A stretch of 64,000 nucleotides of DNA, taken from the NCBI RefSeq assembly GCF_002723975.1, contig NZ_BEWO01000003.1, positions 1 to 64,000 on the forward strand, given 5' to 3'. This DNA is from Gluconobacter japonicus (lineage in GTDB: Bacteria; Pseudomonadota; Alphaproteobacteria; Acetobacterales; Acetobacteraceae). A program made the position numbers and the translations under genes. Under the pieces are notes generated by a model. It was not told where the DNA came from. It saw only the letters and a program-made list of their open reading frames with translations, and searched no databases. The first letter of the stretch is position 1. Each line of letters starts with the position of its first letter. Positions 1-64,000 of this stretch are shown here, piece by piece.

Positions 1-96
1 ATTCCTGATGGCCGACCACTGACGGGAATCGGCTTTCCGGGCATAGTGCCACGAGACCCACGAAAAACGCGGGTAATCGTGCCAGGGTTTCGTCAC
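1..96 (-). CDS. Partial CDS at window edge, unknown product
   Basis: Downstream of the FUSC gene on the same strand, an open frame begins at a GTG (94-96) and runs off the window as MTKPWHDYPRFSWVSWHYAR and onward, 32 residues rich in Trp and aromatic residues. No clear ribosome binding site is visible and another start (ATG at 42-44, different frame) is possible, so both frame and start are uncertain. I do not recognise the family. It lies 18 bases after the FUSC stop and could be co-transcribed with it. Confidence 0.3.
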   Translation of the reverse strand, partial: MTKPWHDYPRFSWVSWHYARKADSRQWSAIRN

Positions 97-114
97 AAGG
101 CGGACAGGAGCCGC

Positions 115-1182
115 TCAGAGACCTTTGGCTGCACCAGCATCATCACGCATGATGACACCAACGGCGCGTTGCAGATCTTCCTTGAACAGGGACATGACAA
201 AGCGCATTTCGGGGCGCGTCTGCTCTTCCAGACGGGGAAGAAGATCAAGGATGTCTTTGTCTTCCGGCTGATGCGGATGACGGTTCTGCTGCCGAACGAG
301 ACGTTGTTCACAGCTGTGAGCCAGGGCACGAAGTGCATGGCTGAGACTTTTATAGAGCGGAACAAGACCCGTATTGCCTGCTGCGCGGCCCGTTGCGATT
401 GCACGAGCCACCAGCATTGTATCGTTCAGGAGCCTTCGCATCAACCTTGGGAGGGCAGCCAGTACCGGGTCACGCTTTTCCAGATCGCTGAAACGCTCGC
501 GCCGCGCCTCTTCAACCGCGCCTTCCAGTTCGATCAGCAGGGTCACGCAGGCTTCATTGCGCTTCTCAATTTCCCGCCAGCTTGTTTCCTGATCCAGCGC
601 GCCATCCAGCAATCCATCAAGCCTCCTCAGCAGACGACCCGACGTGTGGAAAGCCTGCTTCCTGGCACTGCTATGCAGGACGACAAAAGACACCACCAGC
701 GAGACCATGACACCAATCAGAATGGCTGTCAGGCGCGTCACCATAGGCAGGAACGGACTGCCCTGACTGGGAAACAGGTACACGATCATGAGCGTAATGC
801 AGGCAAACCGAAGATTCGTCTGCACTGCAGCCAGAAAAGCGAGAGGCGTCAGTACAATCCAGAAGGACAGCCATTGCTGACCCGTCCAGAGTTCCAGCAA
901 AACAGCGATCGTTCCTGCCACAGCGCCCAGTAACGTCCCGGTAATCTGGTCACGCGCGGTGGCCATCGTCTGGGTAATGCTCGACTGAGTGACGATCAGC
1001 GCCGTCACCAAAGCCCAGATTGTTTCCTGCAAATGCAGAACAAACCCGACCAGCCATGCCGCAGCGATGGAGACCAGAACCCGGATGGTCTGGCGCGTTG
1101 CGGGCCGCATGACCTCGTGCCAGCTCGATCCCCGCGGCGGAACAAGAAGCCACTTCCGCATCAGGCCATTCAAAATTGTCAT
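115..1182 (-). CDS. FUSC/YccS-type inner membrane protein, half-length
   Basis: The product is an integral membrane protein with a run of about five or six hydrophobic segments in its first 170 residues, followed by a soluble C-terminal half rich in charged helices. This is the layout of the fusaric acid resistance / aromatic acid exporter (FUSC) superfamily, although full AaeB-type pumps are nearly twice as long. I chose the ATG at 1182 over a TTG at 1209 that abuts the degP stop. It follows degP on the same strand at very short distance, so the two are probably one transcript. Substrate is unknown. The aaeXA-like fusion genes at 24.2-25.3 kb lack a neighbouring FUSC pump, but a link between the two loci is only a guess. 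Confidence 0.75.
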   Translation of the reverse strand: MTILNGLMRKWLLVPPRGSSWHEVMRPATRQTIRVLVSIAAAWLVGFVLHLQETIWALVTALIVTQSSITQTMATARDQITGTLLGAVAGTIAVLLELWTGQQWLSFWIVLTPLAFLAAVQTNLRFACITLMIVYLFPSQGSPFLPMVTRLTAILIGVMVSLVVSFVVLHSSARKQAFHTSGRLLRRLDGLLDGALDQETSWREIEKRNEACVTLLIELEGAVEEARRERFSDLEKRDPVLAALPRLMRRLLNDTMLVARAIATGRAAGNTGLVPLYKSLSHALRALAHSCEQRLVRQQNRHPHQPEDKDILDLLPRLEEQTRPEMRFVMSLFKEDLQRAVGVIMRDDAGAAKGL

Positions 1183-1209
1183 GGGACGTTCCAGCGCCCG
1201 TTCCCGCAA

Positions 1210-2745
1210 TCAGTTCCCGAGAAAAGGCACAGGCACCCAGCGCAGACCATCATCATCCTGAACCAGAAGCAGCACTTCTGTTTTCTTCTGTTCCTGCGCC
1301 TGATGAATGGCCTTAGCGAAGGCATCAGGCGTGTCGATCTGATCCTGACCAACCTGCGTAATCACGTTACCGACCGCGATACCCCGCGACGTTGCCGGAC
1401 TGGACGGCTCAACCCGATCCACCAGAACACCACGCTGATCGTCGGTCAGGGCGTATTGTGTGCGCATTTCGGCATCAATGGATCGAACCGTCAGGCCCAG
1501 TTCGCCGAAAGCCGCCTTGGTATGCGCCGGCTGATGCGTGTCAGACGGTGGCATATCCGGCGCATTCGGAGACTGCGCCAGCGTGATCGGCACTGTCTTG
1601 GTACTGCCCTTGTGCCAAACCGTCAGTTCCGTCTTCGTGCCCGGCAGAATGGACGCAATGATACGGGGCATGGTCTGACCCGTTACATCCTGATCCCCTA
1701 CGCGGGTGATGATGTCACCAACCTGAAGCCCTGCCTGCGCTGCCGGGCTTTTCGACCCTACTTCAGAAACCAGCGCCCCCTTGCCCACAGTCCCGTCCGG
1801 CTTATGAAAATCCAGATCCTCGGCAATCTCATAGGATACGTTCTGGAATTTCAGTCCCATCCAACCACGGGACACATGCCCGGTCTTCCGCAACTGATAG
1901 ATGATGCCGCGTGCATCGTCAGCAGGAATGGCGAAACCGATGCCGATAGAATCTCCACCAGCGCCACCATAAATCAGCGTGTTGATGCCGATAACTTCGC
2001 CGGAAAGGTTAAAGAGGGGGCCACCTGAGTTCCCTCGATTAATGGCGGCATCAGTCTGGATGTAGTCATCATACAGACCGTGTTCGACATTCCGCCCACG
2101 AGAGGAAATGATACCGGCCGTCACGGTGCCGTTCAGACCAAACGGGTTACCAATGGCCACCACCCAGTCACCAATCCGTGCCGCATCGCTATGCCCGAGC
2201 GGAACCGCAGGCAGTGGGTGTTTGGGCTTCACTTCCAACACAGCCAGATCGACCTGACTGTCACGCCCGACGATCCGCGCTGGAAGCTCTGTCCCGTCCT
2301 GAAGGGTCACGGAAACCTGATCTGCGCCTTCAATGACGTGGTTGTTCGTCACGATGATGCCAGCCGGGTCAAGAATGAAGCCCGATCCCAGCGCCTGCAT
2401 CCGGCGCGGAGGACGGTTCGGGGCCGGCTTGTGTGTCATGTAATCATGAAAGAACTTCTCCAACGGGGAGCCCGGCGGAAACTGCGGTACCTGCGGCCCT
2501 GCCGGACTGCTGGAGTCTGGCCCCTTGTCCTCGTCCTTCCCCGGCTTGAGCACGGCTGATGTAGAGACATTCACAACCGACGGAAGGAGCCGGTTAGCCA
2601 GATCCGCAAAGCTCGATGGAACCGAACGTGGCGCCGGAACGGGAGCCGGAGAGGGCTGTGATGTCGTCTGCGCCTGCGCTAACGGGGCGGACAGCACCAG
2701 AGAAATGGCGCAGGAAAGGGCAAGGCGGGCGGTCAATCTGCTCAT
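1210..2745 (-). CDS. degP: Do-family periplasmic serine protease DegP/MucD
   Basis: This is a periplasmic HtrA-type protease and chaperone that clears misfolded envelope proteins. The first 26 residues form a signal peptide ending ALAQAQ-like, then a Pro/Ser-rich linker. The trypsin-like domain shows the triad: His136 in TNNHVIEGAD, Asp166 in SQVDLAVLEV and Ser240 in NRGNSGGPL. Two PDZ domains follow, at about residues 290-380 and 410-505. The length of 511 residues is usual for MucD-like members. The FUSC-type gene follows immediately on the same strand. The divergent neighbour is mrp, with about 125 bases between the starts holding both promoters. Confidence 0.93.
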   Translation of the reverse strand: MSRLTARLALSCAISLVLSAPLAQAQTTSQPSPAPVPAPRSVPSSFADLANRLLPSVVNVSTSAVLKPGKDEDKGPDSSSPAGPQVPQFPPGSPLEKFFHDYMTHKPAPNRPPRRMQALGSGFILDPAGIIVTNNHVIEGADQVSVTLQDGTELPARIVGRDSQVDLAVLEVKPKHPLPAVPLGHSDAARIGDWVVAIGNPFGLNGTVTAGIISSRGRNVEHGLYDDYIQTDAAINRGNSGGPLFNLSGEVIGINTLIYGGAGGDSIGIGFAIPADDARGIIYQLRKTGHVSRGWMGLKFQNVSYEIAEDLDFHKPDGTVGKGALVSEVGSKSPAAQAGLQVGDIITRVGDQDVTGQTMPRIIASILPGTKTELTVWHKGSTKTVPITLAQSPNAPDMPPSDTHQPAHTKAAFGELGLTVRSIDAEMRTQYALTDDQRGVLVDRVEPSSPATSRGIAVGNVITQVGQDQIDTPDAFAKAIHQAQEQKKTEVLLLVQDDDGLRWVPVPFLGN

Positions 2746-2871
2746 GGTGATACGCTAACGCAGAAGACCCTTCCTCGTCACTATGCCGCAGTTCAGGATG
2801 CGATCAGGAGATGCCTGTGCTAGGCTCATCTGCTTTCCTAGACAGGCCGTTTTCCAGAAAAGAGTCTTGGC

Positions 2872-4053
2872 ATGACCGATCATACCCCCCCGACTACCCC
2901 TTCCGACACGCCGTCTGTCAGTGCCGAGAAACGCATCTCCGAAATTCTTGGAAGCGAACAGGCCGGGCCGGGATCGAATGTTCTGGCCTTTGCCTCTCTG
3001 GAAGGCGTTTCAGTGCGGGACGGGCACGCGCATGTGTCTCTTGCCACGTCGCGCGACAATGTCTCCCGCATGGAACCAATCCGCCATCATGTAGAAGCGG
3101 AAATCGCCCGCATTCCCGGCCTGACAGGTGCGACCATCTCCCTGACGGCCCATCGCGCCACGACGCCGCCACCAGCCAATGCTCCGGCAGGCGGTGGGCA
3201 CCGGCCTTTCAATCTGGGTGGTCAAAGCCGCAACGCATCGAGCCGTCATGCCCCGGAGACGCTTCTGCCAGGTGTAAAAGCCGTTGTTGCCGTAGCCTCT
3301 GGCAAGGGGGGCGTCGGAAAATCCACCACAGCCGTCAATCTCGCAGCCGGCCTGGCAAAGCAGGGCATACGCACCGGCCTTCTGGATGCTGACATTTATG
3401 GCCCTTCCCTTCCCCGGATGCTGGGCAAGAATGCACGTCCGGAAGTTGTGGACGGGCGTATCCTCCCTATCGAGGCCTGGGGCCTGAAAAGCATGTCCAT
3501 CGGGTATTTGGTGGATGAACATCAGGCCATGATCTGGCGTGGACCAATGGTCATGGGGGCTCTGACACAGTTTCTGGGAGAAGTGGACTGGGGGGAACTG
3601 GATGTCCTCGTCATCGACATGCCGCCGGGAACCGGAGACGCTCAACTGACGCTGGCCCAGAAGCTTGGGGCCAAGATGGCCAAGGGGGGAGCCGTTATTG
3701 TCTCCACACCGCAGGATATTGCCCTGCTGGATGCCCGACGCGGCGTCTCCATGTTCGAACGCATGGAAACACCCATTCTCGGTGTCGTTGAGAACATGTC
3801 CTATTTCTGCTGCCCGAACTGCAATCATCGGACGGAATTGTTCGGTCACGGTGGCGCGCAGGAAGAAGCAAAACGCCTTGGTGTTCCTTTCCTCGGGGAA
3901 ATTCCCCTTTTGGCCGATATCCGGGCAAGCGGAGACGATGGCACTCCGATTATCCTCTCCGCCCCTGCCAGCGAAGCGGCACGCGCCTATACAGCCCTCG
4001 CCTCCACCATTGCCGCCGCACTTGCCGCATCTGAAGAAAAGGCTTCCTCATGA
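2872..4053 (+). CDS. mrp: Mrp/ApbC iron-sulfur cluster carrier ATPase
   Basis: This cytoplasmic P-loop ATPase binds and transfers Fe-S clusters to target apoproteins. The N-terminal about 90 residues form the MIP18/DUF59-like domain. A Pro/Gly-rich linker follows, then the deviant Walker A GKGGVGKSTTAVNLA near residue 143, the switch VLVIDMPPGTGDAQLT, and the CxxC pair CCPNC near residue 318 that holds the bridging cluster. The length of 393 residues is typical for alphaproteobacterial Mrp with a long linker. The stop overlaps the start of a small lipoprotein gene (ATGA), so the two are translationally coupled. Confidence 0.93.
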   Translation: MTDHTPPTTPSDTPSVSAEKRISEILGSEQAGPGSNVLAFASLEGVSVRDGHAHVSLATSRDNVSRMEPIRHHVEAEIARIPGLTGATISLTAHRATTPPPANAPAGGGHRPFNLGGQSRNASSRHAPETLLPGVKAVVAVASGKGGVGKSTTAVNLAAGLAKQGIRTGLLDADIYGPSLPRMLGKNARPEVVDGRILPIEAWGLKSMSIGYLVDEHQAMIWRGPMVMGALTQFLGEVDWGELDVLVIDMPPGTGDAQLTLAQKLGAKMAKGGAVIVSTPQDIALLDARRGVSMFERMETPILGVVENMSYFCCPNCNHRTELFGHGGAQEEAKRLGVPFLGEIPLLADIRASGDDGTPIILSAPASEAARAYTALASTIAAALAASEEKASS

Positions 4054-4205
4054 CCCGTATTCTGCTTCTGGGAACAGCGCTGCTCCTCTCAGCCTGCGCC
4101 CGCCCCCCTGTCGTCCATCACGGGCTCTCATCTGACGGCTATGGATTCACGAACAACTCGTCCCATCTCCCCCCTCCACCAAGCCTCATGGCACCATCAA
4201 AGTGA
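4050..4205 (+). CDS. Small putative lipoprotein, 51 residues
   Basis: The ATG overlaps the mrp stop as ATGA. The product starts MTRILLLGTALLLSAC, a short signal peptide with a lipobox (LSAC) and acylated Cys at position 16. A mature part of only about 35 residues rich in His, Ser and Pro follows. No family is recognised. Such tiny lipoproteins are common in this group. The clean lipobox and the coupled start support a real gene; its role is unknown. Confidence 0.65.
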   Translation: MTRILLLGTALLLSACARPPVVHHGLSSDGYGFTNNSSHLPPPPSLMAPSK

Positions 4206-4277
4206 GAAAATTACAGAAATCGTCTCTCTGACGCTTGACCAAAGGGGCCTCGGCATGGAAAAAGCCGGGCTGTGGAT

Positions 4278-4352
4278 GCCGGGTTAGCACAGTGGTAGTG
4301 CAGCGGTTTTGTAAACCGAAGGCCGGGGGTTCAAATCCCTCACCCGGCACCA
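4278..4352 (+). tRNA. tRNA-Thr (anticodon TGT)
   Basis: The acceptor stem GCCGGGT (4278-4284) pairs with ACCCGGC (4342-4348), followed by the discriminator A and an encoded CCA. The anticodon loop TTTGTAA gives TGT, reading ACA. The T arm reads GGGGGTTCAAATCCCTC. Confidence 0.95.
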
Positions 4353-4414
4353 CGATTTTTCCCAGAAAATCAAGACTTTGACGCGATTCTCTTCAGAGAA
4401 CTACGCGCAATTTG

Positions 4415-4449
4415 TTATCCACTTTTCCGGGGCAGAACCCTGTGGATAA
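4415..4449. promoter_or_regulatory. Pair of DnaA-box-like sites
   Basis: TTATCCACT (4415-4423) and TGTGGATAA (4441-4449, reverse complement TTATCCACA) face each other 17 bases apart, in the non-coding stretch between tRNA-Thr and the small membrane protein gene. One is a perfect DnaA box, the other differs at the last base. Function is not shown: it could bind DnaA for titration or regulation, or be chance. Confidence 0.4.
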
Positions 4450-4582
4450 GTTTGTTGATTAAGAGTCCTGGAATGTGAGTCCGGCAGGTTTCTACATTCG
4501 TTCTCAGGGGAATCCGTTCAGAAACAGCGATTCTGGAAAAACAGATCATCCACCGGCTGTAAGACTTACAAAAACCGGCCCT

Positions 4583-4819
4583 TCAGTCTTCCGCTGTCGG
4601 ATCTACTTTATAGCAGTGTTCCGTCAGACCATGTTTGCACAGAGCCATGTGCTTATGTGGCGGAACAGGCCAGAAAACATGAATAAAAACCGAAGCGAGC
4701 ATGAGCAATCCTGCCAGAATCGCCCATGGCCACATCCGCGGTGGCCGGGGGCCGAATCCGGGAACAGGGTCTTCCTGCACAGGGGCAGGATCATTCAGAA
4801 TTTTATCAAGATCGCTCAT
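4583..4819 (-). CDS. Small single-span membrane protein, unknown
   Basis: The 78-residue product has an acidic/Pro-rich cytoplasmic-looking N-terminus, one hydrophobic segment (WAILAGLLMLASVFIHVFW, about residues 31-50), and a short tail with two Cys and several His. It begins 17 bases after the thyX stop on the same strand, so the two genes are likely co-transcribed. The family is not recognised. The tail (HKHMALCKHGLTEHCY) could bind a metal, but that is a guess. Confidence 0.6.
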   Translation of the reverse strand: MSDLDKILNDPAPVQEDPVPGFGPRPPRMWPWAILAGLLMLASVFIHVFWPVPPHKHMALCKHGLTEHCYKVDPTAED

Positions 4820-4836
4820 GCAGGACGCAACCGTCC

Positions 4837-5766
4837 TTATGCTTCAGAATCGATGATGGCGTTCATCTCGATCCATTCGCGTTTCGTCAGACCCGACGTC
4901 TCCTGCGTGACAGCCTCGCCTGCCAGACGACGACGCAGCACCTTCAGCATCCCTGCCGAGAACGTGAATGCGCCACGACGGTATTCTTCAAAGGCCGCAG
5001 CCGTTGCGGGAACCCAGGCATGCAGCAGTTCGATCATTTTTTCAGCATAAACGCGGATTTCGTACTGCGCATGCGGATCGGCGCGCAGGGCCAGGAAGTG
5101 CATCAGATTGTGCAGATCAATCTTCCAGTACCACTGCGTATAGGTGTTGAGCGTCAGGTTCATCCGCGCCAACTCGCGGGCCAGACCGGTCTCATCCGGA
5201 TTCAGCAGGCTCTCGTAATCATCGTAGCACTGACTCGCATCGCGACGCAGAATCTCCAGAACGCGCTCTGCCGTCTCCGGATCAAGAGCCTCGCTCCGTC
5301 CCTGTCGATTAGAGGCGCTCTGGGAGGCAACCTGGTCCAGCGCGGGCAGGTAAAACTCACGATCCAGAATGGAATAGCGTGCAGAATATTCGTTCACGCT
5401 CGCCATGCGGTGGCGAATCCATTGCCGCGCCACAAACACCGGCAGCTTCACATGAAACTTGATCTCGCACATTTCGAACGGCGTGGAATGGCGATGCCGC
5501 ATCAGATAACGGATCAGGCCCGCATCCTCGGAAACCTTCTTCGTACCGCGACCATAGGACACGCGGGCAGCCTGAACGACGGCCCCATCATCGCCCATGT
5601 AATCGACAACGCGCAGGAACCCATGGTCCAGCACTTCGATGGGCGTGAAAAGGAGTTTCTCCATCGCCGGAACGGTCGGGCGGGAGGTCAGCTGGGGCTC
5701 GTTGCGCTGAGCTTCGATCTCAGCGCGCTGTTCGGATGTCAGTGCCATAGGGCGCGGCTCTAGCAT
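4837..5766 (-). CDS. thyX: Flavin-dependent thymidylate synthase ThyX
   Basis: ThyX makes dTMP from dUMP using FAD, NADPH and methylene-tetrahydrofolate. The signature [14 protein letters not shown] (pattern RHRxxSxNxxSxR) is present in the middle of the protein, together with the RHRHSTPFE segment and the C-terminal [11 protein letters not shown] helix that bind dUMP and FAD. I start at [11 protein letters not shown] (5766) because GGGAG lies ten bases upstream; ATG 5748 is the alternative. The longer frame back to 5955 would run into the ssrA promoter. The gene lies divergent to ssrA and is followed by a small membrane protein gene. Confidence 0.92.
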
Positions 5767-5835
5767 GACGAAACATCTCCCGCCACCGCTCGAGACGAGT
5801 CCGGCCGCTGTCATCACACGCTTCGTCTTTTCCCC

Positions 5836-5864
5836 TTGCAGGACGGCAACAGCACTCCTATGTT
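5836..5864 (+). promoter_or_regulatory. Probable sigma-70 promoter of ssrA
   Basis: TTGCAG (5836-5841) and TATGTT (5859-5864) are separated by 17 bases and would start transcription around 5871, just ahead of the acceptor half of the permuted tmRNA. This is inferred from sequence match and position only. Confidence 0.45.
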
Positions 5865-5870
5865 CAGCAG

Positions 5871-6165
5871 TGCAAGGGGTTCGTCCCCGGCTATGGCGAT
5901 AAACGGTAAGTGAAATAAGTGTTGTGGACCCGGGGGCAGTGCCCGGCGTCTCCACCAGAAAAAATCCCTCGCAAAAGGGATCTGTGGGGACGAAACAGGC
6001 TCGACGCGCATGGTAAAGACTTATCTTTTGCCCGGCATTGTACCACCGTCATCGGGCTAAACTTACAAGTGCCAACGATAACTCTGAGGTGCTCGCTGTC
6101 GCTGCATAAGCGATAAGCGCGGTTCGGGAGGGCACCGGGCAACAGAAGCCCTCCCACCTCAAATT
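5871..6165 (+). ncRNA. ssrA: Circularly permuted two-piece tmRNA
   Basis: tmRNA rescues stalled ribosomes and tags the nascent peptide for proteolysis. The gene is permuted as in alphaproteobacteria. The acceptor piece comes first and ends with CGTCTCCACCA (5947-5957), preceded by a T arm CCGGG-GGCAGTG-CCCGG. A removed spacer follows. The coding piece begins GGGGACG at 5986, which pairs with CGTCTCC to rebuild the 7-bp acceptor stem. The tag frame 6071-6109 encodes ANDNSEVLAVAA and stop. A strong hairpin (GGGAGGGC/GCCCTCCC) closes the coding piece near 6160. The outer ends are estimates. sspB lies about 80 bases downstream. Confidence 0.9.
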
Positions 6166-6247
6166 TCCTTTTCTGCAAAACGTCTTGCCATTCAGGCCGG
6201 TCTGTCGCATCCCTGAGAGGATTGACTGAAACATCAGGCTTGCGACC

Positions 6248-6820
6248 ATGAGCGACGACGATCACACCGGCCAGGACGGCTTCGAACACGAACTGCCGGA
6301 AAGCCTTCTCCCCTATGACGACTGGGTGGAAGACGCCTACCGTGAAGTCATGCTGCGTGCCATTGAGCATGTTGCCGCAGAAGGCCTACCCGGCGCCCAC
6401 CATTTCTATCTGACATTCCGCACCAACCGCCCGGACGTTATTATTCCGGCTCGCCTGCGGGCACAGTACCCGGAAGAAATGACCATCGTTCTTCAGCACC
6501 AGTTCTGGGATCTGGCGCTGGATCGCGACAAGAACATCATTTCCGTCGGCCTGTCCTTTGGGGGCGTTGGCAGCATTCTGGTCATTCCCGTCTCAGCCAT
6601 CACGGCCTTTGCCGATCCGCATATCCGTATGGCTCTGCGCTTTGTCAGTTCCATGCAGGATGATGAGGACATCGAGATCCCGGAAGACGCCGTCGAGCCT
6701 GACGACATTGATCCGGCTCATCATCCGGAAGTCCGGATCGAAGAGCCTCCTGCCGATGAAGAAAAGAAAGAGGCTGAAGTCGTCAGTCTGGCAGCCTTCC
6801 GCAAGCGCCCGCCGACCTGA
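6248..6820 (+). CDS. sspB: SspB-family ClpXP adaptor (alpha type)
   Basis: SspB holds ssrA-tagged proteins and delivers them to the ClpXP protease. The N-terminal about 130 residues match the alphaproteobacterial SspB fold, with segments such as HHFYLTFRTNRPDV, LQHQFWDLAL and GVGSILVIPVSAITAFADP. A long acidic linker follows, then a basic C-terminal tail VVSLAAFRKRPPT that looks like the ClpX-binding peptide. The gene sits directly downstream of ssrA on the same strand, so the tag and its adaptor are neighbours. A GC-rich hairpin follows the stop. Confidence 0.9.
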   Translation: MSDDDHTGQDGFEHELPESLLPYDDWVEDAYREVMLRAIEHVAAEGLPGAHHFYLTFRTNRPDVIIPARLRAQYPEEMTIVLQHQFWDLALDRDKNIISVGLSFGGVGSILVIPVSAITAFADPHIRMALRFVSSMQDDEDIEIPEDAVEPDDIDPAHHPEVRIEEPPADEEKKEAEVVSLAAFRKRPPT

Positions 6821-6829
6821 AAACCTTCC

Positions 6830-6853
6830 GCCCCGGAGGGTTTGCTCCGGGGC
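6830..6853 (+). terminator. Hairpin after sspB
   Basis: GCCCCGGAG (6830-6838) and CTCCGGGGC (6845-6853) form a 9-bp stem with a 6-base loop directly after the sspB stop. There is no T-run after it, so it may be a weak terminator or an RNA-stabilising hairpin. Confidence 0.45.
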
Positions 6854-6882
6854 CTCTGACGCCGTTCTCGTAAGGGATCATC

Positions 6883-7275
6883 ATGCGCTTTACCGTCGAT
6901 CGCCTCGATCACATCGTTCTGACCGTCCGTGACAGGACCATCTCGGCGTCCTGGTATCAGCGGGTTCTCGGTATGGATATCGAGGAGTACGGACGGAACA
7001 ATCGCGTGGCCCTCTGCTTCGGAGGGCAGAAGATCAATCTTCGCCCGGAAAATTCCGAGGGCTGGGAAACGGCAGAGGGCGCGCAGCCGGGCACGTCCGA
7101 TCTTTGCTTCACCTCGGCGATCGCCAGCGAAGACGTTATCCGCCATCTGGAAAAATGCGGTGTTGTGGTGACGGAAGGCCCTGTGGCGCGTCTGGGAGCT
7201 CTCGGCCCCATCACGTCCGTTTATTGCCGGGACCCTGACGGCAATCTGGTGGAAATCGCGTCCTACCAGCGGTAA
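6883..7275 (+). CDS. VOC (glyoxalase/bleomycin resistance) family protein
   Basis: The product is a 130-residue single vicinal-oxygen-chelate unit: RLDHIVLTVRD at the N-terminus, SWYQRVLGM, and the C-terminal VYCRDPDGNLVEIASYQR, which supplies the typical metal-ligand Glu and the DPDGN turn. The His in DHIVL and the terminal Glu would be metal ligands. Close relatives are often annotated as VOC virulence proteins or fosfomycin-type thiol transferases, but the substrate cannot be read from sequence. It lies 60 bases after sspB on the same strand, past the hairpin. Confidence 0.85.
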   Translation: MRFTVDRLDHIVLTVRDRTISASWYQRVLGMDIEEYGRNNRVALCFGGQKINLRPENSEGWETAEGAQPGTSDLCFTSAIASEDVIRHLEKCGVVVTEGPVARLGALGPITSVYCRDPDGNLVEIASYQR

Positions 7276-7310
7276 CAGGCAGGGTCTCCCCTGCCCTAAA
7301 GGCTGTTACC
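7271..7310. terminator. Shared terminator-like inverted repeat between convergent genes
   Basis: GGTAACAG (7271-7278) and CTGTTACC (7303-7310) form outer arms, and GCAGGG/CCCTGC forms an inner stem. The outer arms include the stop codons of both convergent genes, so the structure may end transcription from both sides. Confidence 0.5.
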
Positions 7311-7524
7311 AGTTCTTGGAAATCAGCCAGAACTCTTCAGACGTCAGCGTGATCTGATTACAGTCCTTCGTCTCGGCAGCGGCCGTAGCAAGGGCTTCAA
7401 TACGCTCGATCATGATCGTCTTGCGCTGATGCGCTTCGGACTGCTCCTTGACCGTGGAGAGCGTCTGCAGGGCAGACTTGGCGGCCTTGGCAACGCGGGC
7501 TGCATCAATTGCGGCATAAGACAT
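7306..7524 (-). CDS. Small Ala-rich helical protein, unknown
   Basis: The 72-residue product (starts MSYAAIDAARVAKAAKSALQ) is predicted largely alpha-helical with heptad-like Ala/Leu spacing, ending EEFWLISKNW. No family is recognised. It ends convergently against the VOC gene within a shared inverted repeat, and its start is about 70 bases from the stop of the ABC exporter ATPase. The well-formed composition supports a real small cytosolic protein. Confidence 0.6.
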   Translation of the reverse strand: MSYAAIDAARVAKAAKSALQTLSTVKEQSEAHQRKTIMIERIEALATAAAETKDCNQITLTSEEFWLISKNW

Positions 7525-7596
7525 GGTCTGTCTCCATGAGGGTGATAAACTCGCCCAAGACTACCGCACCCTTCGGGTCAGACCAAATCGCAGAAC

Positions 7597-8379
7597 TCAG
7601 GCCAGAGACGCCTCGTATGCATCCAGAACCGTCTGGGTCGGTCCGTCCATGCGAACCTGCCCCCCCTCCATCCATAGAATCCGTGTGCACCATTTCCTCA
7701 GAACCGGAAGGGAATGTGACGTGACGACAAGGATCTCGGCGGCATCCACCATGCCTTCCATCCGGTTCTTCGCCTTGTCCTGAAAACGCTGATCACCGGC
7801 CATGAACCATTCGTCCATCAGAAGAATGCTCGGACGAGGCACCGTCGCCAGTGCAAAACCTAATCGGATTCCCATGCCAGACGAGTAAAGCCGAACAGGC
7901 AGATCGAAAAACGGTCCCAGTTCGGCAAAAGCCTCAACATCCGCTTCAAGCCCGGCGATATGCTCCTTGGCTACCCCCATCCGACACGCAAACAGATGAA
8001 GGTTTTCACGGCCTGTCAGTTCAGGGTTCATGCCGGACTGTGGATCAATCAGGGCATGACTGTCCCCTTCAATGTCCAGCACACCATCGGTCGTTTCATA
8101 AATCCCGGCCAGAACGCGAAGCAGCGTGGACTTCCCGGCCCCGTTATGACCGATCAGGCCAACACGCTCACCGCCCTCAATCTGAAACGTCAGACCGGAA
8201 AGCGCCTGAACCAGAACAGCATCAGAAGCAGCAGCGCCAAGGCGCATCCGACCGCCCACACTGGCAGGCTTCGTAACGGTCGCTTTTGCGCGCACCAATA
8301 GCGTCTTTTTCAGCGATCGCGAGGCGCCATGCAGAACGGGAAATGACAGGGACAGATTTTCAAGACGGATATGGGTCAT
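7597..8379 (-). CDS. Polysaccharide ABC exporter, ATPase (KpsT/Wzt type)
   Basis: This is the ATPase of a two-gene ABC-2 exporter for lipid-linked polysaccharide. From MTHIRLENLSLSFP it shows Walker A GHNGAGKST, an LYSSGMGIRLGFALAT signature region, Walker B ILLMDEWFMAGDQRF and the H-loop VTSHSL. The 260-residue length lacks the C-terminal carbohydrate-binding extension of large Wzt proteins, so it is KpsT-like. The start at 8379 is fixed by the permease stop (TGA 8382-8384) three bases away. Confidence 0.88.
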   Translation of the reverse strand: MTHIRLENLSLSFPVLHGASRSLKKTLLVRAKATVTKPASVGGRMRLGAAASDAVLVQALSGLTFQIEGGERVGLIGHNGAGKSTLLRVLAGIYETTDGVLDIEGDSHALIDPQSGMNPELTGRENLHLFACRMGVAKEHIAGLEADVEAFAELGPFFDLPVRLYSSGMGIRLGFALATVPRPSILLMDEWFMAGDQRFQDKAKNRMEGMVDAAEILVVTSHSLPVLRKWCTRILWMEGGQVRMDGPTQTVLDAYEASLA

Positions 8380-8381
8380 GC

Positions 8382-9263
8382 TCAGATCCAGAACACCAGA
8401 CGCGCCCGGACACGCACGAAAACCCAAATCGCCAGAGCACAGAACACCGCACTCGTTCCAACGGCCACACCCCATACCCCTGCTGACGGAACATGTCCCA
8501 GCAGGGGTGCACGAACGATTTCCAGCAAGGCATAGAACGGATTGTAAAGCAGGAACCTGGCCTTGCCCGCGAGTTGCTCCGGCTGCCAGATGACTGGGGT
8601 GACGTAAAATACGATCTGCATCAGGGCCCCAACGATCGGCGGAATATCCCTGAAACGTGCACAGAGCGCACCAAGCAGCATTGAGGCCGCGAAACCGTCG
8701 ATTCCCCACAGCAGCAGCGAAGGAATAGCGAGCAATGCCGATGCGCCCGGCCAGACATGATAGAGGGCAAAAACACCAATCGGCACGATGATGTTATGCC
8801 CGAACACGATGGCATTGCGGACCACAACCCGAACAGCCTGAAGCAGGAGAGGCAAACGGCTGGACCGGATCATGCTGTCCGCATCCAGAAAGCTCGTACA
8901 GGATTCCTGTACAAGACTGGCCAGACCGGTTTGCCAGAGCGTCAGGGACAGTGCCAGAAACGGCAGATAAACCTTGAGATCCTGATGAAACAGCCGCCCG
9001 TACAGAACACCCATGGAAGCTACCATGAGGACGGACGTAATGGTCAGCCAGAAGGGGCCGAGCGCTGACCCGCGATAGCGCAGCTTGATATCCAGCCAAC
9101 CCAGCATGACACCCAGCCGCCAGAGCTGACGCGTTTCGCAGAAATCATTCCACGCACGCGCGGCAGGACTGCCACGGCGCTGATCGAACTTCATCAGGCC
9201 GGAAGCAGGCGTCGACAGACTGTCAACGTGAGGTTCGGTCGGGGCCGGAGACAATGCGCTCAT
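8382..9263 (-). CDS. Polysaccharide ABC exporter, permease (KpsM/Wzm type)
   Basis: The product is an ABC-2 type inner membrane permease of 293 residues with about six membrane spans. The N-terminal amphipathic stretch RQLWRLGVMLGWLDIKLRYR precedes the first span, which is typical of KpsM/Wzm. The C-terminal region has FYVTPVIWQPEQL and YNPFYALLEIVRAPLLG, hallmarks of polysaccharide exporters. It is followed, two bases apart, by its ATPase. Glycosyltransferases are not in the window, so the exported polymer is unknown. Confidence 0.88.
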   Translation of the reverse strand: MSALSPAPTEPHVDSLSTPASGLMKFDQRRGSPAARAWNDFCETRQLWRLGVMLGWLDIKLRYRGSALGPFWLTITSVLMVASMGVLYGRLFHQDLKVYLPFLALSLTLWQTGLASLVQESCTSFLDADSMIRSSRLPLLLQAVRVVVRNAIVFGHNIIVPIGVFALYHVWPGASALLAIPSLLLWGIDGFAASMLLGALCARFRDIPPIVGALMQIVFYVTPVIWQPEQLAGKARFLLYNPFYALLEIVRAPLLGHVPSAGVWGVAVGTSAVFCALAIWVFVRVRARLVFWI

Positions 9264-9475
9264 ATGGTCCGCCTAACCCATAGACCTTTATCCCGCAAGC
9301 TGGCAGCCCCTTGATGGCTCCCTGCAGTTTCCCCATGTAACGATGTGCCATGCTCTTAAGGAGAGAGGGTTCCCGGAAAACGTCCGGTTTTCGTCATTTT
9401 TCCTAGTTTTGCCGCAATCCCTGTGTATGCTTTGCAGGTTGCGACAGTTCTTCCCTTGTCAGGTACCCTGCCCCG

Positions 9476-10852
9476 ATGCCCAGCTCCGCCGTGCCGCCCC
9501 AGACTACTCCACGTTTCAAGACCGTCCTCCGTTCCGGTCTGGCACTTGGTCTGATTGGCCTGCTCGCGGCGTGCGCTGACACAGCTGACATGAGTTCGAC
9601 CTCGCGCCTGCCCGTAACGCAGGAAGCTGCAAAATACCGGGCCCACGCCAAGTCATATTACGCCCCTCCAGGCCCACCGGATGATCCATGGGGTCCCTAT
9701 ATTGAAGAGGCCTCCGCACGTTTCGACGTGCCGGGACAGTGGATTCGGGCCGTCATGCAACAGGAATCCGGTGGCCATCTTTTTGATCACAACGGCAACT
9801 TCATAACCTCGACGCCCGGCGCCATGGGTCTTCTCCAGTTGATGCCACCAACTTATGACGACATGCGTCAGCAATACGGCCTCGGGGACGACCCTTTCGA
9901 TCCGCACGACAATATCCTCGCCGGGACAGCCTATCTCCGGCAGATGTACGATATTTATGGCTCTCCCGGATTTCTGGCTGCCTATAACGATGGTCCGGGA
10001 AGTCTGGACAGCTACCTCCGCCGGGGACGTCCGTTGCCGCGTGAAACGCGCCGGTATGTTGCTTCCATCGGACCACGGATTGCTGGCATAACGCCTCATA
10101 ACCGTTCGGCAGCAGATCTTCTGGTCGCCCAGCATGATCCGAACGCCCAGATCCAGATTGCAGAAAACAGTGCTCCGGCCTCTCCGACCAGTCAGGCTGT
10201 CAGTGCCGCTTGGTCGCACAAAGATACTGCTGATACGAGCGCGTCTTCTGCCGCTCCCGTAGAAGTTGCCGAAGTTCCAGAGACGCCTATTGCCGTGGCT
10301 TCCGCAGCGACACCTGCCGCAGGACCGAGCAGCGTCAGCGCCGCATGGGCAGCACGCGGCATCACCTCCCCCACACCAACGGTTCAGGCAGCAGCCTATC
10401 GACCAACCGTTGCAAACAGCATGGATACCGAACTGGCTGACAGTCAGGTGACCGCGCAGGAAATCCCCATCGGGCATCGCCTGAAGCCACAGCCGATCAT
10501 GGCCATCATGCCTGCCGCCAACCAGCAGCAATATCGCCTGTCGCCAGGTCCCGCGCCCATTGCCCGTCGTGCGGCACCCGTTCAGCAGGATACATCGGGA
10601 CCGCGCACATGGGCGATTCAGGTCGGCGCGTTCGCCAATGCCAGTCAGGCCAATACAGCCGCCTCTCAGGCACACAGCCGCGCCGGTGCCGCCGTTGCTT
10701 CTGCACGAACACAGGTTGCCAGCGTCAAAACAGGCAAGGGCCATCTGTATCGCGCACGTTTGACCGGTCTGACGCATGAAAGTGCTCTTGCAGCCTGCCA
10801 GCATCTGCCGCACGGTTCACCCTGTGTCGTGGTCCCCCCCGGCACATTCTGA
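9476..10852 (+). CDS. Lytic transglycosylase lipoprotein with SPOR domain
   Basis: This is a periplasmic peptidoglycan-cleaving enzyme anchored as a lipoprotein: a signal peptide ends at the lipobox LLAAC (Cys33). The Slt domain covers about residues 75-200, with catalytic Glu97 in VMQQESGG, the GAMGLLQLMP motif and AYNDGPG. A long Ala/Pro/Ser-rich linker (about 205-360) leads to a C-terminal SPOR domain (TWAIQVGAF to VVVPPG) that would bind denuded septal peptidoglycan. A role in cell separation is inferred. The peroxiredoxin gene follows after 28 bases. Confidence 0.9.
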   Translation: MPSSAVPPQTTPRFKTVLRSGLALGLIGLLAACADTADMSSTSRLPVTQEAAKYRAHAKSYYAPPGPPDDPWGPYIEEASARFDVPGQWIRAVMQQESGGHLFDHNGNFITSTPGAMGLLQLMPPTYDDMRQQYGLGDDPFDPHDNILAGTAYLRQMYDIYGSPGFLAAYNDGPGSLDSYLRRGRPLPRETRRYVASIGPRIAGITPHNRSAADLLVAQHDPNAQIQIAENSAPASPTSQAVSAAWSHKDTADTSASSAAPVEVAEVPETPIAVASAATPAAGPSSVSAAWAARGITSPTPTVQAAAYRPTVANSMDTELADSQVTAQEIPIGHRLKPQPIMAIMPAANQQQYRLSPGPAPIARRAAPVQQDTSGPRTWAIQVGAFANASQANTAASQAHSRAGAAVASARTQVASVKTGKGHLYRARLTGLTHESALAACQHLPHGSPCVVVPPGTF

Positions 10853-10880
10853 CACTCATTCAGGAAACAGAACTGACCCT

Positions 10881-11426
10881 ATGCGCCTTCTGCTGCCAAT
10901 CTCCGCTTTCTGCGCCCTCGCTTCGATTGGCACTCTTGCCTCCCCGGCCCATGCCGCACTGGAAACCGGAGCCCACGCTCCTGATTTCACGGCTCAGGCC
11001 AGCATGGGAGGACATCAGTTCAGCTATCATCTTGCCGATGCCCTGAAGACAGGCCCGGTTGTCCTGTATTTCTATCCTGCAGCCTTCACCAAGGGATGCA
11101 CGATCGAGGCCCATGATTTCGCGGAGGCCATTCCGCAGTTCAAGGAAATGGGCGCAACCGTTATTGGCATCTCCATGGATCCGATCGACAAGCTGACAAA
11201 ATTCTCTGTCAGCGAATGCCGCAGCGCCTTTCCTGTTGCAGCAGATCCAAACGGAACCGTAACGAACTCCTATAAGGCCAAGATGCCCGCAAAACATCTG
11301 GCCAGCCGCACGTCCTATGTGATTGCTCCGGACGGGCATATCGTTCTGTCCTATGCCTCCATGTCACCGGATGAACATGTCGAACGGGCACTGGCTGCCG
11401 TGAAAGCCCTTAAAGCCGGCCACTAA
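10881..11426 (+). CDS. Exported peroxiredoxin (BCP/PrxQ-like)
   Basis: A thiol peroxidase with an N-terminal signal peptide (cleavage after SPAHA, about residue 25), so it is likely periplasmic. The peroxidatic Cys73 lies in YPAAFTKGCTIEAHDF. In classic BCP a resolving Cys sits five residues on; here it is His78. Another Cys (Cys113, in SVSECRSAF) could take that role, or an external thiol could. I start at ATG 10881 because it gives a clean signal peptide, whereas an upstream in-frame start would lie inside the transglycosylase gene. Confidence 0.86.
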   Translation: MRLLLPISAFCALASIGTLASPAHAALETGAHAPDFTAQASMGGHQFSYHLADALKTGPVVLYFYPAAFTKGCTIEAHDFAEAIPQFKEMGATVIGISMDPIDKLTKFSVSECRSAFPVAADPNGTVTNSYKAKMPAKHLASRTSYVIAPDGHIVLSYASMSPDEHVERALAAVKALKAGH

Positions 11427-11458
11427 CGCCGTCACACCATCCTCCGGATTTCCCTGCC

Positions 11459-12067
11459 ATGTCCCGTTCTTCCCACCCCGCTCCTGAAAAGGAGCTGGCT
11501 GGTTTTGCCGACCTGTTTGGTCAACATCATGTTGGGCATGCACGCCCCCTTCGCCTGTCAGAAGACGTGCGCAGCACAGCCCTCTATGCAGGTCCCGGCG
11601 ACTGCTACCGTTACACACTTGAGCGCGTGTGGGACGACAGCAAACCGATGATTATGTGGCTGATGATGAACCCATCTGTCGCCACAGAGATCGGAGACGA
11701 CCGAACGGTCGCCAAATGCCAGCGCTACGCTCGTGCATGGGGGTATGGCGGCATTTTTGTTGGCAACAGTTTTGCCTATCGCTGTACGGATCAGAAACGC
11801 CTTCTGGAAGTTGAAGATCCGATCGGGCCAGACAATGACACCCATCTTCTGGCCATGGCGAAAAAAGCAGATCTGGTCGTTCTAGCCTATGGGGCCCCAC
11901 AGGCCAAAGCCCTCAGGCCCCGTGGAACCGAAGTGGCCCGAATGCTGGGCCATCATGGCATCAAAGTCACTGCGCTACGGCTTAGCAAGAGCGGCAGACC
12001 GGAGCATCCGCTCTACCTGCCTTCTGTTCTAACCCCACAGCCACTCGACCCAGAAACCCTGTCCTGA
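11459..12067 (+). CDS. DUF1643 family protein
   Basis: The 202-residue product matches the DUF1643 pattern: YRYTLERVWD near the middle, IMWLMMNPSVATEIGDDRTV, then GGIFVGNSFAYRCTD and the glycine-poor C-terminal half with VVLAYG. The biochemical function of this family is not known to me. Some members lie near mobile elements or nucleotide metabolism genes. Here it is 32 bases downstream of the peroxiredoxin gene and convergent with the POTRA protein gene 12 bases away. Confidence 0.8.
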   Translation: MSRSSHPAPEKELAGFADLFGQHHVGHARPLRLSEDVRSTALYAGPGDCYRYTLERVWDDSKPMIMWLMMNPSVATEIGDDRTVAKCQRYARAWGYGGIFVGNSFAYRCTDQKRLLEVEDPIGPDNDTHLLAMAKKADLVVLAYGAPQAKALRPRGTEVARMLGHHGIKVTALRLSKSGRPEHPLYLPSVLTPQPLDPETLS

Positions 12068-12079
12068 CACGAAGCCTGG

Positions 12080-12724
12080 TCAGTACGGGGTCCTCTCTCC
12101 CTCACGTTCCTTGATCTGCCAGACCAGAACCAAATGGTTGTCATGATTGGGGTAGACAACCTGAGGCTGGATTTCAGCACCCAGCTTCTTCTCCTGATAA
12201 ACCTTCTGGATCGCCACTTCGTCAGCAGCCAGCGTCTCGTCTGAGATAGTCGCACCTTCCTGCAGATGCGTTGCCGCCGCCAAAGCCGGTGTTGGAACGC
12301 TGCTGTTTCCGTCAAAGGCGACCTTGTCGAGAATGAGTTTTCGCGCCTCGCGATTACGTGGAACTTCCTCTCGAAGAACAAGCTTTACGTCCACCTTGTC
12401 AGCGGAAATGTGCATCTGTTCGCCAAGATCCGTCCCTATGCCCCGGGACTGATACAGATCTGCCACACGCTTTTGCGCCGCAGAAAGCTGAGCACGGGTC
12501 ACACTCTGACCAGACTGGTAACCGAACGTCTTCAGAATATCCTCTGATGGAACACTCTTATTGCCCTGCACAGAAACCGTTCCAAGCTGCAAAGGAGCGT
12601 CCATTGCGGGAACAGGAGGCGGAGCCGGTGGTGTAGCCGTATCGGCCGCAGCCGATCCCACCAATAATATCGCTCCCAGGCCAAGCCCTGAAGCTGCCTG
12701 TTTCAGCATGGAACGAGAAAACAT
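12080..12724 (-). CDS. Exported POTRA-repeat protein without a barrel
   Basis: The product has a signal peptide (about residues 1-28), a Pro-rich linker, then two POTRA-like repeats. The first (about 47-118) is LGTVSVQGNKSVPSEDILKT, the second (about 128-205) LILDKVAFDGNSSVPTPALA; both contain the beta-alpha-alpha-beta-beta pattern. POTRA domains usually precede an outer membrane barrel (BamA, TamA, TpsB). Here the protein ends after about 214 residues with no barrel, so it is a soluble periplasmic POTRA protein of unknown partner. The ATG at 12724 or 12727 starts it. Confidence 0.65.
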   Translation of the reverse strand: MFSRSMLKQAASGLGLGAILLVGSAAADTATPPAPPPVPAMDAPLQLGTVSVQGNKSVPSEDILKTFGYQSGQSVTRAQLSAAQKRVADLYQSRGIGTDLGEQMHISADKVDVKLVLREEVPRNREARKLILDKVAFDGNSSVPTPALAAATHLQEGATISDETLAADEVAIQKVYQEKKLGAEIQPQVVYPNHDNHLVLVWQIKEREGERTPY

Positions 12725-13028
12725 CATGCTGCCTCCTGTGTCTTGAAAAAAATAAGAGACCCTCCTTTACGCTATAGAAACCCCGAGGTTGCCAATTATT
12801 CAGACCCGACAAGTCTCCATCCACACAACGTCACAATCCAACAGATCCCATCATCCCAACCCGGCTTAATCTCTTCGACGCATTGACACTGGGGGGACCG
12901 TTCTGCGACACACCATGTCTCCCTCCCTAAATTGGAATTCATTTTCTTCGTCCCATCACGGGAACAACAACGAAGAAAACATGTTTTCCACCCCACCATC
13001 ATCAGACAGAAGAGAGACCTGCTGCCTC

Positions 13029-14597
13029 ATGGTCGTGCTGCCTATTTCCGCTCGCGTTCCTCGTTCCGGATCTTTTCGTTCGGCCTTGCTCGGCGTCCTG
13101 TCCGCCACGACACTGGCCTTCCTGCCCGGACACGCCTTCGGACAGGCGGCCTCTCCTTCCGGATCTACACCCACAGCAGGCCCTTCTGCGGAACCGTCTG
13201 CCGGCAACAGCAAATCCGAACTCACACCTCACCCCATGGACACAGGCCGCCGCGTTCCTCTTTTGCAGAAAAACATGCGTGGCGTTCGCAGCGCAGGAGC
13301 CTCCGACGACATCGCAGACCCTGGGTCCTTCTTTGCAGCACCCATGGGATCACAGCATTTCTTTGGAGACTGGGGTGGCATCCAGCCCTGGTTGGTGGAT
13401 CACGGCATTCACCTTCTCGCTTCCATCAACGAAGAATTCGCCGGAAACATCACCGGTGGAAAGCAGCGTGCCTATTCAGATACGGGTCAGGTCGGCGTTG
13501 AACTGGACGTCGACTGGAACAAGCTGGCCGGTATTCCGAATTTCTGGACCCACACCCTGATCGTCAACGGTCACGGTCAGAACGTGTCGCGCATGTTCGG
13601 GGATTCCATCGCGCCCGTTCAGGAGATTTACGGTGCCCGCGGGAACGTGGTTGCCCATCTGGTCTCGATGTATGGCGAGACGTCCTTTTACCATAACCGC
13701 ATCGACATCAGCGCTGGCTGGATTCCTGTAGGCTCCTTCTTTGCAGCGTCTCCCCTGTTCTGCGACTTCATGAACGTGGCGGTATGCGGCAACCCGGCAC
13801 CAAACAAATATACAGAAGGCAACCGTGACTGGCCGTCCGGTAACCTGGCAGCCATCGTTCGTGTCATGCCAACCGTCGATACCTACATCATGGGCGGTCT
13901 GTTTGCGGTCAGCCCTCATGCCTATAACGGCGGCATCTCGGGTTGGTCGTGGGCCCAATCCGGGTTGGGCAAGTTCTCAACACCCATTGAAATTGGATGG
14001 GTGCCACATTTTGGGAAAAACCGCCTCGTCGGCCACTACGAACTTGGTTATTCCTACGACAACTCACGTTATCCCAACCTGTATGAAGACATTCACGGCA
14101 ACTCCTGGCAGCAGACCGGCCTGCCTCGCCGCTACGAAGCCGGCCGAAACAGTGCATGGCTCATCATGGACCAGATGCTTATGCGCAATGGCCCGGGCGA
14201 TACCAATGGTCTGATCCTCATGGCAGGCGCCATGTATAGTGACGGCCAGACGGTTTCCATGCGTGATCACACATGGGTCGGAATGCTGGATACAGGCAAA
14301 GCGTGGGGACGACCGCTCGATACGGTTGGCGCCATGTGGCAGCACTTCGACATGAGTACGACCGCCGCCCTCCAGCAGGAATCTTCCAAAAACCTCAATC
14401 TTCCTTATCAGGATACACAATGGGGCGCGGTCTATGGTCCGCAGAGCCATGAGAACGTGTACGAACTGTTCTACAGCGCGCATGTTGCCCGTGCGATGGC
14501 GATCCAGCCGGACTTTCAGTACATCCAGCGCCCAAGTGCCACGACGACATTCCATGATGCGGCGGTCCTGGGGGTCCAGTTCACAGTCGTGCTCTGA
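13029..14597 (+). CDS. OprB-family carbohydrate porin
   Basis: An outer membrane carbohydrate-selective porin. A signal peptide ends near AFGQA, then a Ser/Pro/Gly linker, then the OprB barrel with the hallmark HFFGDWGGIQPWL and repeated aromatic beta-strands to a C-terminal VQFTVVL, typical for outer membrane proteins. Sugars enter the periplasm through these porins for the surface dehydrogenases of acetic acid bacteria. I start at ATG 13029 (MVVLPISARVPRS); upstream in-frame starts at 12981 and 12915 would add an unusual leader before the signal peptide. Confidence 0.85.
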   Translation: MVVLPISARVPRSGSFRSALLGVLSATTLAFLPGHAFGQAASPSGSTPTAGPSAEPSAGNSKSELTPHPMDTGRRVPLLQKNMRGVRSAGASDDIADPGSFFAAPMGSQHFFGDWGGIQPWLVDHGIHLLASINEEFAGNITGGKQRAYSDTGQVGVELDVDWNKLAGIPNFWTHTLIVNGHGQNVSRMFGDSIAPVQEIYGARGNVVAHLVSMYGETSFYHNRIDISAGWIPVGSFFAASPLFCDFMNVAVCGNPAPNKYTEGNRDWPSGNLAAIVRVMPTVDTYIMGGLFAVSPHAYNGGISGWSWAQSGLGKFSTPIEIGWVPHFGKNRLVGHYELGYSYDNSRYPNLYEDIHGNSWQQTGLPRRYEAGRNSAWLIMDQMLMRNGPGDTNGLILMAGAMYSDGQTVSMRDHTWVGMLDTGKAWGRPLDTVGAMWQHFDMSTTAALQQESSKNLNLPYQDTQWGAVYGPQSHENVYELFYSAHVARAMAIQPDFQYIQRPSATTTFHDAAVLGVQFTVVL

Positions 14598-14624
14598 CGC
14601 AGCCCACCTTGCCTCTGACGACAT

Positions 14625-14649
14625 AGCGAAGCCTCTTTCGGGCTTCGCT
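14625..14649 (+). terminator. Terminator hairpin after OprB porin gene
   Basis: AGCGAAGCC (14625-14633) and GGCTTCGCT (14641-14649) form a 9-bp stem, 28 bases after the porin stop. The following bases are only mildly T-rich. Confidence 0.6.
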
Positions 14650-14707
14650 TGTGTCATGACCCAAAAGCCACGCTGTGCCCAAAATCATATTACGTTACAT
14701 CAATCTA

Positions 14708-14726
14708 TTTGAGATTAATTCTCATT
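14708..14726. promoter_or_regulatory. Fur box upstream of TonB receptor
   Basis: TTTGAGATTAATTCTCATT is an inverted repeat and matches the 19-base Fur-type consensus (AATGATAATNATTATCATT class) closely. It lies 45 bases before the start of the TonB-dependent receptor, so iron-dependent repression of that gene is likely. Confidence 0.65.
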
Positions 14727-14770
14727 CCCGTATGTAGCACTCACCTTCTCCTCCTCTCGAGGCTTTCATC

Positions 14771-17011
14771 GTGCGCGTACATCCGATCTTCCACACCAGA
14801 CCTGCCCGATCCCGTAGCCGCCTGGCCTGCATCCTCCTCGCCGGCACCACCTTCCCTATCCTTGCGACAGCCGCGACCAGCTCTTCCGTTGCATCGCAGC
14901 AGGCTACCCAGAACACAGCCCCCATTTCAAAAACGTCGACTCCGAATGACGAAGAAATCGTCGTTAGGGCAAAGCGCCGGAACCAGATGGAAGTCACAAG
15001 CGGTGGTCAGCTTGGTGTTCTGGGAAACAAGAAAGGCCTGGACGTGCCTTTCAACATCCGCAGCTATTCTTCCAGCATGATCCTGAACCAGCAGTCCCAG
15101 ACGCTCGGACAGGTTCTGGAAAACGATCCCTCTGTCCGCACCACGTATGGATACGGCAATTTCTCGGAGATGTTCGTCATTCGTGGCTTCGCCGTGAACG
15201 GAGACGACGTCGCCATCAACGGCCTGTACGGCATCACCCCCCGCCAGCTCGTCTCTCCACAGCTTTATGACAGCGTGCAGGTTCTCAATGGAGCCAGCGC
15301 ATTTCTGAACGGGGCTGCACCGGGCGGGTCAGCCATCGGCGGCAACATCAACCTCATGTTCAAACACGCCACGGATGCTCCGATTACGCGCCTGAGCGCA
15401 GGGTATACCAGCAGCGCCATGGGAGACGGCAGCATCGACGTCGGGCGGCGCTTCGGAACGGAAAAACAATTTGGTGTCCGGCTGAATGTCGCAGGACAAT
15501 CGGGCGAAGATTCCATCAATAACGAATATCGCCATTCGACGGCTCTGGGTGCAGATTTTGACTGGCACAGCCGGGATAACAGCACCCGTATCTCAATGGA
15601 CATGAATTATCAGAACCAGGGCGTCGATGGCGGCAGACCCGCAATCTTCCTGGGTAGCGCAGTCACATCCGTGCCGCGTGCCGTTTCGCCATCCCATAAT
15701 TACGGGCAAAAATGGGCTTATAACGATCTGAACTACATTTTCGGGATGCTCAATATCGAGCACGACCTCTCGAAAAATGTCACGCTATACGGCGCATTTG
15801 GTGCCCTTCACGGCGATGAAAAAGGCAACTACTCCACCCCGACCATCACCAATCCCACGACAGGCGACGGAACAGCCGGAGCCATGTATGTGCCGTATTC
15901 CCAGGCAAACGAAAGCACGCGCGCAGGCGTTCGCGCGCATTTCCGCACAGGCTTCATCAAACATGAAGTCAACGCCGGTGGATCGGCCCTTTGGGAAGAT
16001 ACCGGTGCAGCTTATGCGATGTCCCTGACCCCTCTCACCACCAATCTTTACAACACGCCGCAGAAAGCCGCCCCCGCTGAGACATTTGTTGGCGGCGTAC
16101 TGGATAACCCACAGACAACAAGCTGGACACGGCTTTACAGCCTGTTCTTTTCAGACACGATGACGTTTCTGAACGGTCGCGTCGCGCTGACCGGTGGGTT
16201 CCGCTACCAGAACATGCTGATCAACGGATACGCCTATAGCAAGACCGGGCGCGGCGCACAGTCCAGTCATTACGACCAGGACGCCATCACACCGGTTGTG
16301 GGGCTGGTCATCCATCCAACGCGCCAGACATCCGTGTACTTCAACCGGATCGAAGGTCTGGCCAAAGGCGCGGTGGCCTCAGGAAATGTCATCAATCTTG
16401 GCGAAGTCTTTCCGCCTTACAAATCCACCCAGTACGAAATCGGTGCGAAATACGACATCGGACGGTTCAGTGCAGGTCTGGCCTTCTATCAAATCGCTCA
16501 GCCCAATGCATATTCTGAAGCGCTGGGAACAACCGGAAACTACATCTATCGTGTCAACGGCCTCCAGCGAAACCGCGGTATGGAACTGACCGTCAACGGC
16601 CAGATCCTTCCCGGACTACGCTTCAATGGTGGCGGCACTCTCATTCAGGCCGCTCTACGCCGCACAGCCGGCGGGACTTATAATGGCAACACGGCGATCG
16701 GCGTGCCCCACTACACGATCAACGGCAATCTGGAATATGACCTGCCCTTCCTGAAAGGTGCAACGGTGGTCGGGCGCGTCGTCAACACGGGCAAGCAATG
16801 GGTCAACCAGGCCAACACCCTTCATATTCCGGTCTGGACACGCTTTGATCTGGGCGCACGCTACACGTTCACAACCTATCACAAGCCCGTCACGCTGCGC
16901 TTCGGCATCGATAACATCGCCAATACCCGTTACTGGTCTTCAGCGTTCAACGGCTATCTGCTTCAGGGCCTCCCTCGGACGTTCAAGTTCTCTTTCACAA
17001 CCGATCTCTGA
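14771..17011 (+). CDS. TonB-dependent siderophore receptor
   Basis: An outer membrane receptor of 746 residues for ferric siderophores. A signal peptide ends about residue 35, then a region with EEIVVRAKRRNQ, a plausible TonB box. The plug domain follows (VPFNIRSYSSSMILNQQ to GGSAIGGNINLMFKHA), then a 22-strand barrel ending in GLPRTFKFSFTTDL with terminal Phe-x-Phe. The plug is of the FhuA/FpvA siderophore class. A Fur box upstream supports iron control. A bidirectional terminator follows. Confidence 0.9.
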   Translation: MRVHPIFHTRPARSRSRLACILLAGTTFPILATAATSSSVASQQATQNTAPISKTSTPNDEEIVVRAKRRNQMEVTSGGQLGVLGNKKGLDVPFNIRSYSSSMILNQQSQTLGQVLENDPSVRTTYGYGNFSEMFVIRGFAVNGDDVAINGLYGITPRQLVSPQLYDSVQVLNGASAFLNGAAPGGSAIGGNINLMFKHATDAPITRLSAGYTSSAMGDGSIDVGRRFGTEKQFGVRLNVAGQSGEDSINNEYRHSTALGADFDWHSRDNSTRISMDMNYQNQGVDGGRPAIFLGSAVTSVPRAVSPSHNYGQKWAYNDLNYIFGMLNIEHDLSKNVTLYGAFGALHGDEKGNYSTPTITNPTTGDGTAGAMYVPYSQANESTRAGVRAHFRTGFIKHEVNAGGSALWEDTGAAYAMSLTPLTTNLYNTPQKAAPAETFVGGVLDNPQTTSWTRLYSLFFSDTMTFLNGRVALTGGFRYQNMLINGYAYSKTGRGAQSSHYDQDAITPVVGLVIHPTRQTSVYFNRIEGLAKGAVASGNVINLGEVFPPYKSTQYEIGAKYDIGRFSAGLAFYQIAQPNAYSEALGTTGNYIYRVNGLQRNRGMELTVNGQILPGLRFNGGGTLIQAALRRTAGGTYNGNTAIGVPHYTINGNLEYDLPFLKGATVVGRVVNTGKQWVNQANTLHIPVWTRFDLGARYTFTTYHKPVTLRFGIDNIANTRYWSSAFNGYLLQGLPRTFKFSFTTDL

Positions 17012-17030
17012 TTTCCCATCAGAGATCAGG

Positions 17031-17076
17031 CACAAAAAAAAACGCCCCCCCATGATGAGGGGCGCGTTTTTCATAT
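17031..17076. terminator. Bidirectional terminator
   Basis: An A-run precedes a GC-rich hairpin (ACGCCCC...GGGGCGCGT) and a T-run follows it, between the convergent TonB receptor and OprB porin genes. It can serve both strands. Confidence 0.75.
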
Positions 17077-17093
17077 CTGCTCCGAGCCGAAAT

Positions 17094-18641
17094 TTAGAAC
17101 GTAATACCTGTCTCGAAATCCATCAGCAGCGCATTCTTGTACCGGTTGGTACCACCCGGATGCATGATGTACTGCGCACCAGGCCGGATCACGAGCCACG
17201 GGGTCGGGCGCCAGCCGTAGTTCAGTTCGATGGCATGTTCTTCAGAAGGCTTATACAGCCCTGTTGCCCCCGCCGCCTGCATCTGGCGCGCCCAGATGGT
17301 CAGCTTCGGGTTCACCCACAGCATTTTCATGCCAAGGCTGATCGTGTCGTTCGGGCGGTCCTTGAAGGTGCCTTTGCGCGTGATGCCCCATGTGATGAAG
17401 TAAGGCGCAATTGCCGTACGCGGATCACCCCAGGTGAAAGAGCCGAAGAACGATGTTCCACGGTTCGGATCCGCCTTGTCACGCTCCAGCATCCGGTCAA
17501 ACTGGAACCAGCCACCAAACCGACCACGCACCTGCTGGACTGGCGCCGAAATCAGATATTCCGTCGGAACGCCGAATGTTCCAAGCTGACCGTAAACATT
17601 CTTGACCTGAGAAGAATCCCAGTAGCCGCCAATCTTGATATTGGTCTGAAGCGGGCCGCTGTAATCATCCTTGCCGCCCTGATGCCAGCCAAGCTGGAAC
17701 GGAACGTACGTGCCCGTTGCGCCATGAAGGTTCATCTTCCAGCCGTTATGCGTATTGGCAATCGTCGGATCGACCGAATACGCACCAAACTGAATCAGAT
17801 AATGATTGTTCCCGGCGGGGTAGAACTTCACCCACGCACCCGGATGCGCCGTCGGGTAATATCCATAACCCGAGTTCATCGCGACAGACTGCGGCATACC
17901 GCAGATGGCGTTGGACTCGAACTGGCAGTACTGGCTCATGCCCCAGTACATGGAGGACTGTTCGAAATCGTTCTCGGTATTGATTTCACCGACTTCCGTG
18001 GAGACATACCGGTTCCACGGCATTTCCCATGACAGACGGGTCAGGCGGACGGTTTCACCCGATCCAAAGATCTGCTGAGGGCTATCCAGCGCCGGGAGCT
18101 TGGCGCCAATACCCAGACCCTGTCGGGCCGTACTCAGGAAGTGGAAGAGACCAAGGTTCCAGCCAGTCAGCCGCTTCAGATCAAGGTCAATATTCAGGCC
18201 AAACTCATCCGCATACCTAACGGTCTTGGCCTTGCCCCCCATAGGGTTGCCAGCGCTGTCCTGCAGGAAGTGCCCGCCGATATTGATACCTTTTTCCGTC
18301 AGCCAGGTCCGATAGCCGCCCCAGTCCCCTGTCATGGTGCTCTGGGTCAACCAATCGTGGAAACTGGCAGGGAAGAAACGGTTTTCCGTCGTATCAGAAG
18401 GCTGCACACCCGCCAGATGTGAGGGCGTCGGCGCGGGCTTGACCAGCAGAGGGCTGGGCTGGATGGATTTCGTGCGCAGAACCGGATGACCCGCACTGTT
18501 ATGGGCGCGAGGCTGCTCTGCCGATCCTTGAGAAGATGCAGAAGCCGTTTCGGCGTATGCAATCTGGAATGTGGACAGAGCCGTACTCAAAAGACAGGCC
18601 GTCCCCAGAGCCTTCGTCAAACCGCTTCTATACCTCTGCAT
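17094..18641 (-). CDS. OprB-family carbohydrate porin (second copy)
   Basis: A second carbohydrate-selective outer membrane porin of about 515 residues, with the OprB mark TMTGDWGGYRTWLTEKG, barrel strands rich in Trp/Tyr, and a C-terminal LLMDFETGITF ending in Phe. A signal peptide (GLTKALGTACLLSTALS) begins at MQRYRSG, so I start at 18641. It is a distant paralogue of the porin at 13.0-14.6 kb. The two flank the Fur-box receptor in convergent order. Confidence 0.87.
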   Translation of the reverse strand: MQRYRSGLTKALGTACLLSTALSTFQIAYAETASASSQGSAEQPRAHNSAGHPVLRTKSIQPSPLLVKPAPTPSHLAGVQPSDTTENRFFPASFHDWLTQSTMTGDWGGYRTWLTEKGINIGGHFLQDSAGNPMGGKAKTVRYADEFGLNIDLDLKRLTGWNLGLFHFLSTARQGLGIGAKLPALDSPQQIFGSGETVRLTRLSWEMPWNRYVSTEVGEINTENDFEQSSMYWGMSQYCQFESNAICGMPQSVAMNSGYGYYPTAHPGAWVKFYPAGNNHYLIQFGAYSVDPTIANTHNGWKMNLHGATGTYVPFQLGWHQGGKDDYSGPLQTNIKIGGYWDSSQVKNVYGQLGTFGVPTEYLISAPVQQVRGRFGGWFQFDRMLERDKADPNRGTSFFGSFTWGDPRTAIAPYFITWGITRKGTFKDRPNDTISLGMKMLWVNPKLTIWARQMQAAGATGLYKPSEEHAIELNYGWRPTPWLVIRPGAQYIMHPGGTNRYKNALLMDFETGITF

Positions 18642-18833
18642 TTCTTTTCGCGTGTCCCTCTCGCGTGGCCTGTAGCTGGAAAATCGTGAACGACTGTCCA
18701 ATACAGGCCGATACCGGTCCGGAATAGAGAGAGGAAGACGCTTGTTTTCCTAATCGGCACCCTCGGGAGATTTAAGACAAATGATGTCCAATCATTTTCC
18801 TAGGTTTTCTCCCGAATTACAAAAGTTTCACGT

Positions 18834-20345
18834 TCAAGAAATCGTGGAAAGTTTCTTGTTCACAGTTATGTGTTGTCGATCCCAACGCCGCGTCAAAGGC
18901 TCGATACAGGCCAGAATCACGACAATCGCAACGGCAATTTCACAAAGCGTCCGGAACAAACCCGCATAAAGAACATTGCCAGCAGATGTCGCCACATCGG
19001 CCGGCATGGCAGCCTCATTCGCAATAACGCTGCCCACATACATGGCAATGCCCCAAAGCAGGTAAAGGCCGCCCATCATGAAACCACCAAGCCTTGCCGG
19101 AGCGTAACGGGCGATAATGGCCAGCCCCAGACCATTGGTCAGCAATTCCGCAAAGGACAGCAGCCCGTAGCCCACAACCATGATCCATGGAGAAACAAGG
19201 CCCGTCGTTGCCGCCGTTGCAAACCACCAGACACCAAAGGCCAGTGCGACCATCGCATATCCGATCAACATCTTGCGGGCGATAGACAGATCCCGGCCCT
19301 GTGCACCGAAGCGATTGTACACGGTGGCCAGTATCGGGCTGAGCGCCATGATCCAGAGCGAGTTGAGAGCCTGGAACTGTCCGGCAGACATGTGCAGGAT
19401 CGTGACGCCAGCAATTTTGAAATCACCGGACACATCCCGCAAGGCATAGAGCGTGAGAGACGTAATCATCTGCTGATAATAAATCAGATAGATCGTCCCC
19501 TGCAGGGAAAGCAGATAGGTCAGTTTCAGACCGGGCCGCTCTTCTGCTGGCGCGCGGCCATACAACACCGCCCAGATAACGGCCAGACCAACCCCTGCAA
19601 CAATCACGCAAATTCTTGCAAGACCATCGCTGCTCAGAATCCACGCATTGAAAAGCGTCAGCAGCAGCAATCCCAGCCCCACCAGCCCAAAACGACTGAG
19701 TGGGATACCTTTCTGCTCGATCGGACTGGCCGTATAATCCAGCCAGTTGGACCGCCACAGATAATAGAGCAACCCGACAACAAGCCCTCCGGAGCATGTG
19801 GCAAAGGCAACTGGCGCCCCATAATGGACCTGTAACCACGGCGTCAGCAACATCGAAACGGTCGAGCCGACATTTACGGACATGTAGTAGAGCGTAAATG
19901 CAGCATCCAGCGCCGCATCATCCCCTTCATAAATCCGCCTGACCAGATTACCCGCATTGGGCTTGAACAAACCATTCCCCGTAGAAATCAGGGCCATAGC
20001 CAGCAACAGAAGAGTCGTGGAATTCAGGGACGCTGCAAGACAGGCATAACCAAGGGCCAGCGACACGGTCCCCATGACGACGGTCCGCCGCGTTCCCAGA
20101 ACACGGTCTCCCAGAACGCCACCCAATGCTGGCGTGATATATGTCAGAGCGGAAAAAGCGCCCATCATCAGATTGGCCGCTGTGTCTGCCATCCGAAGCT
20201 GTTGCACCATGAACAGCGTCAGAACGGCCTGCATCCCGTAATAGCCGAACCGTTCCCACAGCTCGATTGCCAGTACGACAGTAAAGGCCCGGCGGCGTTG
20301 CGCCCCGGTATCCTGAACAGCGGGAGAAGAAGAAAAGGACGCCAT
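18834..20345 (-). CDS. POT-family proton-coupled oligopeptide transporter
   Basis: An inner membrane symporter of the PTR2/POT family that imports di- and tripeptides with protons. It has about 14 hydrophobic segments; the ELWERFGYYGMQAVLTLFMV motif (ExxERFxYY) in the first span is diagnostic, and the GNGLFKPNAGNLV segment matches the second family signature. The start is at ATG 20345 (MASFSSSPAV) because the upstream extension does not resemble the family. A small membrane protein gene lies just upstream on the same strand. Confidence 0.92.
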   Translation of the reverse strand: MASFSSSPAVQDTGAQRRRAFTVVLAIELWERFGYYGMQAVLTLFMVQQLRMADTAANLMMGAFSALTYITPALGGVLGDRVLGTRRTVVMGTVSLALGYACLAASLNSTTLLLLAMALISTGNGLFKPNAGNLVRRIYEGDDAALDAAFTLYYMSVNVGSTVSMLLTPWLQVHYGAPVAFATCSGGLVVGLLYYLWRSNWLDYTASPIEQKGIPLSRFGLVGLGLLLLTLFNAWILSSDGLARICVIVAGVGLAVIWAVLYGRAPAEERPGLKLTYLLSLQGTIYLIYYQQMITSLTLYALRDVSGDFKIAGVTILHMSAGQFQALNSLWIMALSPILATVYNRFGAQGRDLSIARKMLIGYAMVALAFGVWWFATAATTGLVSPWIMVVGYGLLSFAELLTNGLGLAIIARYAPARLGGFMMGGLYLLWGIAMYVGSVIANEAAMPADVATSAGNVLYAGLFRTLCEIAVAIVVILACIEPLTRRWDRQHITVNKKLSTIS

Positions 20346-20379
20346 GAAATACCCGTCAAAAGCAAAGACGGGCCTTACT

Positions 20380-20529
20380 TTAGGGCAAATGCCACTCCCC
20401 GGCGAGGATGAGCGCATGCGCTCCCATGATGCTTAGAGCCACGACAAAAATAATCGCGAAAATACCGCCAATGATCTGCCGCCATGGCCAGTCTGGCAGA
20501 CGCGCTTTCGCGCGCCGGACCATGCCCAT
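20380..20529 (-). CDS. Small single-span membrane protein, 49 residues
   Basis: A short frame starts ATG at 20529, two bases after the stop of the J-domain gene on the same strand. The product has a basic N-terminus (MVRRAKARLPDWPWRQ), one clear membrane helix (IGGIFAIIFVVALSIMGAHA) and a tail ending GEWHLP. The tight spacing and positive-inside layout suggest a real gene of the J-domain operon. Family and function are unknown. Confidence 0.55.
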   Translation of the reverse strand: MGMVRRAKARLPDWPWRQIIGGIFAIIFVVALSIMGAHALILAGEWHLP

Positions 20530-20531
20530 TT

Positions 20532-21440
20532 TCAGACCTCCTGAGCAGCAAAAAAGGCTTCAAGCTCAGGCGAGACAGTCCCGATATGCACCTGAAGGGT
20601 CACGAACAGATCACCTGCCGGATGCTTCTTGTCTGCACCAACGCCACGCCCCGCCAGCCGGAGAACCTTCCCGCTGTCAGAATGCTTGGGCACCTTGACC
20701 GCAACATCCCCCTTCGGCGTCGACACCGTCACCTTACCGCCCAGAACCGCTGTTCGCAGGTCCACATTCTGGGTGATGCGCAGATTACGCCCGTCGCGGG
20801 TGTAACGCTTGTCAGGTGTGACACTGATGGTCAAAAGCGCATCGCCCGGAACACCCGGCTGTCCATCCATCCCCGGACGACCGGGAGCTCCCTTGCCACG
20901 AACACGCAAGGTCTGGCCGTCTTCCACTCCGGGAGGCACTCGCACTTCCGTATGCCCTCCTTCTCCCAAAGCAAGATCAAGAGATGTGCCCAGAACAGCC
21001 TGTTCAAAACTGATGGTTACGGAAAACCGCCGATCCGATCCTTTTGAGGCCCGCCGTCCGGCAGCGCCACCGGGACGAAAATCCCCACTGAAGCCACCGC
21101 CCCCGAACATATCGGAGAAGAACGACCCTAGGTCTTCCTGACTGAAATTGCCCTGGAACCCATGCGCGCCGCCGCCCGGCCCACCACCGAACCCTGCGCC
21201 ACCAAATGGCCCGCGTTCCTGCCCCTCGGCATCAATCTCGCCACGGTCAAAGCGCTCGCGCTTTTCCTTGTCTCCGATGATGTTATAGGCCTGCCCGACA
21301 GCCTTGAACTTTTCCTCGGCATCCTTGCTGTCAGGATTGTGGTCAGGGTGATACTGCTTGGCCAGCTTCCGGTACGCGCTGCGGATTTCCTTGTCCGTCG
21401 CTGTCTTGGCAACACCGAGAACCGAATAAGGGTCTTTCAT
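20532..21440 (-). CDS. CbpA-like J-domain co-chaperone
   Basis: This is a DnaJ-class partner of DnaK. The J domain (residues 1-68) carries HPD in KQYHPDHNPD. A Gly/Phe-rich region follows (about 75-130), then the two substrate-binding beta domains and dimer end, with GVEDGQTLRVRGKG and the C-terminal VTLQVHIG. There is no CxxCxGxG zinc finger, so it is the CbpA type rather than DnaJ proper. The start overlaps the stop of the upstream 52-residue gene as ATGA, indicating coupling. Confidence 0.9.
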   Translation of the reverse strand: MKDPYSVLGVAKTATDKEIRSAYRKLAKQYHPDHNPDSKDAEEKFKAVGQAYNIIGDKEKRERFDRGEIDAEGQERGPFGGAGFGGGPGGGAHGFQGNFSQEDLGSFFSDMFGGGGFSGDFRPGGAAGRRASKGSDRRFSVTISFEQAVLGTSLDLALGEGGHTEVRVPPGVEDGQTLRVRGKGAPGRPGMDGQPGVPGDALLTISVTPDKRYTRDGRNLRITQNVDLRTAVLGGKVTVSTPKGDVAVKVPKHSDSGKVLRLAGRGVGADKKHPAGDLFVTLQVHIGTVSPELEAFFAAQEV

Positions 21441-21595
21441 CTCACCTCCGCATCATCTGCCGGACCATCATCCAGCAGGTCAATCAGGACTGCGATCACA
21501 ACGTTACGCGCAAAACCCGCCTTAACGCCGTCTGCAATCAGGCTTTCCAACCTGGGGCTGAGGTAGTCCTCAGCCGGATGTCCATCCTGTGCCAT
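21437..21595 (-). CDS. Small protein, 52 residues, coupled to J-domain gene
   Basis: From MAQDGHPAEDYLSPRLESLI the frame encodes 52 residues with an acidic end. The start is set by GGAGGA nine bases upstream, better than the longer frame from 21682. The stop overlaps the J-domain start (ATGA). It looks like a small helical regulatory protein, but the family is not recognised. Confidence 0.6.
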   Translation of the reverse strand: MAQDGHPAEDYLSPRLESLIADGVKAGFARNVVIAVLIDLLDDGPADDAEVR

Positions 21596-21644
21596 ATATA
21601 CTGTTCCTCCGTTATCCCAGATGTGTGACGCCCGTCGCTCCGGG

Positions 21645-22610
21645 TCAATGACTGAGGACAAACTCTGCAATATGCGGGACAAGTTTTGGATCCAAAGGCA
21701 CAGTTGAGTCTGTATAAGCCTTCATAAAATCCGCTTTGTCGGTGCCTTGAACATCCTTCAGCATATGATTGGCCTCTGGCAGATACAGTGCGTCCGCTTT
21801 TGGCGCAGCAGCTTTGAGAAGATCAAAATCGGCTGTCGGACTGATCTGCGTGTCCCGCCCACCCTGAACCAGCATCGTGGGACCTTGATAGGCAGCCACC
21901 AATTTTGCCGGGTCATAACGCATTTCATCCATCAGATAATGCTGAACATTAGAGCGGAAAAGGGTGCGCAGGCCCGGATGCAGCGTCTGGGGATCAACAG
22001 TTTTCCCTGCTTCAAGATCATTCAACGCTCCATCAATCTGAGGCAGAATGCTTTGTGTGCCAGGGGCCGCATGGAGCTGACTCCGAAGGATTTCTCCTAT
22101 TGATCGCCCTGGCGCAGACAGCAGGATTAATCCGCATAGAGGCTTCACCGAGGACGCCGAAGCGAGAGCGACAAGCGCACCTTCACTATGACCTGCAACC
22201 CACACACAGGAAATGCCAGTTTGATGCTGGATTGTGTTTATCCAGCTTTGCACATCCGTGACGTACTCATGGATTGTGACGTTATTGGCATCGGGAATAG
22301 CCCGCGCGCTTCCGAACATACCCCGCTTGTCGATACGGACAGAAGAAATCCCATGTTCTGCCAGCCCTTCTGCCAGCAGACGAAGGGTCGCGGGCTTTAT
22401 GGAGGTCAGACTGTCTCCGTTGCGATCGGTAGCACCAGAGCCGGGAATGAGAAGAACAACCGGCTTTTTCGCTCCCGCATCCAAGAAAGCTCCTGCCAGT
22501 ACACCCTGAGGACCCGGCGCCTCGACAGGACTTTCCGTCGCAGCCAGTACAGTCGAAGGCGGGAGGGCAAACACCCCCAGAAGAAACAGGTAGCGGCGGA
22601 AACGATACAT
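21645..22610 (-). CDS. Exported alpha/beta hydrolase
   Basis: A signal peptide (cleavage about PSTVLA-A) precedes an alpha/beta hydrolase fold of about 290 residues. The oxyanion segment VVLLIPGSGATDRNGDS is followed by nucleophile Ser in VAGHSEGALVALA, acid Asp likely in GGRDTQISP and His in EANHMLKD. This resembles the secreted BAAT/dienelactone-like hydrolases, but the substrate is unknown. I start at 22610 because AAGGGGACTGAG precedes it. It stands alone between the small gene and the efflux operon. Confidence 0.85.
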   Translation of the reverse strand: MYRFRRYLFLLGVFALPPSTVLAATESPVEAPGPQGVLAGAFLDAGAKKPVVLLIPGSGATDRNGDSLTSIKPATLRLLAEGLAEHGISSVRIDKRGMFGSARAIPDANNVTIHEYVTDVQSWINTIQHQTGISCVWVAGHSEGALVALASASSVKPLCGLILLSAPGRSIGEILRSQLHAAPGTQSILPQIDGALNDLEAGKTVDPQTLHPGLRTLFRSNVQHYLMDEMRYDPAKLVAAYQGPTMLVQGGRDTQISPTADFDLLKAAAPKADALYLPEANHMLKDVQGTDKADFMKAYTDSTVPLDPKLVPHIAEFVLSH

Positions 22611-22677
22611 CTCAGTCCCCTTGCGTGACACACCCCGAAACCTGCCACGGACAACAACGCACCGCCACGTTTTTCAC

Positions 22678-24183
22678 TCAGCGCGTAAAGGCACGCGCCA
22701 GAGCGTTCTGCTTCCCAACTTCAACCGGCAGACGCGTATCTGTGAGCTGACGTCCCTGCCAGCCAGCGCCCATGGCTGTATAAAGTGCAATAGCATCGCG
22801 CAGGCGCGCCGTGCGCCCGACAACGGCCTGATCCTGCGCGGTCAGAGCCGTCTGCTCGGTGGTCAGGACATTCAGATATCCTGTCAGACCAGCACCAAAC
22901 AGCTTCTGAGCCCTGTCACGGGCCAGACCAGAATCCCGGGCAGCATCTTCAAGCTGACTGACCAGTTCATCGTCATGCCGCCAGTCGCCCAGTGAGTCTT
23001 CAACTTCCTCAAACGCCTTGAGCACTGTCTTGCGATAGACCAACCGGCTGGCTTCTGCTTCTGCACGGGCCTGAGCAATCTCAGCGGTATAGCGACCACC
23101 ATGAATGACAGGCAAAGACGCCATCATCATGAAGCTCCAGGCCATACCGCCCATCTGGAACGCCTGATAAGCCGCCGAGGCATTCGGGTTGAACGTCAGC
23201 GGGATCATGAACTTCGGATAGAGGTTCGCGACCGCTACACCCACCTGCGCGGTATCAGCAGCATAATGTGCCTCAGCCGCACGAATATCCGGGCGGTTGG
23301 CCAGAACAATCGACGGCAGGGACGCAGGGAACGTCGGAACCGTTGGCAGCGGTTTGCGAACATCCAGCTCCTCTTCAAGCTTGCCGGGCATTTCACCCAG
23401 AAGCACGGAAATCGCATGGATCAGTCGCTCTTCCTGCGAGTGGAGAGGGGCAAGCCGTGAGCGTTCGAGATGCTCTTCGGTCTGCGCCTGCGCTACAGCC
23501 AGTGTATTGCCAAGACCGTGCGTATAAAGCTTTTCCGTCAATTCACGCGAGCGCTGTGCCACATCAATGCTGCGTTCCGTAACAGCCAACCGCTCCTGCA
23601 CGCCGCGAAGCGATACATAATCCGATGCCAGTTCAGACAGCAGCGAAACTAGAATGGCGCGACGGTTTTCAATGGACTCTTCAACCAGCCGCTTGCGCTC
23701 TTCCACCTGACGGGAAATATGCCCGAACAGGTCAATTTCCCAGCTCGCACGCGCACCATAGGTCAGGACAGACGCCTGAGGGCGGTTTGCGGGATTACCA
23801 GGACGGAGCGGCCAGTTGTCCACATTGATGGAATACCGGTCATCACCGCCGCCCATAGCCGCATCAAGCTGCGGATACCAAGCTGCCTGCGCCTGTCGAC
23901 GGACAGCACGCTCGGACACAATATGCTGGGACGCAATCTGAAGGTCGTAGTTCCCTTTGATCGCCTGCTCGACCAGTTCGTTCAGCATGGGATCGTGGAA
24001 TTGCGCCCACCAGTCCTTCATGTCCGCTTCCGTTCGGGCAATCTCCTCTGCCGTCACCGAATGAGGCTGCTCAACGAAAGAGTCAGGCACCTTGATCCTG
24101 TCTGGCTTGAAATTCGGCCCAACGGTGCAGGCCGTAAGCGACAGACAGGTGCTAAGAGCGAGGGTAAGGAGTTTGCGGGACAT
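22678..24183 (-). CDS. NodT/OprM-type outer membrane efflux lipoprotein
   Basis: The outer membrane channel of a tripartite efflux system. A signal peptide with lipobox LSLTAC (Cys19) is followed by two repeated OEP domains with long coiled coils, and segments such as WWAQFHDPMLNELVEQAI and NRPDIRAAEAHYAADTAQVG typical of the NodT family. The length of 501 residues is typical. It lies two bases after the HlyD-type gene stop in the same operon. Confidence 0.92.
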   Translation of the reverse strand: MSRKLLTLALSTCLSLTACTVGPNFKPDRIKVPDSFVEQPHSVTAEEIARTEADMKDWWAQFHDPMLNELVEQAIKGNYDLQIASQHIVSERAVRRQAQAAWYPQLDAAMGGGDDRYSINVDNWPLRPGNPANRPQASVLTYGARASWEIDLFGHISRQVEERKRLVEESIENRRAILVSLLSELASDYVSLRGVQERLAVTERSIDVAQRSRELTEKLYTHGLGNTLAVAQAQTEEHLERSRLAPLHSQEERLIHAISVLLGEMPGKLEEELDVRKPLPTVPTFPASLPSIVLANRPDIRAAEAHYAADTAQVGVAVANLYPKFMIPLTFNPNASAAYQAFQMGGMAWSFMMMASLPVIHGGRYTAEIAQARAEAEASRLVYRKTVLKAFEEVEDSLGDWRHDDELVSQLEDAARDSGLARDRAQKLFGAGLTGYLNVLTTEQTALTAQDQAVVGRTARLRDAIALYTAMGAGWQGRQLTDTRLPVEVGKQNALARAFTR

Positions 24184-24185
24184 GA

Positions 24186-25097
24186 TCAGAGATGATTCTG
24201 CAGCCAGGTGGTCAGCTTGCCACGGGCGCCGGGCGTTTCGCGGCCGATCGTGACAGTCGCGGTCATACCGGCCGCAAGGGTGATTTCCGGCGGAACGTTA
24301 TCCAGTTCCAGACGAACCGGAATACGCTGCGCCAGTCGGACCCAGGTAAAGATCGGATTTACATCCGGCAGGCCAAGGCGATCTGAGACACCATTGCGGT
24401 CATTAATACCACGACCAATGCTGACGACGTGCGCAGGAAGGATCTGCTTGTATCCCATCAGCTTCACACGGGCTTCGTCACCGACATGCACGCCGTGCAT
24501 CTTGGTTTCTTCAAAGTATCCGTTGATCCAGTAGCTGTGCGCGTCAATCACTGCCAGACCGGGCTGACCAGCATGGGCATAGTCACCGACACGAAGATTG
24601 AGGTTGGTAATGTACCCATCAACTGGCGAATAGACTGTCGAGCGCTGAAGATTGAGCAGAGCGGTATTCAGTTCAGCTTTCGCCGCATTGACCTTGGCCC
24701 GCTGCGTCTCGACATTCGAGTTGAAGTCTTCCTGCTCTTCAGCAGAAACAATGCCACCCAGCCCCATACGGCGCTTGGCATCCGAAGAGCGAAGCTTCAG
24801 GTCTTCTTCCGCACCGGCAAGGCGCGCACGAGCCGCATCAATATCAAGGCGGAAACGCACCGGATCAAGCACGAACAGCGGATCACCGCGATGGACGAAC
24901 TGGTTATCCACTACGGGAACAGAGACCACTGTTCCTGACACTTCAGGGGCTGCATCCACGACATAAACGCGAACACGACCATCTCTGGTCCACGGCGCGA
25001 GAACGTAAATGTCCCACATGGTCCGGCCAAGGCCGATAGCCATGGCAAGGACAATCAGAGTCAGCAGAACGCGGATCACACTGCGGGTCCAGTTCAT
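24186..25097 (-). CDS. HlyD/EmrA-family periplasmic membrane fusion protein
   Basis: A 303-residue adaptor with one N-terminal membrane helix. The biotinyl-lipoyl-like segment EVSGTVVSVPVVDNQFVHRGDPLFV precedes a coiled coil (about 80-150), and the barrel segment SPVDGYITNLNLRVGDYAHAGQP follows. This matches the AaeA class that pairs with FUSC pumps to export aromatic acids. It lies between a DUF1656 gene and the outer membrane channel gene. No pump gene is adjacent. Confidence 0.9.
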   Translation of the reverse strand: MNWTRSVIRVLLTLIVLAMAIGLGRTMWDIYVLAPWTRDGRVRVYVVDAAPEVSGTVVSVPVVDNQFVHRGDPLFVLDPVRFRLDIDAARARLAGAEEDLKLRSSDAKRRMGLGGIVSAEEQEDFNSNVETQRAKVNAAKAELNTALLNLQRSTVYSPVDGYITNLNLRVGDYAHAGQPGLAVIDAHSYWINGYFEETKMHGVHVGDEARVKLMGYKQILPAHVVSIGRGINDRNGVSDRLGLPDVNPIFTWVRLAQRIPVRLELDNVPPEITLAAGMTATVTIGRETPGARGKLTTWLQNHL

Positions 25098-25109
25098 AGC
25101 CGACCCCTC

Positions 25110-25304
25110 CTAGACGTAAAGGATGAGCAGACAGAGAACACAGACATAGAGCGCTATTTCAAATAGAGCGACGTGCCAGAACCAGCTTAAGGCGCCGGTC
25201 CGCCACAGAATGCTTCTCAACAGCAATGTCACGAACACTGCTGCAACGGCATAGATTGAAAGGGGTGCGACAAAGACGCCGAAGAGATTAACTTCCGTAA
25301 GCAT
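25110..25304 (-). CDS. DUF1656 (AaeX-like) membrane protein
   Basis: From MLTEVNLFGVFVAPLSIYA the product has two membrane helices in 64 residues. DUF1656/AaeX proteins almost always sit beside an AaeA-type HlyD protein and an FUSC pump. Here the HlyD gene follows 12 bases on, but no pump gene is present upstream; the next gene is a holin-like membrane protein. I start at 25304 because the longer frame adds non-family residues. Confidence 0.8.
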   Translation of the reverse strand: MLTEVNLFGVFVAPLSIYAVAAVFVTLLLRSILWRTGALSWFWHVALFEIALYVCVLCLLILYV

Positions 25305-25475
25305 CAGGTTGTGACCTTGCTGCCAACTAACGGACTGTTCGACGAACTTTCCACGGGACTCCTCGCAAGTCCGTGACGACTCCCACAAGGGCGTGATCAC
25401 GGCACAGGCGAAGTCCTTACGCCATTAACCCACGGGTGGCCAGATGGCTTTGACAAAAATCAGTCATAAAATGTC

Positions 25476-25910
25476 TTATTTGGAATGACTGAAAAAACTT
25501 CTGATGAGTGAAAAGAGTTTCCGGCCTGTAAAACGTCCTGCCGGTCCAAGCAAAAGACCCGTCACGGCGGTGACCGCAATAGACTGTTTCAGTTCGACGA
25601 GCTTACGGTCACGACGGATACGAGCCTCGATTTCAACCACATCAGGGATGGACCAGGCCGCCAGCGCAGCGAAGATCACCACAAAAAGCATATCCACACC
25701 GATGACACAGAGGCTGGCTTTGACGTAGCTCAGCCCTGCAACACTGATAAAGAAAGCCCACAGGAAGCCATGAAAAGAAATGGCAGCGAACAACAGGAAG
25801 ACGACTGCAACAAGGGCACAAGCCACCCGACGGCCGATTCGCATCGCGGAACGTGAGAGGATCTGGCCTTGGGCGGACAGGACTTCCTGACCGAGTTCGA
25901 TAGGCTTCAT
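25476..25910 (-). CDS. Phage-holin-like / DUF1469-type membrane protein
   Basis: The product of 144 residues has a short amphipathic N-terminus and two strong hydrophobic segments (ACALVAVVFLLFAAISFHGF and ASLCVIGVDMLFVVIFAALAAW). A charged helical segment EIEARIRRDRKLVELKQ follows, then a weaker membrane segment. This matches the broad holin-X / DUF1469 group of envelope stress proteins that often adjoin DUF883 genes, as here. Despite the name, no phage origin is implied. Confidence 0.65.
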   Translation of the reverse strand: MKPIELGQEVLSAQGQILSRSAMRIGRRVACALVAVVFLLFAAISFHGFLWAFFISVAGLSYVKASLCVIGVDMLFVVIFAALAAWSIPDVVEIEARIRRDRKLVELKQSIAVTAVTGLLLGPAGRFTGRKLFSLIRSFFSHSK

Positions 25911-25996
25911 GGAGGATCGTTCGCCTTTATTCTAAACAGGACGGGTGCAGGCCTGCGCACATCGCCTGCTTCCCGCCTGAAAAGGTTACGTGCCGA

Positions 25997-26275
25997 TTAC
26001 TTGGAAAAACGGCCCGCCAGGAAACCGACCACAGCCGAGATCAGAATAGCGGCGATAGGCCGCGACTGCACACGCGTCGATACATTTTCGATTTCATGAT
26101 CCGTGATTTTACGGGCATTTGCAACGGCGTGCTCCGTGCGATCAGCAGCCTGAAGCAGCATAGGGCTGACATAGTCGTTCAGAATCTGTTCGACCTGCTT
26201 GCGAAGACTGTCAATCTGCTCCTGCGTGGTTTCTGCAGCGACTTCGATGTTCTTCTTGACGGTATCACGGCTCAT
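25997..26275 (-). CDS. DUF883 (ElaB/YqjD-type) membrane-anchored protein
   Basis: The 92-residue product is mostly a helical coiled coil with a C-terminal tail anchor (RPIAAILISAVVGFLAGRFSK), the hallmark of ElaB/YqjD. Family members bind ribosomes at the membrane in stationary phase in enterobacteria; that role is only inferred here. The start is ATG 26275, preceded by GAGGG. It precedes the holin-like gene on the same strand by about 85 bases. Confidence 0.85.
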   Translation of the reverse strand: MSRDTVKKNIEVAAETTQEQIDSLRKQVEQILNDYVSPMLLQAADRTEHAVANARKITDHEIENVSTRVQSRPIAAILISAVVGFLAGRFSK

Positions 26276-26361
26276 GTTCAAACCCTCATTGCAATATAGT
26301 AGGGGCTTGGGAATCAAGCCCTGTATCTCACTTCAAACGCAAAACCATTATCAGAGGTTGC

Positions 26362-27519
26362 ATGCCCCGCCCACCCGGCGCTCCACTTACCAACCCCAGA
26401 GGTCAGGCCGCTCCACGTGTAACGATGGCCCTTCAACTGGAGGCACTTCGTCTCGGTTTACAGGCGGAAGCCTTCGATCTGTCTGTTCCTCAAGGCGAGA
26501 CGGTGACAGCGTATGGTACAGACACAGCCGTGCTGTCCGGTATTCTGGATCTGATCGCCGGGTTTTCTCCTTCAATGGGTGGCCGAGTTCTTGTATGCGG
26601 CACCGACATCACATCACGCCCGGCTGGTCAGCGCGGTGTGACGTTGATCAGCACCCGGGACCCGCTGTTTCCCCATCTGGATGTACAGAGCAATATCGTT
26701 TTCGCACTCCGCGCTCAGGGGCAAAAACACGCAGAAGCTGACGCTGGCGCGGGTAGAATGATGTCCCTTCTCGGGTTGGATGGCCTGGGGAAAGCAGCAC
26801 CTCGCAGCCTTTCACCAGAACAAACACTGCGGACCATGCTTGCAAGAGCACTTGTTACATCCCCCGCCGTCCTCCTGCTCGACAATCCGTTCGCCGCACT
26901 GGATCCACAGGCAGCACGTCGAATGGCATCCCTGCTTTCAAAACTGACGCGCGCCCGTGATCTCAGCATCCTTCAGAGTGTTCCCAGCAAAGAAGACGCC
27001 TTACGGGCAGGAGGCTCTATTGCGTTTTTCCAAAATCAGACGCTCCTTCAGTCTGGCCCCGCCGCGGACCTCTACGACCGTCCGGCAGGCGTCGAGGTTG
27101 CTACACTTTTCGGGGAGGCCAACTGCCTGACCGGGCAGGTTCTCGATATCGGGGATGATATTGCGCGCATCCAACTTGCGTGCGGCGGAGTTGTTGAAGC
27201 CCTGGCCTCCGAGAGCGAGTTGGCTGAAGGACAAGCCTGTCTGGTCTGCGTCCGACCTGACCGGATTTCTCCTTTCTTCGGCACACAGTCTCTTGGACTG
27301 GAAGATGAGGATATGCCGCCTGTACGCGGCGCCCTGACAGAGACCGTGCATCTCGGGGACCACATAAGAATGCGAGTCCGTTGCCCGGAGGGCACCGAAA
27401 TCGAGCTTCGTCGCCCTCCCCTTCAAACACAGAAACTCCCCCGCCCCGGCTCCCCCGTCCAATTAGCCTGGCCGGCAGGACATGCGACGGCCTTTCCGCT
27501 TCGGCCCGACCTGTATTAA
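26362..27519 (+). CDS. Degenerate ABC importer ATPase (polyamine-type) lacking catalytic motifs
   Basis: By length (385 residues) and layout this is a PotA-like ATPase with an N-terminal nucleotide-binding domain and a C-terminal TOBE region (GEANCLTGQV onward). The catalytic motifs are gone: the Walker A position reads YGTDTAVLSGIL (the Lys is Leu57), Walker B is LLLDNPFAALDP (Glu replaced by Asn175), the signature is LSPEQTLRTMLARAL (both Gly lost), and no His follows the D-loop strand. Secondary-structure landmarks (LIAGF, LFPHLDVQSN, LARAL, ALDP) persist. It is probably a pseudo-ATPase. The gene is intact and followed by a binding protein gene and a half permease gene. Confidence 0.75.
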   Translation: MPRPPGAPLTNPRGQAAPRVTMALQLEALRLGLQAEAFDLSVPQGETVTAYGTDTAVLSGILDLIAGFSPSMGGRVLVCGTDITSRPAGQRGVTLISTRDPLFPHLDVQSNIVFALRAQGQKHAEADAGAGRMMSLLGLDGLGKAAPRSLSPEQTLRTMLARALVTSPAVLLLDNPFAALDPQAARRMASLLSKLTRARDLSILQSVPSKEDALRAGGSIAFFQNQTLLQSGPAADLYDRPAGVEVATLFGEANCLTGQVLDIGDDIARIQLACGGVVEALASESELAEGQACLVCVRPDRISPFFGTQSLGLEDEDMPPVRGALTETVHLGDHIRMRVRCPEGTEIELRRPPLQTQKLPRPGSPVQLAWPAGHATAFPLRPDLY

Positions 27520-27605
27520 AGTGCCGCCGCTTTATAGTGGGTTTCTGGCCCGCTCTCGTTTCTCCCTGAACTAAGGATCGTCATCTGTCCCGGCCCGCCT
27601 CCCTT

Positions 27606-28757
27606 TTGCGACAAACGCTCCCGGTCTGTATCCGGGCGGGTCTCGGTCGTGCCTTACGTCCTTCACGCCTGCTGACGGGTTTTCTGCTTTTTCAGTGCCT
27701 TCCGCTGAATATGCCTGCCCATGCCACTACGTCCAGCTCCTCGCAGAGTGCATCCGCGAGTGTGGAAAGATTCTTTTCGCATATTGGCCAAAGTGTCACG
27801 TCTGTTTTCTCAACACCCGAAGCCTCGGCTCATGCGCATAAACATTCCAGAACACACTCCGTCGCGAAACACCGGAAAAATACAAAATCAGCTGCTCCAC
27901 CTGCACCAGGCTGGGGTGTCCCGGAAGGAACTGTCGCTGCCAACGCTTTGGCAGGAGCAGACAGCACAATACGACTGATTGAGTGGGATGGTCAGAAGAC
28001 AACTCTGGATGTTGGCGTCCATGCTGCAAGAGCGGACTGGGCGGCAGTCCTGTTGAACGGAAGCCAGCTTTCAGAAGCCTGCCAGAAGAACTGGGTTCGC
28101 CCTATTGAGAACAACACATCATGCGGCGTTCCTGGAGGCCAGAGCACACTTGCCCTCGCCTGGGACAGGTCTCGCCTGCCGTCCGCTCCTGGCTGGAAAG
28201 ATTTCTGGGATGTTGCCCGCCATCCTGGCAGACGCGGTCTTCGCCTGAGTGCACGCACAACCCTTGAAATCGCGCTTCTTGCTGATGGTATCGATCCAAG
28301 AGATATCTACACAGCACTCTCCACGCATGCTGGTGTGGATCGCGCCTTCCATAAGCTGGATCTGCTACGCCCCTATATCGTGTGGTGGAAAACGCCAGAC
28401 GATGCCGCGCGCATCATGGAACAAAGCAGCGCGTTGATGACCAGCGCTCCCATGGCAGAAATTTCCAGCGTCAGCACAAAAGTGAAGGCTGGTCCGGCAT
28501 CCTCGCTGTTTGTTGCTCAACCGGATGTGGTCCTTCGTACCCCCCTTTACTGGGCGATTCCTGCCAACACGCCAAACGAAGTAGCCACAAAAACGCTTGA
28601 GCACCTCAACAAAACATCCCTGCATCTGGATGACACCCCTGACAGCGCAGTAGCGCCTAACGGGATAATATTACCCGTCAACGAAGCATTCTGGACAAAA
28701 TACGGGGATCAACTGGAGCAGAGATTCCAGGATTGGTATGGCAGCAAGCAGCCATGA
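27606..28757 (+). CDS. Divergent PotD-like solute-binding protein
   Basis: A secreted protein of the spermidine/putrescine-binding type. The C-terminal two thirds fit the family (SAPGWKDFWDVARHPGRRGL, LEIALLADGIDP, DRAFHKLDLLRPYIVWWKTP). The N-terminal lobe that normally begins with the first ligand-contacting strands is missing and replaced by a Ser/His-rich linker (AHAHKHSRTHSVAKHRKN). A signal peptide (LLTGFLLFQCLPLNMPAHA) needs a start upstream of the first ATG: TTG 27606 is used here, and CTG 27585 preceded by AAGGA is another choice. Its stop overlaps the permease start. Confidence 0.65.
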   Translation: MRQTLPVCIRAGLGRALRPSRLLTGFLLFQCLPLNMPAHATTSSSSQSASASVERFFSHIGQSVTSVFSTPEASAHAHKHSRTHSVAKHRKNTKSAAPPAPGWGVPEGTVAANALAGADSTIRLIEWDGQKTTLDVGVHAARADWAAVLLNGSQLSEACQKNWVRPIENNTSCGVPGGQSTLALAWDRSRLPSAPGWKDFWDVARHPGRRGLRLSARTTLEIALLADGIDPRDIYTALSTHAGVDRAFHKLDLLRPYIVWWKTPDDAARIMEQSSALMTSAPMAEISSVSTKVKAGPASSLFVAQPDVVLRTPLYWAIPANTPNEVATKTLEHLNKTSLHLDDTPDSAVAPNGIILPVNEAFWTKYGDQLEQRFQDWYGSKQP

Positions 28758-29185
28758 TGGCCCTCTCCCTCCGCCTTCATCTGGCGCCCATTCTCTCAGG
28801 ACTGCTTCTGGGGTGCGCCGTCATCACACTGTTGATGCGCCTGCTTCCCGCCAGATATGTACGATTGTTAGGTCTTCTGGTTCTTTTGCCAGGGCCCGCG
28901 CTCGCCTTCGCCCTTCCTGAGCTACATAAAGCAGGCGTGATATTCGCCGGACGATATTATGATGTGCTTCAGGGCGGCTTAATCTCTCCTGCTGTTATGC
29001 TTCCATTCGGAGCTACACTTTTAGGTATGCCTGCTGGCACAACGCGCGCAGCAATAGGGCTAGGCGCCAAATTCTCAACGCGTGTACGACTGATCTGGCT
29101 GCCCCTTCTGCTCCCAGCCGCACTTCTGTCCTGCACAATGGCAGTTCTCCTGACAGTCGGGTGTGTGATACTGGATCGTCCATGA
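28754..29185 (+). CDS. Half-size ABC permease-like membrane protein
   Basis: Starts at ATG 28754, overlapping the binding-protein stop (ATGA). The 143-residue product has about four hydrophobic segments and a stretch GLGAKFSTRVRLIWLPLLLP that resembles the EAA coupling loop, with the conserved Gly but few other consensus residues. Full PotB/PotC permeases have about 270 residues and six spans, so this is roughly half a permease. The next gene starts inside its stop (ATGA). It may be decayed or reduced; no frameshift is visible. Confidence 0.6.
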   Translation: MMALSLRLHLAPILSGLLLGCAVITLLMRLLPARYVRLLGLLVLLPGPALAFALPELHKAGVIFAGRYYDVLQGGLISPAVMLPFGATLLGMPAGTTRAAIGLGAKFSTRVRLIWLPLLLPAALLSCTMAVLLTVGCVILDRP

Positions 29186-29670
29186 CGTCCGTACCTTTTT
29201 TCTGGCAGACCACGCCTCTGGACCAGATGACACCTGAACAATGGGAATCCCTGTGTGATGGATGCGGGCGCTGCTGCCTGAACAAGCTACGCGATGAAGA
29301 TACGGAAGAAGTCGTCTATACAACGGTCGCCTGCCGCCTTCTGGATACGCAGACCTGCCGGTGCACGAGTTATCTCAAGCGCCATCGCAAAGTTCCAGAC
29401 TGCATCACACTGACACCGGAACTCCTTGCGGACATCGACTGGCTTCCCCCAAGCTGCGCATACCGATTACTGCGTGACGGCTTTGACCTGCCTGAATGGC
29501 ACCCCCTTCGCAGCGGCACCCGTGACAGCGTCCACACGTCCGGTGCATCTGCTGGCGGTCGTTGCATCAGCGAACGGCACGCGGGCTCATTAGAAAATTA
29601 CATTGTGGACTGGCCTGGAGAGTGGCCTGAAAACTCGCCCCCCTGCATGTCCTTGAAGCAGTCCGGCTAG
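29182..29670 (+). CDS. YcgN/YkgJ-family Cys-cluster protein
   Basis: The product has the CDGCGRCC motif near residue 26 and later CRLLDTQTCRCTSY, PDCITLTP and CAYRLL, the pattern of UPF0260 (YcgN), a family assigned to Zn/Fe chelation by conserved Cys. The start at 29182 overlaps the permease stop (ATGA). The function in cells is not known. It shares the operon with the degenerate ABC genes, which may be only a matter of shared transcription. Confidence 0.88.
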   Translation: MTSVPFFWQTTPLDQMTPEQWESLCDGCGRCCLNKLRDEDTEEVVYTTVACRLLDTQTCRCTSYLKRHRKVPDCITLTPELLADIDWLPPSCAYRLLRDGFDLPEWHPLRSGTRDSVHTSGASAGGRCISERHAGSLENYIVDWPGEWPENSPPCMSLKQSG

Positions 29671-29680
29671 AACACCTTTC

Positions 29681-30364
29681 ATGCTTCCTCCGACCGTCCC
29701 CCTTGTCTGGCGACGTTCGAAACGTGCCCGCCGCATGACCCTGCGGATTGATGCCATGCAAGGCAGCGTCATTGTAACAATGCCTGATCGTATAAGTCGC
29801 AAACAGGGATTGGCGTTCGTCCAGCAACATATGGACTGGATTTCGACGTCTCTAACGTCCTTGCCTGAAAAGCCGGTTCTGGCGCATGGGCATGACATCA
29901 TGATCGAAGGCAACCTCGTCCCCATTTTCCATGAACCGACTGCACGTCGCGGTACATGGTTGGACGATGACGGGCTTCATGTGAGCGGAGATGCCGAGCA
30001 TACCGAACGCAGAGTGCGGGACTTTTTGCTTAAACTTGCAAAAGACCGTCTGGATACCGCCGTAAAACGCCACAGCGAAAGAATGCAACTTGTTCCTTCC
30101 CGTCTGGATTTACGAGACGTCCGAACACGCTGGGGCAGTTGCACCCGTCAGGGTCGCATTATGCTAAGTTGGCGCCTGCTGATGACACCGGTTGAAATTC
30201 GGGACTACGTCATCATCCACGAACTCGCCCATCTCAGACATTTTGATCATGGTGCCGATTTTTGGGCTCTTGTTGATCATTTTTGCTCAAATGGTCGCCC
30301 AGGACGTCTTGCAGCGGAGCGCTGGTTGCGCGAAAACGGGACCGCCCTGCTGCGCGCAGCATGA
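29681..30364 (+). CDS. YgjP-type zinc metallopeptidase (DUF45)
   Basis: A 227-residue cytosolic metallopeptidase of the YgjP/WLM group. The active site HELAHLRHFDHGADFW (HExxH with third ligand His nine residues on) lies at about residues 175-190. Upstream, RTRWGSCTRQGRIMLSWRLL is the family core. It starts ten bases after the YcgN-like gene. The substrate is unknown. tRNA-Leu follows directly. Confidence 0.88.
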   Translation: MLPPTVPLVWRRSKRARRMTLRIDAMQGSVIVTMPDRISRKQGLAFVQQHMDWISTSLTSLPEKPVLAHGHDIMIEGNLVPIFHEPTARRGTWLDDDGLHVSGDAEHTERRVRDFLLKLAKDRLDTAVKRHSERMQLVPSRLDLRDVRTRWGSCTRQGRIMLSWRLLMTPVEIRDYVIIHELAHLRHFDHGADFWALVDHFCSNGRPGRLAAERWLRENGTALLRAA

Positions 30365-30371
30365 GGCGTGT

Positions 30372-30457
30372 GCGAGCTTGGCGGAATGGTAGACGCACGA
30401 GACTTAAAATCTCGAGTCCGTAAGGGCGTGCGGGTTCGAGTCCCGCAGCTCGCACCA
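30372..30457 (+). tRNA. tRNA-Leu (anticodon TAA)
   Basis: The acceptor stem GCGAGCT (30372-30378) pairs with AGCTCGC (30447-30453), with discriminator A and encoded CCA. The anticodon stem CGAGA/TCTCG holds the loop CTTAAAA, giving TAA (reads TTA). A long variable arm, as in class II tRNAs, is present. Confidence 0.95.
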
Positions 30458-30734
30458 CATTTAAGTTATTGAAAATAAATGGCTTTTAGGGTTTTCAGCA
30501 ACCCGGAGCCTCCGTTCTTCTACAAAGGGCTTCTACGAAACGAGCCCTGCTGTGCTGATTCGTCTGCAATCCGGTTTCCATTTCAGACGCGGGATTCCCG
30601 TTCGTTTTCGTCCTGCTCTGGGGAAACGGGAAATCTGACACTCACTGGAAACCCTCGACAGAAATCTTGCCAGAACCCGTGCCTGTGCCACGTATGGACT
30701 GACCTCTCAGCTTTTCGAGTGCATCAGTCTGGCC
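30458..30734. other. Non-coding stretch after tRNA-Leu
   Basis: About 275 bases hold no frame that looks like a protein and no clear hairpin terminator. I see nothing else there, apart from a weak possible start for the small frame at 30735. Confidence 0.4.
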
Positions 30735-31028
30735 ATGTCTTCATCGGAAGAAACATCCTTGCTCAACAAGGCGATTGAGACCTTTCAGGAGGCTCTGACA
30801 CATCTGACCTGCATCCAGTCCATTGTCCAGACTTACGACAGTGAGATTCAGGCTCTAAAGGCACGCTATAAAACAATAAATCCGGCATTTTATAGCTTCA
30901 AAGAAGCGGCAAGCCCAAGTTCTCACGCAGCGTACGGCCAGCATATTCCCGGCGCAGAAGCCCACGTTTTTGCAGTTCGGGAACAACCAATGTCACAAAA
31001 TCCCGAATACCATCCGGAGCAGACGTGA
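30735..31028 (+). CDS. Possible small coiled-coil protein, overlaps neighbour antisense
   Basis: The first 55 residues (MSSSEETSLLNKAIETFQEA and onward) lie in otherwise non-coding sequence and have a balanced, helical composition with heptad-like spacing (EALTHLTCIQSIVQ). The last about 43 residues are antisense to the C-terminus of the monooxygenase and look less natural. No good ribosome binding site is visible. It may be a real small gene or chance; the family is not recognised. Confidence 0.3.
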   Translation: MSSSEETSLLNKAIETFQEALTHLTCIQSIVQTYDSEIQALKARYKTINPAFYSFKEAASPSSHAAYGQHIPGAEAHVFAVREQPMSQNPEYHPEQT

Positions 31029-32214
31029 ACATGATATTGAAGCCATCCGAAGCGCCGGTGCGATACCAGCCTTCCATATCATCCACAATGGACTGAGGCG
31101 TCCCCACAAGAATACGATGGCCACCTTTGGTGAAGGTTTTGAGGACATCCTTTGTCGTAGGAGCTTCACGCCTGATCCAGTCCACAATAAGCGATTGTCG
31201 GCTCTTGTGGCTATTGGTCTCCTCCACGTCTTTTAGTCGGATGGGTTGTTCGTCTGGCCACTGAGACAGATCAATCCCCAAGCTGGCATAAGCGGAAAAA
31301 CTGCGCAGAACCTCCGCTCGATTCAGGTAGCTCAGATAGGTTTCAAATTTCCCACGCGCTTCATCTTCCGTTCGCCCCACGAAAGGCGCCAGTCCTGGAA
31401 GAATCCGCAAATGCGCGTCTGTTCGGCCATAGCGTCGTGCCCGATCCAGAACATCTGCCCTGTAATCCCGTCCCGCGGCAGGATCATATTCTGCCGTGTA
31501 AATGACTTCACCAATGCGCGCCGCCAGTTCCTTCCCTGCCCCGGACGCACCTGCCTGCGCCAAAACGGGACGGCTCTGGACCGGAGGCGGCGCATTCAGC
31601 GGGCCCGCAACACTGTAAAAGCGCCCCTTGTGATTAAGGGGGTGAACCTTGGCCGGATCGAGCCATTGACCGCTTTCTTTGTCCCGCAATATCGCATCCG
31701 GTTGTACGCTCTTCCAGAGCCCAGTCACGACATCCACAAATTCATGTGCGCGCTCGTAACGCTCCTGATGATCGACATGTCGTGGCAGATTGAAGTTTTC
31801 ACCTCCACCCGTCGCAGTCACGACATTCCAGCCAGCACGTCCATTACTCAACCGATCCAGCGAGGCGATACGCCGGGCCACATTATATGGCTCATTGAAT
31901 GTTGTGCTGGCCGTACCGATCAGGCCGATATGCCGCGATGTGACAGCCAGCGCAGACAAAAGCGTAAAAGTGTCCCACCGAGCCAGCGAAGGCATGTCAG
32001 CAATCACTGAAGGGTCAGGGATTGGCAGCACGTTATCGTACAGAAAGATACTGTCAAAGCGGCCCTGCTCCAGCAGATCCACATACGAACGATACCGTTC
32101 AAAACTGATATCCGCGTCCACATCTTCACCCGGTGCCCGCCAGGCATCTCCGTTCGTGGCGGAACCGGTCAGATACGCTCCAAGTGCGAAGCTGCGGCCT
32201 GGTGAATAAGACAT
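30898..32214 (-). CDS. FMN-dependent monooxygenase (NtaA/SnaA/DszA family)
   Basis: A luciferase-like flavin monooxygenase of about 438 residues. The family features are DSIFLYDNVLPIPD near the N-terminus, TASTTFNEPYNVARRIASLD, NVVTATGGGENFNLP, and the C-terminal FNIMFTSAPDGIRDFVTLVVPELQKRG. Relatives use reduced FMN from a partner reductase to split sulfonates, sulfones or chelators. The gene is next to a sulfonate-type binding protein and a TonB receptor, so an organosulfur substrate is likely (inference). The start ATG 32214 has AAAAGGG six bases upstream. Confidence 0.86.
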   Translation of the reverse strand: MSYSPGRSFALGAYLTGSATNGDAWRAPGEDVDADISFERYRSYVDLLEQGRFDSIFLYDNVLPIPDPSVIADMPSLARWDTFTLLSALAVTSRHIGLIGTASTTFNEPYNVARRIASLDRLSNGRAGWNVVTATGGGENFNLPRHVDHQERYERAHEFVDVVTGLWKSVQPDAILRDKESGQWLDPAKVHPLNHKGRFYSVAGPLNAPPPVQSRPVLAQAGASGAGKELAARIGEVIYTAEYDPAAGRDYRADVLDRARRYGRTDAHLRILPGLAPFVGRTEDEARGKFETYLSYLNRAEVLRSFSAYASLGIDLSQWPDEQPIRLKDVEETNSHKSRQSLIVDWIRREAPTTKDVLKTFTKGGHRILVGTPQSIVDDMEGWYRTGASDGFNIMFTSAPDGIRDFVTLVVPELQKRGLLRREYAGRTLRENLGLPLL

Positions 32215-32228
32215 CTGCAACCCTTTTC

Positions 32229-33179
32229 TCAGAACGTGAAACTGCCATCCATGACGGCCTGCGCATTCAGTCTTCCAGAGATCATTCCCGTTTCAGTCAT
32301 GAAGTCAGAAACCTGCTGTTGCTTGGCAACGATATCTGGCGTCAGGGAAATAATCGTCCCCCGCATCGAGCGTACGACATCCTTCGCTACAGGAAGGGAC
32401 AAGCCGACTTCTTCTGCCCACACCTTGGCATAATCGTCTGCATGGGTTTGCATCCACTGATGCCCGGCCTTGAGCTGCTGCACATAACTCACCAGCCCTT
32501 CCCGGTTCTTTTCTAACGCTTCGCGAGTGGCAACGACATAGCTCAGACCGCTCATCAGCTGACCGCCGTTTACGATCTCCCGTGCTCCATTGGAGACCTT
32601 GGCGTCCGAAATGTAGGGCCCCCATGTTGCCCATGCATCTACGGCACCCGTTTGTAAGGCCAGTTTTGCCGCTACAGGTGGAATGAAAACAAACCGAACA
32701 TCGGTCGCTTGAAGCCCCGCCGCTTTCAGTGCCGCCAGAACAAGATAATGTCCCGTCTGTCCCTTCAGGGTCGCAATACGCTTTCCTTTCAGATCCGCGA
32801 CAGATCGGACGGTACTGTCTGGCTGCACGACGACAGCCGTTGTCGTTCCATCCGTTTGCACACCAGCGATAGCCCTGATTTCGTCAGACCCACTCTGGGC
32901 AAAGACCAGCGGCGCATCTCCAATAACCCCGGCATCAATAGCCTTTGCCGTCAACGCCTGTATCAGCATGGGAGCCCCGGCAAACAGGCTCCACTGAAGG
33001 GGTGACGAAGCGTTATCTCCTATTCCTGCTGCCTTCAGAAGAGAGCGTGCTCCGCCCTTCTGATCTCCGATCCGCAGAGGTTCTGCGGCGTAAGCCCCTG
33101 AAATGCCATGCCAGTTGACCGCAGCAAGGGAAAGACCTGTCAGCCCGAGCATAAGGCTGCGTCGACGTGTCAGGATCAT
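32229..33179 (-). CDS. Sulfonate-type ABC substrate-binding protein (SsuA-like)
   Basis: A periplasmic binding protein. A twin-Arg-like or Sec leader starts at MILTRRRSLMLGLTGLSLAA, with the mature part from about AEPLRIGDQKGG, the standard first strand of SsuA/TauA. AIDAGVIGDAPLVFAQSG, LKGKRIATLKGQTGHYLVLAAL and AVDAWATWGPY are typical of the family. The ABC ATPase and permease are not in the window. It lies between the TonB receptor gene and the monooxygenase gene, a few bases from each. Confidence 0.88.
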   Translation of the reverse strand: MILTRRRSLMLGLTGLSLAAVNWHGISGAYAAEPLRIGDQKGGARSLLKAAGIGDNASSPLQWSLFAGAPMLIQALTAKAIDAGVIGDAPLVFAQSGSDEIRAIAGVQTDGTTTAVVVQPDSTVRSVADLKGKRIATLKGQTGHYLVLAALKAAGLQATDVRFVFIPPVAAKLALQTGAVDAWATWGPYISDAKVSNGAREIVNGGQLMSGLSYVVATREALEKNREGLVSYVQQLKAGHQWMQTHADDYAKVWAEEVGLSLPVAKDVVRSMRGTIISLTPDIVAKQQQVSDFMTETGMISGRLNAQAVMDGSFTF

Positions 33180-33183
33180 GAAT

Positions 33184-35742
33184 TCACCAGCTCCAGGCAA
33201 CTTTGCCATAGTAATATCCTCCCTCCGCCCCGTAGATGGCGGCGGAACTGTAGTTCGGGTTCACCTGAAGAAGAGACGCAGCACTCTGGGCTGTTGCACT
33301 CAGGGTCTGCGGGCGATGATTGAAAACGTTATTGCCGCCAACGGACACTTTGATGCGGTTCGGGAAGCGATAGGTCAGATCGAAATCCACCAGCCATGCC
33401 GGAGCAACGGTTTCATCATAAGCCGCCCCTCGATCACTCAGCAGCTTGGTTGCAGAGTACCGCGAAAGCCGAAGCGTGGTGGACCAGCGTTGAATATTCC
33501 ATGTCGCATTCAGGCGAATGGTATTGCGCGGATAAAGCGTCGTGATGTTTCCGATCTGACTGCGGAACAGGGCCGTAATACCAGACCCTAAATTGACGTT
33601 GAGTGGATTGACCCGAATGATCTGATGCTGCTGCTGGTTCATCATCAGGCTCCATGTTACAGAGCCCGCACGGCCGAAGCGCGTCAGATAATGAGCTTGG
33701 AGATCGAGACCTGTCGCTCGCGTATGCGCGGCGTTTCGTTCGTAAGTATAGCCGTAGTAACGACCATCATTCGGCACAACACCAGCCTCATGCAGGATCT
33801 CAAGTACTCTGGCGCCCGCAACACCGGATCCCGCCACGGAAATCGGGACAATCTGATTGAAAATGTCGATACGGTAAGCGTCCAGAGAAACATCCAAGTT
33901 TTTAATGGGTGTCAGAACAAAACCTACATTGAAGTTATGTGATGTTTCCGGCTTCAGGGCTGTCGCCCCAAGAGCACGCGCACCCGGATTATCCACGGAC
34001 GCATAGGTCGTATAGGACTGCACAAGCTGGTTGGTGCTCGGAAGGACGGAATAATAAAGCGCCGTGCTCTGGAAATACTGCTGCTGAAGTGTCGGAGCAT
34101 GAAATCCATTACTGGCAGACCCTCTTAAAGCCAGCCATGGCGTAACCTGATACCGCAAGGAGACTTTGCCACTCAGCGTATTACCAAAATCGCTGTACTG
34201 TTCATCACGGCCAGAAAGATTGACCGTTAGATCCTTGGTCAATTTCTGGGTCAGATCCAGATAAAATGCCCCGTTCATACGGGAGTGCGTTCCTGCCTGT
34301 GATGGCGACGTAAAACCCAGACCAGACGCGCCCGGCAGAGCTGGACTGGCATTTGGAAAGACGTAGCTTGCCGGAAAAACGTAACCGCCATCGGCATATG
34401 ACGCTGTTTCTCCTGCCGAAACACCATATTCATTGTAACGATATTCAACGCCACCAGCGACCTGCAATGGACTGGAAAACAGACCCGTTCGAAAACTGCG
34501 CTTGATATCGAAATCTGCGGTTAATTCCGAATTATCCAGGGATTGAAGGTGGAATTTATGCTGGCTGTCTGGACCCAGAGAGTTATTCAGCGTGTTCTGA
34601 ATGCCAATGCTGCTGAGATTGCGTCCATAATTGACGCTCGCATCCCACTGCCACCCAAAGAAATCACGACCACGAACACCATTTGTGATCTGAAAATCAT
34701 GGTCTTCCGTCGTATCAGTTGGCAGATATCCTTCAGGATAAACGCTCATGATATTCTGCTGGGAGTTGGATGGCCGATACCAAGCGGACGCAAAAACCGT
34801 ACGGTGACTATATGTCCCATAAGAATAAAATGTCGCGGCGTCCGAAAGAGGCACCTCCATATTATAGGCAATGCTCTGTCGTTGAGACTCAGGCTGCCCC
34901 GAGATTTGACGATACCGGTTTCCGTTCTCTCGCGGGTCCTGCTGCCCATTCGCCAGAAGGGGATAGAGAAGAACGGCCTTTCCACCCTGCGTTCTGGGAA
35001 CATATCCAGCGGTATTGGTCGCCTGATTTCCAACGAATTCTGCCGTGATGTTCAGAAACCCGCTACGTCCGATTTTAAAGCCCTGATTATAATTCAGGTT
35101 ACCCCCACGCCCGTAGTCTCCCAAAGGACCTACGGTCCAACCATACTGATTGTACCCTAATTCAGCACTTCCTCCATGGTTGGCAGATTTGAGGATAATG
35201 TTGATCACTCCCGCGATGGCATCCGATCCATATTGAGCAGCAGCACCGTCCTTGAGAATTTCGACGTGATCCACTGCGGAAAAGGGAATCAGATCCAGAT
35301 CGACAGGTGACTGCCCTTGCATCGCGCCTCCATAAAACACGGAAGACATCGTATGCCGACGCTTGCCATTCACAAGGACCAGCGTTTCATTAGCTGGGAG
35401 GCCGCGCAGGGACATGGTTTTCGTCGTAAAACCGAGCTGACCAGGATAGCCAGGTGTATTATTGATGGAAGGGTCGAGCGCCGTCAGGGCATTCCGCAGA
35501 CTGGTCTGGCCGGTTTTCCTCAGATCATTTGCCGTGAAAATGGCAATAGGGGCCATGCTTCGAGAAGCTTTAACTGCCGTACGAGTTCCCGTTACGATGA
35601 CATTCTCAGCCGATACAGTGCTGTCGCGATCTGTATCACCCCCTTCCCGCGCATCAGCAGGAGGCGATATCAAGGACGTGCAGCAGGCCCCCAGCATCGT
35701 GCCATATAAAAACCGCCGACGATAAGAAGCCGTCCTGAACAT
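33184..35742 (-). CDS. TonB-dependent receptor, large (organosulfur module)
   Basis: An 852-residue outer membrane receptor. A signal peptide (LYGTMLGACCTSLISPPADA) is followed by the TonB-box-like ENVIVTGTRTAVK, then the plug with LNALTALDPSINNTPGY, GLPANETLVLVNGKRRH and EILKDGAAAQYGSDAIAGV, and a long barrel ending in GGYYYGKVAWSW with C-terminal Trp. The plug is of the vitamin B12/colicin I type with the VLVNGKRR motif. Its stop is four bases before the binding protein start, so the three genes form an operon, and the receptor probably brings in the sulfur substrate. Confidence 0.88.
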   Translation of the reverse strand: MFRTASYRRRFLYGTMLGACCTSLISPPADAREGGDTDRDSTVSAENVIVTGTRTAVKASRSMAPIAIFTANDLRKTGQTSLRNALTALDPSINNTPGYPGQLGFTTKTMSLRGLPANETLVLVNGKRRHTMSSVFYGGAMQGQSPVDLDLIPFSAVDHVEILKDGAAAQYGSDAIAGVINIILKSANHGGSAELGYNQYGWTVGPLGDYGRGGNLNYNQGFKIGRSGFLNITAEFVGNQATNTAGYVPRTQGGKAVLLYPLLANGQQDPRENGNRYRQISGQPESQRQSIAYNMEVPLSDAATFYSYGTYSHRTVFASAWYRPSNSQQNIMSVYPEGYLPTDTTEDHDFQITNGVRGRDFFGWQWDASVNYGRNLSSIGIQNTLNNSLGPDSQHKFHLQSLDNSELTADFDIKRSFRTGLFSSPLQVAGGVEYRYNEYGVSAGETASYADGGYVFPASYVFPNASPALPGASGLGFTSPSQAGTHSRMNGAFYLDLTQKLTKDLTVNLSGRDEQYSDFGNTLSGKVSLRYQVTPWLALRGSASNGFHAPTLQQQYFQSTALYYSVLPSTNQLVQSYTTYASVDNPGARALGATALKPETSHNFNVGFVLTPIKNLDVSLDAYRIDIFNQIVPISVAGSGVAGARVLEILHEAGVVPNDGRYYGYTYERNAAHTRATGLDLQAHYLTRFGRAGSVTWSLMMNQQQHQIIRVNPLNVNLGSGITALFRSQIGNITTLYPRNTIRLNATWNIQRWSTTLRLSRYSATKLLSDRGAAYDETVAPAWLVDFDLTYRFPNRIKVSVGGNNVFNHRPQTLSATAQSAASLLQVNPNYSSAAIYGAEGGYYYGKVAWSW

Positions 35743-36156
35743 GAAAGATTTCTTTCCTGCACTCTGATTGAGTTACAGGAGGTAAAAAATTGTTTTCGCG
35801 AATAAAAACGAAATATCATTATCTCACGTATGACCAAAAATAATATAGAACTTCTCTGTATCGGATTGGTGCAGGAACCGGTTAAAAAACGTGGGCGTTA
35901 TCGAAAGATTTGTGACAACAAAACTGAGAAAATCCTGCCAAATAGCACAACTTTCCCGCAGACCGGTTATCTAAAATTGGTAAAATCGTTGCTTGAACAC
36001 TCCATTTCCAATCAGCCCGCGAGTAGGATTCAGCGCTTGATATCATCTCGATAAAACAACAGAATTATTGTCACGAGACATCCATACAAAAACACACCTG
36101 TTATTTTCCTGCACGTCCTTCTTTAGGACGAGGATTTGCAATTCATAGTTTCAATA
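35743..36156. other. AT-rich intergenic region between two TonB receptor genes
   Basis: About 410 bases, AT-richer than the neighbours. It contains the promoter of the receptor at 33.2-35.7 kb near its left end and the downstream tail of the receptor at 36.2-38.5 kb. A short 74-codon frame (35830-36054, plus) is present but its start lacks a ribosome binding site and its composition is unconvincing. I see no Fur-type repeat. Confidence 0.4.
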
Positions 36157-38496
36157 TCAAAAATCCGAAGAGATTGTACCGGTCATTGAAAATCTGGGAA
36201 GAACATAAAAGGACGCACCGTTGCCTCCGGCAAGAGTGCTACCGTTGAGCAACGTGACGTTGCGATAGTTATTGGTAATCCCGGTTGTCCCGACGCGAAT
36301 GATTGACCCTGTTAGATTTGAAAAATTCAGGCGAAATGTCGGTGTCTTAAGAAAATAAAGAGGTTTAAAATGATATCCAAGCGCAAGTGTATTCGTGACG
36401 AACCCAGACATCCTCTGGTCATTTACAAGCGTTACAGATTGAGGCCCTGTGTAGTGAAGGCTGAAATTCCCAAAAAACCCGGCATTGCTATAGGTCAGAC
36501 CAAAATTCGCTAGCAACCGAGGCGTCAAAATAGATTGCTTCCCTTTTGTTGGAAGATAAGTGTCTCCATAAGGAATATTAGAATCAAACGTACCGTGCAG
36601 ATACTCGACAGATGCATAAGGACTGAAATGATGAACCTCGCGCCCTGCAATCATGACATCAAAACCACGAATGGTTTGGTTACCTGCATTTGAAACAGCG
36701 TACGCCGTATTAGGAAGATAGGTTGTCAACAGTCGATTAGTAATATTTGAATTAAACGCTGCAATATCAACAGTCAGGTACCGGTTATTGTAGCGGTACC
36801 CAATCTGCTCGGTAATCGAATACTGATTTTTTGGTAAAGACGTGGAAGCGGAAAGCTGGGATGGAGAGGGTTGCCGGAAATCTCCCTCCGCATTCAGGTA
36901 AATCTGACTATGCGTATCCAATTTGTACGAAACTGATAGATGCGGCAATGGTGCTGTCGAATTTGCACCAATAGTGAACTTGCTTAAGCCTGAAGCCCTG
37001 TCCCAGTAATTAGACATGACATATTTAAACCCAGCATTCACAAGCAAACGGTCCTTAAAGTATTTTGCAGTATCCTCGATAAAGAACGAGTTCAGTTCAT
37101 AACCGGCATCATACCTGTAAATGGCTTCCTGCCCGTTTGCCGTATAAAGCTTATAGGCCGCATCATTGGTTTTTGCATTGCGACCACTTTCCTGCGTCGC
37201 CATGGTCGGGAAGAAATAATCAACGGCATTGTTTTCATACCAATAGCCAAAAGACAGATGATTATGGCGGTCAATGTCATATCCCAGCTTGGCCACAAGC
37301 CCGACCTGAGGCGACCAATGCTGCGCCCAGTAGGTGCTTAAGGGAGCCGAAGCATCCACTTTTTGTCTATTTCCGTAATAATATGTTGACCCTGTGAACG
37401 ATGGCGTCCCTGCCGAAGAACCGTCCCATCCAAAGCCAGTGGCAAAATAAGGAGAGAGATCAAAACTCAGACGTTTATTGATAATAATATGGGCTTGCGT
37501 GGTGACGAAAAACTGGTTCCAGGAGTCAATATTTCCCTGCCAATAATTCCCGGCGGACGCGGAATTTCGATCCCAGATATCTGTGCGATTATATCCATTG
37601 CCAGTATGTTTGTAATTGTAAAACGTCTTGGCATCGGGATAGGCATCAATCGTAAACATTGAATTGTTCCACGACCCAAAAAATTTTACGGTCGATCCAT
37701 TCGTAAATTCCTTAAATAATCCAACATCAACATGCGTTCTCCGGTTTGTCCCCGCACCCATCCATTGGCGCGAATGTGTGTTTGAAACCGAGATGTAAGA
37801 CCTGATCCCAGAGTTTCCGATTTCTCCGGATTCCAACCGTACGAACTCACGCGACATATTATTGGTACCATAGGAAAAATCCATGCTTCCACCGGCTTTC
37901 TTGCTCGGTGTCCGTGTTCGTTCATCAAGTGTGCCAGCTGTAGCGTTGGAGGCCGGAGCATCAATGGGAGAACTCCCAGGTGTCATGGTCACGGTCTCGA
38001 TATTTTCTGCATCCACATTCTGCTGAAGATACGCCGCCAAAGACGCAGGAGCACCATCCAGCAGTAACGCGGTATCAGCATCAGTGAAGCCTCTCATATA
38101 CAAGGCACCACCTTTTATTCCCGATGTATCAGGCATCGCGATACTGACACTCGGTAGATTTTGAACGACGTCCAGCCCCGTGGAAGTGGGGCTTCTCATC
38201 TCGATATACTGCTTCCCGACAGACTGCACCGCATACGGAGCCGTTTCGGCGCGCATCATACCGCCGCCGGAATCGTGTGCACGCCTTGACCCCCTAACTC
38301 CAACATTTTCTTCATCAACTGACATCAGGGATGTCCGACGAGGACGAAACTTTGAAGACGAAGGCGTGACAGGCTGCCTGAGCAGCGTATGCCGAGCGTG
38401 TGAGGACTTGGCAGCCTTGGCGTTTTGGGAGGCTCCCACAAACGTCATCGAACCCAGGATCGTACCAAGCAGCAAACGAGAAACCAGTGTTTTCAC
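36157..38496 (-). CDS. TonB-dependent receptor, second, unknown ligand
   Basis: A 779-residue outer membrane receptor with a signal peptide (cleavage near ASQNAKA). The TonB box may be DEENVGVRGSR. The plug shows QNLPSVSIAMPDTSGIKGGA, YMRGFTDADTALLLDGAP and the NIETVTMTPGSSPIDAPAS region; the barrel ends in GTISSDF with terminal Phe. It stands alone, with an AT-rich upstream region. The pyrimidine aminotransferase gene lies upstream on the same strand, but a shared role is not shown. Confidence 0.87.
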   Translation of the reverse strand: MKTLVSRLLLGTILGSMTFVGASQNAKAAKSSHARHTLLRQPVTPSSSKFRPRRTSLMSVDEENVGVRGSRRAHDSGGGMMRAETAPYAVQSVGKQYIEMRSPTSTGLDVVQNLPSVSIAMPDTSGIKGGALYMRGFTDADTALLLDGAPASLAAYLQQNVDAENIETVTMTPGSSPIDAPASNATAGTLDERTRTPSKKAGGSMDFSYGTNNMSREFVRLESGEIGNSGIRSYISVSNTHSRQWMGAGTNRRTHVDVGLFKEFTNGSTVKFFGSWNNSMFTIDAYPDAKTFYNYKHTGNGYNRTDIWDRNSASAGNYWQGNIDSWNQFFVTTQAHIIINKRLSFDLSPYFATGFGWDGSSAGTPSFTGSTYYYGNRQKVDASAPLSTYWAQHWSPQVGLVAKLGYDIDRHNHLSFGYWYENNAVDYFFPTMATQESGRNAKTNDAAYKLYTANGQEAIYRYDAGYELNSFFIEDTAKYFKDRLLVNAGFKYVMSNYWDRASGLSKFTIGANSTAPLPHLSVSYKLDTHSQIYLNAEGDFRQPSPSQLSASTSLPKNQYSITEQIGYRYNNRYLTVDIAAFNSNITNRLLTTYLPNTAYAVSNAGNQTIRGFDVMIAGREVHHFSPYASVEYLHGTFDSNIPYGDTYLPTKGKQSILTPRLLANFGLTYSNAGFFGNFSLHYTGPQSVTLVNDQRMSGFVTNTLALGYHFKPLYFLKTPTFRLNFSNLTGSIIRVGTTGITNNYRNVTLLNGSTLAGGNGASFYVLPRFSMTGTISSDF

Positions 38497-38710
38497 TTTT
38501 TCTTCTCCGACACTCGGACAGCGAGAGCAACACCGCTCATATATATTACGATATAATAATGAAATAATTTGTATTTTTGGGTCAATGAAAATCTGAAAAA
38601 ATATTGAAGGCGCTTATGGAATAAATAGAAAACAGGTTTAGCCGAGTGACGGAAGCATCACTCGTCTCTCAATCATTATTTTTAAAAATCTGACTTTTAA
38701 ATCAAATATA

Positions 38711-40068
38711 TTAGAAATCTTCTTCGCATTTCAGAAGAACCTTTCTTACCTTTTGAATCATCTCTTTGATCTGCTCTGGAGTTGAAATAAATGGCGGTCC
38801 AAAGGAAATTATATCTCCCGTCACTCTGAGCAACACCCCCTTCTGCAAACCATATTCAAAGAGCTGAACACTTCGGAGAGCAGATTTTTCAGGCGCAGGA
38901 ACAAGTTCGATAGCCGCAGTAAGGCCGATATTTCTCAAGTCCTTGACTGACTTTAAATCCCGAAGCGCATGCACTTCTTCTTCCAAAACTGACTCAAGGG
39001 CCTTTACCCGCCCATTTATTCCTTCCTCTTCCATAATATCGAGGACGGTATGAGCAACAGCGGCAGCCAGAGGATGTCCAGAATAGGTGTAGCCATGTGC
39101 GAACTCTATCGCACTTTCGGGCCCGTTCATGAATGTCTTGTAGATTTCAGACGTAACGATAACACCACCCATCGGAACAATTCCGTTGGTCACGGCCTTT
39201 GCAAACGTAATCATGTCAGGCGTGACACCGAATCTCTGGGATGCGAAATTCTCTCCCATTCGGCCAAATCCGGTAATTACTTCGTCAAAAATAAGAAGAA
39301 TACCGTGCTTTGTGCAGATTTCCCTGAGCTTTTGGAGATACCCGACAGGAGGAACCAACACACCTGTGGACCCCTGCACAGGTTCGACGATCACAGCCGC
39401 AATAGTGGAAGCATCATGAAGCGCCACCAGCCTTTCAAGATCATCTGCCAAACAGGCACCCCACTCCGGCTGTCCTTTTGAAAAGGCAACATGGGCGTGG
39501 TCATAAGGATGGCGAAGGTGATCGACACCCGGCATCATAACTGTCGCAAACATTTTCCGGTTGGAGACAATGCCACCAACGGACATCCCGCCAAACCCGA
39601 CGCCGTGATACCCACGTTCCCGTCCGATCAGACGAAAACGACCGCCATCTCCCCGTAACTTATGGAAACCTATGGCAATTTTCAAAGCCGTATCAACGGC
39701 TTCCGATCCTGAATTTGCAAAGAAAACATGCTCCAGTCCTTCTGGAGCCATCTTGGCAATTCGCGCCGCCAGCGTCACCGCCGGAGCATGTGTCATTTGG
39801 AATCCGGGTGCAAAATCGAGCGTTTCGGCTTGCTGACGCAGAGCTTCGACAATGCGTGGATGCCCATGTCCGAGCGGCGTACACCACAGCCCGGACAGAG
39901 TATCAAACACGGTGCGTCCGTCGGCCATCGTATAATAAGGGCCCTTGGCTGACGCCACGACACGATGATCGCCCCGACCGTTCACCAACCTGTTGGCACT
40001 GAAGGGCAACCAGTTACGCCCTTCGCTCATCGCCACAGCACACAGGCTTTCATTTTTCAACTCGTTCA

Positions 40069-40069
<1 letters not shown>
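38711..40069 (-). CDS. Class III (omega) aminotransferase, beta-alanine--pyruvate type
   Basis: A PLP enzyme of the omega-amino acid:pyruvate aminotransferase group. EHVFFANSGSEAVDTALKIA binds phosphate, GILLIFDEVITGFGRMG carries the catalytic Asp, and the PLP Lys lies in MITFAKAVTNGIVPMG. In reductive pyrimidine breakdown it would remove the amino group of beta-alanine (or beta-aminoisobutyrate). The ATG at 40069 overlaps the hydA stop, with GGAG upstream, so hydA and this gene form an operon. Confidence 0.88.
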
Positions 40070-41550
<1,481 letters not shown>

Positions 41551-41555
41551 CTAAT

Positions 41556-41571
41556 CTGACCATTCGGTCAA
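41556..41571. promoter_or_regulatory. RutR-like operator between hydA and the NCS1 gene
   Basis: CTGACC-ATTC-GGTCAA is an inverted repeat (TGACC-N4-GGTCA) like the RutR site (TTGACCAnnTGGTCAA). It lies between divergent starts of hydA and the transporter, suiting repression of both by the RutR-like regulator in this cluster. Confidence 0.6.
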
Positions 41572-41618
41572 CATAACGATTGCACTGCCGGATTTTTTCG
41601 AGAACAGGGATCATCAGC

Positions 41619-43073
41619 ATGACACAACTACCGGACGTGCACCCTTCAGGTCGTTTGACCAATGCTGATCTGGCACCCGTCCAACAAAGAACCTGGGCCT
41701 GGAAAGACTTCCTCTTTTTATGGATGTCTGACGTTCACAGTGTTGCCGGGTACATGACGGTTGGCACGTTCTTCGCCATGGGACTCCCCGTGGGGAGCGT
41801 GCTGTTCGGCCTCCTGATCGCAATCCTTACCGTACAGATTCTCTGCAACCTGATTGCCGTCCCGAGCCTGCGTTCCGGTGCCCCTTTCCCCGTGATCATC
41901 CGGAGTGTTTTTGGGGTTTATGGCGCTGTTATCCCAGCTCTTGTCCGTGGAATTATTGCAATCGGCTGGTACGGAATTCAGACGTGGCTGGCATCCAATG
42001 CCGTTGTGTTGTTCCTTCTGCGCGTCCTACCCTCTCTCACGACATACAGCGATGCGCATCATTATGGCTTTCTGGGCCTCTCTTTATTGGGCTGGATGGC
42101 GTTTCTCCTCATCTGGTCCCTACAACTTGCCGTCTTCTGGCGCGGCATGGAGTCCATCCGTCACTTCATCGACTGGGCCGGCCCGGCGATTTACATCATG
42201 ATGATTCTTCTGGACGGCGTTCTGCTCTGGAAAACCCACGGACAAATCAGCTTTTCTGTTCTCCCGCGTTCAGATCTTACAATAGGTCAACACCTGACCG
42301 GCCTTCTGAACGTCATTTCCCTGACGATTGCTTTCTTCTCTCCCATCGTTCTGAACTTTGGTGATTTTTCTCGATATGGCGTCAGTATCGACGCTGTGAA
42401 GCGCGGAAATTTCTGGGGGCTCCCCATCAACTTCATGGCGTTCTCCGCCCTTGCCCTGACGACCGTGACCCTGACCCAGCCTGTCTTTGGAAAAATCCTG
42501 ATTGATCCGGTTGAAACTGTCACCAGACTCGACAGTCAAACCATTATGGTGGTGGGCATCCTGACCTTTGTGGTCGCGACAATTGGCATCAATATTTCTG
42601 CCAATTTCGTCTCTGCCGCTTTCGACTTCTCTAATATCGCGCCTGCTAAAATTTCATGGCGAAGCGGCGGAATCATTGCGTCCATAGGGGCGATTATTCT
42701 TACGCCTTGGAATCTTTATGCCCGGCCGGACCTGATCCATTTCACTCTTGATGTTCTTGGGCTGTTTATTGCACCGGTCACAGGGATTTTGCTCGCAGAT
42801 TATTACCTTGTTCAACGCCAGACGCTGGACATCGACGCCCTCTACAGTACCGATCCTGCAGCCCGATACTGGTATAAAGGAGGTCTCAATCCCGTGGCAG
42901 TCTGGGCACTGATTCTGGCTGTTCTTGTGGGATTAGCGAATGTCTTCATCCCTGCGTTGACAGCATTCCAGAACTTTGCCTGGTTTACAGGCTTTTTCTC
43001 TGGACTGGCTTTCCATCTTCTCCTGACACGCCTGACGTTAGTGGGCGGAAAAGCGAGCCAACAAGCGTCATGA
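41619..43073 (+). CDS. NCS1-family nucleobase:cation symporter
   Basis: An inner membrane importer of about 484 residues with about 12 spans. NCS1 marks are RTWAWKDFLFLWMSDVHSVAGYMT at the N-terminus, SLRSGAPFPVIIRSVFGVYGA, and IGWYGIQTWLASNAV in the third span. Given the cluster, uracil, thymine, dihydropyrimidine or hydantoin is the probable substrate. The start ATG 41619 follows AGGGATCATCAGC. The last 89 bases overlap the convergent TetR gene. Confidence 0.92.
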   Translation: MTQLPDVHPSGRLTNADLAPVQQRTWAWKDFLFLWMSDVHSVAGYMTVGTFFAMGLPVGSVLFGLLIAILTVQILCNLIAVPSLRSGAPFPVIIRSVFGVYGAVIPALVRGIIAIGWYGIQTWLASNAVVLFLLRVLPSLTTYSDAHHYGFLGLSLLGWMAFLLIWSLQLAVFWRGMESIRHFIDWAGPAIYIMMILLDGVLLWKTHGQISFSVLPRSDLTIGQHLTGLLNVISLTIAFFSPIVLNFGDFSRYGVSIDAVKRGNFWGLPINFMAFSALALTTVTLTQPVFGKILIDPVETVTRLDSQTIMVVGILTFVVATIGINISANFVSAAFDFSNIAPAKISWRSGGIIASIGAIILTPWNLYARPDLIHFTLDVLGLFIAPVTGILLADYYLVQRQTLDIDALYSTDPAARYWYKGGLNPVAVWALILAVLVGLANVFIPALTAFQNFAWFTGFFSGLAFHLLLTRLTLVGGKASQQAS

Positions 43074-43695
43074 TCGTCGCCACACCGGTATCATAATCGG
43101 CGTCCGTCAGAGGAGCACGGTCCAGAATGGCTTCATACTGGACCTGCATATCCGCATAGGATTGTGTGCCTGACCAGAGCAGCAACAGAAAATGCGTGGG
43201 GTCGATCGGGGCCATGATGCCCCGCGCCTGCCAATCAAGGAAAATTACCACATGCCGTGCCACATGTGCTCGCAGTTCTCCTCTCAGGAAATCCTGGACC
43301 ATTAGCCCTCCCGACAGGAGTTCCTGAGCAAACAGTCGGGATCCCTCTGGCCGCGTGCGGGAAAAAGCTATTTTGGCTTCAACATAACCCTTCAAGCCTT
43401 CAATCGGATCCCTGTCCGGAGAAAGCCAGGTATCCGCATCCGTCAGCCAGACATCCAGAAGCCGGGCCAGCGTGGCGTTATAGAGATCTTCCTTGGAGCC
43501 AAAATAATAGAGGATATTCGCTTTGGGGATGTCGCAGACCTTGGCGATATCTTCTAGCCGCGTCCCCTTAAGGCCTCGCGTTCCAAACGTCCATTCCGCA
43601 GCATTAAGGATCTGCGGAACAGTGGCGCGTCGTGGGACGCCAGCTCTTACTCTTTTTCTGGGGCTCGGAGCGGCTCCCAGATCGTCATTTGGCAC
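42985..43695 (-). CDS. TetR/AcrR-family regulator, RutR-like
   Basis: A 236-residue repressor with N-terminal HTH: ILNAAEWTFGTRGLKGTRLEDIAKVCDIPKANILYYFGSKEDLYNATL, here split in two segments for reading. The C-terminal part (SRLFAQELLSGG, FLDWQARGIMAPIDP) is like RutR, which senses uracil. The GTG start at 43695 has GGGAG six bases upstream. It shares 89 bases with the end of the NCS1 gene on the opposite strand. It is likely to control the operators at 41556 and 47764. Confidence 0.85.
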   Translation of the reverse strand: MPNDDLGAAPSPRKRVRAGVPRRATVPQILNAAEWTFGTRGLKGTRLEDIAKVCDIPKANILYYFGSKEDLYNATLARLLDVWLTDADTWLSPDRDPIEGLKGYVEAKIAFSRTRPEGSRLFAQELLSGGLMVQDFLRGELRAHVARHVVIFLDWQARGIMAPIDPTHFLLLLWSGTQSYADMQVQYEAILDRAPLTDADYDTGVATIMTLVGSLFRPLTSGVSGEDGKPVQRKSL

Positions 43696-43777
43696 GTCTT
43701 GCTCCCGGCCTGATCTGCGGGAGCAGATTTTTGACAGCTCTCAGGGCGAGCGACAAGCCCCTGCTTTTGGAGCAAGT

Positions 43778-45019
43778 CTAAAGAACGCTATCGGCGCGCA
43801 GAACGGCTCCAAGAAGAACATTGGCACCCGCTTCCGCTTCGCTTTCCGTAATACTCTCTTCCTCGTTGTGGCTCAGACCATCCCGGCACGGAACGAAAAT
43901 CATGGCTGTTGGCGCAACTCTGGCCATATAGGCGGCATCATGACCCGGTCCTGAGACAATCGGGAGAGGATCATATCCCATCTGCCGTGCGGACTCTGTA
44001 ACCATTTCAACGCAGCGCGTATCAAAATGGACTGCCGGAGCATCCCAGATAGACACAATCTCCAACGTTACGCCCTCTGTCTCCGCAATCTGCTTAAACC
44101 GGGCAATGAAGTCTTTCTCCATGGCCGCAACCACCGCGTCCTCGGGATGACGAAGATCTACGGTAAAGAATGTTTCACCCGGCACGACGTTATTACTGTT
44201 GGGCCTGTTCTCAATCAAACCAACCGTTCCAACGGCAGCAGGGGCATTCGCCTGGGCCACTTCCGAAAGAGCAACGACCATTTTCGAGGCCGCCAGCAAA
44301 GCATCATGACGCATCGGCATTGGGGTCGATCCCGCATGCGCGTCCTTGCCTTTGACCGTCACCTCATACCAACGCATACCCTGAACACCCGAAACAGCGC
44401 CAATAACCCGGTTCTCCACTTCGAGAATGGGGCCCTGCTCAATATGAAGTTCAAAATAAGCCGCTATTGGATGATCCCCGCACGGCTCTTCTCCCCGATA
44501 GCCAATTGCCACCAGTTCGTCCCCAAACCGGGCGCCAGCACGATCCCGCTTATCCAGCACCTCCTGCTCGGTAAAAACACCTGCAAAAACGCCAGAACAC
44601 ATCATGGGCGGGGTGAAACGGGAGCCTTCTTCATTCGTCCAGTTAATCAGCTCGATTGGATGCCGCGTCCCATGTCCTGCTTCATGCAGCGCTCGCAACA
44701 CTGCAAGACCACCGAGAACACCCAGAATACCGTCAAATTTTCCACCCGTCGGCTGAGTATCCAGATGGCTTCCCATAGTGATGGGCGGGAGGCTGGCATC
44801 CTGTCCCGGACGTCGTGCAAACATGTTGCCCATGGTATCGACGGTGATAACGCAGCCCAGCTTTTCACAGGTCGCAGCAAACCATTCCCGAACCTGTCTG
44901 TCTTCCTGCGTCAATGTCAGACGACGAATGCCACCTTTGGGCGTTCCACCAAAACGGGCAGTCTCCATCAGATCTGCCCAAAGAGCATCTCCATCAACGC
45001 GGATATTGCTGTGAATCAT
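43778..45019 (-). CDS. M20-type N-carbamoyl-beta-alanine amidohydrolase
   Basis: A zinc hydrolase of the allantoate amidohydrolase / beta-ureidopropionase class that releases beta-alanine, CO2 and ammonia. MGSHLDTQPTGGKFDGILGV has the Asp/His pair, NWTNEEGSRFTPPMM the Glu pair, FELHIEQGPILE and SGPGHDAAYMA the remaining ligands. The length of about 413 residues is normal. I start at 45019 as GAGG lies nine bases upstream. It follows preA on the same strand by about 55 bases and precedes tetR. Confidence 0.9.
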   Translation of the reverse strand: MIHSNIRVDGDALWADLMETARFGGTPKGGIRRLTLTQEDRQVREWFAATCEKLGCVITVDTMGNMFARRPGQDASLPPITMGSHLDTQPTGGKFDGILGVLGGLAVLRALHEAGHGTRHPIELINWTNEEGSRFTPPMMCSGVFAGVFTEQEVLDKRDRAGARFGDELVAIGYRGEEPCGDHPIAAYFELHIEQGPILEVENRVIGAVSGVQGMRWYEVTVKGKDAHAGSTPMPMRHDALLAASKMVVALSEVAQANAPAAVGTVGLIENRPNSNNVVPGETFFTVDLRHPEDAVVAAMEKDFIARFKQIAETEGVTLEIVSIWDAPAVHFDTRCVEMVTESARQMGYDPLPIVSGPGHDAAYMARVAPTAMIFVPCRDGLSHNEEESITESEAEAGANVLLGAVLRADSVL

Positions 45020-45076
45020 GCTGATCATCCTCTATCGGTCTTTGACAACAAACCCATTCTGGCGGGGCTCTGCTTT

Positions 45077-46345
45077 TCAGGCTGTAATCCGGTGCGGGTT
45101 TGAGGGATGCTCAGGCCATGTCAGTTCCCCATCAAAAGGCTGCGGAACCATTGTGATGCAGTCATCCACCGGACAGACATGAGCGCAGAGATTGCACCCG
45201 ACGCACTCCTCCTCAATCACTTCATAATGACGACGATCCGGCCCATTGCGTTTTGAAATGGCCTGATGGGACGTATCTTCACAAGCGATGTGACAGAGCC
45301 CACACCCGACACAGGCCTCCTGATCAATATCGGCGATGGTCCGGAATTTCATATTGAGCTGGTTCCAGGGGACAAACTGCGAAACCGCCCGCCCTGTCAC
45401 ATCCTCCAGCCGCTCATAACCCTTCCCGTCCATCCAGTTGGACAGACCGTCAATCATGTCTTCAACGATGCGGAAGCCATAATGCATGGCAGCCGTACAG
45501 ACCTGAAGAGATCCCGCACCCATAGCTAAAAATTCTGCAGAATCCCGCCAGTTGCTGATACCACCAATCCCGGAAATCGGAATACCGGCCATGGTCGGGT
45601 CGCGGGCGATCTCTCCAATCATGCGCAAAGCAATCGGCTTGACGGCAGGGCCACAATACCCCCCATGCGTCCCTTTGCCGCCCACCACAGGCATCGGCGC
45701 CATGGCGTCCAGATCAACCCCGATGACAGACTGGATCGTGTTGATCAGCGACACGGCATCAGCGCCACCGGCGCGTGCAGCCCTTGCCGGCATCAGAATG
45801 TTGGTCACGTTCGGTGTCAGCTTAACAATCACTGGCATGCGGGTGTTCTGCTTGCACCACCGCGTCACCATTTCCACGTATTCCGGAACCTGTCCGACCG
45901 CCGCGCCCATATTGCGCTCGGACATGCCATGCGGGCACCCAAAATTCAGTTCGATCCCATCAGCACCCGTTTCCTCCACGATGGGAAGAATGGCTTTCCA
46001 TTTGTCTTCCTCACAAGGAACCATAAGGCTCACAATCACAGCGCGGTCTGGAAACTCCCGTTTCACGCGCTTGATTTCCGCAATATTGGTCGCAAGAGGA
46101 CGATCCGAAATCAGCTCGATATTGTTGAGACCGATCAGCCTGCGCCCTTCAAATCCCAAGGCCCCATAGCGGGAACTCAGATTGACGACTGGCGGATCTT
46201 CACCAAGCGTTTTCCAGACAACACCGCCCCAGCCAGCCTGAAAAGCACGGCGGACGTTATATTCCTTATCCGTCGGAGGGGCAGAAGCCAGCCAGAACGG
46301 ATTGGGAGATTTGATACCGGCAAAAACAGTGCGTAAATCAGCCAT
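45077..46345 (-). CDS. preA: Dihydropyrimidine dehydrogenase subunit PreA
   Basis: The FMN-containing catalytic subunit that reduces uracil/thymine to the dihydro form. SPNPFWLASAPPTDKEYN and ELNFGCPHGMSERNMGAA are in the TIM-barrel half; two 4Fe-4S motifs near the end read CVGCGLCHIACEDTSH and CVGCNLCAHVCPVDDC. From MADLRTVFAGIKSP it has about 422 residues. The start overlaps the preT end by eight bases, so the subunits are coupled. Confidence 0.93.
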   Translation of the reverse strand: MADLRTVFAGIKSPNPFWLASAPPTDKEYNVRRAFQAGWGGVVWKTLGEDPPVVNLSSRYGALGFEGRRLIGLNNIELISDRPLATNIAEIKRVKREFPDRAVIVSLMVPCEEDKWKAILPIVEETGADGIELNFGCPHGMSERNMGAAVGQVPEYVEMVTRWCKQNTRMPVIVKLTPNVTNILMPARAARAGGADAVSLINTIQSVIGVDLDAMAPMPVVGGKGTHGGYCGPAVKPIALRMIGEIARDPTMAGIPISGIGGISNWRDSAEFLAMGAGSLQVCTAAMHYGFRIVEDMIDGLSNWMDGKGYERLEDVTGRAVSQFVPWNQLNMKFRTIADIDQEACVGCGLCHIACEDTSHQAISKRNGPDRRHYEVIEEECVGCNLCAHVCPVDDCITMVPQPFDGELTWPEHPSNPHRITA

Positions 46346-47696
46346 TAACCGCGTCCTTTTCAGCACTGGAGACCATGAGTTCAGCATGGATGGCTTCGGC
46401 AGCGTCCCGACCATCTCGCACAGCCGCTACCGTCAGATCTTCACCAGCCGTACAATCTCCCCCGGCATACACTCCTGGCATTGATGTCCGCCCATTCCCA
46501 TCCACAACAATGCGACCATTTTCCACCAGGATCTGATCATTCTGGATCGGATCAGACACGAAAACCTGCCCAATCGCTTTCAGCACCATGTCAGCTTCAA
46601 GCGTAAAACTGTCCTGAGGGTCGTAGCCTTTTCCAGAAGCTCCACGCGCGAAACAAATACCCTGCACAACTCCCTGATCAGTCAGAAGGTGGTGGGGAGA
46701 AGCCCAGAAGCGGAGCGTAACGCCATTGGTCTGCGCCCATTCCCGCTCAACAGGCGTGGCGGACATGTGTTCTGCACCCCGACGATAAACCAGCGTGACC
46801 TCTTCAGCTCCCAGACACTTGGCCTGCACGGCTGCATCAACAGCCGTATTTCCACCTCCGATCACAACGACACGTCGGCCAACAGGAACGTCTGACAGGG
46901 TGCTGGATCTGAGCGTTTCGATAAATGCTACCGCATCCAGAACCCCTTCAACGCCCTCATTTTCAAACCCTAACGCCCGTACACCTGACAGGCCGATCCC
47001 AAGAAAAACTGCATGATAGCTCTCGCGCAAACCAGCCAGCGTCAGGGTTTGGCCCAGCACAGCGCCTCCCTGAAAGCGGATTCCCCCGATCGACATGAGA
47101 AAATCAATTTCTTTCTGAGCAAAATTATCAGCCAGTTTGTAGGCCGCCACGCCATATTGGTTGAGACCGCCCGGAGCCTCATGCCGATCAAAAATCGTCA
47201 CATCATGGCCACGCATAGCCAGCCGATGAGCACATGCCAAACCTGCCGGCCCAGCGCCCACGACGGCGACACGACGACCCGTACTCTCCTCGCGTTGAAA
47301 CGGATGCGCACTCTGGTTCATCTGCCAGTCTGTAGCAAACCGCTGCAAAGCACCGATCCGAACAGCGTGATTGGCTTCAATCGCAGTGTGGACACATTTC
47401 TGCTCACACAGGATTTCCGTCGGACAAACCCGTGCGCACGACCCGCCAAGAATGTTCGACTGAAGAATAGTCCGCGAGGCACCTGCCAGATTGTCTGACG
47501 CAATTGCTTTGATAAAACGCGGAATATCAATTCCCGTCGGACAAGCTTCAACGCAGGGCGCATCATAACAATAGAAGCAACGATCTGCTTCCAGCGCAGC
47601 CTGCTCATGGCTTAGGCCCGGATGAGCATCAGCAAAATTGAGATCCAGAACGGTCTCTGGCAACCGTCCGCAGGCAATATCGAATCGCGTACCCAT
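46338..47696 (-). CDS. preT: NAD(P)-dependent dihydropyrimidine dehydrogenase subunit PreT
   Basis: The FAD/NAD(P) electron-transfer subunit. The N-terminal Fe-S region has CFYCYDAPCVEACPTGIDIP and GGSCARVCPTEILCEQKC. Two dinucleotide folds follow: VAVVGAGPAGLACAHRLA (FAD) and VVVIGGGNTAVDAAVQA (NAD(P)). The family length is 410-450. AGGGG precedes the ATG at 47696. It is first in the minus-strand operon preT-preA-amidohydrolase. A site at 47764-47777 resembling the RutR operator lies just upstream. Confidence 0.93.
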   Translation of the reverse strand: MGTRFDIACGRLPETVLDLNFADAHPGLSHEQAALEADRCFYCYDAPCVEACPTGIDIPRFIKAIASDNLAGASRTILQSNILGGSCARVCPTEILCEQKCVHTAIEANHAVRIGALQRFATDWQMNQSAHPFQREESTGRRVAVVGAGPAGLACAHRLAMRGHDVTIFDRHEAPGGLNQYGVAAYKLADNFAQKEIDFLMSIGGIRFQGGAVLGQTLTLAGLRESYHAVFLGIGLSGVRALGFENEGVEGVLDAVAFIETLRSSTLSDVPVGRRVVVIGGGNTAVDAAVQAKCLGAEEVTLVYRRGAEHMSATPVEREWAQTNGVTLRFWASPHHLLTDQGVVQGICFARGASGKGYDPQDSFTLEADMVLKAIGQVFVSDPIQNDQILVENGRIVVDGNGRTSMPGVYAGGDCTAGEDLTVAAVRDGRDAAEAIHAELMVSSAEKDAVNG

Positions 47697-47763
47697 CTCA
47701 TGCCCCTGATTGGTTCGTAATCAGAACGGTATGATTTCAGAACTGTTGATTGCAAGAATTTTC

Positions 47764-47777
47764 TGACCAAACGTTCA
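47764..47777. promoter_or_regulatory. Second RutR-like operator, upstream of preT
   Basis: TGACC-AAAC-GTTCA keeps the half-site TGACC and four-base spacing of the site at 41556, with one mismatch in the right arm. It lies about 70 bases upstream of preT, so the same regulator may control both operons. Confidence 0.4.
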
Positions 47778-47883
47778 ATTTATACGCTCTTGCGACATTC
47801 TCTTTTCTCAAAGGGCCAGTCCAAAAAAAATCCACGCCCGAAAACCAGCGACATCCACCGTTGTGCAGTTCTAGAATTTCAAA

Positions 47884-48957
47884 ATGCTCTTCGATCTTCC
47901 AGACCCTGAAACCCTTTATGCAGCACTCTTGTCCCGTAACGAGACGTTCGATGGACAAGCCTTTGTATGCGTCTCTTCAACAGGCATCTTCTGCCGCCTG
48001 ACCTGTCCGGCACGAAAGCCCAAACGAGAACACTGCACATTTTTCCAGACTATCGGCGAATGTCTCAATGCAGGTTTCCGGCCCTGCAAACGCTGCCACC
48101 CCGTACAGGCCTCAGCACTTGCCGACCCTTCAATTTCTGTGCTCCTACACAGTCTTGAAGCGCACCCGGATAGACGCTGGTCAGAGGGACACATTGTCAA
48201 AATGGGCTACGATCCTTCGACAATACGACGCAGCTTCAAACGACAGTTTGGAACGACCTTTCTGGAAATGGCCCGGCAACGACGTATTCGCGAAGGATTT
48301 GAGACACTAGCAGGTGGAGGCAAGGTCATTACAGCGCAACACGAGGCCAGCTTCGACTCTGCAAGCGCGTTTCGTACCGCTTTCGCCAGACTGCTCGGCT
48401 GCTTGCCTTCCGAACTACGTCCTAACAAGCTTCTTCAGGCAACCTGGATACCAACGCCTCTGGGTGACATGATTGCCGTAAGCAGCCGAAGTCACCTGCA
48501 TCTTCTGGAGTTTCTGGATCGGAAAGCTCTTCCAGCTGAACTCAAGCGACTTCATACAACGTCAAACGGAGAAATAGGAATCGGGCGCCTCCCGCCCTCG
48601 GAGCAGGCAAAAAGTGAGCTGGAAGGATATTTTTCGGCCCGGTCCGACAGCTTCCAGACTCCTCTTGCTTTGAACGCCACTCCTTTTACGCGCCTAGTCT
48701 GGAATGCCCTCCAGACTATTCCTGCAGGAGAAACACGCAGTTACTCAGATATTGCACGGCAAATCGGCCACCCTTCTGCCGTAAGGGCGGTTGCACGCGC
48801 TAATGGCGCTAATCAGATTGCACTGATGATTCCCTGCCATCGCGTCATCGGCGCGAATGGTTCCCTAACAGGATATGGAGGAGGCCTCTGGCGAAAACAG
48901 CGGCTCATCGAAATCGAAAGACAACTCAAAATACCGAAGGTCAATCAGAATACGTGA
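47884..48957 (+). CDS. ada: Ada-type methylphosphotriester/O6-methylguanine repair regulator
   Basis: A bifunctional DNA repair protein and activator. The N-terminal domain (about 1-80) has Zn-binding Cys: GIFCRLTCPARKP and RPCKRCHP. An AraC-type HTH (about 85-165) follows, then the methyltransferase domain with the active Cys in IALMIPCHRVIGANGSLTGY. The length of 357 residues is standard. No clear ribosome binding site precedes the ATG 47884. It is the last core gene before the integrated element's left flank. Confidence 0.92.
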   Translation: MLFDLPDPETLYAALLSRNETFDGQAFVCVSSTGIFCRLTCPARKPKREHCTFFQTIGECLNAGFRPCKRCHPVQASALADPSISVLLHSLEAHPDRRWSEGHIVKMGYDPSTIRRSFKRQFGTTFLEMARQRRIREGFETLAGGGKVITAQHEASFDSASAFRTAFARLLGCLPSELRPNKLLQATWIPTPLGDMIAVSSRSHLHLLEFLDRKALPAELKRLHTTSNGEIGIGRLPPSEQAKSELEGYFSARSDSFQTPLALNATPFTRLVWNALQTIPAGETRSYSDIARQIGHPSAVRAVARANGANQIALMIPCHRVIGANGSLTGYGGGLWRKQRLIEIERQLKIPKVNQNT

Positions 48958-49053
48958 CGCTGATCTATGCTCATGACGACCCACTAAACCATGCTTCGGG
49001 TACAAGTAGACAATAAACGTCCATCTTATTTCATCAAATGAGCGATATGCCAC
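48958..49053 (-). pseudogene. Possible relic of an integrase N-terminus
   Basis: On the minus strand, directly after the segment that repeats the integrase-proximal end of the element, a frame starting GTG at 49053 reads on to RWTFIVYLYPKHGLVGRHE. This resembles the N-terminal pattern of tyrosine integrases, as in YYVRFIIPKDRW of the intact integrase at 54.5-56.0 kb. It runs into the ada end and has no remaining catalytic domain. The assignment is uncertain. Confidence 0.25.
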
Positions 49054-49160
49054 CTTCTCTCAACGAAGGCAGGACCGAGCCATAGCATCTATGGCGACAC
49101 TGGCTTTGGCTAAAGTGTTTATTTTCTTAAGAAAAAGGAGACCTGGTGGAGAGAGTTGGA
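49047..49160. repeat. Left flank repeat / distal attachment site
   Basis: Two blocks match the right end of the element. 49047-49089 matches 56020-56062 at 41 of 43 bases, and 49100-49160 matches 56107-56167 at 53 of 61. The last 21 bases (49140-49160) are identical and include 17 bases of the tRNA-Tyr 3' end, the likely crossover core. The left copy lacks the stretch with three GTGACGC motifs found between the blocks at right. Confidence 0.8.
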
Positions 49161-49564
49161 CTTTCCACAAATCGGACATTTTTCGCAGAAAACTGCCAAA
49201 AAACCAGTGACGCTCGCAAGTTAACTCAACGTCACTGACGTTCGATCCTGCTTTGGTCAGGACATAACGGAGCCTTAGAGTTTCCTCAAGGAAATCCTTA
49301 TGAGGCCCGATTTTCTTTAGTGACGCTCATGCTCCCACTGACAAATAAGTCAAACATGAACTGCCTGTAATTTTTGTTAGCCTCTCAGGCACCCACTGGG
49401 ATCGATAACGCCAGCGCCCAGTTCTAGACCGCGCTTTCCATCTTCGGTCTTCGTTTACACTTCTATCGAATAAAGCTGCTTAGCGAGTATCATAATGAAT
49501 AAGGAACGCGCCAAGCAGCCAGCACTGATAATGCAAACCTTAAAATCGGCTCACCATGGAAAAA
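49161..49564. other. Left end of the element, non-coding
   Basis: About 400 bases without a convincing gene on either strand. It holds two GTGACGC motifs (49207-49213 and 49320-49326) like those beside the integrase, and an imperfect inverted repeat CCTCAAGGA/TCCTTATGAGG (about 49287-49308). A 77-codon plus-strand frame from 49495 overlaps the DUF2188-like gene and looks like its shadow. Confidence 0.45.
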
Positions 49565-49783
49565 TTACACTGCCCTCCAATAATCTGGCCGACGCTTATC
49601 ATCCAAGTGACGAGAACGCGCTACATGAGGCACGTAACCTTGCCTTTTTGCCCAATCAATTCCCTCTTTCTGAGTATGAGTTTTGTGCAGAACACTGTCC
49701 GCCTGATCCTCAACAACCCAATGCGTAATCGGGTCACCGTCTCGCCCCTTAGGACGAGCTTCTACATAAACTGACTTTGACAA
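49565..49783 (-). CDS. DUF2188-like small protein
   Basis: A 72-residue protein with the pattern of DUF2188: an N-terminal strand (KSVYVEARPKG), a central THWVVEDQ, and a helix with KRQGYV before a C-terminal RSRHLDDKRRPDYW. I start at TTG 49783 because GGAAGGAG lies seven bases upstream; an upstream ATG at 49834 lacks such a site. The function of DUF2188 is not known to me. It follows the serine recombinase gene on the minus strand. Confidence 0.6.
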   Translation of the reverse strand: MSKSVYVEARPKGRDGDPITHWVVEDQADSVLHKTHTQKEGIDWAKRQGYVPHVARSRHLDDKRRPDYWRAV

Positions 49784-49875
49784 TTCAATTCTCCTTCCAC
49801 TGAAGGATATTTGCAGGAACAGAGTAAATTTCAATACGACATTTATCGAAAAGATTTATTGACTCAGATTGCACA

Positions 49876-50559
49876 CTAGATTCTTGAATAGATACTACCA
49901 TCCAAAATTCGAGATACAGTAGCAGCGGTCCACGTCCCGCCTTTGGAAGTCTTAATGCCCTGCTCTGTCATGCGCTCTGCAATCTGGCGAAGGCTCATGC
50001 CCTCCTCCCGTAGCCCGGCGACCATTGGACCAATGCTTGCACGGAACGCTTCAGCCGCTTTCTGACGCGCTTCTATGGACAGCCGATAATCCACCTTACC
50101 AGCGCCGGGCCGATAACCACCCAACTTCTGGCCCCGAGCCTTCGCTTCAGCGAGAGCGGCCTTGGTCCGTGCAGAGATAGCTTCTCGCTCCTGTTGGGCG
50201 ACGAGAGCCATAATCCCGACTGTCAGGCGATTAGCGTTGGGCATGTCGGCTGCAATGAAGTCTATCCCCGCCTTCTCCAGTCCGAGGAGGAAATGGGCAT
50301 CACGACTAAGACGGTCGAGCTTCGCAATCAGCAGGACAGCCCCCGTGAGACGGCAACGCGTCATGGCCTCGACAAGCTGGGGGCGTTCGTTGTTCTTGCC
50401 GCTCTCAATCTCAGTGAAAGATGCAAGCTCACGTCCGCCTGTTTGGGCCACATGGATAGCAACGGCTCTCTGCTGGGCCTCGATACCAAGCCCTGAAGCG
50501 CCTTGGCGAGCTGTGGAAACGCGAAAGTAGCTGATGAAGAGTGGGGCCGTGGTAGTCAT
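49876..50559 (-). CDS. Serine recombinase (resolvase/invertase type)
   Basis: A small serine recombinase of about 227 residues. The catalytic domain begins FISYFRVSTARQGASGLG, with nucleophile Ser in RVST, and continues with LIAKLDRLSRD and the E-helix region AISARTKAALAEAKARGQ. A C-terminal HTH (MSLRQIAERMTEQGIKTSKG) reads the site. ATG 50559 has AGGA four to five bases upstream. The size fits resolvase/invertase enzymes rather than large serine integrases. It may invert or resolve part of the element. Confidence 0.88.
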   Translation of the reverse strand: MTTTAPLFISYFRVSTARQGASGLGIEAQQRAVAIHVAQTGGRELASFTEIESGKNNERPQLVEAMTRCRLTGAVLLIAKLDRLSRDAHFLLGLEKAGIDFIAADMPNANRLTVGIMALVAQQEREAISARTKAALAEAKARGQKLGGYRPGAGKVDYRLSIEARQKAAEAFRASIGPMVAGLREEGMSLRQIAERMTEQGIKTSKGGTWTAATVSRILDGSIYSRI

Positions 50560-51009
50560 GTCGTCCTGTGTTCGCTGAATGTGAACCCTCGTTGACATTA
50601 GTGATACAGGCCCAGCGAAGGCATGACTCTTGCAGTTTCGGAATCCCGACGATTCCTAAAACGCATGGCTTCGACCAAGACCCACACACCTGATTTTCCC
50701 CTGCACAAATGAGGCAGACGGCAGGACACCTCTAGCTTTGGTAGGACGCGGGACTCCAAACGGGCCACCGCGAGGGCATGACACCATTCTCAAGCCGGTT
50801 CCAATTCAGGGCCTAAACCCTGTGTTGTTTTGTTGTTCGATCCAGACGAGCGGCGTGGACATTTTGAGGCTCTAAAGCCAACATCTTTCGATTAAGAACC
50901 ATGTAATAGAGCCGCTCCCTCAAATTGAGGGACCAGGTATTCATCGCGCATAGCATAATAAAATTGATTTGTAACGACTTGTATTCTTGTTTTTCATTCG
51001 TAATTCCAG
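50560..51009. other. Divergent control region with inverted repeats
   Basis: About 450 bases between the serine recombinase and the HNH gene. It holds GGAATC-CCGAC-GATTCC (50640-50656) and the near-perfect palindrome TCCCTCAA-A-TTGAGGGA (50916-50932). These could be operators or recombinase sites. I see no gene. Confidence 0.5.
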
Positions 51010-51753
51010 ATGAATACTCAATTTTACAGAAAGGCACGCCATTTGACCGACCTAGTCACCCTGAGCCCAGCGGATACAGAACGCTTCCACTCCAAAGTGG
51101 ATACCAGCGGAGGTCCAAACGCCTGCTGGCCGTGGACCGGCACCGTTACAAAAACCGACAATGACGGGAATGCATTTTATGGCAGCTTCAAAACCAACGG
51201 ACGGGATGTGAAAGCCCATAGGCTTGCCTACATGTTGGCAAAGGGCGCTATTCCTAGTGGTATGGTAATTCGACACCTGTGCATCCATCAGCCGATGTGC
51301 TGCAACCCAGCCCATCTTGAGATAGGAACTCCCCAGGAGAATCAGGCTGACAAAGCCATTACAGATATTGTGCGACGCGGCCCGTTCTGGACTGCGGTAG
51401 CCCTGTGGTCCATTCGCCGCAATGCTGCACAGGACAAAGCGTTTCAGATTCCGACACAGCAATTGGCTGAAGAGCTTGGAATCACGCCCCAGATGGTCAA
51501 CAGAATTGCACGCAAAAAGCGCTGGCTGCCAGCTTGGGAGTTGTTCGGCGATCTGGACATCAACACACGACCCGAGCCGCCGGATGTTCGAGCCATTCTT
51601 GAATCCAGAGGTTTGTGTGTGCAGGACGGTTGGCAAAACCCCACCGACCCAGACCCAGAAGACCCCACCATTTCATCTGTCTCACCTGAAATATGGGCAG
51701 ACGTTTTGGCGCAACTGCAAGCAGAGGAGGCAGCAATTGACGAAGCCGCCTAA
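51010..51753 (+). CDS. HNH endonuclease with C-terminal extension
   Basis: A 247-residue protein. The N-terminal half is an HNH nuclease: CWPWTGT, the KAHRLAYMLAKGAIPSGMVI stretch, then HLCIHQPMCCNPAHLEIGT, with the Asn/His of PAHL closing the motif and Cys pairs for zinc. The C-terminal half has an HTH-like PTQQLAEELGITPQMVNRI and an acidic end. Such nucleases are common in phages and satellites. The last bases overlap the TTG start of the next small gene. Confidence 0.85.
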   Translation: MNTQFYRKARHLTDLVTLSPADTERFHSKVDTSGGPNACWPWTGTVTKTDNDGNAFYGSFKTNGRDVKAHRLAYMLAKGAIPSGMVIRHLCIHQPMCCNPAHLEIGTPQENQADKAITDIVRRGPFWTAVALWSIRRNAAQDKAFQIPTQQLAEELGITPQMVNRIARKKRWLPAWELFGDLDINTRPEPPDVRAILESRGLCVQDGWQNPTDPDPEDPTISSVSPEIWADVLAQLQAEEAAIDEAA

Positions 51754-51913
51754 TAAGGAGAAGGACACGGATGCCAAGCCTTCTTACTCGCGTCGTGTCT
51801 ATGATAATCCTTTAGAATGGATAGCCTGCGAGATTATTCCAAATGTGCGAGATGTGCCCAGAGCAATCAATAAGAAGCCATCCAAAAAGAAGAAAGAAAC
51901 GCCTTCTTCATAA
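51737..51913 (+). CDS. Small basic protein, 58 residues, TTG start
   Basis: A frame starting TTG at 51737 with AGGAGG six bases upstream, inside the end of the HNH gene. It encodes KPPNKEKDTDAKPSYSRRV and ends PSKKKKETPSS, a strongly basic tail. The excellent ribosome binding site suggests a real gene. The family is not recognised; a DNA- or RNA-binding role is a guess from charge. Confidence 0.5.
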   Translation: MTKPPNKEKDTDAKPSYSRRVYDNPLEWIACEIIPNVRDVPRAINKKPSKKKKETPSS

Positions 51914-52152
51914 ACAGGACGTCTCATAGTTCCCTTCTGGGATAATACCGTTCTCTATGTCCTGATGTCTGGTCTCTTCTAATGATGGAGGTGGTACTGT
52001 ATTCTATGACTGCCATCTCCTCTCTACCTTCATCATCATCATTAACACCATCTCATATTCATGATGCCCTATTAAAGAAGACTGGCTTGCCATCAACGAA
52101 CAGGACCTCTACATGGAATCCCTATAGGGTATAAGGTGAAAGGTTTCGGACA

Positions 52153-53556
52153 TTGGGCGATGGCCTGACAAATACACACGCAAGAGAACAGCGCCCGTTC
52201 TCTCCTCCATCCCACCAGCATGACCCTGCCGATCTGGAAGCCGCACACTGGCTCTCGCTAGGTCGTGTCCCGGACACTGAAGCTGCCCATGCGCTCGTGG
52301 CCCGCATTGCGGAAGACATTCGTCCCCACCTCGGCAGCCGCACCAAAGCCGCTCTAGGAAACCGTGACAAGGGCAAGGAAAGGCGTGTCCGTGAGACAGG
52401 GATTATCCTCGCCGGGCTTCTCAGAAGAGGTCTGAAAGGCCACTGGTCCGCTGTCAATGAAAGCCCAAGCACATGGTTCTGGAAGGCATCCCGTAAGCTG
52501 CCCGTGAAGCACACAGCCTTTAAGAGCAAGGTCGATGCAATGCAAACGCTGGGCTTGCTAGACCATGTTCCCGGCAAGAGCTTCAAAGGTGCCTTTGGGG
52601 ACTATCAGGGCCATGCTGCCCGTCTGCGTCCGTCCAAGAAACTACTTGAACTCGCGGAGCAGTACGGATGCCTTTCACAAACCGCTGCACAGGATTGGAA
52701 GTTGATAAACCCTGCCCCTGTCGAACGCATGGCAACTCATGAACTGCTGTCCTTCACAACTATTCCACGCAAAAGAAACGGGCGGATAGACCCTGCCAGC
52801 AGAAGCAAAATGGACATCCCGGCTGGCTGTGAAGACCTTCTGGCGTTCATGAAGGCTCTGACAAGTTCCTTGGCTACTGTCGTGTTCACAGGATGTGCGG
52901 AACCTGTCTTTCAGGCCCGCTTCAGTGGAGCGAGAGAGTTTGGTGGTCGCATCTATGCCCAAGGCCCGGACAACTATCAGAACGGCATCAGCAAAGACGA
53001 ACGCCAGCACATTACCATCAACGGAGAGCCCGTAGCAGAACTGGACCTGTCCGCATCGTTCCTGTCCATCGCTTTGGCTCTTCTGAACCAACCTGCTCCT
53101 GAGGGCGATCCTTATGCGCTTCCTGGGCTGGACGAGGCGCACCGCGCTGCCATCAAACAGTGGTTTGTCGTTTTCTGGCAGACTGGAAAAGCGCCCAACA
53201 AATGGTCCGACAAGACACCTCAGGCCATCCGTGACAGCATCCCGCCCACGGACATTACAGGCCCGGCGTTCGAGCGCTATCCGGCCCTGAAGGACATCAA
53301 ATCCATCGTTCCGGAAGCCCTGCTAAAGAGCGTCGAGAAACCCATGAGAAGCTGGGCGGTCGGGCAATATCTGACAGGCGTGGAAGCGGGCATCATGCGG
53401 GAGGCTATGAGTTCCATCATGGAAACAGGCGGCATTGTCCTGCCCGTACATGACAGCCTCATCGTGCCGCGCTCACTAATGGAAATTGCCGGAAAAATAA
53501 TCCAAAGTGCCTACAAAAAACGCCTTCACAAAAAGATCGGAATAAAAATTAGATGA
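52153..53556 (+). CDS. Putative replication protein with PolA-like motifs
   Basis: A 467-residue protein, start TTG 52153 (AAGG nine bases upstream). I do not recognise a named family. The C-terminal half shows, in the right order, motifs like family A DNA polymerases: motif A near Asp298 (PVAELDLSASFLSIALAL), an O-helix-like RAAIKQWFVVFW (Arg331, Lys335) and motif C VLPVHDSLIVP (His433, Asp434). The N-terminal half is helical and basic, with no exonuclease motifs. This would make it an element-encoded polymerase or replicase. It is convergent with the TIR gene (8-base overlap). Confidence 0.5.
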   Translation: MGDGLTNTHAREQRPFSPPSHQHDPADLEAAHWLSLGRVPDTEAAHALVARIAEDIRPHLGSRTKAALGNRDKGKERRVRETGIILAGLLRRGLKGHWSAVNESPSTWFWKASRKLPVKHTAFKSKVDAMQTLGLLDHVPGKSFKGAFGDYQGHAARLRPSKKLLELAEQYGCLSQTAAQDWKLINPAPVERMATHELLSFTTIPRKRNGRIDPASRSKMDIPAGCEDLLAFMKALTSSLATVVFTGCAEPVFQARFSGAREFGGRIYAQGPDNYQNGISKDERQHITINGEPVAELDLSASFLSIALALLNQPAPEGDPYALPGLDEAHRAAIKQWFVVFWQTGKAPNKWSDKTPQAIRDSIPPTDITGPAFERYPALKDIKSIVPEALLKSVEKPMRSWAVGQYLTGVEAGIMREAMSSIMETGGIVLPVHDSLIVPRSLMEIAGKIIQSAYKKRLHKKIGIKIR

Positions 53557-54394
53557 ATATTTTATTCATATCAATTGAGTATCCAGCCGATTTTAATTCT
53601 CTTGCAACACCTAACTTCCAGCCTTCGCCGTCGTTCATGCCAATATAAACCAAGCCACTTATATCATTAGGAATTTCAATATCACCCTTCACAACTGCGC
53701 AAACTCTTCCTCTGCCAAGCTTTGCAGTAAGATACCCATGCTCGAATACTACATTTTGTCGCGCTCTATGCTTTAAGATTTCACTTTCAATCAATCCTCC
53801 CCTGTCACAGGCGGTATACAGAACAATTGCAAAGCCACAGGCCGAATGTTCCTCAAATTTTTCAATTATAGTTTTCCCCAGATTCTCCTGCTCATGTAGT
53901 ATGACAGGTACAAGTCCCAATTTTGAAATAAATCGAGCCATTGACTCTCGCGCCTCACCGTCTCGTCCATGCACGATGAAAACACTTTTGTTATCCTTAT
54001 GAGAAACAACATCACTAGGATTTATTCCTTGAGAAATACTTTTTTCGATTCTCCCTAGAACTTCCGCAGATATGTCCTCCATATCGTCTCGACTCAATAC
54101 GACTGATTCGTCAGTTATAAGAACATTGATCCCACGGCTTTTTGCGACCTCTCGACGAAAACCTACCAGCTCTTTAGCAGAATTTTCAGACCTCTTTATT
54201 GACATTCTCTCAACTGTACTCGGGTCAATAAATTTTCCATCAATATGAAACCTTTCCTTACGGAAGAAGGGAACAATTATCTGCCTTTCTATTTCATCAA
54301 GATTTGTTCTGTCCCAAAGAATGTATCTTTTGACCGGATTTCTTCCTACTTCAGAAGATGTCCTTCTAGCTTCAACTATTACGTAATAATACAT
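53549..54394 (-). CDS. TIR-domain protein (TIR_2 / CAP12-like), candidate defence NADase
   Basis: A 281-residue protein. The TIR-like domain occupies about residues 137-279: SVFIVHGRDGEARESMARF, NLGKTIIEKFEEHS, and RARQNVVFEHGYL with the catalytic Glu218 of NAD-cleaving TIRs, then KGDIEIPNDISGLVYIGM. The N-terminal domain (about 1-125) is of unknown type. TIR_2 proteins are effectors that deplete NAD in phage defence, often with a partner sensor. None is evident beside it. The gene is AT-richer than its neighbours, a sign of transfer. Confidence 0.8.
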   Translation of the reverse strand: MYYYVIVEARRTSSEVGRNPVKRYILWDRTNLDEIERQIIVPFFRKERFHIDGKFIDPSTVERMSIKRSENSAKELVGFRREVAKSRGINVLITDESVVLSRDDMEDISAEVLGRIEKSISQGINPSDVVSHKDNKSVFIVHGRDGEARESMARFISKLGLVPVILHEQENLGKTIIEKFEEHSACGFAIVLYTACDRGGLIESEILKHRARQNVVFEHGYLTAKLGRGRVCAVVKGDIEIPNDISGLVYIGMNDGEGWKLGVARELKSAGYSIDMNKIFI

Positions 54395-54461
54395 TTCCCA
54401 CTCTGCCCTCAGAGTCCAAAAAATTTACCTTCCCACACCGTTTCTGACCCAACAAGTCGTA

Positions 54462-56021
54462 CTATAATAAACTGTAGTAAATATTTGTTCTAACCATGTC
54501 AGGGATACCCTTCTCCACCATGCCAAGCACAGCTCGGCTGTACAGGTCCCATCCAAGGTCCTTAGCCGCATAAGTGTTCGAGCCCAGCGCCATGGGCTTA
54601 TGTCCGATCAAATGATCTCGCACCAGTTCAGAGCACTCGGACACCCCATTAGCCAATGCCGTTGCCATGAAGGTGGCGAAGCATCTCCTGAAGCTATGGA
54701 AGTTCACCTCACCATCCGTCTCTCTCCCAAGAACGTCTCTCCGGAAATCCGTGAAGCGCTGGGAAAAGAAATGACTGCGCTTCATTCCTGTTCCTCCCGG
54801 TTTGCACTCAGGGAATAGTGGAGCGTCAACATTCCCCTCCCCGGCTTCCTTGAGGCGTCTGGCAATGATTGGCTGTACAAGAGGATGGAGCGGTATGCGT
54901 CTGACAGAGTTAGCAGTCTTGGCTTCCTCATCGGTCACTTGGATACCCCAAAGTTCTCCGTCAGCCTCGTCCCGGTTGAGAACTCGGCCAACGGTTAGCG
55001 AAGCAAGCTCATTCTGCCTTGCACCAGTCAGCAAAGCGAGACGCATCAGGTCACGGATAGCCGGGCCCCACGCCCATCTGCGTTTCTCATCAGGGTCCGC
55101 TCGCAGGAGAAGGACCAGTTCATCTTCGTTGAAGGGCCTGACCTCAGACTTCTTCTTGCCAGCTTTTCGCTTGAGGCCAGCGGTCGCACCCTGCCATGGG
55201 TTTGGGCCTTTCAGAATGTGCTTCTGGATAGCAAACGTCCACAAACCTTTAAGCGATGATATGCGGCAACTGACTGTCTTTGCACTCAATCCGCGTTCGT
55301 TCAGGAGCCACTCAGAAAAGCCCCCCAAGACCACCTCAGGCACATCCTCGACAATCTGAGCGCGAAGGAAGTTCATGAGGTTTTCAGGTTCCTCACGGTC
55401 CTGAGAATGAGCCAGATAGCGAGAGAAGAGATTAAACGCGGCCTGATCCAACGATATGGCGGAATGACCCACATCGCTCTCCCGATCCTTCATCCAACGG
55501 TCCATCACCAGAGCGAACGGTGTACGGACACCCGTTGCTATCTCCCGGAAGCGGGTCTGATACCTTGCCCCATCCTTCCCCGCATGGTCGAGCTTATGCG
55601 CCCTGCCTTCCAGAAAGCAGTCCATGCCTTCCACAACGCGATCTCTTGGGCTTTCTGAGATGCCGGTATGCTCGTCATAGACGTCATCAGTATCAGAAGC
55701 AGACGCGATCCTTCGCCGGGCCTCCAATGCCTCAGTCAGCATCAGTTCTTCGTCCAGCCAATCAGGCACATCAACCCCATGAAGAGGTGCCAGTCCTGCA
55801 TCCATCAGCTTCCTGTTTAGTTGCTTTCTGATTGCCTCAAGAGCGGCATCACGAAGCCTCAGGGCATCTTTATGCGTGCGTGTCTGGAGCGATTTGAGGA
55901 TGTCTTTCCGGATTCCCGTCCGTGACCCAAGCACCTTACCAGCATCCTGCCAGCGGTCTTTCGGGATGATGAAGCGGACATAATAGAGTCCGTCCCGGTT
56001 AGTCAGATTAGCCATATCCAT
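54462..56021 (-). CDS. Tyrosine integrase next to tRNA-Tyr
   Basis: A site-specific recombinase of about 520 residues. The N-terminal SAM-like domain starts MDMANLTNRDGLYYVRFIIP. The catalytic domain has Arg in LALLTGARQNELASLT, then HSFRRCFATFM (HxxR), HLIGHKP and the nucleophile Tyr in GSNTYAAKDLG. The start could also be TTG 56036 or ATG 56015. It is beside the tRNA at the element's right end, as expected for an enzyme integrating into the tRNA 3' end. Confidence 0.9.
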   Translation of the reverse strand: MDMANLTNRDGLYYVRFIIPKDRWQDAGKVLGSRTGIRKDILKSLQTRTHKDALRLRDAALEAIRKQLNRKLMDAGLAPLHGVDVPDWLDEELMLTEALEARRRIASASDTDDVYDEHTGISESPRDRVVEGMDCFLEGRAHKLDHAGKDGARYQTRFREIATGVRTPFALVMDRWMKDRESDVGHSAISLDQAAFNLFSRYLAHSQDREEPENLMNFLRAQIVEDVPEVVLGGFSEWLLNERGLSAKTVSCRISSLKGLWTFAIQKHILKGPNPWQGATAGLKRKAGKKKSEVRPFNEDELVLLLRADPDEKRRWAWGPAIRDLMRLALLTGARQNELASLTVGRVLNRDEADGELWGIQVTDEEAKTANSVRRIPLHPLVQPIIARRLKEAGEGNVDAPLFPECKPGGTGMKRSHFFSQRFTDFRRDVLGRETDGEVNFHSFRRCFATFMATALANGVSECSELVRDHLIGHKPMALGSNTYAAKDLGWDLYSRAVLGMVEKGIPDMVRTNIYYSLL

Positions 56022-56167
56022 GCCGCCTTCTATCAACGAAGGCAGGACCGAGCCATAGCATCAAGGTGACGCTAGACCAGTGACGCAGCGTTAACCTGAA
56101 GTGACGCTGGCTTTGGCTAAGTGCTTGTTTTTCTTAGGAAAAAGGGGACCTGGTGGAGAGAGTTGGA
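56020..56167. repeat. Right attachment region (tRNA-proximal)
   Basis: Matches 49047-49160 in two blocks, with the 21-base identical core at 56147-56167 overlapping the tRNA-Tyr 3' end. The right copy overlaps the start of the integrase gene. Confidence 0.8.
56066..56107. promoter_or_regulatory. Three GTGACGC repeats, possible integrase arm sites
   Basis: GTGACGC occurs at 56066-56072, 56080-56086 and 56101-56107 between integrase and tRNA, and twice at the element's left end (49207, 49320). Such short direct repeats at both ends suit arm-type binding sites of a tyrosine integrase. This is inferred from pattern and place. Confidence 0.5.
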
Positions 56168-56236
56168 TTCGAACCAACGTAGGCGTACGCCAGCGGATTT
56201 ACAGTCCGCCCCCTTTAGCCACTCGGGCACCTCTCC
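56151..56236 (-). tRNA. tRNA-Tyr (anticodon GTA), integration target
   Basis: On the minus strand the gene begins GGAGAGG and ends CTCTCC plus A and CCA (56151-56153). The anticodon loop CTGTAAA gives GTA, reading TAC/TAT. The long variable arm is typical of bacterial tRNA-Tyr. Its 3' end is the core of the element's attachment site and remains intact. Confidence 0.95.
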
Positions 56237-56306
56237 GGGTCGGCGGTTGGAATATGGCGGATAGACGGCTATGTCAATCGCCTATCGTCGATTATATGAT
56301 TTTTTC

Positions 56307-57113
56307 ATGTCCAGACGACCCTCCCCCCGCTCCGCCGCCCCGTCCCGCCATGCGGACAAAGGCCCACAGCGTTCCGGTAATGCCGAACGTGCCTCACGCT
56401 CAGGAAAGCCTGCTTCAGGCTACTGGATTTACGGTCACCATGCCGTCGAAGCCGCTTTAAACAATCCGGACCGCGTTATTCTTGAGTTTCTTGCCACACG
56501 CGAAGCCGCCGCCGCATTCAGCCAGTCTTCCCGCGCACAACCACAGACCGTGGAACGTGAACGACTGGATCGGCTCTGCGAACGGGATGCGGTTCATCAG
56601 GGCGTCTGCCTGCGCGTAGAGCCCCTCGATCCCCCAACCATCCATGATGCCCTTGAGCGACCAGGTCCGATCCTTGTGCTGGATCAGGTTACAGATCCCC
56701 GCAATATTGGTGCGATCCTGCGCTCCGCTGCTGCATTCGGTGCCTGCGCCCTTCTGGTTCAGGACCGCAACACGCCGCAGGAGAGTGGCGCTATGGCGAA
56801 AGCCGCGTCAGGCGCACTGGATCTCGTTCCGATCATTCGCGAAGTCAATCTGTCACGCGCATTGGCCACACTTCAGTCTCAGGACGTGTGGGTCGTTGGC
56901 CTTGATGCCGGCGGTACACGCCTCGATGGTGCAAGTTTCGGAAAACGTCGCGTGGCCTTGGTACTCGGCGCTGAAGGAGCAGGACTGCGTAGGCTGACAC
57001 GAGAAACATGCGATGAGATTTCGAGTGTTTACATGCCGGGAAACATGGAAAGCCTCAATGTCTCCAACGCAGCAGCTGTTGCCCTATACGAACTGGCACG
57101 CCCTACAGCATAA
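56307..57113 (+). CDS. rlmB: 23S rRNA (guanosine-2'-O)-methyltransferase RlmB-type
   Basis: A SpoU/TrmH-family SPOUT methyltransferase of about 268 residues. After a basic, disordered N-terminus (about 1-35) comes the substrate domain YWIYGHHAVEAALNN, then the knotted catalytic domain with ILVLDQVTDPRNIGAILRSA, VALVLGAEGAGLRRLT and the C-terminal MESLNVSNAAAVALYEL that binds SAM. It modifies G2251-type sites in 23S rRNA in E. coli. A start at 56271 is possible; MSRRPSPRS at 56307 is used here. It transcribes away from tRNA-Tyr. Confidence 0.88.
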   Translation: MSRRPSPRSAAPSRHADKGPQRSGNAERASRSGKPASGYWIYGHHAVEAALNNPDRVILEFLATREAAAAFSQSSRAQPQTVERERLDRLCERDAVHQGVCLRVEPLDPPTIHDALERPGPILVLDQVTDPRNIGAILRSAAAFGACALLVQDRNTPQESGAMAKAASGALDLVPIIREVNLSRALATLQSQDVWVVGLDAGGTRLDGASFGKRRVALVLGAEGAGLRRLTRETCDEISSVYMPGNMESLNVSNAAAVALYELARPTA

Positions 57114-57692
57114 GACGTGATTTCAGCTTTACTGGCACAGTCTGATCGCCTTCCAGACGCCGTCACTAGCGAGCCAGATAGCAAGCAGTCCTTTACCCTT
57201 CGTACAAAACGAACAGTTTTACGGCATCATCCCTCTGGATGATGCCACACACTGAAGCCGCGTTGCGGCAAACCTCATATCGTTACGCACTACCACACGC
57301 AGTGGCCTGAACCGCCTCCAATGAGCGGTATCATACCCTTTTGCACAAGCAGATCCTGGCGCTCATTCAAATGAAACAACATAAATAAATTAAAGTAATT
57401 CCAAGATATTTCAATAATATTAAATTTCTCACTTTCCAAACAATTAACGAATAATTCCCTCACATAACACAATCGTGATAAATCATAAAAGATTGCAGAA
57501 ATCTTTTGACATTAAAATATGCATATTTTTCAAAATCTTAATATAAGAAGATCGTTAATTCTTGATTAATATCATTGTTAATTTTTTCCTTGCATACGAA
57601 TCGTGACAGAACATAGGGTGAAAAACATCTTAACGGTAAAAAACGTTATAAGAATCATTTTTATCGTTAATTAAAATATACGGAGAACCAAG
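57114..57692. other. Long AT-rich leader region of the Hint-domain gene
   Basis: About 580 bases without a convincing gene; the second half is strongly AT-rich (about 57350-57690), unlike nearby DNA. It contains partial inverted repeats around AACGGTAAAAAACGTT and TTTATCGTTAATTAAAATA just before the Hint gene start and its ribosome binding site (ACGGAGAACC). A 60-codon minus-strand frame lies inside but is not convincing. It may be a regulated promoter of horizontally acquired origin. Confidence 0.5.
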
Positions 57693-59414
57693 ATGGCAGC
57701 TTCATTGGTTAGTGTGAATGCAGGGGTCGCTACGGTCTACAGTTCGGGTGACCTCTCTGCTTTAGCTGGCGTTTCTGCACTCAGCTCTATTGTTGTCACA
57801 AAGAACAGCAATACTCCGGCGGGAGACAATGTTGTCGTAGACCTGACAAGTGGGCTGGCTGGCGTAAGCGCCCTTTCATCCGTCACTGTCCAGAATGGAG
57901 CAACCGCTAAGGTGGGTGGTGGTCTGCTCGATGCTGGTGTCGGGACATCCGTAACCGTTAACGGCGGCATTCTTGACCTTCAGGGCAGCGTGATTGGGGT
58001 CAAAGCTTTGAACGGTGTTACCGTAGGGCCCGCAGGAGGGGAGATTAAAATTGAACCGACCGGCCTTAGCGTAGGCGTTCTTAATCTTCCCGTCACATTC
58101 GTTGATGCCAACGGCAATACTACCACCACCATCCCAAAGAATTTTGTGATGGATTTTCCAAGTTCTTCGTCAATACCAGCCACCTATAATTCTCTGACAA
58201 ACACAACAACAATTGGCGATGGAATTAGTTTACTTGGTATTGTGGGGGCTGGCCGTACTATAACCCTTTCAGGGGACCCATTTGATCTAAAGGCAACAGG
58301 AAGCCATTTTCCTTTCACAACATATTATAGCAAATCTTTCACCCAGTCAGACGGCAGCGGCGGTGTCATTACCTGCTATCTCGCAGGCAGCATGATCCAG
58401 ACCCCCGATGGCGAAAAAGCCGTTGAAACCCTTCAGTCGGGTGACCTTGTCACAACATACCGGGATGGCCAGGAAACTGTGGCTCCCCTCGTATGGACGG
58501 GCAAAGCCCGCGTTACAGTCGATGCAAACCTGCCTGATGATACCGCAGGCTACCCAGTCCGGATCATCAAAGACGCACTTGCAGATGGCGTTCCTTCACG
58601 TGACCTGCTCGTAACCGCCGAGCATTGCCTTTTCCTGAATGGCGCCTTCACACCCGTGCGGATGCTGGTCAATAGAAAGTCTATTTTTTACGATCGCAGC
58701 ATCACCAGCTACGATTATTTCCACATCGAGACCGAAGCACACGCCATTATCAAGGCAAACGGCATGTTAACGGAGACGTATCTCGATACAGGAAATCGAT
58801 ACAGCTTCCGTCAAGGCGGAACAGTGATCCATCTTGGTAGCAAGCCTCTGAGCTGGGACACAGATGCAGCAGCACCGCTTTCCGTCTCACAAGACAGCGT
58901 GCAGCCTCTTTTTCGTCAAATCTCCGATCGCCTGCCGCTTCTTGGTGTTTCCAAGAGTGCACACCAACAGAACCTCGTTCAGGATCCTGACTTCCATCTC
59001 GTGACCAATACGGGCGTGGTCATACATAAGACACGTGAAGTTGGCGGCCGAATCATGTTCATGATCCCAGCCTCGGTCAAATCTGTTCATCTGGTTTCCA
59101 GAGCAAGTTCACCACATGAGACGATCGGTCCCTTCATGGACGACCGTCGCAAACTCGGCATCTGCGTCGGAGACATCACGTTCTATGACTCCGGGCGTTC
59201 GATCTGCTTGACGGCCCTGAACGACGAGCATGCACAGAATGGCTGGTACGGACGTGAAGCGGGCGGTCGCCGGTGGACGAACGGAAACGCTCTGCTCGTT
59301 CTCAACAACAGACAGCCGAACAGCTTGGGCATGCTGGCCATTGAGGTGGTCGCTGGAGGCCCGTATCTGGCAGACAGCAAACAGGAAGCTGATCTGGTAA
59401 CTCTGTCAGCCTGA
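57693..59414 (+). CDS. Hint-domain (hedgehog/intein) surface-type protein
   Basis: A 573-residue protein without a classic signal peptide. The N-terminal about 220 residues are Ser/Thr/Val/Gly-rich, contain the repeated LAGVSALSS (about residues 24-32 and 55-63), and look like a beta-solenoid adhesin. At Cys228 a Hint module starts (VITCYLAGSMIQTPDGEKAV, then LQSGDLVTTYRDG, and TAEHCLFLNGAFTPV), an autoprocessing fold. The C-terminal part has VVIHKTREVGGR-like strands. Such proteins are frequent in acetic acid bacteria. Self-cleavage between residues 227 and 228 is predicted but not shown. The gene is preceded by a long AT-rich leader. Confidence 0.8.
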   Translation: MAASLVSVNAGVATVYSSGDLSALAGVSALSSIVVTKNSNTPAGDNVVVDLTSGLAGVSALSSVTVQNGATAKVGGGLLDAGVGTSVTVNGGILDLQGSVIGVKALNGVTVGPAGGEIKIEPTGLSVGVLNLPVTFVDANGNTTTTIPKNFVMDFPSSSSIPATYNSLTNTTTIGDGISLLGIVGAGRTITLSGDPFDLKATGSHFPFTTYYSKSFTQSDGSGGVITCYLAGSMIQTPDGEKAVETLQSGDLVTTYRDGQETVAPLVWTGKARVTVDANLPDDTAGYPVRIIKDALADGVPSRDLLVTAEHCLFLNGAFTPVRMLVNRKSIFYDRSITSYDYFHIETEAHAIIKANGMLTETYLDTGNRYSFRQGGTVIHLGSKPLSWDTDAAAPLSVSQDSVQPLFRQISDRLPLLGVSKSAHQQNLVQDPDFHLVTNTGVVIHKTREVGGRIMFMIPASVKSVHLVSRASSPHETIGPFMDDRRKLGICVGDITFYDSGRSICLTALNDEHAQNGWYGREAGGRRWTNGNALLVLNNRQPNSLGMLAIEVVAGGPYLADSKQEADLVTLSA

Positions 59415-59428
59415 TAGTCCCAGACGAT

Positions 59429-59464
59429 AATGCCGGGGGCCTCTTTCCCCCGGCATTTTTTTAG
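59429..59464. terminator. Strong bidirectional terminator
   Basis: AATGCCGGGGG and CCCCCGGCATT form a perfect 11-bp stem with a short loop followed by a T-run, placed between the convergent Hint gene and the Old Yellow Enzyme gene. The last T-residues directly precede the enzyme's stop. Confidence 0.85.
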
Positions 59465-60538
59465 TCAATCCGCAAAAGGATAATCGGTATAACCATGCTC
59501 TCCACGGCTGTACCAGGTTGTCATATCATCCGGCTGCAAGGGTAATCCCTTGGCGAAGCGGATCGGAAGATCAGGATTCGAAATAAATTTGCGACCGAAG
59601 GCGATTGCATCAGCACGACCCTGCTGAACCTCCTCTTGTGCGGCTTCGAAAGTATAATCCTGATTCAGAACCAGCGGTCGGCGAAACGCCTTCCGGATTT
59701 CCGGGGACAATTTGGGCTGGTCCGTACTTCCGAAGGTTCCTTCCGGACCAACTTCACGCAGCTCAAGCCACGCCACCCCTAAACGCTCAAGCTCTGCAGC
59801 AGCCGGGACGAAAACAGTTTCAGGCGCTGAGTCCAGACATCCCTGCGTGTCTCCATTGGGAGAAAGGCGAACACCGGTTTTTTCCGCACCAATCGTCGCG
59901 ATAATACGACTCACAACCTGCGACAAAAAACGAATACGGTTTTCGGGCGAGCCGCCATACTCGTCAGTGCGATGGTTCGTCCCATCCCTCAGAAATTCAT
60001 CAATCAAATAGCCATTGGCCGCATGAAGCTGAATACCGTCAAAGCCCGCCCTGATTGCATTCCGCGCTGCCGTTTCATAATCCGACACTATCCGCGAAAT
60101 GTCCTCCAGTTGCAGAGCTCTGGCTGTCTCGTATGGCATCTTTCCATCATATGTATGGGCATAGCGTGGGGCCGTCGTGGCAGAAGGTGCAACCGGCTGT
60201 AACCCCGTCACTGACGAATGGACCATCCGGCCCATATGCCAAAGCTGACAGACAATACGGCCGCCCTTGTCATGAACAGCTTTTGTAATCGGCTTCCAGG
60301 CCTCAACCTGTTCATCAGACCAGATTCCCGGTGCATAGGGCCACCCCAGTCCTTCCCGGGAAATGCCAGTTGCTTCGGAAATGATGAGACCTGCGCCTGC
60401 CCGCTGCTCGTAATACTTTGCCATGATCGGCGTTGGCACAGCATCACGCCCCGCACGAGCACGCGTGAGGGGAGACATGAAAATGCGATTTTTGGCTGAA
60501 AAGTCACCAAGTTCAATGGGATCAAAAAGATCGGGCAT
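59465..60538 (-). CDS. Old Yellow Enzyme-type NADH:flavin oxidoreductase
   Basis: An FMN ene-reductase of 357 residues with a TIM barrel. Features: FDPIELGDFSAKNRIFMSPLTRARAG at the N-terminus, here in two reading blocks, then IQLHAANGYLIDEFLRDGTN (the His/Asn pair that binds substrate) and GGSPENRIRF. It reduces activated double bonds and resembles NemA/XenA. A divergent ArsR-type gene and a 36-base palindrome lie just upstream, so expression is probably induced by a reactive or electrophilic substrate. Confidence 0.9.
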   Translation of the reverse strand: MPDLFDPIELGDFSAKNRIFMSPLTRARAGRDAVPTPIMAKYYEQRAGAGLIISEATGISREGLGWPYAPGIWSDEQVEAWKPITKAVHDKGGRIVCQLWHMGRMVHSSVTGLQPVAPSATTAPRYAHTYDGKMPYETARALQLEDISRIVSDYETAARNAIRAGFDGIQLHAANGYLIDEFLRDGTNHRTDEYGGSPENRIRFLSQVVSRIIATIGAEKTGVRLSPNGDTQGCLDSAPETVFVPAAAELERLGVAWLELREVGPEGTFGSTDQPKLSPEIRKAFRRPLVLNQDYTFEAAQEEVQQGRADAIAFGRKFISNPDLPIRFAKGLPLQPDDMTTWYSRGEHGYTDYPFAD

Positions 60539-60561
60539 GAAAGGGTACTCCTTGATCGAAA

Positions 60562-60597
60562 CTTCTATAGTTCGATAGCGATCGAACTATAGAAGTG
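60562..60597. promoter_or_regulatory. Large palindromic operator between OYE and ArsR genes
   Basis: ACTTCTATAGTTCGAT (60562-60577) and ATCGAACTATAGAAGT (60582-60597) are perfect 16-base inverted arms separated by four bases. This is a strong candidate operator for the divergent ArsR-family regulator, controlling the Old Yellow Enzyme gene and probably itself. Confidence 0.8.
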
Positions 60598-60633
60598 TTG
60601 CGTCAATTCTACAAGGAAGGGATAAGACGCCGT

Positions 60634-60966
60634 ATGCCCTGCCATGACTCGCCTGATTTGGAAAAACTTGACCTGATAACGGTCCTGCGCGCCCTGGCAG
60701 ATCCTGTGCGCCTGGACATTGTCCAACGACTGTACGTACTGGGCGAAGCGAATTGCGCTGCCCTGATCGGATCACGCCCTAAATCCAGCATGTCCCATCA
60801 TTTTCAGGTCCTAAGGGAGAGCGGTATTCTGCACACCCGGATCGAAGGTGTGCAGCACCATAATTCCCTGCGCCTTCAGGAACTGGAGATCCGCTTCCCG
60901 GGCCTCATGGATTCCATTCTGAAGAACACCGAAGCAGCTCAGTTGCGGCGCCAGACTTCTTCCTGA
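60634..60966 (+). CDS. ArsR-family winged-helix regulator
   Basis: A small HTH repressor of about 110 residues: LITVLRALADPVRLDIVQRLY, ANCAALIGSRPKSSMSHHFQ and LRESGILHTRIEGVQHHNSL give the winged helix. One Cys in the N-terminal part and one in EANCAAL could sense electrophiles, but classic metal sites are not apparent. I start at ATG 60634; a TTG at 60595 would overlap the operator. It is divergent from the Old Yellow Enzyme gene. Its end overlaps the convergent TspO gene by 28 bases. Confidence 0.85.
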   Translation: MPCHDSPDLEKLDLITVLRALADPVRLDIVQRLYVLGEANCAALIGSRPKSSMSHHFQVLRESGILHTRIEGVQHHNSLRLQELEIRFPGLMDSILKNTEAAQLRRQTSS

Positions 60967-61415
60967 ACAAAGACGGCAAATGTCAGCCAGACAAAGAATG
61001 GGATCTGAAGCTTTGCAGCACAACGATCCACCTTTTTGGCAGTGCAGATTGACGCTCCAGACGTCACAACCAAACCAATACAGATCGCAAGACCTGCATC
61101 AAGCCGACGTTTACGGAAAACGGCAAACGGAAACCCTGCCACACCCGCAACACAGATCGCCCAGAGACATAGAGCCAGCGTCCGCTTGCAAGACGTTTCC
61201 GCTCTGAGCAAGCGATAACCCGACCACGCCAGAAGACCGTCAAGCAATGTCCAGACGACAGCGTAAACAGGAGCTGGCGGCGAAAACGCTGGCTTGTTCA
61301 GATGATGATACCAGCGTCGTGTTGAGCCGTCTTCGACAGGGCTGATTTCCCGTCCGAAATACTGCGCGCCGAAAACAGTTGCTGTTGCCAAAGCGGCGTC
61401 AAGGATGCGTCCCAT
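60939..61415 (-). CDS. TspO/MBR-family membrane protein
   Basis: A 158-residue protein with about five membrane spans. The TspO pattern is WYHHLNKPAFSPPAPVYAVVWTLLDGLLAWSGY, here best seen as WYHHLNKPAFSPPAP and VVWTLLDGLLAWSGY, which forms the tetrapyrrole pocket. The C-terminal half is less conserved and carries more basic residues than usual. TspO binds porphyrins in alphaproteobacteria and tunes their breakdown or stress response. It converges on the ArsR gene. Confidence 0.75.
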   Translation of the reverse strand: MGRILDAALATATVFGAQYFGREISPVEDGSTRRWYHHLNKPAFSPPAPVYAVVWTLLDGLLAWSGYRLLRAETSCKRTLALCLWAICVAGVAGFPFAVFRKRRLDAGLAICIGLVVTSGASICTAKKVDRCAAKLQIPFFVWLTFAVFVQEEVWRRN

Positions 61416-61470
61416 AATCTCTGTCCCGATATAATCTCGAACATGGGAAACGCATCAGCGCCTGGAATGT

Positions 61471-61839
61471 TCAGGGAACTCCTGCCACAGCCCCGAAATC
61501 AAGCTCCGCCGCCACATTCCCAGCTTCCGGATTCCACAGCAGAACGCGCTCAGCTCCAGGCCTGCCAAGGGTCACAGCCATCATGCCATCCCCGCGCGCC
61601 GTCACGCTGAGAATATGCTCCCCCTCCCCCAGCGGCAAAGTCAAACGAGCCGGCCCCTTTGGGGCCTGCGTTTCAAGAGCCGGGCCATGGTGCGGATGCA
61701 TGGCACGGTAGCCAATCACGCCAATCATGACGGCAACCCCCACGACAATCATGACACCCATAATGATGACGGCCGCAAACAACGCTTTTGAAGCCCCTGA
61801 CTCGCTGCCCGCCCGATCCTCGGCTAAACCCTGATTCAT
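61471..61839 (-). CDS. Small single-span membrane protein of unknown function
   Basis: From MNQGLAEDRAGSESGASKAL the product has 122 residues with one long membrane helix (AAVIIMGVMIVVGVAVMIGV, about residues 22-43) and a beta-rich periplasmic-looking domain (HILSVTARGDGMMAVTLGR, VLLWNPEAGNVAAELDFG). The family is not recognised; it resembles small DUF-type proteins of Acetobacteraceae. Its ATG overlaps the rluD ATG on the other strand (CATG at 61837-61840). AGGA lies six bases upstream of this start. Confidence 0.7.
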   Translation of the reverse strand: MNQGLAEDRAGSESGASKALFAAVIIMGVMIVVGVAVMIGVIGYRAMHPHHGPALETQAPKGPARLTLPLGEGEHILSVTARGDGMMAVTLGRPGAERVLLWNPEAGNVAAELDFGAVAGVP

Positions 61840-62824
61840 GTCAGATCCTGAAACCCCGTTCCGCCTTGTTGTTGATGCCAGTGTGGCAGGCCAGCGCGTA
61901 GATCGCGCCCTTGCTGACGCCATCGGCACGATTTCCCGCTCCCGGGTCAAGACCCTTATCGAAGAGGGACATCTGGCCCGCAACGGACAGATCGTTCGCG
62001 AACCTTCCGATATACTGCGGGAAGGAATGGATCTGATCCTTTCCTTCCCCACCCCGCTCCCCGCCCGCCCGATGGCCGAGGATCTGCCGCTCACGATTCT
62101 TTATGAAGATCGGGATCTGATCGTTCTGGACAAACAGGCCGGCCTCGTCACGCATCCGGCTCCGGGCAATGAAACCGGTACTCTGGTCAATGCCCTCCTG
62201 GGCCATTGCGGCGAAGGTTTCGAAGGCATTGGGGGCGAAAAACGACCGGGAATCGTACATCGTCTGGATAAAGATACGTCTGGACTGATGGTCGTCGCAA
62301 AGAACGCCATGGCGCATAATGCTTTGTCTGAAGCCTTCGCAGCCAGAGATATAGACCGCGCCTATATGGCTCTGGCCTGGGGCCTCCTACCCGCGTCTGG
62401 CGAGTTCGACGGCGCCATCGGACGAGACAAAAAAGACCGCAAGCGCATGGCTGTCGTACAGTCAGGCGGAAAACCTGCACTGACCCGCTTCAAGCTTCTG
62501 GAACCCATTCATACGAGCGTATCGCTCATCGAATGTAAGCTGGCCACGGGACGGACGCACCAGATTCGTGTTCATCTGTCTCAGGCCGGACATCCGCTTC
62601 TGGGAGATCCGGTTTATCTACGTCGTATCCCTGCTGCGGCACGCGGGTTGCCACAGGATGCAAAGGATGCTGCTCTGGATTTTCCAAGGCAGGCCCTCCA
62701 CGCAGCTCGACTCGGCTTTATCCATCCCCGGACCAAACAGCCCCTTTCTTTCGAAACTGCCCCCCCTCAGGATTTTCAGGACTTGAAAAATCGCCTAACA
62801 GGCTCAACCTTTAAAAGTTCTTGA
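61838..62824 (+). CDS. rluD: RluD-type 23S rRNA pseudouridine synthase
   Basis: An RluA-family enzyme of 328 residues. The N-terminal S4 domain (residues 15-75) covers RVDRALADAIGTISRSRVKTLI. The catalytic domain has the HRLDKDTSGLMVVAKN motif with catalytic Asp, then IECKLATGRTHQIRVHLSQAGHPLLGD in two reading blocks. RluD makes pseudouridines in helix 69. Its start codon overlaps that of the divergent small membrane protein gene, and no ribosome binding site is visible. Confidence 0.9.
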   Translation: MSDPETPFRLVVDASVAGQRVDRALADAIGTISRSRVKTLIEEGHLARNGQIVREPSDILREGMDLILSFPTPLPARPMAEDLPLTILYEDRDLIVLDKQAGLVTHPAPGNETGTLVNALLGHCGEGFEGIGGEKRPGIVHRLDKDTSGLMVVAKNAMAHNALSEAFAARDIDRAYMALAWGLLPASGEFDGAIGRDKKDRKRMAVVQSGGKPALTRFKLLEPIHTSVSLIECKLATGRTHQIRVHLSQAGHPLLGDPVYLRRIPAAARGLPQDAKDAALDFPRQALHAARLGFIHPRTKQPLSFETAPPQDFQDLKNRLTGSTFKSS

Positions 62825-63047
62825 CCTTTTCGGCTGAACCTGTCATAAACTGAATTATCCGACGAGTTGACGCGCCGCCGGAACGGATCGTACCACCGTA
62901 CGTCGCCCAATTCGGGGGCAAACGGCTGGGGACGTGATAGTCCTTCCCAATGCGTCACCTGGGTGTGAGGAACCTTCCTGCCGCCAGTTCGTATGAGTCA
63001 TCACCTCATCGAGCCAGGCACACCCCGGGCGAAAGGAGTCGAAGACC
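62825..63047 (+). promoter_or_regulatory. rpoH promoter and leader
   Basis: TTGACC (62821-62826) and CATAAA (62844-62849) with a 17-base spacer look like a sigma-70 promoter, overlapping the rluD stop. A leader of about 190 bases follows, ending in the ribosome binding site AAAGGAGTCGAAGACC before rpoH. The leader is GC-rich and could fold; a thermosensing role is possible but not shown. Confidence 0.45.
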
Positions 63048-63941
63048 ATGGCATCTCCAGCTGTCATTTCTGTAGGTCCTGAAAACAACCTCACCCGGTA
63101 TCTTCAGGAGATTCGCAAATTCCCCCTTCTGACCCCACAGGAAGAGCTTGATCTCTCCCGTGCCTGGCGGAAGAACGAAGACACCAACGCCGCACATCGA
63201 CTGGTCACATCTCACCTGCGCCTCGTTGCCAAGATCGCCATGGGCTATCGCGGCTACGGATTACCGGTGAATGAACTGATCAGCGAAGGCAATATCGGCA
63301 TGATGCAGGCCGTCCGTCGCTTCGATCCAGAGCGCGGCTTCCGCCTCGCAACTTACGCGATGTGGTGGATCCGTGCCGCTATGCAGGAATACATCCTGCA
63401 TAGCTGGTCACTGGTAAAAATGGGTACGACCGCCTCGCAGAAGAAGCTGTTCTTCAATCTGCGTCGCCTGAAGGGGCAGATGCAGGCAATTGACGACGGC
63501 GATCTCAAGCCAGAGCAGGTCAATTCCATCGCAACGACGCTCGGCGTGCCTGAGCAGGATGTTGTGTCCATGAATCAGCGCCTCTCCGCACCGGACCATA
63601 GCCTGAACGCTCCTTTGCGCATTGACGGCGAAGGGGAATGGCAGGACTGGCTGGTAGACGACACGGAAAACCAGGAACAGACTTACGCGGCTTCTGAGGA
63701 ATTCAGTGGGCGGAAGGCTCTTCTGGACCAAGCGATGATGACCCTGAACGAGCGTGAACGTCACATTCTGGCAGAACGTCGTTTGAAGGAAGAGCCATCA
63801 ACGCTCGAAGATCTGTCTCACCATTACAATGTTTCCCGTGAGCGGATCCGGCAGATCGAGGCCCGTGCGATGGAAAAGCTCCAGAAAGCCATGGCTTCCG
63901 AAGTGGAACATCGCCGTCGCGAGAACGGCCTTCAGAACTAA
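63048..63941 (+). CDS. rpoH: RNA polymerase heat-shock sigma factor RpoH
   Basis: A sigma-32 of 297 residues. Region 2 has LVTSHLRLVAKIAMGYRGYG and YAMWWIRAAMQEYIL; the RpoH box QKKLFFNLRRLKGQ lies after region 2; region 4 has STLEDLSHHYNVSRERIRQI, the -35 HTH. It directs transcription of chaperone and protease genes. A strong AGGAG precedes the ATG. A terminator lies after the stop, at the window end. Confidence 0.95.
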   Translation: MASPAVISVGPENNLTRYLQEIRKFPLLTPQEELDLSRAWRKNEDTNAAHRLVTSHLRLVAKIAMGYRGYGLPVNELISEGNIGMMQAVRRFDPERGFRLATYAMWWIRAAMQEYILHSWSLVKMGTTASQKKLFFNLRRLKGQMQAIDDGDLKPEQVNSIATTLGVPEQDVVSMNQRLSAPDHSLNAPLRIDGEGEWQDWLVDDTENQEQTYAASEEFSGRKALLDQAMMTLNERERHILAERRLKEEPSTLEDLSHHYNVSRERIRQIEARAMEKLQKAMASEVEHRRRENGLQN

Positions 63942-63962
63942 CTGACCATTTCCTTTTCTCGG

Positions 63963-64000
63963 TAAAAAAGGCTGCCAGCATTACGCATGGCAGCCTTTTT
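63963..64000 (+). terminator. Rho-independent terminator after rpoH
   Basis: AAAAAAGGCTGCCA and TGGCAGCCTTTTT form a stem around the loop GCATTACGCA, with the A-run and T-run marking a bidirectional terminator about 20 bases after the rpoH stop. Confidence 0.85.

Follow-up and report, generated by a model that had tools for sequence, protein, structure and literature searches.

A divPolA2-type family A-like polymerase gene in a small tRNA-Tyr-integrated element of Gluconobacter japonicus

A small element integrated at a tRNA-Tyr gene of Gluconobacter japonicus encodes a 467-residue protein that, judged by its sequence, is a divPolA2, a polymerase-like protein described from phages. The element lies within the 64,000-nucleotide stretch of DNA that we analyzed (the window), and its features are collected in Table 1. 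We lean slightly toward the view that the protein is an active template-dependent polymerase of the family A fold that copies its own 7-kb tRNA-Tyr-integrated element. This view draws on the sequence family, the conservation of the catalytic residues, the predicted fold, both ends of the element, a recurring integrase, and RNase HI genes adjacent to divPolA2 in some relatives. Family A polymerases are textbook enzymes, as are single-subunit RNA polymerases. The related family studied here occurs in 31 of 385 sampled genomes of the class and in many phages, and we found no activity assigned to it in the literature searched.

Conserved residues and predicted fold

The polymerase frame is uninterrupted, with TTG as its start codon. 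We compared the protein with a nonredundant set of 83 members (window included), obtained by reducing 140 frames to 129 of near full length, then to 96 by removing copies with identical last 250 residues, and then to 83 by removing relatives of at least 80% identity. In some genomes the gene is broken across several frames (L003/L013, L005/L012, and L070); these copies were left unjoined and excluded from the set. L002 and L126, which have one internal stop each in the match, were entered as the open piece only. Arg266, Arg284, Asp298, Lys335, and Asp434 were invariant in all 83 members, and Arg331, His433, and Tyr321 (81/83 each) and Asp319 (79/83) were nearly so. Position 411 was Asp or Glu throughout, and alignment column 237 was Asn in 76 of 83 members and Thr in the window protein. 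The preliminary description had likened Asp298, Arg331, Lys335, His433, and Asp434 to the motifs of PolA; they do sit at those positions, and their conservation across the 83 members is not due to chance. The marks of family A are therefore present: motifs A, B, and C, with the Asp pair and the Lys invariant and the motif B Arg nearly so.

Structure was predicted from an alignment of 80 of the 83 members (3 rows were dropped). In the model, a strand (292-299) terminates at Asp298, a helix (328-344) holds Arg331 and Lys335, and His433-Asp434 lie at the turn of a hairpin (430-432/435-439). Fold comparison found a palm of the Pol I type in the model, the feature whose absence was to have counted against the early reading. 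The comparison barely covered residues 1-188. DNA and RNA polymerase structures tied in it, and thus it does not choose between a DNA and an RNA product. We read the protein as a compact nucleotidyltransferase of the family A fold that has a palm, short fingers, and a winged-helix-like N-terminal domain. For the N-terminal part, a winged helix is suggested by the predicted secondary structure (helices 72-93, 107-112, and 120-132 and strands 136-139 and 156-160) and by weak profile matches (E no better than 0.23) to regulators of the MarR/PadR type. When the PDB was searched with a 39-member family profile, 9 of 10 matches were transcriptional regulators or DNA-binding proteins (E 0.23-1.7), mostly to the N-terminal part. 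No polymerase was found in that search or in one with the window protein itself.

Relation to known polymerases and to divPolA2

The family A-like palm first proposed from the motifs was borne out by profile-profile comparison with controls, by weak direct matches to some bona fide PolA proteins, and by the predicted fold. In the hhalign search the score was 56.9 against PolA and 40.8 against T7-type RNA polymerase (7 phage enzymes of 802-883 aa), the latter over only 48 columns around motif C. Motif B was out of register with cellular PolA in the hhalign alignment, and global hhalign gave no alignment with RNA polymerase or phage PolA. With the family profile, 7 of 24 host PolA proteins were above HMMER's inclusion threshold, and the majority were unmatched. 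Gly265-Arg266 and Arg284 precede motif A in a PolA-like order in the profile alignment with PolA. Motifs A and C are 131 residues apart (median of 83 members) versus 174-178 in cellular PolA, as measured in the 19 of 24 cellular proteins whose motifs fitted the search pattern. The Pfam scan recognized no family anywhere in the window protein at E up to 10, which agrees with the earlier remark that an exonuclease motif is absent; no RNA polymerase domain family was recognized, and DNA_pol_A (PF00476) gave no match above cut-off. None of 39 family members matched DNA_pol_A at E up to 1. In a PHROGs scan the only match of the window protein was phrog_4756 (unknown function; E 2.2e-20).

In their treatment of divPolA2, Yutin et al. 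2024 (PMC11348598) named the protein, described it from phages (barbaviruses and relatives) as a palm with no exonuclease and no known thumb that is additional to the regular polymerase, and considered that it is possibly an RNA polymerase; paralogues and variable phage gene neighborhoods are reported there as well. By sequence, the window protein is divPolA2, because a profile made from 41 bacterial members only finds the published AUR84708 (E 1.7e-35) and the barbavirus protein Barba3A gp035 (E 2.1e-47). These were its sole matches among 211 frames. The two published proteins are 430-435 aa long. A palm with catalytic residues and no 3' exonuclease match in Pfam, one mark of divPolA2, is present in the window protein. 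Another mark is a globular N-terminal domain that differs from known thumbs; the corresponding part of the window protein, before about residue 189, is the part scarcely covered by the fold comparison. In AUR84708 (L182, 25469-26761, minus strand), which Yutin et al. modelled, motif C is Phe-Asp-Glu, not His-Asp-Ser. Thus, motif C is more variable than the 83 members indicate.

The idea that this is a family not widely described holds only in part, since divPolA2 had already been described from phages in PMC11348598. In the literature searched, the term appeared in two records of one work, PMC11348598 and its preprint PMC11188092. At the level of titles and abstract openings, no publication linked divPolA2 to elements integrated at tRNA genes or to a neighboring RNase HI. 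PMC12324425 was considered as a description of these elements and rejected, as its available text concerns others. The protein family was already known, and the tRNA-integrated bacterial carrier elements and the pairing with RNase HI are absent from the section of PMC11348598 on divPolA2.

The window element and its relatives

The gene is element encoded, as had been supposed: we found both ends, a tRNA-Tyr target, and an integrase. The ends are direct repeats, and with the integrase and the tRNA they complete the marks of an integrative mobile element. The repeat copies lie 7,007 bp apart and enclose genes for the resolvase, the HNH endonuclease, divPolA2, the TIR protein, and the integrase. 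Neither an RNase HI nor a primase or helicase was recognized in the element. Among its five scanned ORFs, Pfam recognized no packaging gene and, alongside the TIR protein, no cyclase. A plasmid search with the whole element gave no near matches. Another pair of direct repeats (49047-49089 and 56020-56062; 43 nt, 95% identical) has its left copy outside the left end and its right copy overlapping the integrase gene start. This position suggests that a related element once occupied this tRNA-Tyr and left a remnant behind.

Table 1. Features of the window element (residue codons computed from the ORF start), followed by the related delimited elements
Feature	Position	Strand	Length	Remarks
Left end	49096..49160		65 nt	Direct repeat of right end, 86% identical; identical final 21 nt 49140-49160
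Serine resolvase	49876..50598	-	240 aa	PF00239, E 1.5e-24
HNH endonuclease	51010..51753	+	247 aa	PF13392, E 1.8e-10
divPolA2-type family A-like polymerase	52153..53556	+	467 aa	N-terminal winged-helix-like secondary structure ~72-160; palm/fingers ~250-467
Arg266 codon	52948..52950	+		GR stretch preceding motif A; 83/83 invariant
Asp298 codon	53044..53046	+		Motif A; 83/83 invariant
Arg331-Lys335 codons	53143..53157	+		Motif B, RxxxK, helix 328-344
His433-Asp434 codons	53449..53454	+		Motif C
TIR-domain protein (CAP12/Pycsar effector type)	53549..54394	-	281 aa	Cargo; PF10137, E 7.5e-35
Tyrosine recombinase (integrase)	54462..56036	-	524 aa	PF00589, E 1.3e-5, just under cut-off
Right end (attR)	56103..56167			21-nt identical core 56147-56167 overlaps tRNA-Tyr 3' end
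tRNA-Tyr, integration target	56151..56236	-		Rfam tRNA
Element L054			8,528 bp	Roseomonas harenae
Element L068			10,966 bp	Ancylobacter radicis
Element L066			9,611 bp	Nitratireductor; additional 15-nt repeat present
Element L056			12,473 bp	Belnapia moabensis
Element L055 (= L007)			8,090 bp	Neoroseomonas marina
Element L058	6520-11450		4,913 bp	Pseudoroseomonas coralli

Seventeen other loci were scanned. Eleven have a tRNA; an end repeat of 17-27 nt is present at the tRNA in 6 of these 11 loci, and none was found in the other 5. Seven elements are delimited, the window's included. A single integrase profile, made from 10 proteins including the integrases of 5 of the 7 elements, matched in all seven (E 4.4e-32 or better), and by profile search the window integrase is related to those of the other delimited elements. 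A single profile of 15 proteins matched a serine resolvase in four of the seven, and 3 of these 4 resolvases were part of the profile. Because the elements were sought through divPolA2, its presence in all seven is by construction. The L058 element (4.9 kb) has four ORFs of at least 80 aa: the integrase, a 324-aa protein, a 105-aa ORF, and divPolA2. The 324-aa protein has no clear Pfam match; its resemblance to SduA, a defence protein, is below threshold (E 0.12), and no above-threshold match to a defence gene was seen in this element. Resolvase and Phage_integrase (9 each) were the commonest families among bacterial neighbor ORFs, of which 124 of 154 listed, from 15 loci, were scanned; the 323 viral-locus neighbor ORFs are outside this count.

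An RNase HI gene adjoins divPolA2 on the same strand in L021, L066, L055 (= L007), L067, L135, and L119, with gaps between open frames of -117 to 170 nt; in L033 it is 1,365 nt away. In L055 and L066 the RNase HI gene falls within the delimited element. The genomes of L007, L135, L119, L066, and L067 each have two RNase HI genes, one of which adjoins divPolA2. The divPolA2 proteins of L021, L066, and L067 are 49-63% identical to one another, versus 16-22% for the others. Thus, the adjacency is found in about four independent lineages, against an expectation of 0.04-0.06 from a rough Poisson estimate that treats the 83 loci as independent.

Within the taxonomic family, 10 of 200 genomes had relatives, as did 27 of 398 of the phylum (23 of them in the same class), the window genome being included in these counts and in that for the class. 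Eight of the 31 positive class genomes have partial matches only (G207, G340, G360, G438, G518, G525, G527, and G571). The 455-aa open frames of G207, G340, G438, and G518 align with the family model solely over its N-terminal half (8-212 or 62-212); what follows in them might be a diverged palm or a different domain. Outside the class, the phylum survey gave one strong match and three weak ones in 909-934-aa frames, and the two of these three that were retrieved are both PolA. Two equal-score matches ~9 kb apart in G303 (C14, 8239-9264 and 17188-18213) are perhaps tandem element copies. Viral contigs yielded 36, 17, 25, and 18 loci, in overlapping sets, from four alignment queries and none from the window protein as a single query. 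Among phage records, there were 17 matches with the window protein (E limit 1) and 177 with a phage member as the query, 115 of the latter being from Rheinheimera phages. Two IMG/VR phage contigs carry two divPolA2 loci each: 3300041411_000085 (L045 and L046) and 3300046615_000115 (L078 and L115).

Proposed role and comparison with known systems

The minimal replicase role that had been put forward is plausible for this putative polymerase, and the neighboring genes in related elements suggest that divPolA2 may help the element copy itself. We infer catalysis, a dNTP substrate, an RNA primer, excision, and replication in the following way. The integrase would excise the 7-kb element as a circle, and this circle would be the template, copied before re-integration or transfer. 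Close to the element origin, divPolA2 would add dNTPs to an RNA primer, and the RNA would be processed by host enzymes or, in some relatives, by the RNase HI encoded beside divPolA2.

Phage settings bear on this role in different ways. In viral contig L104, a Toprim primase-like gene and a DnaB-like gene follow divPolA2; neither PF00476 nor PF00136 has a match on this record, which at 34 kb may be incomplete. A UvsW-like helicase lies two genes upstream of divPolA2 in L018, and a RepA-type initiator lies upstream in L039. In a chosen sample of 30 viral records (29 viral contigs and one phage), DnaB matches were found in 15, of which 14 were over the cut-off. DnaB adjoins divPolA2 only in L104; from the listed positions, the nearest others are ~5-7 kb away (L042, L044, and L047). 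Regular PolA is also encoded in 10 of the 30 records and PolB in one (L018). For large phages, this speaks against a role as the replicase.

The protein may instead be a primase or a small RNA polymerase of the single-subunit type, though this is rather unlikely. It would then make RNA, as a primer or element transcript, which the adjoining RNase HI would remove or trim. The clearly better profile score with PolA than with T7-type RNA polymerase and the lack of a recognized RNA polymerase domain family in Pfam argue against it. We think it improbable that the protein is a cargo polymerase that serves repair, gap filling, or defence and is dispensable for element replication. The regular PolA of the viral records, the two divPolA2 copies on some contigs (L045 and L046), the TIR, restriction, methylase, and Vsr genes among bacterial-locus neighbors, and the SduA likeness in L058 all fit a cargo function, but the smallest element, L058, has divPolA2 among only four ORFs of at least 80 aa and no above-threshold defence gene. 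Reuse of a catalytically inactive palm as an initiator that binds DNA would suit the weak winged-helix regulator likeness of the N-terminal region and is very improbable, as both catalytic Asp residues and the Lys of motif B are invariant. That the motifs agree by chance and without homology, to which the missing Pfam match might point, is made negligible by the profile-comparison controls, the 83-member conservation, the HMMER matches to PolA, and the predicted fold.

Our slightly preferred reading is a polymerase that copies its element. The bacterial elements offer a small, defined, testable setting for divPolA2, with an RNase HI neighbor in some. They allow two direct questions: is the divPolA2 product DNA or RNA, and does a few-kilobase integrative element replicate with its own polymerase?

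ColE1-type plasmids borrow RNase HI and a PolA-type polymerase from the host. By analogy, the elements might be self-contained miniature replicons whose own RNA is trimmed by the element RNase HI and extended by divPolA2, an idea that we regard as doubtful. If true, the elements would carry both activities that ColE1-type plasmids take from the host, and few elements that encode a polymerase of their own would be smaller than the 4.9-kb form.

The window protein resembles DNA polymerase I (PF00476) in motif order, palm fold, and the GR and R elements preceding motif A but differs in having no Pfam match and no recognized exonuclease. With T7-type and mitochondrial single-subunit RNA polymerases it shares the palm fold and the His-Asp-Ser of motif C, whereas the T7-type enzymes are far longer and score below PolA. 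Homology to the published divPolA2 proteins covers most of the protein and also a large share of its N-terminal part. Those proteins are phage borne, and here the setting is small elements integrated at bacterial tRNA genes, in which an integrase recurs and some of which also have a resolvase or RNase HI. PICI and PICMI phage satellites are small and site-specifically integrated and carry an integrase and few genes. The divPolA2 elements share these traits but differ from the satellites in that their replication-type gene is a polymerase.
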